Positions 1 to 38,349 of a stretch of 38,349 bases of DNA are shown one piece after another. The stretch lies in contig JAFUUC010000100.1 in assembly GCA_017471365.1 (NCBI GenBank), forward strand, positions 1-38,349, read 5' to 3'. Under the pieces are notes generated by a model. That model had not been told where the DNA came from, did no database searches, and worked only from the letters and a program-made list of their open reading frames with translations. The stretch is from a bacterium. GTDB lineage: Bacteria > Cyanobacteriota > Vampirovibrionia > Gastranaerophilales > Gastranaerophilaceae. The position numbers and the translations under genes are program-made. Positions within the stretch are counted from its first letter, which is position 1, and each line of letters starts with the position of its first letter.

Positions 1-670
1 CACTGAATGAAGTTGTACTACCGTCACAGATCTTTGTAATCTTCATGTATTTAGATAATTCTTCTACAAATTCAGCAGTAGAAGAATAAGTATTGTTTAC
101 TCCGCCGTGCAGATCGAGCATTTTGATACCCTGGAATAACTTTGCACGAGTAACTTTAATTTGATTTTGATCAACTTTTTCGTTCACTTTTGCAATCAGT
201 GTTGGCAAAGTCAGAGCAGCGACTACGCCGATGATTGCCAGGGTGATCAATACCTCTGCCAAAGTAAATGCAGCTTTAGCTACCAATGGTGGCGTGTTTG
301 TGTGCGTAGCACCTTCTGCTAGTGTGAAGGCTGCTTTTCTCCCTCCATGGTTAGGGAGGGTTGGGGTGGGTTGTTTAATGTGGCATATCGAACCACCCAT
401 CCCTACCTTACCTCTCGCAAACAATTCACCGGATTGTTTGCTCGGCAGAGTCCTAGCTAGGGAAGGGAATGTTTTTGTAGTGGTATGGTTGCCTCTTGCG
501 GGAACACCCCTCACCCCTAACCCCTCTCCCACAAGTGGCGAGGGGAACGTACCAGCGGTAGTGTGGTTGCCCCTAACGGGGTTGGCACCCACCTCAATAT
601 TACCTCGCACAGAGTCTCGAAGAAAAAAAGATTCCTCCGTGTATTTAACACTACATTTTTGTTTATTCAT
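1..670 (-). CDS. Type IV prepilin-like protein with very long leader (partial, 3' end off the left edge)
   Basis: The frame is open from an ATG at 670 to the window edge (223 codons seen). Residues 132-139 are KAAFTLAE, followed by VLITL and an AIIGVVAALTLP-type hydrophobic helix. This is the class III signal of type IV pilins and pseudopilins, with cleavage expected between A134 and F135 and Glu at mature position 5 (E139). Such proteins are cut by a PilD-type peptidase and polymerise into pili or secretion pseudopili. The leader is odd: 131 residues precede the motif, against about 5-25 usually, and it holds a second KAAFTLAE at 112-119, exactly 20 residues earlier. The leader is GC-rich, full of Gly, Pro and Arg, and coincides with palindromic repeats. 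The 670 start is supported by AAAGGA upstream and a near-consensus promoter 22 bp before the ATG. Pilin identity is confident; use of the full leader is inference. Confidence 0.85.
   Translation of the reverse strand, partial: MNKQKCSVKYTEESFFLRDSVRGNIEVGANPVRGNHTTAGTFPSPLVGEGLGVRGVPARGNHTTTKTFPSLARTLPSKQSGELFARGKVGMGGSICHIKQPTPTLPNHGGRKAAFTLAEGATHTNTPPLVAKAAFTLAEVLITLAIIGVVAALTLPTLIAKVNEKVDQNQIKVTRAKLFQGIKMLDLHGGVNNTYSSTAEFVEELSKYMKITKICDGSTTSFS
341..360. repeat. REP-like palindrome inside the prepilin leader
   Basis: CCCTCC (341-346) and GGAGGG (355-360) form a perfect inverted repeat, next to a G-rich stretch (361-370). It lies in frame in the prepilin leader just before the first KAAFTLAE motif. 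The GC-rich sequence contrasts with the AT-rich genes around it and resembles dispersed intergenic palindromes. Confidence 0.5.
408..451. repeat. 44-bp dispersed repeat, copy 1 (in the prepilin leader)
   Basis: It matches 29437-29480 without gaps: the first 9 bases (TTACCTCTC) and last 12 bases (GCTCGGCAGAGT) are identical, while the centre varies. The centre forms a hairpin, GCAAACAAT (417-425) against ATTGTTTGC (433-441). In this copy the repeat is translated as part of the prepilin leader. Confidence 0.6.
521..545. repeat. REP-like palindrome (CCCCTC/GAGGGG) inside the prepilin leader
   Basis: CCCCTC (521-526) pairs with GAGGGG (540-545) and CCAC (529-532) with GTGG (535-538), closing a 2-nt loop. 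With the preceding CTCACCCCTAAC it resembles a type of dispersed palindrome seen between genes in many bacteria. Here it is read in frame as part of the prepilin leader (residues near 42-50). Confidence 0.6.
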
Positions 671-692
671 ACTTACATTCCTTTCTTTTTTC

Positions 693-721
693 ATTATATC
701 CTATATAGGTGAATTTGTCAA
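693..721 (-). promoter_or_regulatory. Sigma-70 promoter of the prepilin gene
   Basis: On the minus strand TTGACA (716-721) is separated by 17 bp from TATAAT (693-698); both hexamers match consensus. The expected transcript start is near 686, giving a 5' UTR of about 16 nt with AAAGGA before the ATG at 670. This position supports 670 as the true start and hence translation of the long leader. Confidence 0.8.
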
Positions 722-734
722 TATTATAGTACTG

Positions 735-762
735 ATTAATCATCATGATAGTGATGTTTAAT
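735..762. promoter_or_regulatory. Palindromic operator candidate between prepilin and xre
   Basis: ATTAATCATCA (735-745) and TGATGTTTAAT (752-762) are 11-bp inverted arms with one mismatch and a 6-bp spacer. The site is 13 bp upstream of the prepilin -35 box and overlaps the expected -35 region of the xre gene, so one bound Xre dimer could control both. That role is inferred from position and symmetry. Confidence 0.45.
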
Positions 763-790
763 AAGTAAATAAATACAGTATTATGATTTT

Positions 791-1012
791 ATGGCAGAAG
801 ATGATATATTAAAAACTTTCGGTTTGAACGTTAAAATTGCCAGATTAAAAAAAAATTTAACCCAAGCACAATTAGCAGAAATTCTTAATATACACGAAAA
901 ACACGTTTGTAAAATTGAAACCGGACACCAGAATGTGACACTAAAGACACTTAGCAAAATTGCTTATTCACTTGATATTGAAGAAAACGCTTTATTGTTA
1001 CCATTACATTAA
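791..1012 (+). CDS. Small Xre-family HTH transcriptional regulator
   Basis: This is a 73-residue protein that is almost entirely one HTH_3 (Xre/Cro) domain. Residues about 11-68 give the five-helix fold, with the turn and recognition helix around LTQAQLAEILNIHEKHVCKI. There is no effector or dimerisation domain, so it probably acts as a simple DNA-binding dimer. It is divergent from the prepilin gene, and a palindrome at 735-762 lies between them, which suggests autoregulation and perhaps pilin control. No ribosome binding site is seen: TATTAT (779-784) sits 6 nt before the ATG, so the mRNA may be leaderless. The family call is firm; the target is inferred. Confidence 0.88.
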   Translation: MAEDDILKTFGLNVKIARLKKNLTQAQLAEILNIHEKHVCKIETGHQNVTLKTLSKIAYSLDIEENALLLPLH

Positions 1013-1094
1013 AAATAAAAAATTTATAGCCTAATATGGCATCTGTTTTTTGTCGTTTTTTATAATATAATTTTTTATAAGAGGTAGGGATAAA

Positions 1095-3677
1095 ATGAAA
1101 AAAATTATACTTATTGCAGCAATTTTATTATGCGGGAATATCGTATGGGCGGCAGGTGCAAGGCTTTATAAACTTGATAACGGACAAACTGTTATTATTC
1201 AAGAAATTAGAAACAATCCAATTGTGACTATTGATACCTGGATAAAAACCGGTTCTATAGACGAAGATGACTCAAATAACGGAGTTGCACACTTTTTAGA
1301 ACATTTATTTTTCAAGGGTACCGCTTCCCACGAACCGGGGGAATTTGATCGAATACTGGAAACAAAGGGAGCCATTACAAACGCTGCAACAAGTAAAGAT
1401 TTTACTCATTACTACATAACAATTCCTTCAAAAGATTTTGATCTTGCTATGGAATTACACGCAGATATGATGCTTCACCCTATGATTCCAAGAAATGAAA
1501 TGGAAAAAGAACGAAAAGTCGTTTTGGAAGAAATTAGCAAAGATTTAAATTCACCACAAAAACTTTTGTTTGATAACTTAAACTCAATGCTTTACACAAA
1601 TCATCCATACAAAAGAAAAGTAATTGGGAAAAGCGAAATTATTGAAAAAATTTCCAGAGAAAAAATACTTGAGTTTTATAATGCACATTATGCTCCTTCA
1701 AATATGGTAACCCTTGTTATTGGAGATGTTGATTCAGAACACGCATTAAATAAAATAAAAGAATATTTCAATCAAGATTGCAAAAAAATTACAAAAAATA
1801 TTTATCCTAAAGAGATGCAGCTTAAAGAACAAAAAAAGAAAGTTGAATACACAGAAACTCAATCAGGATATATACTTATTGGGTTTAGAGGAACTCCAAT
1901 TTCTGATAAAGATTCATATGCTTTAGATGTTTTATCGACAATTTTAGGGGAGGGAAGATCTTCGGTATTAAATCAATCATTGAAAGAGAAAAAAAGAATT
2001 GCTTTTTCAGTTGGAGCCGGAAATTCAACCTACAAAGACGATGGAATCTTCTTTGTTCAAGCGAATTTTGAACCCGAAAAATGTAAAACCGTAGAAAATG
2101 CGATTTTTGAAGAAATAAAAAAAATTCAAACAAATGGTATCACAAACGAACAATTAAGCTTGGCGAAAAATATTATTGAGCGTGAAACATACTACTCAAG
2201 AGAATCCATTTCCAATATAGCTAATGAAATAGGTTATACAGCGGCACTTACAAATGACATAAAATTTTATGACAACTACCTTGATAATATCAAAAGTGTC
2301 ACAAGAGAAGAAGTAAAGAAAGCTGCTATTAAGTATTTAGGTATTGAAAAAAGTGCTGTCTCAATAGTATTACCGGACAATGCAAAAGATATCCCTGTAG
2401 CACATCAAAAAAATATAGCCGGTTCTGCACAATTAATCAGTCAAAATTCTCAAACTCAGAAATATTTGATGTCAAACGGTGCAACTTTGTTATACACACC
2501 AAATACAGCCAATGATATTATTGCAATGAGTATTTATGCAAAAGGCGGTCAACTTCTTGACAAAATACCGGGTACAGCAAATTTAACTGCTTCTGCAATG
2601 ATGAAAGGTACAAAAAATTATTCATATATTGAACTATCGCAAGTACTTGAGGATAATGGGATAAAAATTATACCATCAGCAAGTGCGGATTCTTTTTCTA
2701 TATCAGTTTTAACAACTAAAGACGAATATAATAAAACCCTGGAACTTTTAAATGAAGTTGTTAACAATGCGGTTTTTGACGAAATTGAAATTGGGAAAAT
2801 TAAATCGGATACACTAAATCGTATCAAAGCAAACAAGGATATTCCAATACAAAGAGCTATAAACGAATATAGAGATTTAATTTATCAAAATACTCCTTAT
2901 TCAATTTCTTCTAAAGTTTTAGAAAATAATATCCAAAATATTACAAGAGCAGATATTATTGAATATTATAACAATATATTTAAACCGCAAAATATGGTGA
3001 TTTCAATTAATGGGAATGTCGATTTGGACAAAACAATTAAAGAATTAAACAAGACATTCAAAGTGAACTCTGTATCAAAATTTACCTACAACGATTACAA
3101 TTCAAAAATACCTTATATAACTTCAAAACGAGAATCAATTCAGCATATTCCAACAACTGAAACAGCATGGATAATGCTTGGTTGGCAAACTGCCGGAGTT
3201 CTTAATCAGAAAGATTACGCCACATTGCAGGTAATTGATGCTATCTTAGGAACAGGAATGAGTTCAAGATTATTTATAGATTTAAGAGAACAACAAGGAT
3301 TGGCTTATCAACTCGGTTCCAGTTTTTCGCCAAATGTTTTAAGAGGCAGTTTTATGTTATATATAGGTACAAATCCTGCAACTCTTGAAAAATCAAAAGA
3401 GGGCTTATTTAATGAAATTAAACGTTTAAAAACTGAATATGTAGGAGATAATGAACTAAAAAATGCTAAAGAAAAACTTTTAGGAAACTACATATTAGGA
3501 CAGGAAACAAATCTTGATAAAGCTTCAACTCTTGGATGGTACGAAGCTTCAACAAGGGGGTACGAATTTAAAGACAATTACATAGCGTTAATAAATTCCG
3601 TAACCGATGCTGACATAATAAATGTTGCAAACAAATATTTTACAGATAACTATATATTATCAATAGTAACTAAATAA
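1095..3677 (+). CDS. Exported M16-family zinc metallopeptidase (two-lobed insulinase/PqqL-like)
   Basis: An 860-residue protein with an N-terminal signal peptide (residues 1-19, hydrophobic core then VWA) and two tandem M16 lobes. The first lobe holds the inverted zinc motif HFLEH (H66, E69, H70), with the third ligand E146 in VVLEEI, 76 residues after H70. The second lobe (about 450-860) lacks HxxEH but keeps the R/Y region RLFIDLREQQGLAYQLGSSF that binds the substrate carboxyl end. This is the active-plus-inactive layout of periplasmic two-domain M16 peptidases, which degrade peptides inside a closed chamber. GAGGT precedes the ATG. The downstream peptidase begins 19 bp after the stop with its own AGGAG, so the two form a peptide-degradation operon. 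The exact substrate is unknown. Confidence 0.9.
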   Translation: MKKIILIAAILLCGNIVWAAGARLYKLDNGQTVIIQEIRNNPIVTIDTWIKTGSIDEDDSNNGVAHFLEHLFFKGTASHEPGEFDRILETKGAITNAATSKDFTHYYITIPSKDFDLAMELHADMMLHPMIPRNEMEKERKVVLEEISKDLNSPQKLLFDNLNSMLYTNHPYKRKVIGKSEIIEKISREKILEFYNAHYAPSNMVTLVIGDVDSEHALNKIKEYFNQDCKKITKNIYPKEMQLKEQKKKVEYTETQSGYILIGFRGTPISDKDSYALDVLSTILGEGRSSVLNQSLKEKKRIAFSVGAGNSTYKDDGIFFVQANFEPEKCKTVENAIFEEIKKIQTNGITNEQLSLAKNIIERETYYSRESISNIANEIGYTAALTNDIKFYDNYLDNIKSVTREEVKKAAIKYLGIEKSAVSIVLPDNAKDIPVAHQKNIAGSAQLISQNSQTQKYLMSNGATLLYTPNTANDIIAMSIYAKGGQLLDKIPGTANLTASAMMKGTKNYSYIELSQVLEDNGIKIIPSASADSFSISVLTTKDEYNKTLELLNEVVNNAVFDEIEIGKIKSDTLNRIKANKDIPIQRAINEYRDLIYQNTPYSISSKVLENNIQNITRADIIEYYNNIFKPQNMVISINGNVDLDKTIKELNKTFKVNSVSKFTYNDYNSKIPYITSKRESIQHIPTTETAWIMLGWQTAGVLNQKDYATLQVIDAILGTGMSSRLFIDLREQQGLAYQLGSSFSPNVLRGSFMLYIGTNPATLEKSKEGLFNEIKRLKTEYVGDNELKNAKEKLLGNYILGQETNLDKASTLGWYEASTRGYEFKDNYIALINSVTDADIINVANKYFTDNYILSIVTK

Positions 3678-3696
3678 AGAATTACAGGAGAATAGG

Positions 3697-4860
3697 ATGG
3701 AATTAAGAAAATTAAGACAAGAAAACGAAATTATAGATTTATTTTGCAATTTAGCAGAGATTCCTTCACCATCAAGACGGGAAGAAAAAGTCATTGAATG
3801 GATTTGTAATTATTGCAAAACGAACAATTTACAATATGAACTTGACGATTACAAAAACATTTATATAAATATTCCGGCTACAGATGAAACAAAAGATCCT
3901 ATTTTATTATCATCACACCTTGATGTAATTGGAGATGATTCTCCGGTTATACCTTATCTTGACGGTGATTTAATTAGAGCCAAAGGTAGAACTCTCGGGG
4001 CAGATGACAAGGCAGGAGTTGCAAATGCATTATATTTTGCAACAGCATTAAACAAACGTACAGATTTAAAACACGGCGGGTTGGAAGTGCATTTTACACG
4101 TGACGAAGAAGACTCTATGACCGGCATAAAAAACACTGATTTTAATAAGATTCACTCAAAATATGTTCTTGTTTTAGATAGCGATGCACTCGGTCAATGT
4201 TTAACTTCCGGAGCCAGTTATGTTATGGTGGATCTAAAAGTTAACGCACCAAAAGGCGGTCATTCAGGGAATGATATTGGTGACAATACAAGAGAAAATG
4301 CAGCCAAACTTATCGCGGATTTAGTTTCATCACTTCCACAGGGAGTTTACTACAGCGAGGATGAAAAAGTAATTACATCGTGCAATATTGGGGGAATTGT
4401 TTCCGGAGACGTAAAAGTTACTAATGTAATTAATACAGATGCCCACGCGACATATTCAATAAGAAGTTCTAATAAAGAAAAAGAAGATGAACTCATTGAA
4501 CTTATGACTGATATTGTCGATAATTTTAACTCAGAATATGAAGGTATCGCAAAAGCTGAAATTAATTTTAATGTAAAAATGCCAATGTTCGAGAAAAATA
4601 AAGACGAATATTTGCCGATTTTATTTGAAACAGTTGCAAGAAAAGTTGGTGTAGAACCGGAAATTTCGTCTTTTCATGCCGGAGCGGAAACTCATATTTA
4701 TGCAAATAAAACGAATGCTAAAGGTGAAATATTTTCGCCATATCTTATAGGTCTGGCAACAGTATGCAACATGCATTCAGCAAGTGAATACGTTGATTAT
4801 AAAACAATGCTTAAAGGTCAAGAACTTTTAAAAGAACTCTTTGAAGCCTACAACAAATAA
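3697..4860 (+). CDS. M20-family peptidase T-like tripeptide aminopeptidase
   Basis: A 387-residue cytosolic metallopeptidase of the M20 family, closest in motif pattern to PepT, which removes N-terminal residues from tripeptides. Di-zinc ligands are readable: H74 and D76 in SSHLDV, bridging D103 in GADDKAG, catalytic E137 and ligand E138 in TRDEEDS, D161 or D163 in LDSD, and H360 in NMHSASEY. The lid domain is inserted between about 180 and 290. It is slightly shorter than classical PepT (about 405-410). AGGAG precedes the ATG. It follows the exported M16 peptidase in one operon, so imported peptides could be finished here. It ends 3 bp before the stop of the convergent exporter gene, with no terminator visible between them. 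YqjE-like peptidases are an alternative within the family. Confidence 0.85.
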   Translation: MELRKLRQENEIIDLFCNLAEIPSPSRREEKVIEWICNYCKTNNLQYELDDYKNIYINIPATDETKDPILLSSHLDVIGDDSPVIPYLDGDLIRAKGRTLGADDKAGVANALYFATALNKRTDLKHGGLEVHFTRDEEDSMTGIKNTDFNKIHSKYVLVLDSDALGQCLTSGASYVMVDLKVNAPKGGHSGNDIGDNTRENAAKLIADLVSSLPQGVYYSEDEKVITSCNIGGIVSGDVKVTNVINTDAHATYSIRSSNKEKEDELIELMTDIVDNFNSEYEGIAKAEINFNVKMPMFEKNKDEYLPILFETVARKVGVEPEISSFHAGAETHIYANKTNAKGEIFSPYLIGLATVCNMHSASEYVDYKTMLKGQELLKELFEAYNK

Positions 4861-4863
4861 CAT

Positions 4864-6432
4864 TTATAATACGTGTTTTTTCTTATGTAAAAATAATAAA
4901 AGCGGAATAATCATAAATGCAGCAATTGCGAATATCCTAAAGGTATCAATATAAGCCCACAATGCAGATTGCTGTAACAATTGATTATATAATAATCCCG
5001 CTGCTTTTTCAGACGCACTTGCCGGATCCATACTCTGCATAAACATTCCGACATAAGAATTAAATCTTTCAACAAATGCCGGATTTAAATCCGAAAGCTT
5101 TCCAACCATCATATATTGATGTGTCTGAGAAAATCTTGAAACACAAGTCGTAACAAGCGATGTTCCTATTGCAGCTCCAACATTTTTGATAAGATTTTGA
5201 ATACCGCTTGCGTTTGTTAATTGTTCATTTTTTAAAGTCCTACAAGACATATCTATTAGAGGAACCATCGCCATAACCATCCCCAGACCAAACAAAAAAT
5301 TCGGTATAGCAATATTTAACAAAGATATTTGAAGATTTATTTCACCAAAGGCCAAACCACCTATACCAAGTATTATTAGCCCGACAAAAACAAACCTTTT
5401 TTCACCAAATTTGCCAATAAAAGCAGCAGTAATTACTGTAGCAAGCAAACATCCTCCACCGCGAGGAATCATAGAAATTCCGCTTAAAAATGATGTATAC
5501 CCCATCATTCTTTGTAACATAGAAGGTAACATTGCACTTGATGCCATCATTGAAGCAACTAATACTGTTTGAATAATTGTGCCAAAGAAAAAATTTCTAT
5601 CCTTTAATACTCTCAAATCCGTCAAAGGATTTTTCAACTTGAACTGCGATATGACAAATAATATTCCGGCAAGACAAGATACAAAAGTTAACCAACAAAT
5701 CCACGTTGATCCAAACCAATCAGCATCATTTCCCTTGTCTAAAACAATTTGTAAACATATAAGCCATATAGAAAGCAATGAAAAGCCTATATAATCAATC
5801 TTGACTCCTTTTTGTTTTTTAGCATAAGGAGGTTCTTCCAACAGATTTTGAGCCAATGCTAAAGTTACAAATCCGATCGGGATGTTTATATAATAAATAT
5901 AAGGCCACGACCAATTTTCAGTAATCCAGCCCCCAACAGCCGGTCCTATAATCGGTGCAAATACAATCCCCAATCCAAACAACGCCATTGCCTGCGGACG
6001 TTTTTCTCGAGGAAAACTTTCTAACATAATAGACTGGGTTAAAGGTAAAATTGCCCCTCCGCCAAGTCCTTGCAAAAATCTGGATAGCACCATCATAATA
6101 AGAGAATTTGATATTCCACACATAAAAGAAGATAATGTGAAAACTATAATGCTTAGTAAAAAGAAATTATTTCTTCCCAAAAGTTTACAGAAAAAATCGA
6201 CCGCCGGAATAATAATTCCACTTGCGATCAAATAAAAAGTAATTACCCATGTAGCTTCACTGTGACTACACGAAAATGAACCTGCCATATAAGGCAAAGC
6301 AACGTTTGAAATGGTTTCATCTAACGCAAACATAAATACCGAAGCCATCAATGGAATAGAAATTATCCACGGATTTTTTTTCGGCAGCCACTCTGTCTGT
6401 GGGGTTGTACTTACATTTTCAACTTCATCCAT
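4864..6432 (-). CDS. EmrB/QacA (DHA2) family multidrug efflux MFS transporter
   Basis: A 522-residue inner-membrane protein with about 14 hydrophobic segments, the layout of the DHA2 subfamily of drug:proton antiporters. Visible signatures include DETISNVALPYMAG in TM1 (motif D1), LSRFLQGLGGGAILPLTQ (RxxQGxGgG) in TM4, and GLGIVFAPIIGPAVGGW (antiporter motif C) in TM5. DHA2 proteins of the EmrB type usually work with a membrane-fusion partner, but no emrA or tolC is in this window. GGAAGTG lies before the ATG. A perfect 19-bp palindrome at 6496-6514 upstream could be a regulator site, but no regulator gene is adjacent. It converges with the PepT-like gene. The transported substrate cannot be told from sequence. 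Confidence 0.9.
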   Translation of the reverse strand: MDEVENVSTTPQTEWLPKKNPWIISIPLMASVFMFALDETISNVALPYMAGSFSCSHSEATWVITFYLIASGIIIPAVDFFCKLLGRNNFFLLSIIVFTLSSFMCGISNSLIMMVLSRFLQGLGGGAILPLTQSIMLESFPREKRPQAMALFGLGIVFAPIIGPAVGGWITENWSWPYIYYINIPIGFVTLALAQNLLEEPPYAKKQKGVKIDYIGFSLLSIWLICLQIVLDKGNDADWFGSTWICWLTFVSCLAGILFVISQFKLKNPLTDLRVLKDRNFFFGTIIQTVLVASMMASSAMLPSMLQRMMGYTSFLSGISMIPRGGGCLLATVITAAFIGKFGEKRFVFVGLIILGIGGLAFGEINLQISLLNIAIPNFLFGLGMVMAMVPLIDMSCRTLKNEQLTNASGIQNLIKNVGAAIGTSLVTTCVSRFSQTHQYMMVGKLSDLNPAFVERFNSYVGMFMQSMDPASASEKAAGLLYNQLLQQSALWAYIDTFRIFAIAAFMIIPLLLFLHKKKHVL

Positions 6433-6495
6433 AAATCACTTCCAATATTGATTTTGGCACGAAATTTTTTTTCGGTCAAAGAAAAAATGGATATA

Positions 6496-6514
6496 GCTTA
6501 ACAGTATGTTAAGC
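6496..6514. promoter_or_regulatory. Perfect palindrome upstream of the efflux gene (operator candidate)
   Basis: GCTTAACA (6496-6503) and TGTTAAGC (6507-6514) flank GTA. The palindrome is 64 bp before the exporter start and just upstream of a weak TTGACC (6475-6480). Efflux pumps are often controlled by TetR- or MarR-type repressors at such sites; this role is inferred, and no such repressor gene is nearby. Confidence 0.4.
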
Positions 6515-6521
6515 ATTGTAC

Positions 6522-6550
6522 AAATGGCGGGTTTTTCAAACCCGCCATTT
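6522..6550 (-). terminator. Strong hairpin downstream of the giant autotransporter gene
   Basis: Perfect 13-bp arms AAATGGCGGGTTT (6522-6534) and AAACCCGCCATTT (6538-6550) with a 3-nt loop lie 22 bp past the autotransporter stop. No long T run follows on the minus strand, so it may act as a weak terminator or as an mRNA 3'-end stabiliser. Confidence 0.65.
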
Positions 6551-6571
6551 CTATTTATATTTATAATTTGT

Positions 6572-9500
6572 TTATTTTGATGCTATTGAAGATTGTTTGA
6601 TAACTTTCTTTTGTCCCATAGCAGCCATTTTTTGTTGAGGTGTCATTTCTTTAAGCACAGCTTTCTTGGCACCAGAATCAGCACTGGAAGAAGAATTACC
6701 TTCCTTACCAATTGTCCACCTGAAGCCGGCTTGTAAACCTACACCATTTCTTCCTCCATTAGTAAAGTAAGTCTGGAAGAAACCTGTAAATCTTTCACCC
6801 CAGGTTTTTCTAATACCAATACCATATTTAACAAATGGTTTTACAGACAATTCAGGTAACGCTATATCATTTGCATGAACATCTGATTTGTCCATAATAT
6901 TCCAAACCATCGATACACCAATATATGGTTGCCATCCGTTTTTCAAATTACCAATAAATTTCACACCAGGTTCAATTTGAATTGCGTGCAATGGATCAGA
7001 ATTCATTCTTACACCTGCTGCATTAGTATAATCAAATGTATTAACAAATGAATATGACATCATGTAGCTTGGTTGAATAATAAATTTGCCATGTGCAAGT
7101 TCCCAATTATATCCTGACTTAGAAGCAATACCTGCCATCAACATTGCGAAATTATCATTTCCATAGTAAGTACTTGCTTCACCTGCATTAGCACCGGCGT
7201 TAATAGTCAAGCCAGTAAAGAAGTTTCCTTTATAAGCCATACCAACAGCACCAAGAGTACCACCATTTTGGTAAATACTTATTCCATTATATGCCTGGTG
7301 AGATCCATTGTAACCAACGTATGCTCCCCACATACCATCCCAACCGTGACCTAAATCTTTCAATTCAGATTCACCACCAAAGAATGAACCATAAGCAACA
7401 TTTGAAACTTTAGGACCATTTTTCAAGTTTACTTTTTCAAACGTAGCATAAGGTCTGAACCATCCGGCGGATTTTTCGTACATTGTCTGGTTAGGATCAT
7501 AAGTAACAAAATCAGTAGTAGTTGCAGCAGCGTATTTATTTCTCAATTTTAAAGCTTGACGTTGGCTCTTAGTCATCAACATGTACATATCCATGTTTCT
7601 GAACGCTTCGTCGTAACTATTCAATTGATTCAAATATCCACCGAGTTGTGCAGCTACAGGGCTTGCAAGAATTGAAGGATTGAAACTTCTCCAATCATTT
7701 CTTCCGCTTGACGGATGAATATTCATCATTCCATCTGCCCCAAGAGTTGCCTCCATAATTCTGATAGGAGTCATTGCCTGGAATTTTCTGTTTTGTAATT
7801 CATCAGATACAACCAAACCTCTTAAATTTGTAATGTCTTTTAAGTTGATATTTGTATTATTTCTAACAATTTTATCAAGATTTGCAAGATTTACATCGGT
7901 TAGAACCTCGCTGCCTGCTTCAGATGCATTGGCAAACCTATCTGATGTCTGTGAGAATACATCAACGTCAGTTTTAACTTGAGAACCATCCGCAAAGTTA
8001 ATATTGCTGTTATATGTTGTACCAGAACCATCCATTGTATTTAATGTAGCCCCGTTTGCAACATTCAGAGTCGAATTAGTCATATTATTTTCATTTAATA
8101 AATTTAACTGACCGGAAGCAAGAGTTATATTTGCATTATTTACAGCCGCATCGATAGTGAATATTGTTTCATTTGCGGTAGAGGCTGTCCTTGGAGTTCC
8201 TGACTTACCATTCAAATCAAGAGAACCGTCTCCGTTGTTAACCCCGTTAACCGAGTTATTGACAGAGTATTTATCAGCCGTAGTATTTACATTAACAATA
8301 CCGTCCTCAATATTAATATCGGCATTGCCAAGTTTAGTACTTGAACTTGTATCACTACCTGAATTCAAGTTAACAATACCACTTTCAGCATTAACTTCAG
8401 GTGTTGTTACTAAAGTACTGATATTAGTTGTACCGTTACCTGTATTGTTGATACTGTCAATTGCTGTAATATTGCCACCATTAAGATTTGTTGTACCATT
8501 GGCAACAGTGTCAATTGTATCCGCAACTACAGTTCCGCCTGTAATATTTGTAGTAGCATCACTAGTAGTATATATGTCATAATCTACATTTACTGTTCCA
8601 CCACTAATAGTTGTTACACCATCATCCCAGGTGCTGATTGACTCAGCAGTAACTGTTCCATCTGTAATATTAAGTACACCGTCACTATCAATATACGTTG
8701 GATTAGCCGAAGTACCTAAAGTTCCTCCATTTTGGTTTAATATACCATTTGTCGTTACATAAATGTAATCAGTATCTATGTTACCCGTATTAGTAAACGA
8801 GCCATCCGCCGTAATTGGCGACGGGTAATATCCTGAAGTATCTGCACCGCTTGAACCGACAAAAATTGTATCTTGAGTGATATCTTTATCACTTGTTACA
8901 TCACCGGCAATACTTGTAACACCGTTGCTGCCTGTAATATTGGAAGCAAGAGCACCGCCGTTAAGATTTAATATACCGTTATTAGCAATTCCGTTTGCAC
9001 CGTTTGCAATCAAGTTATTAGCAGCTGATGAAACAGTCCCTGTACTTGCAATATTTATATCACCGCCTGTCGTAATCGTACTTGGATTAGTTAAGTTGTC
9101 AAGAGTTGCAGTAATTGTATCATTACCAACGTTAACAGTTGCCTGATTAATAGTTTTACCATTTGTAGATATATTACCCAAAACATTTGTTGTACCGTTG
9201 GTATTGCTGATATTAGAAGCAAGTTTACCCGTTTCAACCGCAGGTACTGCCGTATCATCAATATCTCCCGTCAAGTTCAATGTACCTGCGTTATCAATAC
9301 CTGCACTCGCAACTAAATCAGAAGCATTTGAAGTAATTGAACTGTTTGCAGTAGTTCTAATATTAGTTGCATTAACTACTGCATTGTTAATCAAGCTTCC
9401 TGTAGTTTCAGTTGCCGGGTCTGTTGAAGTATCAAGCGTTCCAACATTAACATTATTTTGAGTAATATTTTTATCAGTTGAAACATTACCTGTAATATTC

Positions 9501-12500
9501 GTTGTACCTGTTGCATTTTTAACAACAGAAGCCAAAGCTGTCGGAGTATCAGTACCTGAGGAACCTGAAAGGTTTAATATTCCAGCATTGTCAATACCCT
9601 CGTTAGCCGCAACCTTGTCTGCTTTTGTTGTCAAGCTTGCCGTACCAGAAACCGTTACAGATTTTTGTGCAATTGTTTTATCATTAGTATTTGTAACCGC
9701 ACCGAGAATATTTGTTACACCAGTTTTAGTATCTTGAGTATCATTAATATTTGAAGCGAGGTTACCTGCTGATAAATTCAAAATACCTTGGTTATCCGTT
9801 CCGGATGTTGTAACAAGTTTGTCAGCTGCAATATTCAGTGTTGCAGGAGATTCAACTGTTACAGATTTTTGAATTAAACTTCCTATCGTAGAAGTACCGC
9901 TGCTTATTGTTGTTTGACCTTTTGAAGCATCTGATGTGCTATCTTTGATAGTGTTAATAGAGTTTGTACCTGTTAAGAATACACCGTGGTTAACAGGGTT
10001 GCTCGGATCAGTTACATCAATTTCACCATCATTAATAATGTCAGTTGTATTGTCTGTCATTATAGCATTAGTCAAATTAACTGTTCCACCAGCAGTGTTA
10101 TCTATTGCAGTTTTAAAACCTGATATTGACCCATCAGTAATACCTAAAGAACCTGTTACAGGTACCTGAATACCGTCATTTGCACTATTTACCGAAGATA
10201 TGGTCTTATTATTGCCGGTTATAGACAATGAAGAACCTCCCATTTGCAACGGTCCGTTAATAGATTCATTATCAGACATTTCATAAACTTTTTGACCTAT
10301 TGTTGAAGTTATTGCATTTGTCAAATCCGTATGAGTACCTGTTAAATAACCTCTTGAACTGTCATAAGTTAACAATAGATTACCTGCACCTTCAGTTAAT
10401 CCGTGTTCGTGAGCAATAGTAGCTGTGGTCAAATCAATGTGTTCTTTTGCACTATCATCAGCTATCTGAAATTCAAATGTTGTCTGAGACGGATCAGATG
10501 TAATATTAAATTTATTAATTTGGATTTTATTAGAACCAGCTTCAGTTCCCATACTTAAAACATCAGCCTTTGCATCAGCTAAATCCGCATCTATCGCAAC
10601 TTTCAATGCACTATTAGAAGTATCAATATTACCGAGCTTAACCGTACTTGTTTTGCTATCACCTGAAACATCCAATACACCACCACCTGCTAAAATCTTA
10701 GTTGTAGATGATAAATCTATTGTATCAGTATCAGATGTATCATCGTGAACATTTTTAGCAGTTACATCAAATGTACCGGCTGTAAGCTTGATTACGTTAT
10801 CAGTAATAGAACCGCCACTTGCAAGAGTAACTTTTTCGTCACCTGATGTTGCGTTGATGTCAACAATACCGTTAGTGCTTGATTCAAGGCCTGTAACACC
10901 TTTTGACAATGTACCGCCGGTAAGCTCTAAAGTGCCTTTGTTAGCTATTGTAGCATTATCACCTGTAGCAACATTACTTGCATCTGTAGAAAGCGTTCCG
11001 CTTGAAATCTTAATATAGTTTTCAATTTGAGCAGCGTTAGTAACTGTAGCGGTTGAATTGATTACAGTTGTACCGTTACCTGAAACATTTGCTATAACGT
11101 TTCCGCCGGTTAATTCCAAAGTTCCTGACGCATTTGAAACAGTATTTGTAATACCTGATGTTGCACTTGTTACAGAAGTTGTATTTGCTCCGGCAGTTGT
11201 TAATTTTGCATCAGTACCATCGAGAGTAATTGCTTTGGAAATCAATCCAGTATTTTCATACTCACCTTTTATGTTCATTGCACCATCACCATTGATAGTT
11301 CCGGCGTTCGAACCGTTTGTAACCTTCAAAGCATCTGTTGTTTGAAGACTTGCACCACTATTTACAGTTAAGCCTGTTGCTTTAACTTCTTTAGCTGTTA
11401 CATTACCTGCTCCAATTTTAATATTACCAGTTGTAACACCTTCTTGCGTAGAAGAAGTTATATAAACATTGCTGAGTTCAACATCGCCTGTGTAAACTGG
11501 ATCATTGTTTGAATCAACTTCAGTATTGATATTAATATTATAATATTCACCATCAATATCTTCACCAAAAGAGATTTTGTTTGTATTATCTGTTGCATTC
11601 AAAGCTAAAGTGATTTGATTAGCCGAATTACCTTGCATCAAGATATCACCACCGACATCAGCAGTATTTCCGCTGAATGTAACGGCTGAATTTATAGCGT
11701 TGATTGTAACATCACCTGATGAATAAATCGCACCGCCAAGCTTTTCATCGCCTGCTTTGTTGTTATAGAATGATGAGTCAGTAATTACAAGCTTACCTGC
11801 GTTGTAAATAGCACCACCGTTTCCGGTTGCAGTGTTACCTTTTGTAGCATCACTAGAATCACCAAAAGTGGAATTTGTTATAGTTACGTTACTGTCATCA
11901 TCCGCAAAAATAGCACCGCCACCTTTTGTAGCACTTGATGTTCCGGTTACTTCGTTAGAAGTAAATGTCGCACCCGTAACGTTCAAAACAGCATCTGAGT
12001 ATATTGCACCACCAGCGTTTACAGCTTTGTTCTCAGTAAATGTAGTGCCGTTATTTATTATAATACTATTAGCTTTTGAGTATTTACCAGTTGTACTATT
12101 ATAACCAACAACAGACGGTTGACCAATTGCACCTCCAACTCCATCAGAGGTGTTACTTGAGAATGTTGCACCATTTATTGCAAGAGTTGTAATATTGTTA
12201 GTAGCATTTTCTTCAGTATTTTTATTTTGAGTCAACCAAGAATCATATATCGCACCACCACTGGCATTCTCTCCAACCGCTTTGTTACCGTTAAATACGG
12301 TATCACCTATAACTCTTGCAATAGTACCACTACCCAAAGCTAAAGCACCACCTTTATTAGCTTGGTTATTCGTGAATGTTACACCGCTATTTAGATTAGA
12401 TAAGGTAGTGGTGTTTGTGTATATTGCACCACCCATATCAGAAGCTTTGTTATTCTTAAATTCAACACCCGTACCAAAGATAGGATCATGTGAAGTGTTA

Positions 12501-15202
12501 CTATATAAGTATATCGCACCACCTCTATAATTTGCATTTACAGTATCGCCGGAATAACCTGCGGTGTTTCCGTCAAATACAACATTATCACCTATATTCA
12601 ACTGTGCATTTTGCCTTGCATAAATAGCACCACCACCTGTCGTTGTTGATGTCGTAGCTGACAGACCTGCTTTATTTGCGGTAAATGTTGTACCGTTTTC
12701 AATATTTACTACGCCCGAATTAGCATATATTGCACCACCGCTTGTATTAGCAGAGTTACTTATAAATGAGGCATTATCAATAGTAGTAACAGAAGTAAGA
12801 CCATTGCTGTAAATAGCACCTCCGTTTTGTGCGGAGTTCCCTAAAGATACAGGGTTTGCAGGGTCAGAATTGTCAACACCACCAAAAACACCGCCATTAA
12901 TTATTGCTGTGCCAGCGTTGTATAATACACCACCACTTGTGGCTTGGTTACCGGTTACGGTAACGTTATTCAAAGTTACTACACCTGCAGGATCAGAACC
13001 TGAAGCAGCTTCGTTATAAATAGCTCCGCCATTTTCACCTGTTCTGTCAATATTTTGGAATGTATCGCCGTTTACGGTGAAAGTTGCACCTTTGTAGTTC
13101 ATTACCCCTGCTTCATAAACAGACGGGTCAGAAACCAATGTACCTCTGTTGACAATTGTTGAATTGATAATTGAATCTTTAATATTCAACGTTGCACCTG
13201 CCGCATTTAAGACTGCAACAGTATTATTTGCACCCATTGTTGAGTTATTGAGGTTCAATGTACCATGGTTTTCAATTGCACCGTTTGAATCTACATTGAA
13301 ACCATCCATAATTACATTATTCATGGTTAATACTGCGGCATCACCCGCACCTTCTGATGATTCACCTGCAACAATCATACCCTTTGCACCAGATACAGCA
13401 GTAATGGTTTTATCATTACCTTCTATAGTAAACTCAGTGTTTCTGCCAATTGTTCTATTTTCATCACTTGCACTTGCAGAACCATAATTTTCACCTGTAT
13501 CAAGTACATAATCTACGGTCTGAACTCCGTTTGTTGTATTGTCTACCGCTTTTGTAAGGTCTGCGGTGTCACCTTTTACCATATTAATTATATGTTTGTC
13601 TGTACTGTCCTGAGCAAGAGTGTATTCATACCCGTTTTTATAACCACTGTATGCAGCAGTTAATTCTGTTGCATTTAAATCCGCTGTAGCTTTACCTTCA
13701 GCAAATAAATTAAATTGAGAATCCTCAGAGATTGAGATTGATTTATCAACATAAACTCTGTTAACTCCTAAAACTGCATCATCAATCGCATTTATAGTAG
13801 CTGCATTGATAGAATCGCCCCAGTCAAATGAAATCTTTGCACCATTTGTAACATTGATAGTTGCAGCACCAATTGAACTTGTACCCAAAACTTCTTCACC
13901 AAGCATGTTGGTCAATGAACCGGCACCAAGATTGATTGTACCGCCACCGTTAATACCACCATCTAAATTTGTTGTACCATTGAGATTTAAAGTACCAGCA
14001 TTATAAATATCGTTTTTGCTATAAGAACCCTCAGATCCTACTTTGTTGCCACTGAAAGTATTCGTACCACTAAGGGTTACACTCCTGCCAGCTTCATTAT
14101 AAATTGCACCACCCGAACTTCCTGCTATATTTTCTTTAAAAGTAGCATCTTTAATTGTTAATATACCAGGTTTAGATGAAGTACCGGAATTACGGATGGC
14201 ACCACCGGTATTACTTGCAATATTACCCTCGAATGTTGTACCGTCAATATCAACTGTACCTGCATTGTTAAAAATAGCACCACCATCGGACGAAATATTA
14301 GAAGAAATTTCACCGCCAATTATCGAAGTTGTTTTACCGCTTGCATTATTATAGATAGCACCACCTTTACCAGCTGTAATTGTACCATCAGGAACCACAT
14401 GCAGATCAACTGGACGATAATTTGGAGCGTCTCTCTTAATAGCATTATTGCCACTTATTGTTACTTCTTTAATAGTAAAATCAGCACCATTATTGTATAT
14501 TGCACCACCTTCACCATCTGTTGCAATATTGTCAATAATAGTAGCACCTTCAATGCCTACACTTCCAGCAGTAGCAAATATTGCACCACCATTTTTTGCA
14601 GCGTTTTCAGCCAAAGAGCCGCCATTAATGTTCAAAGTGCCGGTACTATTAAAAATAGCACCACCCCTAGTTGTTTTGACTGTAAAATTATCTCCGTCAA
14701 CAATTTTACCATTACCCGTAAAAGTATTATTAGTTAATGTTAATTTACCCGTACTTGATGCATTGTAAATAGCTGCACCTGAACCACCAGGATTTGAATT
14801 ATTTTTAGCACTATAGTTACCGGAAAAAATTGAATTTGATATAGAAGAATCTGCGGAGCTACTATTGTGAATTGCTCCACCATAATTTGAACCGCTTATT
14901 GAGTTAGCAATAAATTTAGAATTGTCAATCGCAAATGATCCATTAATGTTTGATATTGCACCACCATTTTTTGCCAAATTATTTTGAAAAACTACATTGT
15001 TTATTACAGCAGAAACCCCTGAATTAACCAACAAAGCACCACCGTTAGCTGAAATACTACCATCACTAAAGGTTTTGTTCTCTATCGGAGAAGCCACATC
15101 CGTGCCAACAATTCCACCTCCGGTTGCCCTGTCCGCATACGCTGCTGAACCTACCAACGTTGAAGCTAGTAACGTTGCTAATAATAACTTTTTCTTGTCC
15201 AT
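6572..15202 (-). CDS. Giant Pmp-like autotransporter adhesin (2876 residues)
   Basis: A surface protein in three parts. Residues 1-23 are a signal peptide ending AYA. The passenger is rich in Asn, Thr, Gly, Ser and Asp, and I see no cysteine. It carries 25 chlamydial Pmp-type repeats (GGAI or close variants, often followed by FxxN) in two blocks, about residues 20-370 and 725-1160, predicted to form a beta-helix. A second repeat type, with phrases such as GTTNITGN and DNAGILNL, fills about 1770-2140, and Thr/Asn-rich repeats run to about 2330. Residues about 2577-2832 are an outer-membrane beta-barrel of alternating aromatic strands ending GLQAGFRWTIG. A basic tail of about 44 residues follows, which is unusual because autotransporters normally end at the last strand. 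AGGAG precedes the ATG, and TTGACT/GATAAT forms the promoter. It probably serves host or microbial adhesion; the ligand is unknown. Confidence 0.88.
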   Translation of the reverse strand: MDKKKLLLATLLASTLVGSAAYADRATGGGIVGTDVASPIENKTFSDGSISANGGALLVNSGVSAVINNVVFQNNLAKNGGAISNINGSFAIDNSKFIANSISGSNYGGAIHNSSSADSSISNSIFSGNYSAKNNSNPGGSGAAIYNASSTGKLTLTNNTFTGNGKIVDGDNFTVKTTRGGAIFNSTGTLNINGGSLAENAAKNGGAIFATAGSVGIEGATIIDNIATDGEGGAIYNNGADFTIKEVTISGNNAIKRDAPNYRPVDLHVVPDGTITAGKGGAIYNNASGKTTSIIGGEISSNISSDGGAIFNNAGTVDIDGTTFEGNIASNTGGAIRNSGTSSKPGILTIKDATFKENIAGSSGGAIYNEAGRSVTLSGTNTFSGNKVGSEGSYSKNDIYNAGTLNLNGTTNLDGGINGGGTINLGAGSLTNMLGEEVLGTSSIGAATINVTNGAKISFDWGDSINAATINAIDDAVLGVNRVYVDKSISISEDSQFNLFAEGKATADLNATELTAAYSGYKNGYEYTLAQDSTDKHIINMVKGDTADLTKAVDNTTNGVQTVDYVLDTGENYGSASASDENRTIGRNTEFTIEGNDKTITAVSGAKGMIVAGESSEGAGDAAVLTMNNVIMDGFNVDSNGAIENHGTLNLNNSTMGANNTVAVLNAAGATLNIKDSIINSTIVNRGTLVSDPSVYEAGVMNYKGATFTVNGDTFQNIDRTGENGGAIYNEAASGSDPAGVVTLNNVTVTGNQATSGGVLYNAGTAIINGGVFGGVDNSDPANPVSLGNSAQNGGAIYSNGLTSVTTIDNASFISNSANTSGGAIYANSGVVNIENGTTFTANKAGLSATTSTTTGGGAIYARQNAQLNIGDNVVFDGNTAGYSGDTVNANYRGGAIYLYSNTSHDPIFGTGVEFKNNKASDMGGAIYTNTTTLSNLNSGVTFTNNQANKGGALALGSGTIARVIGDTVFNGNKAVGENASGGAIYDSWLTQNKNTEENATNNITTLAINGATFSSNTSDGVGGAIGQPSVVGYNSTTGKYSKANSIIINNGTTFTENKAVNAGGAIYSDAVLNVTGATFTSNEVTGTSSATKGGGAIFADDDSNVTITNSTFGDSSDATKGNTATGNGGAIYNAGKLVITDSSFYNNKAGDEKLGGAIYSSGDVTINAINSAVTFSGNTADVGGDILMQGNSANQITLALNATDNTNKISFGEDIDGEYYNININTEVDSNNDPVYTGDVELSNVYITSSTQEGVTTGNIKIGAGNVTAKEVKATGLTVNSGASLQTTDALKVTNGSNAGTINGDGAMNIKGEYENTGLISKAITLDGTDAKLTTAGANTTSVTSATSGITNTVSNASGTLELTGGNVIANVSGNGTTVINSTATVTNAAQIENYIKISSGTLSTDASNVATGDNATIANKGTLELTGGTLSKGVTGLESSTNGIVDINATSGDEKVTLASGGSITDNVIKLTAGTFDVTAKNVHDDTSDTDTIDLSSTTKILAGGGVLDVSGDSKTSTVKLGNIDTSNSALKVAIDADLADAKADVLSMGTEAGSNKIQINKFNITSDPSQTTFEFQIADDSAKEHIDLTTATIAHEHGLTEGAGNLLLTYDSSRGYLTGTHTDLTNAITSTIGQKVYEMSDNESINGPLQMGGSSLSITGNNKTISSVNSANDGIQVPVTGSLGITDGSISGFKTAIDNTAGGTVNLTNAIMTDNTTDIINDGEIDVTDPSNPVNHGVFLTGTNSINTIKDSTSDASKGQTTISSGTSTIGSLIQKSVTVESPATLNIAADKLVTTSGTDNQGILNLSAGNLASNINDTQDTKTGVTNILGAVTNTNDKTIAQKSVTVSGTASLTTKADKVAANEGIDNAGILNLSGSSGTDTPTALASVVKNATGTTNITGNVSTDKNITQNNVNVGTLDTSTDPATETTGSLINNAVVNATNIRTTANSSITSNASDLVASAGIDNAGTLNLTGDIDDTAVPAVETGKLASNISNTNGTTNVLGNISTNGKTINQATVNVGNDTITATLDNLTNPSTITTGGDINIASTGTVSSAANNLIANGANGIANNGILNLNGGALASNITGSNGVTSIAGDVTSDKDITQDTIFVGSSGADTSGYYPSPITADGSFTNTGNIDTDYIYVTTNGILNQNGGTLGTSANPTYIDSDGVLNITDGTVTAESISTWDDGVTTISGGTVNVDYDIYTTSDATTNITGGTVVADTIDTVANGTTNLNGGNITAIDSINNTGNGTTNISTLVTTPEVNAESGIVNLNSGSDTSSSTKLGNADINIEDGIVNVNTTADKYSVNNSVNGVNNGDGSLDLNGKSGTPRTASTANETIFTIDAAVNNANITLASGQLNLLNENNMTNSTLNVANGATLNTMDGSGTTYNSNINFADGSQVKTDVDVFSQTSDRFANASEAGSEVLTDVNLANLDKIVRNNTNINLKDITNLRGLVVSDELQNRKFQAMTPIRIMEATLGADGMMNIHPSSGRNDWRSFNPSILASPVAAQLGGYLNQLNSYDEAFRNMDMYMLMTKSQRQALKLRNKYAAATTTDFVTYDPNQTMYEKSAGWFRPYATFEKVNLKNGPKVSNVAYGSFFGGESELKDLGHGWDGMWGAYVGYNGSHQAYNGISIYQNGGTLGAVGMAYKGNFFTGLTINAGANAGEASTYYGNDNFAMLMAGIASKSGYNWELAHGKFIIQPSYMMSYSFVNTFDYTNAAGVRMNSDPLHAIQIEPGVKFIGNLKNGWQPYIGVSMVWNIMDKSDVHANDIALPELSVKPFVKYGIGIRKTWGERFTGFFQTYFTNGGRNGVGLQAGFRWTIGKEGNSSSSADSGAKKAVLKEMTPQQKMAAMGQKKVIKQSSIASK

Positions 15203-15261
15203 TTCATACTCCTATATTTTCAATAAATTATAAATCTAAACTTAATCTATTCTATGAAATT

Positions 15262-15290
15262 ATTATCTTTTGTATAGAGTTTTTAGTCAA
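15262..15290 (-). promoter_or_regulatory. Promoter of the autotransporter gene
   Basis: On the minus strand TTGACT (15285-15290) is 17 bp from GATAAT (15262-15267). The 5' UTR would be about 53 nt, ending in AGGAG before the ATG at 15202. The rest of the divergent spacer to 15430 is very AT-rich with no clear second promoter. Confidence 0.6.
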
Positions 15291-15430
15291 TAAATTAAAA
15301 AAAATATTAACAAATATTCATATAATCGGACGAGAAAAAAACGCACAAATTCTTTAAAAGGTTGATTTAATTTTTATCAAAATTTGAAACAATATTTTAT
15401 GTCACAATCACTGTTATAGGAACGGATAAA

Positions 15431-15601
15431 ATGAATCTCAACGAACAATGTTTACTCAGATATCTCAAATACCCGGATGAATTGTCTTATTCCACAGAAA
15501 TTTTAAAAATTAATAATAAAATACTTGAACACAAATTTATTACTAAAAATATCCTTGCCAATATTTCAGTGACCGACTATACTGAAATGGCGGGGGTTTA
15601 A
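15431..15601 (+). CDS. Small hypothetical protein (56 residues) heading the diguanylate cyclase operon
   Basis: An ATG at 15431, preceded by AGGAACGG, opens a 56-codon frame starting MNLNEQCLLRYLKYPDELSY and ending TDYTEMAGV. The stop lies 3 bp before the TTG start of the cyclase gene, so the two would be translationally coupled, and the run of G near the stop would serve as the ribosome site for the next gene. It looks soluble, with no signal or membrane segment. I do not recognise the family. The good ribosome site and tight spacing argue that it is real. The alternative is a leader ORF controlling the cyclase. Confidence 0.5.
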   Translation: MNLNEQCLLRYLKYPDELSYSTEILKINNKILEHKFITKNILANISVTDYTEMAGV

Positions 15602-15604
15602 GTC

Positions 15605-17350
15605 TTGCTAAAAAAAATATTCTATTCGATCTTAATTATAATTTTGCTCTTTTTTGGTTTTTCTTTCGCTAAAAACGGTAAAGCCTTTATGGATTTTGCT
15701 GAAAATAAGACATTTGATCTGCGTCAAGGAGTAAATATAAAAAATAAAAACTTAAGCCCTCAAGATGTTGTGATTATTGCCATTGATGATGCGAGTTACG
15801 AGTATATTCTTGACAATTACGGAGAATGGCCTTTAAGGCGGGATATTTATGCAAAAATAATTGATTATCTTGAAGCTCAGTCGCCAAAAATTATCGCATT
15901 TGATTTAATGTTTGTTAAGTCAATGAAAAATGATTCCTATGCCGATAAAATTCTTGCAGATTCATTTCAAAAATATTCAAATGTTTACACTGCTATGAAT
16001 CTCGATAACCAAGAAGAAGATCTGAGAATCTCACAAAATCTCCCACAAAAATTAGCGGTAAATGTTGATGGAGACATTTCTCCATTTAAATTCTCAAATT
16101 GCCGTGTAATCCTTCAAGATATTATAAATGCAACCTCTAATATCGGTATGATAAATGTTGTACGTTCTGATGACGGAGTTCTTAGAAGTATGCCGTTATT
16201 TTTGGATTATCAGGGTAAATATTATCCGCAATTAGGTTTGAAAGTTGCAGCAGGAGCAATTGGAAATTCCGATGTAAAAAATTTCATTATAAAAAACAAT
16301 AAACTAGAGTTTGGTAACAAAAAAATCCCTGTTGAAAATGACGGAAGTGTGATTTTAAACTGGTACGGCACAGCCGGTACTTTTGAAAACATTCCTATGT
16401 ATAAAATATTAAAAGCAGCCAAGACAGGCACTGATTCGGGCTATAATTTTAAGGACAAAGTTGTATATATAGGAGCAACGGCATCCAGTCTTTTTGATAT
16501 TAAAACAGTTCCGACTGACAGAGTTTTCCCGGGAGTAGAAGTTCAAGCAACTTATGTCCAAAATTTGCTCGACGGTAATATAATCAAGAAAAATCCTTTG
16601 TGGGTAAATATTTTAACAGATTTAGCACTAATAACAGTTACAGCCATAATTATTATGGCAACATCGTACATGCCGGCAGCAATGGGGATTCTTGCCGTAA
16701 TATACGGTATTTACATATTCATTTCATACGAACTTATGGCTCATTTTAATTTGTGGATAGAGATTGTTTCTCCATTAAGTCTCGCAATTCTTACATTAGT
16801 AGTATCCGTTATTGCAAAATACCTTATTAAATCAAAGGATTTTGACGAACAATATAAACTCGCTACTACAGATGGTTTAACAGAATTGTACAATCACAGG
16901 TATTTTCAAGAACAAATTCGCCATTCTGTCGAACACGCCAAACGTTACAATTCAGAATTTTCGTTAGTAATTATCGACATTGATTATTTCAAAAAATTTA
17001 ATGACAATTACGGTCACCAATCCGGAGATGCCGTATTAAAGCAAATATCCTCAATACTAAAACGCAATGTAAGGGTTACAGATATTGTTTGCAGATACGG
17101 AGGGGAAGAAATAAGTATTATATTACCAAATACTTCAAATCAAGAAGCAATAAATATTGCTCAAAAGCTTTGCGATATTGTAGCGTCAAAACAATTTAAA
17201 CTTGCAAATGGTAAAGAAAGTGGTGTAACAATAAGTCTCGGAGTTTCTACATATGGTCAAACAGATGGAACTACCCCAGAGGAAATAATATCAAGTGCTG
17301 ATAAACGCTTATATAATGCAAAAAATAACGGACGAAACAGAGTAAATTAA
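15605..17350 (+). CDS. CHASE2-domain membrane sensor diguanylate cyclase (GGDEF)
   Basis: A 581-residue inner-membrane protein. Residues 4-23 form a TM helix. About 35-325 is a CHASE2 extracytoplasmic sensor (PQDVVIIAIDDASY, PLRRDIYAKIIDYL and KVVYIGATASSLFD are typical). Three TM helices span about 333-411. A C-terminal GGDEF domain makes c-di-GMP from two GTP. Its active site reads GGEE (499-502) with D458 in the IDIDYFKKFND motif, so it should be catalytically active. An intact inhibitory I-site, RVTD (490-493), lies five residues before GGEE, so product feedback is expected. The start is TTG; the next in-frame ATG would remove the first membrane helix. It is probably co-transcribed with the small ORF upstream and the ATPase/TPR gene 3 bp downstream. 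The signal sensed is unknown. Confidence 0.9.
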   Translation: MLKKIFYSILIIILLFFGFSFAKNGKAFMDFAENKTFDLRQGVNIKNKNLSPQDVVIIAIDDASYEYILDNYGEWPLRRDIYAKIIDYLEAQSPKIIAFDLMFVKSMKNDSYADKILADSFQKYSNVYTAMNLDNQEEDLRISQNLPQKLAVNVDGDISPFKFSNCRVILQDIINATSNIGMINVVRSDDGVLRSMPLFLDYQGKYYPQLGLKVAAGAIGNSDVKNFIIKNNKLEFGNKKIPVENDGSVILNWYGTAGTFENIPMYKILKAAKTGTDSGYNFKDKVVYIGATASSLFDIKTVPTDRVFPGVEVQATYVQNLLDGNIIKKNPLWVNILTDLALITVTAIIIMATSYMPAAMGILAVIYGIYIFISYELMAHFNLWIEIVSPLSLAILTLVVSVIAKYLIKSKDFDEQYKLATTDGLTELYNHRYFQEQIRHSVEHAKRYNSEFSLVIIDIDYFKKFNDNYGHQSGDAVLKQISSILKRNVRVTDIVCRYGGEEISIILPNTSNQEAINIAQKLCDIVASKQFKLANGKESGVTISLGVSTYGQTDGTTPEEIISSADKRLYNAKNNGRNRVN

Positions 17351-17353
17351 AAA

Positions 17354-19714
17354 ATGAGAACTGATTTTATAAACAATTCAATAAAAATAAAAAATCAAGA
17401 TCATCCTTTTGATCCGTTTTTGCTTGAGAATAATGAAAAACAAATCGGAGATATTTGTCACTTTCTTCAAAATGATTACAAGCTAATGCTTATAAAAGGT
17501 TTTAAAGGAACCGGTAAAGCTTTAATTTGCGATTTTATAGTCTCTAACCTTAACCCTGAAGTTCTAATATTGAATTACAAGAGTTTTGAGACAACAACAC
17601 TTGATGATATGCTGCTGGCATTTTTTGAAATTTTTAGAAAATATACAGAGGAAGGACGCTTTGAACCACCAAAATTAAAAGCTGAAAATTTTACACAAAA
17701 AATAAACACTTATTTCAATTGCATTGCAGCACCCATAATGATAATTATTAACTCATTTGATGCGATATTAAAATCAAACCGGCAAGATATATTAAATTTT
17801 ATTCTACACTTAACAAATCATTCCAACGTAAAGATTATAATAACATCAAAGAAATTTAACGCAGAAGATTTTGAAAACACTAATTTTTATGCAACAACGC
17901 TACTTGCATTTACCCCGGAAATTTATGAAAAATTTTTAAAAGCCAATGGAGTAAAACAACCAGGTATACTTGCAACCGAACTTTATAAACATTCTAGAGG
18001 CTATTACAACAACATAAAACTATCTGTAGATATTATGCATCTAAGAGAATATGATATCGGCAAGTTTTTGGATGTATTTTCCAAAAGTCTTATGACCTTT
18101 TCTGATTTTATAACAAGAGAAGCACTTTCTCTTGTAGATCCTGTAAGTGCACATTTATTCAGACTATTAGCAATGATGAGAATACCAATTCATATAAATT
18201 TGCTAAAATCTTTAAATCTTTACGATGAAAACAGAGTAAACTTCTTCATAAAAAATTCAATCCTGTTATATAACAACGAATCTCTATATTTAGACAATGA
18301 TTTACGTGAAGTTGTAGAACATCAGATTCCCGAAAATGTCGCCATAAAACTTCATAGTGCTTGTATAGATTTATACAACACACAACTGCCTTTAAAGCCG
18401 CTTGAGAGAGATTTGAGACTATCAAGACAAACTATGAGAAACGAAATTGAATATCATTCAATGTTTTTGCCTAAAAAGTTTGTTCCTACAGAACCGGCTA
18501 TCAAAACTTCTCAGATTCAAATTGAAACACCTGTTCAAATTGAAGAAACAAAAGAAGATAAAATTAAAAAAATAAACTTTATAGTAGAAGACGAAGCAGT
18601 GTTAAACAATATAGCAGATTCGATAAAAGATTTTGTTTCTCAAAAGACCGAAACTCAGGAATTGAGTGAACAAAGCAACGGGCTTGGCGTAACTAAACTT
18701 ATAAATCTCGCACGGAAAGAAGAAGGTAAATACAACTACAAGCACGCCATCATGCTTTATCAGAATGCTTTAACAAAAAAAGATGATCCGGATTTTCTAA
18801 AATTCCTTCCTAAAATCTATATAAATTTAGCTAAAAATTACAAGAACCTTTCAAAATGGCACGAAGCACTTGAATATTACACTCAGGCTCAGGATTTTTA
18901 CTACAACACATCTAACAATGAAAAAATGGCTGAAGTAAAACTCGAAATTGCAAATATTTATTACATAATATACAAAAATGATAATGCTAAATTTATTCTC
19001 AACGAACTTGAAAAAGATAAAACTCTTTCAAATGAATTAAAAATGAAAATAAATATTGCTCTGGGCAAACTTTCTAATAGTACCGAAGAAGCCTTTGAAT
19101 ACTATAAAAAAGCTATCGAATACGAAGACAACACCGTTTCAAAGTCTACTTTGGCTGAGTTATATTATAAATTTGCCGGGGTTAATGATGAAAAAAATTA
19201 TGTGAAAAATGCACTGAATTTTTACAAAAAATGTATTGATATAGAGCCAAATCCGGATATTAATAAATATATTTCAAGAGCCATGGCTAGTCTGGCAGAA
19301 CTTTATGATGAAGCGGGAGCCACAGAAACAGCAATTCAATACTATGAAAACAGTATGGAAATTGATAAAAAAATAAAAAATTACAACGGATTATATTGCA
19401 GTGCAAGAAATTTGTCAGAAATTTATTCATCCAAGGATGTAAAAAAATCTTTGGAATACTTACAATTGGCTTGTGAATACGCAAAACAACTCAATGAACC
19501 TTATTATATGGCAGACTCTGCTCTCGAAATCGGGAATTATTATTTGCTAAGAAAAAATTACGATAATGCATATAAATATTTTTCACAAGCCTATAACGTA
19601 ACTAAAATTTCTTTCAACAGCTCTGACTCGGAGAAGATTTTATCGAAAATTCAAACCATCAAAAATCAAATAGGCGAATATAATTTTCAAAAATTGAAGG
19701 AAAAATATGAATAA
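17354..19714 (+). CDS. P-loop (STAND-like) ATPase with C-terminal TPR repeats
   Basis: A 786-residue cytosolic protein. The N-terminal third is an AAA/STAND-type NTPase: Walker A GFKGTGKA (residues 49-56) and Walker B IMIIINSFDAIL (about 128-139), then a putative sensor strand NVKIIITSKK. A helical winged-helix-like region (about 230-350) follows, then a charged linker (about 385-440), then tandem TPR repeats from about 450 to the end (for example NLAKNYKNLSKWHEALEYYT and YYLLRKNYDNAYKYFSQAY). The order NTPase then superstructure repeats is that of STAND signalling ATPases, which oligomerise on ligand binding. No effector domain is visible at either end. It lies 3 bp after the diguanylate cyclase and overlaps rsmG by 8 bp, so all are one transcript. 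A link to c-di-GMP signalling is inference from adjacency. Confidence 0.75.
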   Translation: MRTDFINNSIKIKNQDHPFDPFLLENNEKQIGDICHFLQNDYKLMLIKGFKGTGKALICDFIVSNLNPEVLILNYKSFETTTLDDMLLAFFEIFRKYTEEGRFEPPKLKAENFTQKINTYFNCIAAPIMIIINSFDAILKSNRQDILNFILHLTNHSNVKIIITSKKFNAEDFENTNFYATTLLAFTPEIYEKFLKANGVKQPGILATELYKHSRGYYNNIKLSVDIMHLREYDIGKFLDVFSKSLMTFSDFITREALSLVDPVSAHLFRLLAMMRIPIHINLLKSLNLYDENRVNFFIKNSILLYNNESLYLDNDLREVVEHQIPENVAIKLHSACIDLYNTQLPLKPLERDLRLSRQTMRNEIEYHSMFLPKKFVPTEPAIKTSQIQIETPVQIEETKEDKIKKINFIVEDEAVLNNIADSIKDFVSQKTETQELSEQSNGLGVTKLINLARKEEGKYNYKHAIMLYQNALTKKDDPDFLKFLPKIYINLAKNYKNLSKWHEALEYYTQAQDFYYNTSNNEKMAEVKLEIANIYYIIYKNDNAKFILNELEKDKTLSNELKMKINIALGKLSNSTEEAFEYYKKAIEYEDNTVSKSTLAELYYKFAGVNDEKNYVKNALNFYKKCIDIEPNPDINKYISRAMASLAELYDEAGATETAIQYYENSMEIDKKIKNYNGLYCSARNLSEIYSSKDVKKSLEYLQLACEYAKQLNEPYYMADSALEIGNYYLLRKNYDNAYKYFSQAYNVTKISFNSSDSEKILSKIQTIKNQIGEYNFQKLKEKYE

Positions 19715-20303
19715 TAAAGAATCTTACAATGAATATATAAAAGCGTTCCTTGAAGAAAACTCTAAAGTTAACCTTATTTCTAAAAATGATGAAAAATTTT
19801 TATGGGAAAAACACATATGCGATTCTTTAGCTTTAAAATATTTTTTTGAAAAATATATAATACCTGAAAAGCTTTTGGACATAGGAACAGGTGGTGGTTT
19901 TCCGGCTGTTCCAATTGCACTTGAATATAAACAAATTCAAGTAATTGCACTTGATAGTATTGCAAAAAAAATTCGAGCGATTGAAGCTATTAAACAAAAG
20001 CTTGATTTGCAAAATCTCACCACCATGTGTCAAAGAGTCGAAAATATAAACGAACAATTTGATGTTGTCACAGCAAGAGCCGTGGCCTCACTTGATAAAA
20101 TAAGCCGCTATGCATTGCCAAAAGTCAAAAATGATGGATATTTTGTAGCTTTTAAATCTCGAAAAGTTCAAGAAGAAATTGAAGCCGCAAATCCAGTTTT
20201 AAAAAAAATTAATGCAAAAATTGTAGATATAATAGAATACAAACTTCCACTAGATGAAGAAGTTTTTAGAAATTTAGTTGTTATAAAAAAAGTTGCTTTT
20301 TAA
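19707..20303 (+). CDS. rsmG: 16S rRNA (guanine527-N7)-methyltransferase RsmG
   Basis: A 198-residue Rossmann-fold SAM methyltransferase that methylates N7 of G527 in the 530 loop of 16S rRNA. The SAM motif LLDIGTGGGFPAVPIA spans 56-71, with acidic D83 at the end of strand 2 (VIALDS). The family signature KHICDSL is at 35-41, and VVTARAVASLDKI follows as the catalytic-side motif. Length is close to the usual 205-240. AAGGA precedes the ATG, and the start overlaps the TPR gene by 8 bp, giving translational coupling. It is not beside mnmG or parA as in many bacteria. Confidence 0.93.
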   Translation: MNNKESYNEYIKAFLEENSKVNLISKNDEKFLWEKHICDSLALKYFFEKYIIPEKLLDIGTGGGFPAVPIALEYKQIQVIALDSIAKKIRAIEAIKQKLDLQNLTTMCQRVENINEQFDVVTARAVASLDKISRYALPKVKNDGYFVAFKSRKVQEEIEAANPVLKKINAKIVDIIEYKLPLDEEVFRNLVVIKKVAF

Positions 20304-20351
20304 TATCTTCTTTTGTAGAATCACGGTAAAGAAGCAATTTTTGGGGATATC

Positions 20352-20768
20352 ATGACAATTATAAATGACAATTTTACCGTTCATACAAAGGGTAACACGG
20401 ACATAATAGATATTACGCCGCAAATTAGAAACATAGTCTATAATTATTCTCTTGAGAGTGCAGTAGTATATGTTTACGCTCAGGGCAGTACTGTTTCAAT
20501 TACAAATATGGAATTTGAACCGGGTTTACTTGTTGACCTGCCTGAAGCACTAGAAAAAATTGCTCCGATTAACAAAGAATATCATCACGACGAAATGTGG
20601 CACGACGGTAACGGTTATTCTCACGTTAGAGCTTCAATTGTAGGTAATTCGACTTATATTCCGCTTATTGATGGGGTATTACAATTGGGGCAATGGCAGC
20701 AAGTAATTTTAATAGATTTTGATAACAAAGCAAGAGCCAGAAAAATTACTGTACAAATTTTATATTAA
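20352..20768 (+). CDS. YjbQ/UPF0047 family protein (secondary thiamine-phosphate synthase type)
   Basis: A 138-residue single-domain protein of the YjbQ fold, a small trimeric enzyme family. The motifs are clear: VSITNMEFEPGLL (family N-E-EPGL), HHDEMWHDGNGYSHVRASIVG (79-98) with its clustered histidines, and the C-terminal LGQWQQVILIDFD strand. Members are annotated as weak thiamine-phosphate synthases, but the physiological reaction is not well settled. GGGG precedes the ATG. It begins 48 bp after rsmG and ends 16 bp before the aminopeptidase gene, so it is probably in the same operon. Confidence 0.88.
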   Translation: MTIINDNFTVHTKGNTDIIDITPQIRNIVYNYSLESAVVYVYAQGSTVSITNMEFEPGLLVDLPEALEKIAPINKEYHHDEMWHDGNGYSHVRASIVGNSTYIPLIDGVLQLGQWQQVILIDFDNKARARKITVQILY

Positions 20769-20784
20769 TAGAAAGGTGAAAATT

Positions 20785-21891
20785 ATGATAAACACTATTT
20801 GGGATAAATATGCACAGGTACTTGTAGATTACTCTACAAACGTTCAAGAAGGAGACCTTGTTATAATCAGTGCTCAATCAATTTATGCAAAAGATCTTGT
20901 AAGATCCGTATACAAAAGAGTTCTTCAACGCGGTGGGAATCCCGTTGTTCACACAGGCTTTGGAGATATGCAGGAAATTTTTATAAAATACGCTTCAGAA
21001 AAACAACTTGCTTACATAGATCCTATGACAGAACTTGAATACAAAACGGCAGACAAATTCATTTCAATAGGAGCCCCAATTAACACTAAAGCTATGACTA
21101 AGGCTGATTTAAGTAAAATGTCACAACGCGGGAAAGCAACAAAATATCTTTCGGAAATTATGCTCAACAGAAGTGCAAAAGGTGAATTAAAATGGGTTAT
21201 AGCTGACGTTCCAACGCACGCTTTAGCTCAGGAAGCAAAAATGTCTATAGATGAATATTCTGAATTTTTATTCAAATCCTGTTACCTAGATCTTGATGAT
21301 CCGGTTAAAAAGCTTAAAGAACTTGATATTCAACAAACTAAATGGGCAAATTACCTTAATGGAATAAAAGAACTACATATTGTTGCGGATAAAACAGATA
21401 TAAAATTCAATGTTGAGGGCAGAAAATGGATTAGTTGCTCTGGTTTAAATAACTATCCGGACGGTGAAGTATTTACTTCTCCGGTTGAAGACGGTATAAA
21501 TGGAGAAATTTATTTTGATTTTCCACAGAATTATCGAGGCAACAGTGCAAAAAATGTTCATTTGTGGATAGAAAACGGACAAGTTGTAAAAGCACAAGCT
21601 TCAAGCGGACAGGAATTTCTGGATGCTATGTTGAATATGGATGAAGGTTCAAGGGGAATAGGAGAAATTGCTTTTGGTACAAACATGCAAATTCAAGACG
21701 TAACAGGTAATATTCTGTTTGATGAAAAAATTGGAGGAGCAATTCATATGGCAGTCGGAGCATCTTATCCTGAAACCGGAGGAAAAAATGTTTCCGGTTT
21801 ACACTGGGATATGATTAAAAATATGAAAGACAATTCTAAAATTTATGCAGATGGAACATTAATTTACCAAAACGGAGAATTTTTGATATAG
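20785..21891 (+). CDS. M29-family leucyl aminopeptidase (AmpS/PepS type)
   Basis: A 368-residue cytosolic dimetal aminopeptidase. All six expected ligand or catalytic positions are present: E228 (PDGEVF), E293 (GIGEIAFG), H321 (AIHMAVG), Y328 (ASYPETGG), and H340 and D342 (GLHWD). It is somewhat shorter than the usual 405-415 residues. GAAAGGTG lies before the ATG at 20785; a longer reading from 20719 overlaps the YjbQ gene and lacks a ribosome site, so it was rejected. The last codons (YQNGEFLI then stop) fall in a repeat that recurs at the end of the HEPN gene 757 bp downstream, so the 3' end of this gene is a junction of that inserted unit. Enzymes of this type trim N-terminal residues from peptides. 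Confidence 0.92.
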   Translation: MINTIWDKYAQVLVDYSTNVQEGDLVIISAQSIYAKDLVRSVYKRVLQRGGNPVVHTGFGDMQEIFIKYASEKQLAYIDPMTELEYKTADKFISIGAPINTKAMTKADLSKMSQRGKATKYLSEIMLNRSAKGELKWVIADVPTHALAQEAKMSIDEYSEFLFKSCYLDLDDPVKKLKELDIQQTKWANYLNGIKELHIVADKTDIKFNVEGRKWISCSGLNNYPDGEVFTSPVEDGINGEIYFDFPQNYRGNSAKNVHLWIENGQVVKAQASSGQEFLDAMLNMDEGSRGIGEIAFGTNMQIQDVTGNILFDEKIGGAIHMAVGASYPETGGKNVSGLHWDMIKNMKDNSKIYADGTLIYQNGEFLI

Positions 21892-21900
21892 CAAATTTAT
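21878..21900 (+). repeat. 23-bp direct repeat, left copy (ampS 3' end)
   Basis: The left copy covers the last codons and stop of the aminopeptidase gene plus 9 bp. It is identical over 23 bp to 22635-22657. Similarity extends 13 bp further upstream with mainly third-position differences (Y-x-N-G codons), so the two ends share ancestry. Confidence 0.85.
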
Positions 21901-21901
21901 A

Positions 21902-21930
21902 TTGAAAATATTATAAATAAATGGTACAAT
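21902..21930 (+). promoter_or_regulatory. Promoter of the MNT-HEPN module
   Basis: TTGAAA (21902-21907) and TACAAT (21925-21930) are 17 bp apart, just inside the left direct repeat. The ATG at 21937 is only 6 bp past the -10 box and no ribosome site fits, so the mRNA is predicted to begin at or next to the start codon (leaderless). Confidence 0.7.
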
Positions 21931-21936
21931 CCGCAT

Positions 21937-22251
21937 ATGAATGACATTAACAAAATTATAAATAATTTAAATCAGGTAATAAAAAAAACATATTCAGGGT
22001 TTAATGGCATTTATTTGTATGGCTCGTATGCCTCTAAAAAAAATCAATCTGGGAGTGATATTGATGTTGTTGCTCTTTTTGAAACTCCTTTGAGTAGAGA
22101 GCAGAGATTAAATTTATGGAGTTTGATTGGAAAGATTGAAGTTGATTTTGGGATTGTCTTAGATTTACATCCAATGTCTACAGCTGAATTGAAACAAAAT
22201 CCGATATATTATAATCAAGTTGTTAATAAAGGAATGTTTTATGGAGCTTGA
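21937..22251 (+). CDS. MNT-type minimal nucleotidyltransferase (antitoxin candidate)
   Basis: A 104-residue nucleotidyltransferase of the MNT/MntA group. The catalytic signature is complete: G29-S30, then D41-x-D43 in GSDIDV, and a third acidic residue D76 in FGIVLDLHP. MNT antitoxins of HEPN-MNT pairs neutralise the HEPN RNase by adding AMP groups to a tyrosine near its active site. The gene overlaps the HEPN gene by 11 bp, which indicates coupled translation, and has its own promoter. It lies inside a 757-bp unit bounded by direct repeats. Its stop is TGA. Confidence 0.85.
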   Translation: MNDINKIINNLNQVIKKTYSGFNGIYLYGSYASKKNQSGSDIDVVALFETPLSREQRLNLWSLIGKIEVDFGIVLDLHPMSTAELKQNPIYYNQVVNKGMFYGA

Positions 22252-22648
22252 GAATAAAAATATTTTAATTCTAAAAGCAATCGACAAATCTAATGAGGCA
22301 GTTGAATCAGCAGAGGAAAACTATTTAAATAAACACTACGAAACTTGTCAAAATCGATTATATTATGCAATATTTTACATTGTAAATGCACTTGCTTATA
22401 AGGACAATTTTATAACATCAAAACATGCTCAATTAATGGGGTGGTTTAATAAAAAATATATTTATGATGATAAAATTTTTGAAAGCAGATTATTCGCAAT
22501 ATACAAGGAAGCTTATACTTATCGTCAGTTGTCTGACTATGACTTCATGTATAAACCGGATGTAGATGAATTGCTTATGCTCATAAAAGATACTAAATAT
22601 TTTATATCTGTAATAAAAAAATACTTGAATGGGAAATTTTTGATATAG
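22241..22648 (+). CDS. HEPN-domain protein (UPF0332-like; toxin candidate)
   Basis: A 135-residue all-helical HEPN protein. Visible motifs are NRLYYAIFYIVNALA (38-52), KHAQLMGWFNKKY (61-73) and RQLSDYDF (95-102), the last typical of the UPF0332 branch. The classical RX4-6H RNase motif is not clear, so cleavage activity is uncertain; tyrosines around 92-100 could be AMPylation targets of the partner. I chose the ATG at 22241, which has AAAGGA 7 bp upstream, over a TTG at 22220. The C-terminal residues (YLNGKFLI then stop) match the end of the neighbouring aminopeptidase in sequence and frame, so the present C-terminus may be captured from that gene. Together with MNT it forms a two-gene toxin-antitoxin-like module. 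Confidence 0.8.
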   Translation: MELENKNILILKAIDKSNEAVESAEENYLNKHYETCQNRLYYAIFYIVNALAYKDNFITSKHAQLMGWFNKKYIYDDKIFESRLFAIYKEAYTYRQLSDYDFMYKPDVDELLMLIKDTKYFISVIKKYLNGKFLI

Positions 22649-22657
22649 CAAATTTAT
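22635..22657 (+). repeat. 23-bp direct repeat, right copy (HEPN 3' end)
   Basis: It is identical to 21878-21900 and contains the last codons and stop of the HEPN gene plus 9 bp. With the left copy it brackets a 757-bp unit holding one promoter and the MNT-HEPN pair, like the two ends of an inserted element. Confidence 0.85.
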
Positions 22658-22706
22658 TTTTGTTTGTATATTAATATCATGCAATTTAATTTTTAAGGGA
22701 TTTACA

Positions 22707-23561
22707 ATGAAATTAGCTCCAGTTCAATTATACAATTATCAAAACTCCAGACCAATACAAATACAAAAAAACGTTACTCCAAACAATATAGACACCCAAG
22801 CAGAAAAACAAATGCAGTATAGCAAAGTTCCTGCCGGGTTTACTTATGGTGCAAATATCCATTTTGGTTCAGGTGAATTTGGCAAAAAACGACGTATAGT
22901 AAGCGTTCCATTGATAGAATTTGAAAACTACAAAACAATGCCGCAAGCAAGAAAAGAACGCTTTAGAAGACTCTATCGTGAATTTCACGAAATTCTTGAT
23001 GAAAGCCAAATGGAAACTATGCTTAAAATAGACAAACATCCTGAATTTATGAAGCTACCTTTACAAACAGAAAGAGAAATGGATGAATTTATAAAAGTTG
23101 CACAAATGTACTCTCAATATAAAGAGCATCCTATTATTTGTCTTGGTAGAAGTCCAAAATGGTTTTTAAATACCAGCTTATTTATGAGAGACGGTATTCC
23201 TGACTACAAATTTGTAGCATTTTCCGGCAGATGGTTTAGAATTTATGACGGGGATTTTGGAGATTATAGCGGCTTAGTAAGATTGGAACAATTAGCTCCG
23301 ACAAAAGCCGAAGAAAAAGCTTACAAAAAATATCTAAGAAATATTCAAGCAGACCCTATATCAATAATAAAAAGAACTCAAGCTGCCGGTAAAAAAACAA
23401 TGATTACAGACTATGTTGACACCGGAAAGGGGATGACTTCTTTTTTGGATTTAATGTCTAGATATGCCGAAGAACAAGGAGTTCTTGATGAATTTGGTCA
23501 TTCTTTTGACATACTGACTATAGGATGTAATGAATATAGAGAAAGACGCAAAATGCTTTAA
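22707..23561 (+). CDS. Unknown protein with phosphoribosyltransferase-like motif (5' part of a gene split by TAA)
   Basis: A 284-residue product. The N-terminus (MKLAPVQLYNYQNSRPIQ through NIHFGSGEFG) looks unstructured. From about residue 65 it is folded and charged; ICLGRSPKWFLNTS (about 144-157) and KKTMITDYVDTGKGMTSFLD (about 229-248) resemble the phosphate- and PRPP-binding loops of phosphoribosyltransferases, but no specific family is recognised. The frame stops at TAA (23559-23561), and the same frame then stays open for another 128 codons to 23945. The whole was therefore one gene of about 412 codons, interrupted by a single stop. AAGGGA precedes the ATG. It could be a recent pseudogene, a recoded gene or two proteins. 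Confidence 0.6.
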   Translation: MKLAPVQLYNYQNSRPIQIQKNVTPNNIDTQAEKQMQYSKVPAGFTYGANIHFGSGEFGKKRRIVSVPLIEFENYKTMPQARKERFRRLYREFHEILDESQMETMLKIDKHPEFMKLPLQTEREMDEFIKVAQMYSQYKEHPIICLGRSPKWFLNTSLFMRDGIPDYKFVAFSGRWFRIYDGDFGDYSGLVRLEQLAPTKAEEKAYKKYLRNIQADPISIIKRTQAAGKKTMITDYVDTGKGMTSFLDLMSRYAEEQGVLDEFGHSFDILTIGCNEYRERRKML

Positions 23562-23585
23562 TATGTATCAGATCCGGAAGTTTGG

Positions 23586-23945
23586 ATGCCAGAATTATTA
23601 GGACCTTACAATGAATGGGGGAGTAGAAGAATAATACACCAACATTACTATGATATGGATTATGAAGTATTTAGACAAATGCTTATTAACCAAAACACAA
23701 ACGAGTGCCGTTCAACTTATTACCCGGCATCAGCGTGGACTGTATACCAACCAAATAAATTTAAAACAGGCATGATTAGAGATATGAAAAAGGTTCAAGA
23801 ACTTGTAAGTCGCCTAAAAAGTGACCGTGCAATCTTTGATTTTGAACCGGTTATGAGTGCTTATAGAAATCTTTTAAATTTCAGAATACTAAACGGACTA
23901 AATGAAAGAAATCTTCTAAAAGCAATTCATAGAACAAAAATTTAA
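23586..23945 (+). CDS. 3' part of the split PRTase-like gene
   Basis: A 119-residue frame in phase with the preceding gene; eight codons (YVSDPEVW) lie between the TAA at 23559 and this ATG. The text runs naturally across the stop, so this is the C-terminal part of the same ancestral protein rather than an independent gene. GGAAG sits 5 bp before the ATG, so separate initiation is possible. The protein is basic and helical (MIRDMKKVQELVSRLKSD, FEPVMSAYRNLLNFRILNGL), with no motif I recognise. It ends 6 bp before a strong terminator. Confidence 0.5.
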   Translation: MPELLGPYNEWGSRRIIHQHYYDMDYEVFRQMLINQNTNECRSTYYPASAWTVYQPNKFKTGMIRDMKKVQELVSRLKSDRAIFDFEPVMSAYRNLLNFRILNGLNERNLLKAIHRTKI

Positions 23946-23951
23946 CAACAA

Positions 23952-23984
23952 AAAGAACCGGTTAAAAATCTTAACCGGTTCTTT
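23952..23984. terminator. Bidirectional intrinsic terminator
   Basis: AAAGAACCGGTTAA (23952-23965) and TTAACCGGTTCTTT (23971-23984) form a perfect 14-bp stem with a 5-nt loop. The ends give T-rich tails in both directions, between two convergent genes that stop at 23945 and 23998. Confidence 0.9.
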
Positions 23985-23997
23985 CTTATAAATTAAC

Positions 23998-24495
23998 CTA
24001 GAAAAACATCCTTTGTATTGGAGTTCTTCTAACTTCATTTCTGATTGCTGTAGGAAGTTTTGCTAATGCCTCTTCCAATTCTTCAGGTAATTTTAGAACT
24101 TTCACTTTACCTTCAACTTTGTCTATATCAAATCCAAAACCAAATAAAGAAGTTAAATGCCAGCGACCGGTTAATCTGTCCAGTTCCTTTGATATCTTCA
24201 AGCAAGTTTTGTCTTTATATCCATAAAGTCTTTCAATAGTTTTCATTCCATTTCGATAAGTGATACTCTTTCTGGACCTAAAAACACCATCCCTGCCATG
24301 ACCAAACATTGTTACTTCTTCAACAATATCACGATCACGTTCACTGGTATATTGAAATGCATCTGTTAAAAGATTTGAGTCCTTTCTATAAGAATAATGT
24401 TCTCCAACTGTACCTCTTTGAACATACCAACTAGGGTTTTCTTTTTTTTCAGTAGGATAAATATAATGACTTCTATCTTCGTCTATTGTTAACAT
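23998..24495 (-). CDS. Hypothetical protein (165 residues)
   Basis: Not recognised. The protein is soluble and highly charged, with no signal peptide or membrane helix. The N-terminal half is polar and Tyr-rich (EHYSYRKDSN, FRSRKSITYRNGMKTIERLY), suggesting beta strands of the kind seen in repeat-containing surface or effector proteins. The C-terminal 45 residues are helical (LPEELEEALAKLPTAIRNEV). GGAG lies 8 bp before the ATG. It is on the same strand as the ribosomal operon, 93 bp after rpsI, and shares a terminator with the convergent PRTase-like gene. Confidence 0.65.
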   Translation of the reverse strand: MLTIDEDRSHYIYPTEKKENPSWYVQRGTVGEHYSYRKDSNLLTDAFQYTSERDRDIVEEVTMFGHGRDGVFRSRKSITYRNGMKTIERLYGYKDKTCLKISKELDRLTGRWHLTSLFGFGFDIDKVEGKVKVLKLPEELEEALAKLPTAIRNEVRRTPIQRMFF

Positions 24496-24524
24496 ATTAT
24501 TTGCTCCATAAATTTTCTAAATGC

Positions 24525-24560
24525 AAGAGAGAAGATATATAAAATACCCTCTCTCTCGTT
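24525..24560 (-). terminator. Weak hairpin after the ribosomal operon
   Basis: GAGAGA (24527-24532) can pair with TCTCTC (24552-24557) across an AT-rich loop, downstream of rpsI. The U-rich tail is poor in the minus direction, so read-through into the 165-residue gene is possible. Confidence 0.35.
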
Positions 24561-24588
24561 CTTTTGTAATTTTTTTTCAAGCAATATA

Positions 24589-24987
24589 TTAACGTTTGCT
24601 GAATTGGAAACGTTTTCTTGCTCTTTTTCTACCGTATTTTTTACGTTCTTTAACACGAGGGTCTCTTGTTAACAAACCTTCAACCTTAAGAACATTTCTA
24701 AATTCTTCGTTAGATTTAACAAGTGCTCTGGAAATACCATGTCTGATAGCTCCACATTGAGCAACCACACCACCACCAACAGCTTTTACTCTAACATCAT
24801 ACCTGTCTTGAGTTTCTGTTAACACAAGTGGTCTATACACTAACATTTCAATAGCAGGTCTGTTACCGATATAGTTCTTCAAAGTCTTACCGTTAACAAA
24901 AATTCTGCCTTTTCCTTTAACTAATTTTACAACCGCAATAGAGGTTTTTCTTCTTCCGGTAGCCATTATAATATCTTTATCTGCCAT
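24589..24987 (-). CDS. rpsI: 30S ribosomal protein S9
   Basis: A 132-residue protein matching the universal S9 length and pattern: [24 protein letters not shown] near the start, [20 protein letters not shown] in the middle, and the C-terminal [17 protein letters not shown] tail whose final lysine-arginine reaches the P-site tRNA. Its ATG overlaps the rplM stop by one base (TAATG), the usual coupled rplM-rpsI arrangement. It is the last gene of the operon. Confidence 0.97.
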
Positions 24988-25424
24988 TATTTAGCCTCCT
25001 TTGGTAATACAATCGGTTTTTGGGCAGCATGAGGATGTTCACTTCCTACATATACTTTTAATTTGTTAAACTGCTCAGCACCCAACGTATTGTGTTGCAA
25101 CATACCACGAACCGCATGTTCAATAACAATTCTAGGATCTTTTTCCATAACTTCTTTAAATGAAGCTGTCTTCAAACCACCCGGATAACCGGTATGATGT
25201 AAATAAATTTTATCTGTTTCTTTTTTACCTGTAACTACAACTTTGTCAGCATTGATAACAATTACGAAATCACCTGTATCAACGTGAGGAGTGTATTCAG
25301 GTTTGTTTTTACCTCTCAAAATGTTTGCAACCCTAACCGCAAGACGACCTAAAATTTCGCCTTCAGCATCGATTACATACCATTTTCTTTCTACTTCAAG
25401 AGGTTTTGCTGAATATGTTTTCAT
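24987..25424 (-). CDS. rplM: 50S ribosomal protein L13
   Basis: A 145-residue L13. Typical motifs are [21 protein letters not shown] at the N-terminus, [36 protein letters not shown], and the C-terminal [18 protein letters not shown] place the start at 25424, where CGGAG lies 9 bp upstream and the protein begins MKTYSAKP as in the family; the extra 14 codons upstream come from the repeat-bearing spacer. Transcribed after truA and coupled to rpsI. Confidence 0.97.
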
Positions 25425-25447
25425 ATTGCATTTTCTCCGTTTATTGC

Positions 25448-25473
25448 GTTGGGCAGGTATGCCCAACCTACTA
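25448..25473 (-). repeat. Palindromic repeat between truA and rplM
   Basis: GTTGGGCA (25448-25455) and TGCCCAAC (25460-25467) form a perfect hairpin with a 4-nt loop. Its right part, TAGTAGGTTGGGCAT on the minus strand (25459-25473), is identical to 26707-26721 at the rpoA end and includes the truA stop codon. Confidence 0.75.
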
Positions 25474-26238
25474 GTATTCTACTTTCATTAAAGTTAATCC
25501 ATACGGACTAACCGTTTGACCAGCCTTACGGCGGTCTTTTGCTTCCAAAACATCTTTCATATGCTCTGGAGGCAAATCGTGTCCTTCTATTTCTAGAAGA
25601 GTGCCGACAATTGTTCTCACCATATTGTAAAGAAATCTGTTTCCAACAATATCAATAAAAACACGATCATCAAGTTTTTTAACCTGAATCTTTTCTATAG
25701 AACAAACTGTACTTGGGTTAAAAGTACCTGAACTTTTAAAACTTGAAAAATCATGCTCACCCAAAAGATAACTTAATGCTTTTTGCATTCTTTGTTCATC
25801 CGTAGGATACTTTACCCTAATTAGATCACCATCGAAAGCATTTTTACATTTTCGATTAACAAATTCAAATCTGTAATAGCGTTTTTTCGCAGACTTTTGA
25901 GCGTGAAAGCTTTCATCTACAAGCCTCAAATCGCAGACCGATATATCATCCGGAAGGATTTCATTTATATGATAAAGAAACTTTGAAGCAACAATCGTTT
26001 CATCCACATTGAAATGAGCAACCTGTCCTTTTGAATTTACACCGGCATCCGTTCTTCCAGAAAATACTGTCTTTACTTGTCGGTTTTTATTTTCGGTATC
26101 ACCGAATATCAATGTACTAATCGCTTTTTCGAGTTCTCCTTGTATAGTTGGCTTTTTTATCATTTCACCATTTTCAAATTGAATCTGGCTACCTGAATAA
26201 TTTTTACCGATATATTGAACCGTCAAAGCGTAACGCAT
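25471..26238 (-). CDS. truA: tRNA pseudouridine(38-40) synthase TruA
   Basis: A 255-residue enzyme converting U38-U40 of the tRNA anticodon arm to pseudouridine. The catalytic motif [18 protein letters not shown] contains the nucleophilic Asp in RTDAGV. Other family blocks are [13 protein letters not shown] (N-terminus), [18 protein letters not shown] and [18 protein letters not shown]. It starts 6 bp after the rplQ stop with no separate ribosome site, so it depends on coupling. Its stop TAG lies inside a 15-bp repeat shared with rpoA. Confidence 0.96.
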
Positions 26239-26244
26239 TAGAAA

Positions 26245-26673
26245 TTACACCAACTGAATAAGTGCCATTTCCGCAGCATCTCCACGTCTTGGAGGCAACT
26301 GGTAAATTCTTGTATATCCGCCATTTCTATCAGAATACTGTTTACCAATCACAACAAAAAGTTTTCTCAAAACTGTTTGAGCTGTCAACTTTTTGTCTTT
26401 TTGTGGAGCCTCAAAAATTTCTCCACTTGCCATATCCATATATTTACCGGTTTCCTTGTTGTAAATATATTTAGACGCAAGACGAATTGAATTTAAATCA
26501 CCTTTTTTAGCGAGGGAAATAACTTTTTCAGCATAAGGCTTCAAAGCTTTAGCTCTAGTAAGAGTTGTTGTGATTTCACCATGAACAAAAAGTTCTGTAG
26601 CAAGAGATCTCAACAAAGCTTTTCTTTGATCTTGAGCCTTTCCCAATTTATGTTTTCTAACTTGATGTCTCAT
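26245..26673 (-). CDS. rplQ: 50S ribosomal protein L17
   Basis: A 142-residue L17. The N-terminus MRHQVRKHKLGKAQDQRKALLRSLATELFVHGEITTT is typical, and the C-terminus has the GGYTRIYQLPPRRGDAAEMALIQL block. It is longer than most bacterial L17 (116-127) because of an insertion of about 20-25 residues around 70-97 (YNKETGKYMDMASGEIFEAP), in the loop before TAQTVLRKLF. AAAGGA precedes the ATG. Confidence 0.96.
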   Translation of the reverse strand: MRHQVRKHKLGKAQDQRKALLRSLATELFVHGEITTTLTRAKALKPYAEKVISLAKKGDLNSIRLASKYIYNKETGKYMDMASGEIFEAPQKDKKLTAQTVLRKLFVVIGKQYSDRNGGYTRIYQLPPRRGDAAEMALIQLV

Positions 26674-26706
26674 TTTATTTTTCCTTTATATATTGTCAGA
26701 CATATT

Positions 26707-26721
26707 ATGCCCAACCTACTA
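26707..26721 (-). repeat. 15-bp repeat at the rpoA stop
   Basis: On the minus strand TAGTAGGTTGGGCAT is identical to the truA-rplM copy at 25459-25473. The first TAG is the rpoA stop codon. Here the second palindrome arm is missing, so this looks like a half-element. Confidence 0.7.
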
Positions 26722-27690
26722 ACCGATTAAATCCTCATCTTCAACAGGATTTGGAGCTAAGTCCAATCCAAAGTGATGAAGTCTTTCGATAACTTCGTCA
26801 GATGACTTTTTACCGAAATTTTTAATGTTCAACAAATCATGTTCTGACTTCTTCAAAAGTTCAGACATTGAATTGATACTTGCACGTTTCAAGCAATTGT
26901 ATGCTCTAACAGACAATTCAAGTTCTTCAATTGTCATCTTTGGGGAATCCTCAGATTCAACATCAGAATTTTCTGCACTACCCAAAATAGCAGCAGACGG
27001 TTGCCCTGTTATAGAAGCAATCTGCATAAAATGTTCAATTAGAAGATTTGCAGCTTTACTTAAAGCATTTTGAACATCAACTGATCCATTAGACCAAATT
27101 TCAAGAGTCAACTTGTCAAAATCTAATGTATCACCAACACGAGTATTCTCTACATTGTAGCTTACTCGTTTAATAGGCATAAATGTTGCATCGATCGGCA
27201 ATACATCTATAGATGATTCCTTAGCATCACGAGGAACATCGTGAGGAACGTATCCCTTGCCGGATTCTACTATAACATCTGCATGGAATGAACCACCATC
27301 AGCTACAGTACAAATTAGCCAATCCGGATTAACAACTTTTACGCCAGCAGGTAATAGGATATCACTTGCTAATACAGGTCCTGGTTTGTCTACATCTATT
27401 CTTAAGTGTTGTGCTTCTTTTGACTCTGTTTTAACAACCAATCCTTTTAAGTTAAGGATCACGTCAATTACGTCTTCCAAAACACCAGGAATTGCAGTGT
27501 ATTCATGAGTAATACTTTCAATTCTTGCACTTGTAACGGCTGTACCTTCAAGACTTGATAAAAGTACACGTCTCAAAGCGTTACCGATTGTAGTACCAAA
27601 TCCGCGTTCTAACGGTTCAATAATAAATTTACCATATTGTGAACCATCTGAACTTGTTGCTGTATCAACACATTTAATTTTTAAATCCAT
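26719..27690 (-). CDS. rpoA: DNA-directed RNA polymerase subunit alpha
   Basis: A 323-residue alpha subunit. The N-terminal domain (about 1-230) carries the dimerisation and assembly motif FIIEPLERGFGTTIGNALRRVLLSSLEG and later VSYNVENTRVGDTLDFDKLTLEIWSNGS. The C-terminal domain (about 250-315) has IEELELSVRAYNCLKRASINSM and LLNIKNFGKKSSDEVIERL, the helix-hairpin-helix DNA- and activator-binding module. The acidic linker (SAENSDVESEDS) is normal. It lies between rpsD and rplQ. Confidence 0.98.
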   Translation of the reverse strand: MDLKIKCVDTATSSDGSQYGKFIIEPLERGFGTTIGNALRRVLLSSLEGTAVTSARIESITHEYTAIPGVLEDVIDVILNLKGLVVKTESKEAQHLRIDVDKPGPVLASDILLPAGVKVVNPDWLICTVADGGSFHADVIVESGKGYVPHDVPRDAKESSIDVLPIDATFMPIKRVSYNVENTRVGDTLDFDKLTLEIWSNGSVDVQNALSKAANLLIEHFMQIASITGQPSAAILGSAENSDVESEDSPKMTIEELELSVRAYNCLKRASINSMSELLKKSEHDLLNIKNFGKKSSDEVIERLHHFGLDLAPNPVEDEDLIG

Positions 27691-27734
27691 TATTTTATTC
27701 TCCTAGTTAAATTTTACCAAATTGTTAATTATTT

Positions 27735-28337
27735 CTACTTAGAATAATATTCAATTACAAGTTGTTCCTTAAGTTCAGGATCAAGTTCTTCTCTTTCCGG
27801 AACTCTGTCAAATGTAATTTTCAATGCTTCTTTGTCTATGGTCATCCATGCCGGAGCACAAGCCATATCAATCATTTCAGTTACATTCTGAACATACTTG
27901 GCACTTCTTGATTTAACTGTGATAACATCACCTGCTTTAACGAGATATGATGGAATATCAACTTTTCTACCATTTACAAGCACGTGACCGTGGTTAACGA
28001 TCTGTCTTGTTTGTTTACGAGTAATACCAAATCCTGCTCTGAAAAGAACGTTATCAACTCTTGATTCCAAAAGCTGTAAAAGAATAGTACCTGTAACACC
28101 TTTTCTTCTTTCAGCTTCTTCATAGTATCTAACAAACTGTTTTTCAGAAACAAGGTAGGTAAATCTTATTTTTTGTTTTTCAGCAAGGTGAAGTGCATAT
28201 TCAGAAAGTTTTTTTCTTACAGCACCATGCTGACCTGAAGCAGTTTGTCTCATAGAAGACGTTAGCTTTCTATTTGACAAATCTTTAACCTTTTTATTTC
28301 TAAATAATTTGTTTGTTGGTCCTGTGTATCTAGCCAT
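27735..28337 (-). CDS. rpsD: 30S ribosomal protein S4
   Basis: A 200-residue S4, the 16S rRNA primary binder and assembly initiator. The S4 RNA-binding domain is at about 91-155 (RVDNVLFRAGFGITRKQTRQIVNHGHVLVNGRKVDIPSYLV). The N-terminus (MARYTGPTNKLFRNKKV) lacks the zinc-binding cysteines of C+ forms, so this is a zinc-independent C- paralogue. GGAG precedes the ATG. Its place between rpsK and rpoA follows the proteobacterial order, not that of photosynthetic cyanobacteria, where rpsD is usually elsewhere. A structured spacer lies just upstream. Confidence 0.97.
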   Translation of the reverse strand: MARYTGPTNKLFRNKKVKDLSNRKLTSSMRQTASGQHGAVRKKLSEYALHLAEKQKIRFTYLVSEKQFVRYYEEAERRKGVTGTILLQLLESRVDNVLFRAGFGITRKQTRQIVNHGHVLVNGRKVDIPSYLVKAGDVITVKSRSAKYVQNVTEMIDMACAPAWMTIDKEALKITFDRVPEREELDPELKEQLVIEYYSK

Positions 28338-28360
28338 TTAATTTTCTCCTTTTTCTTGTT

Positions 28361-28405
28361 CGGGGCATCTATGGTTTGCGTTTGGACTATTTACGCAAGC
28401 CCCCG
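28361..28405 (-). promoter_or_regulatory. Structured hairpin in the rpsK-rpsD spacer
   Basis: In the mRNA the spacer folds as an outer stem CGGGGGC/GCCCCG (one bulged G) and an inner perfect stem TTGCGT/ACGCAA with an 11-nt loop. It sits 23 nt before the rpsD start. It could be a palindromic repeat or an S4-binding regulatory element; sequence alone does not decide. Confidence 0.5.
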
Positions 28406-28413
28406 TATTTTTA

Positions 28414-28800
28414 CTATACTCTACGTTTCTTCGGAGGACGACATCCATTGTGAGGAATAGGTGTAACATCCTTGATTAACGTAATTTCTAAACCAGCAGC
28501 CTGAATTGCTCTGATTGCAGTTTCACGACCTGAACCAGGTCCTTTGATGTAAACTTCAACTTTTTTCATACCCTGATCGATAGACTTTTTAGCTACCATT
28601 TCAGCAGCAGATTGAGCTGCAAACGGAGTACCTTTTCTTGCACCCTTAAAACCTGAAGCTCCAGCTGTTGCCCAGGCAATAGCATTACCTTGAGTATCAG
28701 TAGAAGTTACAATTGTATTGTTAAAAGTAGATTGAATGTGTACAACCCCTTGCAATACATTTTTCTTTTCTTTTTTCTTTGTTTTTACTGGTCTTGCCAT
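28414..28800 (-). CDS. rpsK: 30S ribosomal protein S11
   Basis: A 128-residue S11 with the universal motifs [29 protein letters not shown], the [17 protein letters not shown] block, [19 protein letters not shown] and the C-terminal [18 protein letters not shown]. Length is standard. AAAGGA precedes the ATG. It lies 27 bp after rpsM. Confidence 0.98.
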
Positions 28801-28827
28801 TTTTTTATCCTTTATTTTCTTAACTTA

Positions 28828-29193
28828 TTACTTTTTACCTGCGATTGCAGCACCTTTTTTACCACGTTGAGTCCTTGCATTCGTCTTTGTTCTTTGACCG
28901 CGACAAGGAAGTTTGCGTTTGTGTCTAAGTCCTCTGTATGAACCGATTTCCTGCAAACGTTTAATATTCATAGAAACTTCACGTCTCAAATCACCTTCAA
29001 TGTGATAATTAGACAACTCGTTACGAAGTACTTTAATATCTTCGTCTGTCAAATCGTCTGTTCTCAAATCAGGTGAAATACCGGTCGCTGCCAATATTTT
29101 CTTAGCTCTGGTTGGTCCTATACCATAGATATAAGTCAAAGCTACTTCCATTCTTTTGTTACGAGGTAAATCTACCCCTACTAGTCTTGCCAT
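28828..29193 (-). CDS. rpsM: 30S ribosomal protein S13
   Basis: A 121-residue S13: [26 protein letters not shown] at the N-terminus, the [35 protein letters not shown] block, and a basic tail that contacts the P-site tRNA. AAGGAG precedes the ATG. The spacer to rpmJ upstream is 300 bp, which is unusually long for this operon. Confidence 0.98.
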
Positions 29194-29493
29194 TTTTATT
29201 TTCTCCTTTTCTTGGCTTTTGTGCGATTAAGCTGTTTGGTTTCAAAACGTCCCCATAACTTACCGCACCGGGTGTTAGATTTTTTTGTATATGAGGCTTA
29301 AATACTTCCTCACCAATTGCCGATAAAGCCCGCAATTTCAGCTGTTAATTTTTGCTGTACTCAGTTTAATGCTCATTTCGTTATTACTGTCATTCGCTTA
29401 AAACTTCGTACCCGACGGATTCATCCGCTTACACCCTTACCTCTCACAAAACAATACTCAATCGTTTCGCTCGGCAGAGTACATTCGCAAAAA
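29194..29493 (-). other. 300-bp repeat-bearing spacer between rpmJ and rpsM
   Basis: No gene is seen in a gap that is normally a few tens of bases. It contains a short perfect palindrome CGGAT-TC-ATCCG near 29416-29427 and, at 29437-29480, the 44-bp dispersed repeat also found in the prepilin leader. The sequence is GC-richer than its surroundings. It looks like repeat insertion tolerated inside the operon. Confidence 0.6.
29437..29480. repeat. 44-bp dispersed repeat, copy 2 (rpmJ-rpsM spacer)
   Basis: Same length as 408-451 with identical ends (TTACCTCTC and GCTCGGCAGAGT). The centre differs but again forms an imperfect inverted repeat (CAAAACAAT against ATCGTTTCG). It begins 14 bp past the rpmJ stop. 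Confidence 0.6.
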
Positions 29494-29607
29494 TTATCCT
29501 TGTCTTTGCTTATGTTTAGGATTTTCGCAAATTACGGCAATTCTGCCTTTTCTTTTAATACATTTGCATTTGTCGCAAATTTTTTTTACTGATGATCTTA
29601 CTTTCAT
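29494..29607 (-). CDS. rpmJ: 50S ribosomal protein L36
   Basis: A 37-residue protein, [20 protein letters not shown] then [17 protein letters not shown]. It is the zinc-ribbon (C+) form with ligands C11, C14, C27 and H32. Length and sequence are canonical for L36. AAAGGA precedes the ATG. It lies 32 bp after infA, the order found in most bacteria. Confidence 0.97.
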
Positions 29608-29639
29608 TTTGTTTTCCTTTATATATTAATTGTGAGATG

Positions 29640-29855
29640 TTACTTCAATCTGAATGTTATACGACCTTTAGTCAAATCATAAGGCGTCATTTCCACCCTA
29701 ACCCTGTCACCAGGCAATATTCTGATAAAGTTTTTTCTGATTTTTCCTGAAATATGTGCCAAAATTTCATGATCATTTTCAAGCTTAACTTTGAACATTG
29801 CATTAGGCATGGACTCTATAATCGTGCCTTCAAACTCTATTACGTCTTTTGCCAT
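29640..29855 (-). CDS. infA: Translation initiation factor IF-1
   Basis: A 71-residue S1/OB-fold protein: [21 protein letters not shown], then [45 protein letters not shown]. It occupies the A site during initiation with IF2 and IF3. AGGA precedes the ATG. It is the first gene of this operon here; secY, adk and map, often just upstream, are absent. TATACT (29875-29880) on the minus strand is a possible -10 box with a poor -35, so the operon probably starts at this gene. Confidence 0.97.
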
Positions 29856-29931
29856 AAATTCCTCATTTCAGCATAGTATAATCGTGTATCATTATCGTAT
29901 GTGCTAAATATCAGATTGCAATAGGGTAAAA

Positions 29932-29968
29932 AACAGTCATTCAGGATTTTGTAACCCAAATGACTGTT
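29932..29968 (-). terminator. Terminator-like hairpin upstream of infA
   Basis: AACAGTCATT (29932-29941) and AATGACTGTT (29959-29968) form perfect 10-bp arms around a 17-nt loop. On the minus strand the hairpin is followed at once by a run of T, as in an intrinsic terminator. It would end a minus-strand transcript coming from the 30000-30400 region before the infA promoter. Confidence 0.65.
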
Positions 29969-30489
29969 AAATGTTTTTCTAAACATACCACACAACTAAT
30001 AAAAACCAAGTTTGTGCGAAATTAAGTTAAATCTTAGTATTTCAATAGAATTGTAAATTTTTATTAAGTTTTTTAATATGTATATGTTTTATTAAACAAT
30101 TTAGTAATTTACTTAAATAAGTAGCAGTGATTAGCACTATGAAATAATAAATTTGTGTATTAATTATAATCTTTTTCGTTTGAATCAAGCCAGATCACAG
30201 TCACTTCCGGCTGACCATAAAATGGATTTAACCAGTGTGTTTCATCCGTAAAATCTATCATTGCTTCGTAGCTGCGGATTTTTTCTGCGATTTTTTTTGT
30301 ATAATTCAATAAGTACATCACAAAATTCCTAACTATCATAACAATTACATTATCCGGAATATTTTATCTTGAATAATCACCAAAACGCACTATTGTTTTA
30401 ATATTTACGATTATGAAAACGGGGGATAAAAAAATAATAGATACGGAGGACTTTTATTATATATTAAGTTATAATATAATAATTGTAAT
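29969..30489. other. Mostly non-coding gap before the AsmA-like gene
   Basis: 29969-30159 is very AT-rich; I see no gene or stable structure there. 30160-30318 holds a possible small minus-strand ORF. 30340-30489 is the upstream region of the AsmA-like gene, with overlapping TATAAT boxes at 30470-30480 and GGAGGA (30445-30450) that is too far from any start to serve as its ribosome site. Confidence 0.5.
30160..30318 (-). CDS. Possible small protein (52 residues)
   Basis: An ATG at 30318 preceded by AGGA (8-bp spacing) opens a 52-codon frame beginning MYLLNYTKKIAEKIRSYEAM and ending VIWLDSNEKDYN. A second in-frame ATG at 30339 would add 7 residues. No family is recognised and no membrane segment is seen. 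Support comes from the ribosome site, the codon make-up resembling neighbours, and the terminator-like hairpin about 190 bp downstream on the same strand. It could also be chance. Confidence 0.4.
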   Translation of the reverse strand: MYLLNYTKKIAEKIRSYEAMIDFTDETHWLNPFYGQPEVTVIWLDSNEKDYN

Positions 30490-33400
30490 ATGAATAAGTA
30501 CGGGAAAGCTTTAACTGCATTAGGTGTTTTAACACTCTTAAGTGCCGCTTATATCAAGGGCATTCCGGCTGTTATTGATTTGCCTTCCCACAAACATAGT
30601 ATTGAACAAAAGATTTACGACTTATCCGGAATGATTGTCGATGTGGGGAATCCTGAAATGTCAATGGGGTTGTTTCCTTCTATATGGTTAAAATCCAACA
30701 ATCTTTCCGTAATTAATAAAGACAAATCAAAAGCCCTTGCAATAACAAATCCTAAACTTAAAATACAACTTCTGCCTTTGTTGTTTCATAAAATAAATAT
30801 TTCTGACGTGACAGCAGATAATGAAGATATTAATCTTATTTTTACAAAGGACAAAGAATTTTTTCTGGGTGACTATCCGCTAAAATTTGAAAACAAAAAT
30901 AAAAAATTCCATATTTCTTCAATAAATTTTGACGTTGGACCATATAACGTTAAACTTGAAGATAAACGCAATAATCAAAAAATAAACTTGAATGGTGAAT
31001 ACTTTTCAAATGCAATATTTGAAAATAATAATTCGCTTAAGTTTGCGACTAAGGGGAATTTTATTGTCGGAGATAAATCAACTCCTTATTTTACCGATAT
31101 TGATATAAATCTTCCGCTGAATAAATTTCATGAAGACAAATTTAAAATTAGTGCAAAAATAGAAAATTTTGACCTCGCTAGTATATCTGATTATGTAAAT
31201 ATTCTTTCAAAAGGTCTTATACAATCAACCCAAGGGAAGCTTAATTTTGTAGCAATAACAGAAGATACTAAATTTGCACATAAGAGAATTTTAACTAATA
31301 TTTCGACTCAAAATCTAATTATAAAGGGTAAAGATGATGCAGAAAAAATTCACTACAAAGATAATTTATCACTTAAAGTAAATTTTGAGACCATAGATGG
31401 TGGGATTAATTTTCAAAATACAACTTTGACAACTAAAAATATAAATGCCAGCGTTGATGGAAAATTATCCGGTATTGGGACAAAAGAACCTATATTTGAC
31501 AATTGGCTGGTTGAAGTAAAAAATGCAAGACTCGAAGAAATTTGTCAAATTATGCCTTGGGCGAGAAATCTTGTTAGAGAAATGAATTTTTACGCTTTAA
31601 AAAAATATATTTTTTATGGTGATGGAAAAGGTAAATTAGTATTTAACGGTAAAGGACGTTACCCTCATGTAAATGGTAAAGTTGAACTTCGTAATGCATA
31701 TCTTATACATCCTATCAAAAATGCTTCGGGCGGTGCAGAAGTTGATTTGAACTTTAAAGGTCAAATTATGGATGTTGATGTTGTTGTTCCGGCAGGAGGA
31801 AATCAAGTTGTAGAAGTAAAGGGCTTTGCAAAGACAGATGGCTCAAAATATTCTGAACTCGATATTACAAGTACAAATTCTGTTGATATGGCGATGGCAC
31901 ATGAAGTTTTAAATCCGCTTCATGAAATTTTAAAATTCAAACTGGGTCCTCTACCGGTAATGAAAATTAGTGGTCTTGGAGGTATAAAACTTCGCAGTGC
32001 CGGGAAAAAAGTTGATCCGCACCTTTTTGGAGAAGTAAAATTTCGGAATGCAATAGCTTCTTTTAACCAAATTAATAATCTTGAACTTACGAATGGATCA
32101 GGAGAAGTTATTTTTGAAGACACCAATATAAGATTCAAAACCTATAATGCATTAATAAACGGTTTGCCGGCTTCAATTGATGGCAAGAGCACTGTTTTGG
32201 GTAAACTCAATGTTATAGCTAAGACAAACGGTCAAGATATACCGAAAATTTTGAAAGTTATTAATACCTCAGCAGATTTGGCAGATGTGCAAAAAGTAGT
32301 TAAGCCGTTTACAAATCCTTCAGGGAAAGCCGACTTATTATTGAATATTTACGGAGAAGCAAAAGATGTTGAACACGTAAAATTTAATAAAGATCTTTTT
32401 GCAAAAGGTACGATAACACTTCATGATGCTGTTACAACTATTAAAGATACTTTTCTACCTTTAACAAGAGTGAATGGAGTTGTTAATTTTGAAAACAAAA
32501 ATGCAGACTACAATCTTACCGGTTATGTAAGAAATTCTAAAGTTGTTGTTACCGGAACTGCCAATGACAAGAATATGGATCTGAAAGCTTCCTCCGAGAA
32601 TTTTACTATATCAGACAGTTTTGATCTTTTATATCCTGATATGTATCTACCGTATAAAAATGAAATTGGGCAGTTAAAAGCGTCTTTTTCAGGTGGTTAC
32701 AAAGGCATTGCGGATTCTGAAAATCTCGATTATAACAAGGTTAAAATAAATGGTAAAATTCTTTCAAATATGGGGGCATCCTCTCCTATAAAAACTTATG
32801 GAGGAAATTTTACTATCAACAACGGTGTTTTGAATGTAGATAGTTTAAGAGGCTTTTTTAATAACAATCCGTACACTTTGTCATTCAAATCTAAAAATAT
32901 ATATGACAAAATGAAAATTTCTGATGCGACATTCAATCTACAAGGATTTAATGTCGAAACAATTAGAAATATAAAAGATCAAATAGATCAGGTCGAAATT
33001 AAAAAACTACTAGATAATATAATAGATCTGCGTGGAACAGTTGATATTAAAGGTAATATAAAAAATGGTAAAATAAATTCAGACACAAATCTTGAAAATA
33101 TTAGTTTTATATACAAACCTTACGATGTTTTGGTAAAGGTTTTAAATGGTAAAGCAAATATACGCAATAATAATTTGTACCTCGGTAATGTAAATTCAAG
33201 AGTCAGTTCAATGCCTGTATATTTAAACGGTAGCATTTCGGATATTTTAGGCAGTAAAAATGTAAATTTGTACATTAGTGCAAAACCGACACAAATGTTT
33301 TTTGATAGAGCATTCAATACAAAATCTGTTTATCCTGTTAAAGTTAAAGGAGATGTTAATTTTAATACACACATAAGAGGGAATTCAAATAAATTTTACA

Positions 33401-34986
33401 CAGATTCGACTTTAAACGTAAAAGAAAATTCTTCTCTTTATTATATGGGTGCAACTTTATCCGGAGCCCCGACAGGAACAATGAGTGACGGGGAAATTTC
33501 AACCAATCCTATTACAGTTAATGCGGATGTGGTTGTAACCCCTGATAAAATAAAAATAAATTCACTAAATTATAATCAAATTATAAGTTCACAAAATCAA
33601 AGAACTTCTTTACAAAATCAGTTAACTTCATCCGGCGAAATTTCTATTTTAAAAAATAATGTTTTAGATTTTAATAATTTTAAGATAAAAACAAACTCTC
33701 CTACTGATGCTAGAATTTTTAATGTTATTCTAAAAAAACCGACCATAAAGCAAGGTGTATTTACTTCTAATTTATTACTTAATGGTACGTCACTTGCACC
33801 TGTAATTCTCGGTGATTTAAATATAACCAGTGTTGATATTCCGCTGTTAGACGCAACAATAAGGGATATAAGCATTAAATTTGCACATGATTTAATAGAT
33901 TTAAAGGCCAAGGGAATAATTTTAACAAATGAAATTATTGCAAAAGCAAAGATTCAAAATAAAACAACTCCTCCATTTATTGTCGATGATGTACAAATAC
34001 AAACAGACTTACTTGATTTGAACGTAATTGGTAACGCATTTAATGATTTTGATGTAGATAAAATTAAACATGATAAAATTTCGCCAAACAATACTATGAC
34101 CGTGACTCCGGATCAAATCATTATTAAAAATTTAGATATAGATGCAGATAAAATCCTTATTAAAAAAGCTCAAGCAACAAATTTTAAATTAAATATGAAT
34201 GTAAATGAGGATCATATTGCCAATATAAACAACTATTCTTTTAATTTAGCAAATGGTGTGGTAGACGGCAAGATAACTTATGATTTAAATAGCTTTAAAG
34301 GTGATGCAACAATGAACATCAATAATGCAGATGCCAGCATTATTGGTGAAAACTTTTTTGATATGGTTGGACAAATGTACGGTAATGTTACCGGGAATCT
34401 CGAGGCATCTTGCACCGGATCATCAAGTGTTGAATGCCTAAAAACCCTTTGTGGGAAAGGATATTTTGAAGTTACTGACGGTAGAATGCCGAAACTTGGT
34501 TCTTTAGAATATCTTCTAAAAGCCGGTAATCTTATTACAGGTGGTATTACCGGAGTATCAATTAATGGTATTGTTGATCTTATAACTCCGTTAAAAACCG
34601 GTGATTTTGATTCAATAAGCGGCAATATAAATGTAACAAACGGGATTGCAGATGAAATCAACGTATATTCTAGTGGCAAGGATTTAAATATGTACTTAAC
34701 CGGTAGTTACAATTTACACAATCTTGTTGCTGATATGGAAGTGTATGGAAGCCTTTCTGCCGATTTCTCATCCCCTCTTGGATTTATCAGGAATATGTCT
34801 TTGAATAGATTACTAAATAAAATTCCGGGCATTAAAATTAACGAGATCAATCCAAAATCTACAAGCAATATAAATAGAATACCGAATTTTGATAAAGACA
34901 AAGTTTTACGTGTATTTAAATCCGAAATTTACGGTGACATTAATGGATCTAATTATGTTAAAAGCTTCCATTGGATTAAACACTAA
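30490..34986 (+). CDS. AsmA/TamB-like envelope protein (1498 residues)
   Basis: One N-terminal TM helix (about residues 7-25) is followed by a very long periplasmic region of repeated beta strands, typical of AsmA-superfamily proteins that form a hydrophobic groove spanning the periplasm. The N-terminal part (IPAVIDLPSHKHSIEQKIYDLSGMIVDV, then PKLKIQLLPLLFHKINISDV) matches the AsmA start. The C-terminal part (GYFEVTDGRMPKLGSLEYLL, NLHNLVADMEVYGSLS) matches the AsmA_2/DUF3971 end. The related proteins TamB, YhdP and YdbH move phospholipid to the outer membrane, so this indicates a diderm envelope. No ribosome site is seen; TATAAT at 30475-30480 is 9 bp before the ATG, so a very short or absent leader is possible. 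Which AsmA branch it belongs to is not certain. Confidence 0.82.
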   Translation: MNKYGKALTALGVLTLLSAAYIKGIPAVIDLPSHKHSIEQKIYDLSGMIVDVGNPEMSMGLFPSIWLKSNNLSVINKDKSKALAITNPKLKIQLLPLLFHKINISDVTADNEDINLIFTKDKEFFLGDYPLKFENKNKKFHISSINFDVGPYNVKLEDKRNNQKINLNGEYFSNAIFENNNSLKFATKGNFIVGDKSTPYFTDIDINLPLNKFHEDKFKISAKIENFDLASISDYVNILSKGLIQSTQGKLNFVAITEDTKFAHKRILTNISTQNLIIKGKDDAEKIHYKDNLSLKVNFETIDGGINFQNTTLTTKNINASVDGKLSGIGTKEPIFDNWLVEVKNARLEEICQIMPWARNLVREMNFYALKKYIFYGDGKGKLVFNGKGRYPHVNGKVELRNAYLIHPIKNASGGAEVDLNFKGQIMDVDVVVPAGGNQVVEVKGFAKTDGSKYSELDITSTNSVDMAMAHEVLNPLHEILKFKLGPLPVMKISGLGGIKLRSAGKKVDPHLFGEVKFRNAIASFNQINNLELTNGSGEVIFEDTNIRFKTYNALINGLPASIDGKSTVLGKLNVIAKTNGQDIPKILKVINTSADLADVQKVVKPFTNPSGKADLLLNIYGEAKDVEHVKFNKDLFAKGTITLHDAVTTIKDTFLPLTRVNGVVNFENKNADYNLTGYVRNSKVVVTGTANDKNMDLKASSENFTISDSFDLLYPDMYLPYKNEIGQLKASFSGGYKGIADSENLDYNKVKINGKILSNMGASSPIKTYGGNFTINNGVLNVDSLRGFFNNNPYTLSFKSKNIYDKMKISDATFNLQGFNVETIRNIKDQIDQVEIKKLLDNIIDLRGTVDIKGNIKNGKINSDTNLENISFIYKPYDVLVKVLNGKANIRNNNLYLGNVNSRVSSMPVYLNGSISDILGSKNVNLYISAKPTQMFFDRAFNTKSVYPVKVKGDVNFNTHIRGNSNKFYTDSTLNVKENSSLYYMGATLSGAPTGTMSDGEISTNPITVNADVVVTPDKIKINSLNYNQIISSQNQRTSLQNQLTSSGEISILKNNVLDFNNFKIKTNSPTDARIFNVILKKPTIKQGVFTSNLLLNGTSLAPVILGDLNITSVDIPLLDATIRDISIKFAHDLIDLKAKGIILTNEIIAKAKIQNKTTPPFIVDDVQIQTDLLDLNVIGNAFNDFDVDKIKHDKISPNNTMTVTPDQIIIKNLDIDADKILIKKAQATNFKLNMNVNEDHIANINNYSFNLANGVVDGKITYDLNSFKGDATMNINNADASIIGENFFDMVGQMYGNVTGNLEASCTGSSSVECLKTLCGKGYFEVTDGRMPKLGSLEYLLKAGNLITGGITGVSINGIVDLITPLKTGDFDSISGNINVTNGIADEINVYSSGKDLNMYLTGSYNLHNLVADMEVYGSLSADFSSPLGFIRNMSLNRLLNKIPGIKINEINPKSTSNINRIPNFDKDKVLRVFKSEIYGDINGSNYVKSFHWIKH

Positions 34987-35081
34987 CATTAAGAATTGTA
35001 AACATATTTTTACTTAAAAAAGCAATTATTTAATTTTTATATCCTTTATACATATAAGAGAGCATATATAAGGATATAAAG

Positions 35082-35468
35082 ATGGGTGAACTGGATCAAG
35101 CAACTAGACAATATATGAGTTCTGCGATGGCGTCACGAGGGACGGTTGACAGTTATAACAGGGCAAGAGTTTCGGAGGGGAATTCTTATGTTGTAACTAA
35201 TTTAGGTTTCAGCAGAACAGACGAAGGGTATGAAAACATAATGGGTTCAACCTTTGGGGTCATAAAACGTAGTTTTGATGCGATGTGGAATGCTACGGGA
35301 CTTAGTCCAAGCTGTAACGCAGCAATCACCCAATCGACTATGACTCCTGGACCTACAGCTGCAAATGGGCAACCGAGTTACGAAATTCCGACGGTTTTGA
35401 GTATGAATCCGTATAATGCAGATGGTTACCCTCGATTTGGACGATTTACAATGACTACTTTTGCTTAA
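35082..35468 (+). CDS. Hypothetical protein (128 residues)
   Basis: Not recognised. It starts MGELDQATRQYMSSAMASRG, has no signal peptide or TM helix, and the C-terminal half is rich in Pro, Thr and Asn (TMTPGPTAANGQPSYEIPTV, NPYNADGYPRFGRF). AAGGATAT precedes the ATG. It lies 95 bp after the AsmA-like gene and 18 bp before another small unknown gene with a similar style of polar, flexible C-terminus, so the two form a short operon. Confidence 0.65.
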   Translation: MGELDQATRQYMSSAMASRGTVDSYNRARVSEGNSYVVTNLGFSRTDEGYENIMGSTFGVIKRSFDAMWNATGLSPSCNAAITQSTMTPGPTAANGQPSYEIPTVLSMNPYNADGYPRFGRFTMTTFA

Positions 35469-35486
35469 AATTTAAGGATAAATATT

Positions 35487-35735
35487 ATGGCACTTGATGC
35501 AATTCCAAATGGAACACAAAATAATATACCTGTTTACCAAAGATTTGGCTTGGATTTTGAATCTGTTTACGGTCAAAATATGACAACTTTGCAGGAAAAT
35601 CCTATAAATAATTTTTTTAAAGCAAAACAACCGGCAGAAGCATATAATATCGGGCAAGCATTAACTGCAAGGTTTAATAATAAACCTGATGCGAACGTTA
35701 CACCCAGTGGTTCAACATTCTCAACTTGGGCATAA
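35487..35735 (+). CDS. Hypothetical protein (82 residues)
   Basis: Not recognised. It is a small polar protein starting MALDAIPNGTQNNIPVYQRF and ending SGSTFSTWA, with no signal peptide or membrane segment. AAGGATAA lies before the ATG. Its stop falls at the base of a strong terminator, marking it as the last gene of the two-gene operon with the 128-residue protein. Confidence 0.65.
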   Translation: MALDAIPNGTQNNIPVYQRFGLDFESVYGQNMTTLQENPINNFFKAKQPAEAYNIGQALTARFNNKPDANVTPSGSTFSTWA

Positions 35736-35767
35736 AAAGACTCCCTTGTATGACAAAGGAGTCTTTT
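35735..35767. terminator. Intrinsic terminator between convergent genes
   Basis: AAAAGACTCC (35735-35744) pairs with GGAGTCTTTT (35758-35767), continued inside by TTGT/ACAA. The arms give T-rich ends in both directions, so it can serve both the small-protein operon and the aminotransferase gene. A TA-repeat tract follows (35767-35778). Confidence 0.85.
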
Positions 35768-35785
35768 ATATATATATATTTTAAA

Positions 35786-36910
35786 TTAGCAACAAGCTGC
35801 TGACTTTGATTTTTCAATACATTCAATCAACGTTTTTGCTACGATGTCTTGTTCTTCTTTTGTAAGTTCCGGGAACATCGGTAAAGAAATTACACATTCC
35901 GTATTTTTTTCTGTTACAGGCAAAGAACCAACACCCATTCCTACAAATGCATTAACTTTTTGCAAGTGTAATGGAATAGGGTAGTAAAGCATTGCACCTA
36001 CACCATTTTCACCTAACATTTTGTGAACTTCATCTCTGTTAGGAATTTTTACTGTGTACTGGTGGTAAACACAATAAGTGTTATCTAATTCTTTTGGAGT
36101 TTGAATATCTGAGCAAGATGCGAATAATTTGTTGTAATATGAAGCGATTTCGCGTCTTTTTGAGTTCCATTCATCGATATGCTTAGCTTTAACTCTCAAA
36201 ATAGCTGCTTGAATTTCATCAAGACGGCTGTTTACACCAAGTTCATCGTTGTGATAACGAACCATTGAACCGTGATTTCTCAATGAAATTAATCTATCGC
36301 GGAGGGTTTCAGAGTTTACAGTACAAAGTCCGCCATCTCCCATAGCACCTAAGTTTTTGGTCGGATAGAAACTGTAACATCCGATATCGCCAAAAGTACC
36401 GACTTTTTGTCCTTTGTAAGTTGAACCGATAGCTTGACAGCAGTCTTCAATTACTCTCAAATTGTGTCTGTGAGCAATATCCATGATAGCATCCATATCG
36501 CAAGGCTGACCGTATAAATGAACAGGGATAATAGCTTTTGTTCTTGGTGTAATTGCTGCTTCAATTTTTGAAGGATCAATATTAAAAGTATCAGGATCAA
36601 TATCAACAAAAACTGGTTTTGCACCCACGATTCCGATCGCTTCGGCTGTTGCAACAAATGTAAATGCCGTTGTAATAACTTCATCACCGGCCCCGATATC
36701 TAAAGCACGTAATGCAATATGCAAAGCGTCAGTACCGGAGTTAAGAGCTACCGTGTATTTGCAACCGATGTATTCAGCGAGTTCACTTTCTAATGCTTTT
36801 ACGTTTGGTCCCAGAATGTAGCAGCCTGAGCGTAAAACTTCGCAAACCGCACTTTCTACTTCAGACCCGATTTGGTCATATTGACGTTTTGAATTAAAAA
36901 TAGGTATCAT
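35786..36910 (-). CDS. DegT/DnrJ/EryC1-family sugar aminotransferase
   Basis: A 374-residue PLP-dependent aminotransferase of the type that makes amino sugars on nucleotide-linked keto sugars for O-antigen, capsule or glycan synthesis. K185 in SFYPTKNLGAMGDGG is the Schiff-base lysine. ALNSGTDALHIAL (55-67) binds the PLP phosphate, and D156 in VIEDCCQA is the pyridine-nitrogen Asp. The order and length resemble WecE, FdtB and QdtB-type dTDP-sugar transaminases. I start at 36910, where AAAGGAG is 7 bp upstream and the protein begins MIPIFNSKRQYDQIG; the upstream extension overlaps this ribosome site. The C-terminus ends in two cysteines (SAACC). No other sugar-pathway gene is adjacent. Confidence 0.92.
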   Translation of the reverse strand: MIPIFNSKRQYDQIGSEVESAVCEVLRSGCYILGPNVKALESELAEYIGCKYTVALNSGTDALHIALRALDIGAGDEVITTAFTFVATAEAIGIVGAKPVFVDIDPDTFNIDPSKIEAAITPRTKAIIPVHLYGQPCDMDAIMDIAHRHNLRVIEDCCQAIGSTYKGQKVGTFGDIGCYSFYPTKNLGAMGDGGLCTVNSETLRDRLISLRNHGSMVRYHNDELGVNSRLDEIQAAILRVKAKHIDEWNSKRREIASYYNKLFASCSDIQTPKELDNTYCVYHQYTVKIPNRDEVHKMLGENGVGAMLYYPIPLHLQKVNAFVGMGVGSLPVTEKNTECVISLPMFPELTKEEQDIVAKTLIECIEKSKSAACC

Positions 36911-36949
36911 ACTTTTCTCCTTTATAATGTCCACCAACTTAATGAAACT

Positions 36950-36958
36950 ATTATACCA
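36950..36958 (-). promoter_or_regulatory. Extended -10 promoter of the aminotransferase gene
   Basis: On the minus strand TGGTATAAT is an extended -10 box (TGnTATAAT) 40 bp before the ATG at 36910. No good -35 is seen at the expected distance, which fits an extended -10 promoter. Confidence 0.65.
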
Positions 36959-37083
36959 CGGTTTTTGGGGTCTTTATATAAACTTTACATGAATTAAGAA
37001 AGGTTAAGATTAAAGAGTATACGAGCAAAAAAAATATTTTACATGTTTTAATAAATTTAAGTAGGGAAAAGGATTATATTATC

Positions 37084-38118
37084 ATGCAATCTCAGAAAGT
37101 AAGTTTTACCCAGTATATTCCATCGAGCAAGATGGAGATTCCTCAGACAACTCAACCAACTCAGCCTAAAATATATACCGAACCGTATCCACAAAAACCT
37201 GAGACTAATCATAAAAAACGTAATTGGACAATTGGTTTGAGTGCTGCGGCTGTTTTAATAGGTCTGGGCGTTCTTGTTCGCAAGGGAGCCGGAGCAAAAC
37301 TTGAGCCGAAAATTGAACGTACAGTTGAAGAAATAGCGCAGGAGCTTGCCGGAAAAACTGAAGGTAGAGCAGTCGAAGAAGCCACGACCATAATTAGTCA
37401 TGCTGGTGAAGATGTTGGAGCCACAGTAATCGGGCATGCAGGTGAAAATATAGCAGCTGAAGAAGCAACAACTGTACTTGGACGTGCTGCTGAAGAAATT
37501 AAAATTCCGGAAATTAATCCAGAGGCGATTAATGAAGCACTTGATAGAACTTTAGTTGAAGGATTGCCAACTCATGTGGATTTTCCTCCTACAACGTTAC
37601 CGCTTGAAGGAATTGATTTATCTAAAATAAAACTAAGAAAATGTAAAATTCTGGATGATGGCACTTATAGGTATGTTCACCAACCATTATTTAGTAGAAA
37701 GAAAATTGTTATTAATCTTGATGCAGAAAGACACCCTATTTCCGTGTCCCATTACCGCAAAGGTAAGCGTATTCTTTATGCTCGCTATAAGGAAGGAGAA
37801 TTATTAAACATGGAAAAAGATGGTGTAAGTTTCCGCTACGGAGAATACAGAAGTGCAGATATGCATTTCGGGTCTCATCAACTCAATTTCAATAGCGAAG
37901 GGGATATTACCAGTTTATGGTTCTATAAAGATAGTAAAAATATAAAAGATTTCACTTATTCTGACGGTGAAATTTCAAGTATCACATACTATGATGTTGA
38001 TAGTCCAATAAGCACATTAAACAAAATAAAGACCGAGTTATATAATAATGGCTTAATGGTATCAGAAACCTTCTATAATACTTTAACGAAAGAAAACGAA
38101 GCCATTTTGACACGATAA
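37084..38118 (+). CDS. Membrane-anchored hypothetical protein (344 residues)
   Basis: Not recognised as a family. The N-terminal 47 residues are polar and proline-rich (starting MQSQKVSFTQYIPSSKMEIP). One TM helix lies at about 48-66 (TIGLSAAAVLIGLGVLV). Next comes a helical, Ala/Glu-rich stretch with an internal repeat (TTIISHAGEDVGATVIGHAGEN, then a third degenerate copy TTVLGRAAEE). Residues about 175-344 form a beta-rich domain with repeated Tyr-containing strands (YARYKEGELLNME, FTYSDGEISSITYYD) that resemble MORN or YD-like antiparallel hairpins. AAAAGGA lies before the ATG. It diverges from the aminotransferase gene. Function unknown. Confidence 0.65.
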   Translation: MQSQKVSFTQYIPSSKMEIPQTTQPTQPKIYTEPYPQKPETNHKKRNWTIGLSAAAVLIGLGVLVRKGAGAKLEPKIERTVEEIAQELAGKTEGRAVEEATTIISHAGEDVGATVIGHAGENIAAEEATTVLGRAAEEIKIPEINPEAINEALDRTLVEGLPTHVDFPPTTLPLEGIDLSKIKLRKCKILDDGTYRYVHQPLFSRKKIVINLDAERHPISVSHYRKGKRILYARYKEGELLNMEKDGVSFRYGEYRSADMHFGSHQLNFNSEGDITSLWFYKDSKNIKDFTYSDGEISSITYYDVDSPISTLNKIKTELYNNGLMVSETFYNTLTKENEAILTR

Positions 38119-38225
38119 TGTGACACTTCATTACTGGAGTTAGAATTAACATAACTTAACATGCACTAAAGTTTTTTTCATAAATAACCGTTATTGTCCA
38201 TGTATATCTAGTAAAAGGTAACTTC

Positions 38226-38349
38226 ATGGACGAATACAGATTAGGCAGTGACGGCGGTCGTCGTATAAATAAGGATAATTTTAAGAAGGAAATCGATTTA
38301 TCTGAGGTAAAGGATAGTAAATTTCGTAAATTTTTGTCGTTTTTCAACA
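38226..38349 (+). CDS. Start of an unknown gene leaving the right edge
   Basis: An ATG at 38226 preceded by AAAGGT opens a frame that is still open at the edge (41 codons, MDEYRLGSDGGRRINKDNFK and on). It is charged and hydrophilic with no signal peptide. Too short to assign. Confidence 0.5.
   Translation, partial: MDEYRLGSDGGRRINKDNFKKEIDLSEVKDSKFRKFLSFFN

What the first reader, a model, noticed from the sequence alone, without database searches (positions are those of the whole stretch)
6572..15202. 2876-residue Pmp-like autotransporter outside Chlamydiae
The passenger has 25 GGAI-type repeats in two blocks separated by a 350-residue non-repeat part, plus a different repeat family behind them. 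Pmp-style adhesins are best known from Chlamydiae. A protein this large in a cyanobacterial-lineage gut bacterium with a small genome is a heavy investment and a candidate host-contact factor.
Basis: partly seen in the sequence, partly recalled or inferred. Interest (0 to 1): 0.5.

Follow-up and report, generated by a model that had tools for sequence, protein, structure and literature searches.

The report
Giant autotransporter of gut cyanobacterial relatives
This is a very large surface protein that exports itself through its own membrane barrel; it belongs to a big family in gut relatives of cyanobacteria whose outer parts vary a great deal while the membrane anchor stays much the same, so it probably helps the cell touch or stick to its surroundings.

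Summary
In detail: 6572-15202(-) is one intact 2876-aa ORF with a signal-peptide-like start, two blocks of Pmp-type GGA[IL] repeats (10 + 13), a second repeat family (4 units, 1780-2111) and a C-terminal barrel. AlphaFold gives a 12-strand type Va barrel with pore helices (closest solved: EspP, AIDA-I, BrkA) and a parallel beta-helix within residues 300-1480. It is a classical autotransporter, Pmp-LIKE in its repeats but not a Pmp. Pmp-type repeats outside Chlamydiae are already published, and relatives have longer frames (to 6185 codons). The interest is the family: the barrel occurs in 90 of 117 sampled genomes of the same taxonomic family, up to 15 copies per genome; class and phylum samples added two genomes outside it. 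Barrels are conserved (dN/dS 0.05 against the nearest relative) while passengers differ; the two nearest relatives each carry only one of this protein's two GGAI blocks. In another genus, barrels 95-99.7% alike carry very different passengers, and one gene shared by two species is a mosaic. Of 81 relatives, a sample biased towards close ones, 69 end in a basic tail after the last strand, unusual as I recall autotransporters. Adhesion or contact is likely but unproven.

The parts
6572..15202 (-). autotransporter gene, 2876 aa
15134..15202 (-). signal-peptide-like start, residues 1-23 (MDKKK-hydrophobic-AYA)
   Evidence: by inspection of the sequence; no predictor was run
14003..15133 (-). passenger, GGA[IL]/FxxN block 1 (residues 24-400; motifs at 54-364)
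   Evidence: Chlam_PMP PF02415 E 7.9e-25 for the whole protein
13031..14002 (-). passenger, spacer without GGA motifs (residues 401-724), second half modelled as beta-helix
11663..13030 (-). passenger, GGA[IL]/FxxN block 2 (residues 725-1180)
9866..11662 (-). passenger, middle part (residues 1181-1779)
   Evidence: strand-rich up to residue 1480 in the model, lower confidence; rest not modelled
8870..9865 (-). passenger, second repeat family, four units at 1780-2111
8033..8869 (-). passenger, residues 2112-2390 (short GGT/GGN-type repeats by eye)
   Evidence: by inspection
7478..8032 (-). membrane-proximal segment and helical linker, residues 2391-2575; helices 2509-2540 and 2545-2560
6704..7477 (-). 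translocator barrel, residues 2576-2833, 12 long strands
   Evidence: TIGR01414 39.4 bits; model pLDDT 85.4; Foldseek to EspP E 1.1e-15
6575..6703 (-). basic C-terminal tail after the last strand, residues 2834-2876
6522..6550 (-). 13-bp perfect hairpin downstream (terminator-like, without a T run)
   Evidence: read from the sequence; not scanned by a program
15262..15290 (-). promoter-like TTGACT-17-GATAAT
   Evidence: the number of such sites in the region is at chance (4 found, 3.2 expected)

Best explanation
A classical monomeric (type Va) autotransporter that displays a long beta-helical stalk on the cell surface. Inferred route: the signal peptide sends it through Sec; BamA inserts the 12-strand barrel; the passenger is pulled out through the barrel beside the pore helix and folds from its C-terminal end outward into a beta-helix whose distal part carries the GGA[IL]/FxxN rungs with exposed loops. 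The conserved barrel anchors and exports; the fast-changing passenger is the working part, most likely for sticking to other cells, mucus, fibre or to each other. The gene is one member of a large, variable family of this lineage.
For: Shown: intact ORF; Pmp-type repeats; 12 long strands plus two helices before them, pLDDT 85.4, Foldseek best matches EspP, AIDA-I, BrkA, NalP; TIGR01414 in 33 of 33 barrels given; parallel beta-helix within residues 300-1480, VIA-align Z 25.6, rmsd 2.8 over 313 residues; BamA-type protein (three POTRA plus Omp85) in the same genome; against the positional ortholog L023 barrel dN/dS 0.05 and passenger parts 0.30-0.63, against L024 0.12 and 0.24-0.61; barrel family in 90 of 117 genomes of the taxonomic family. 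Inferred from the known mechanism of type Va secretion: export, surface exposure, folding order. Inferred only: adhesion.
Against: No Pfam barrel match for this protein even at E 10 and no autotransporter family among 45 relatives at E 1; TIGR01414 appears only when the barrel is given alone, not with the whole protein nor in the genome scan. Foldseek alone gave no match below E 0.001 for the passenger, the passenger model has mean pLDDT 70 and rests on 8 sequences, and residues 24-299 and 1481-2374 were not modelled. No TamB model match in the genome, while 6 of 14 control genomes have one. Synonymous sites against L023 and L024 are near saturation, so the dN/dS values are rough. No binding partner, expression or localisation data.
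Confidence: 0.8

Rival explanations
1. Self-associating surface protein (Ag43-like): passengers of neighbouring cells zip together and make aggregates or biofilm rather than binding a host.
For: Ag43 chains are among the top Foldseek rows for the passenger (all E above 0.001); a CHASE2-GGDEF (diguanylate cyclase) gene lies divergently next to it.
Against: That neighbour is found in 45 of 46 genus genomes, but an autotransporter match is seen within 25 kb on the same contig in only 3 of them (comparing; the list is capped and several contigs end nearby), so the pairing is not conserved. A shared beta-helix fold shows no function.
Confidence: 0.25
2. Surface or released carbohydrate-active protein: the beta-helix acts on polysaccharide, as PL6 lyases and epimerases do.
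For: By their titles most of the 50 VIA-align rows are polysaccharide-active beta-helix proteins (alginate epimerases, PL6 lyases, tailspikes).
Against: No Pfam or NCBIfam enzyme match at E 0.01. From general knowledge such enzymes dominate the solved beta-helix proteins, so the list is expected for any beta-helix.
Confidence: 0.08
3. Variable-surface-antigen repertoire: the main selected property is variety itself (escape from phage, predators or host antibodies) rather than a fixed ligand.
For: Up to 15 copies per genome; in G136 and G155 barrels 95-99.7% alike with passengers 37-65% alike, one pair 90%; one gene shared by two species is a mosaic; L023 has one GGA run that aligns with block 1 and L024 one that aligns with block 2, the window has both.
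Against: This genome has one copy; no homopolymer of 7 or more and no short tandem repeat for phase switching in the gene; in the window's genus the barrels of paralogs are not homogenised except three copies in one genome.
Confidence: 0.2
4. Decaying or unexpressed gene.
For: No expression data; promoter-like sites at chance.
Against: Intact 2876-codon frame, dN/dS 0.05 in the barrel against L023, RBS-like site and downstream hairpin (read).
Confidence: 0.03

Closest known systems
Chlamydial polymorphic membrane proteins (Pmp; PF02415 repeat)
   Same: GGA[ILV] and FxxN repeats, beta-helix, C-terminal barrel, paralogous family (PMC10715098, abstract and parts of Results)
   Different: No Pfam match other than PF02415, repeats in two blocks with a spacer, a second repeat family and about 1200 further residues between repeats and barrel, a tail after the barrel, not in Chlamydiae
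Type Va autotransporter translocators (EspP, AIDA-I, BrkA, NalP; TIGR01414)
   Same: 12-strand barrel with pore helix, Foldseek E 1.1e-15 (EspP), 6.0e-15 (AIDA-I), 2.1e-14 (BrkA), 5.4e-12 (NalP); TIGR01414 in 33 of 33
   Different: 10-16% identity in those fold alignments, no Pfam barrel match, 43-residue C-terminal extension
GGA/FxxN beta-helix proteins of Phycisphaerae, Methanobrevibacter, Trichomonas (PMC10715098)
   Same: same motif pair predicted to form beta-helix rungs outside Chlamydiae
   Different: whether those carry this barrel was not examined here
Antigen 43 / EtpA / Fap2 adhesins
   Same: long beta-helical proteins listed
   Different: fold resemblance only, all with E above 0.001

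Membership tests
Type Va (monomeric) autotransporter | C-terminal 12-strand beta-barrel with pore helix | tested here: met
   12 long strands at model 205-456 and helices 135-166, 171-186; EspP, AIDA-I, BrkA, NalP best matches
Type Va (monomeric) autotransporter | match to an autotransporter barrel profile | tested here: met
   TIGR01414 39.4 bits, cut-off 16, for the barrel alone; not listed for the whole protein, no match in the genome scan, no Pfam match
Type Va (monomeric) autotransporter | N-terminal signal peptide | tested here: inconclusive
   MDKKKLLLATLLASTLVGSAAYA-D by inspection; no predictor available
Type Va (monomeric) autotransporter | beta-helical passenger on the same chain | tested here: met
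   within residues 300-1480: Z 25.6, rmsd 2.8 over 313 aligned; the rest not modelled. The feature is usual, not strict
Type Va (monomeric) autotransporter | last barrel strand ends the protein (recalled, from no call) | tested here: not met
   43 residues follow; 69 of 81 relatives also have a tail. A usual trait, not a strict definition as I know it
Chlamydial Pmp | GGA[ILV]/FxxN repeats | tested here: met
   PF02415 84.6 bits, cut-off 20.6; TIGR01376 43.1 bits, cut-off 15; 24 GGA[IL]
Chlamydial Pmp | Pmp middle region between repeats and barrel | tested here: not met
   no Pfam match other than PF02415 at E 0.01; a sequence test only, the structure of that part was not compared
Chlamydial Pmp | found in Chlamydiae | tested here: not met
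   this genome lies in the lineage of loci named Gastranaerophilales; the barrel profile was searched only within this phylum
Adhesin | binds a surface or cell | not testable with these tools
   no binding data

The most novel reading that the evidence does not exclude
Gastranaerophilaceae carry an undescribed, lineage-specific system of interchangeable autotransporters: one conserved barrel, with a basic C-terminal tail that acts in the periplasm as a docking or anchoring signal, serves as a socket on which very different passengers are exchanged by recombination within and between species, giving each strain its own surface repertoire in the animal gut.
Probability: 0.3. Interest if true: 0.65.

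Novelty: new member of a known kind. Interest (0 to 1): 0.42.

Why it matters
Gastranaerophilales are gut relatives of cyanobacteria with, as I recall, hardly any cultures. In the library searched no paper holds both 'Gastranaerophilales' and 'autotransporter', and the only one with 'Melainabacteria' and 'autotransporter' is a Baltic Sea review with one mention of each, seen in the listing. A surface family this widespread and variable on a shared barrel gives a concrete handle: it can be expressed, imaged and followed in metagenomes, and it offers a comparison with chlamydial Pmps, which use the same repeat motifs.

Tried and rejected
Phase variation by simple repeats: no homopolymer of 7 or more, no short unit repeats and no tandem array in the gene; rejected for this gene. 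Promoter evidence: at chance. Tail motif KKVIKx[LMI] as a genome-wide export signal: 151 pattern hits in 46 genomes against 222 for the reversed-pattern control (my sum of the rows); some hits sit at the ends of autotransporter matches; rejected for this one pattern. Homogenised barrels as a general rule: clear within G155, less so within G136, and in three copies of G034, but not otherwise in four genomes of the window's genus; in the window's own ortholog pair synonymous sites of the barrel are diverged (pS 0.62), so its likeness is due to selection. Genome-specific clustering of barrels: the tree is weakly supported and no column separates the two genomes, so gene conversion is not proven. 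A self-BLAST of residues 1200-2400 printed nothing and a first repeat model failed; searches replaced them. Sequence searches of solved structures found nothing. TIGR01414 on the own genome found no match. A fifth copy of the second repeat at 1400-1449 scored 10.3 against 9.6 for the best of 100 shuffled sequences and is not claimed. Paper searches gave nothing usable: the 15 rows listed of 2,623 do not hold 'Gastranaerophilales', and the 15 rows listed of 77 do not hold 'polymorphic outer membrane'. Papers: of PMC10715098 the outline with abstract, section 9 and part 1 of section 6 were read; all others were seen in listings only.

Full report
Observation. The reading frame 6572-15202 on the minus strand is intact and codes for 2876 residues. 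It has GGA[IL] 24 times, 10 in a first block (54-364), 13 in a second (725-1156) and one stray; the looser GG[AS][ILVMF] occurs 26 times against a mean of 1.7 and a maximum of 7 in 2000 shuffles of residues 24-2540. Pfam finds Chlam_PMP (PF02415, 84.6 bits) and NCBIfam POMP_repeat (TIGR01376, 43.1 bits). The second repeat family is real: four units at 1780-2111, each recognised by a model of the other three at 41-58 bits, best of 500 shuffles each 4.0-10.9. Simple sequence tracts and tandem DNA arrays were not found, so the repeats are diverged at the DNA level.

Barrel. Pfam has no match for the C-terminal 352 residues at E 10, nor an autotransporter match among 45 barrel-region sequences at E 1. 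NCBIfam TIGR01414 matches 33 of 33 barrels, this one at 3.7e-10 and 39.4 bits over a cut-off of 16, though it was not listed for the whole protein and the scan of the own genome missed it. AlphaFold on residues 2375-2876 with 45 sequences gives pLDDT 85.4, twelve long strands (model 205-456) and two helices before them. Foldseek's best solved structures are autotransporter translocators: EspP (E 1.1e-15), AIDA-I (6.0e-15), BrkA (2.1e-14; TM-score 0.85 on the target, rmsd 2.8) and NalP (5.4e-12). This is a type Va translocator.

Passenger. AlphaFold on residues 300-1480 with 8 sequences gives mean pLDDT 70.3. Foldseek alone finds nothing below E 0.001; its upper rows are mostly beta-helix proteins as I know them. 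VIA-align of the 215 top chains gives Z 25.6, rmsd 2.8 over 313 residues with a tailspike, followed by epimerases, PL6 lyases and others, with the adhesin PfbA further down. The part aligned by many rows is roughly protein residues 525-970, so the spacer is partly beta-helix. The published analysis of Pmps (PMC10715098, abstract and parts of Results read) predicts that FxxN and GGA pack together in each rung and that loops on one face meet ligands, and it already reports such proteins in Phycisphaerae, Methanobrevibacter and Trichomonas and PF02415 in over 100 non-chlamydial species. Hence the title claim 'outside Chlamydiae' is correct but not new.

The family. The barrel is found in 44 of 46 genomes of the same genus, with 1 to 13 matches in those, in 90 of 117 sampled genomes of the same taxonomic family with up to 15 matches, in 83 of 194 sampled genomes of the class, of which 81 are in that family, one in another family of the order and one in another family of the class, and in 109 of 292 of the phylum, 108 in that family and one in the order. 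These samples overlap, and the calls do not list all unmatched genomes (91 and 163 unlisted), so I cannot say how many genomes outside the family were examined. In the named collection 79 loci were kept (the best 80 of 141 matches): 50 titled Gastranaerophilales, one Melainabacteria, two Acinetobacter and one Clostridia that I take for mislabels, 25 unnamed. The window's assembly has one copy, with the caveat of 109 contigs. Open frames run to 6185 codons, and of 60 relatives whose frame is closed at both ends inside the contig 7 are longer than 2876. Of these 60, 27 have five or more GGA[ILVMF] and 31 have none or one (shuffle mean 0.37), so GGAI passengers are one of several kinds on the same barrel.

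Change over time. Against L023, which keeps the CHASE2-GGDEF gene divergently upstream as in the window, the barrel is 89% identical with dN/dS 0.05, the passenger parts 32-51% with 0.30-0.63; against L024 the barrel is 84% with 0.12, the passenger parts 30-62% with 0.24-0.61 (synonymous sites near saturation). The tail changes faster than the barrel (0.37 and 1.33 on 41 codons). L023 has one run of 12 GGA motifs at 81-399, L024 one run of 11 at 796-1107; the window has both runs. The simplest reading is gain or loss of whole blocks. CHASE2-GGDEF is present in 45 of 46 genus genomes, and an autotransporter match lies within 25 kb of it on the same contig in three (G000, G025, G012; comparing), so the gene looks accessory at this place; the list is capped and several contigs end close to the neighbour.

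Modularity elsewhere in the family. In two genomes of another genus (G136, G155) 14 copies have a best barrel match of 95-99.7% identity, while the best match of a 400-residue passenger part is 37-65%, with one pair at 90%. Within G155 the barrel dS is 0.41-0.59 for 15 pairs, within G136 0.59-1.81 (median 1.07) for 28 pairs, between the genomes 0.38-2.75 (median 1.19) for 48 pairs; passenger synonymous differences are at saturation (pS 0.75-0.78). The six smallest between-genome values all involve one G136 copy, L113 (0.38-0.59), so L113 has a G155-type barrel. L113 and the G155 copy L122 are a mosaic: 400 codons of passenger (696 to 296 before the barrel) are 96-100% identical in DNA with pS 0.00-0.08, the next 200 codons are 75% and 86% with pS 0.58 and 0.43, and the barrel is 91-94% with pS about 0.3, no closer than other G155 barrels. 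One common history does not explain that; recombination or transfer between species does. The 5' flanks of the two genes do not match; the 3' flank cannot be compared because L122 lies at a contig end, where assembly error is the alternative. In four genomes of the window's genus the paralogous barrels have median identities of 46-59% with pS 0.64-0.72, the exception being three copies in G034 at 94-97%. So exchange of passengers is supported for part of the family and not shown for this gene.

The tail. After the last strand this protein has 43 more residues, unstructured or weakly helical in the model. Of 81 relatives 69 have a tail of 19 or more residues, rich in lysine, median net charge +5; 19 of the 69 hold PE..[KP][TA] followed by a charged or other residue and [IVM]xL, expected 0.001 on shuffling (sample biased towards close relatives). 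By eye 17 of 19 copies and 16 of 18 have one. From recall, autotransporters usually end at the last strand, whose final residues are the signal for BAM; a tail in the periplasm is therefore unexpected. One motif of the tail is not enriched genome-wide (151 hits, 222 in the control). Its role is unknown; docking to a periplasmic partner or to the cell wall is my guess.

Mechanism. Shown: intact gene, barrel and part of a beta-helix by prediction, BamA-type protein with three POTRA domains in the genome plus two ShlB-type transporters, selection on the barrel. Inferred from type Va biology: Sec export, BAM-assisted insertion, C-to-N folding outside. Guess: adhesion or contact. No TamB-family match was found in the genome, while a YhdP-like protein is coded in the window; whether it helps assembly is open.

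Verdict. An ordinary export mechanism with a Pmp-like passenger, in a lineage for which this library holds no paper naming autotransporters together with Gastranaerophilales. The interest lies in the family, not in the single giant gene.

Noticed in passing
window 30490-34986 (+): 1498-aa YhdP-like (PF13116) protein, while no TamB (PF04357) match was found in the genome
   Followed up: partly
L103 1333-3339 and L104 1321-3249 (own genome): two ShlB/FhaC-type two-partner secretion transporters beside the BamA-type protein in L102; their partners were not sought
   Followed up: no
L042, L053, L093, L094, L095, L097, L101: relatives with the same barrel whose N-terminal part looks like another, non-repetitive domain shared among them (seen by eye)
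   Followed up: no
L123 7367-8919 and L124: passenger built of about 25-codon tandem units, 73-84% alike in DNA, shared by two species
   Followed up: partly
G001:C65, G044:C13, G013:C75, G038:C1 and others: more distant barrel matches at 29-34% identity, mostly with open frames of about 2000-3500 aa; possibly a second subfamily
   Followed up: no
window 15605-17350 (+): CHASE2-GGDEF diguanylate cyclase, found in 45 of 46 genus genomes, divergent from the autotransporter
   Followed up: partly
window 25471-27690 (-): RNA polymerase alpha subunit and tRNA pseudouridine synthase genes, probably part of a core cluster
   Followed up: no
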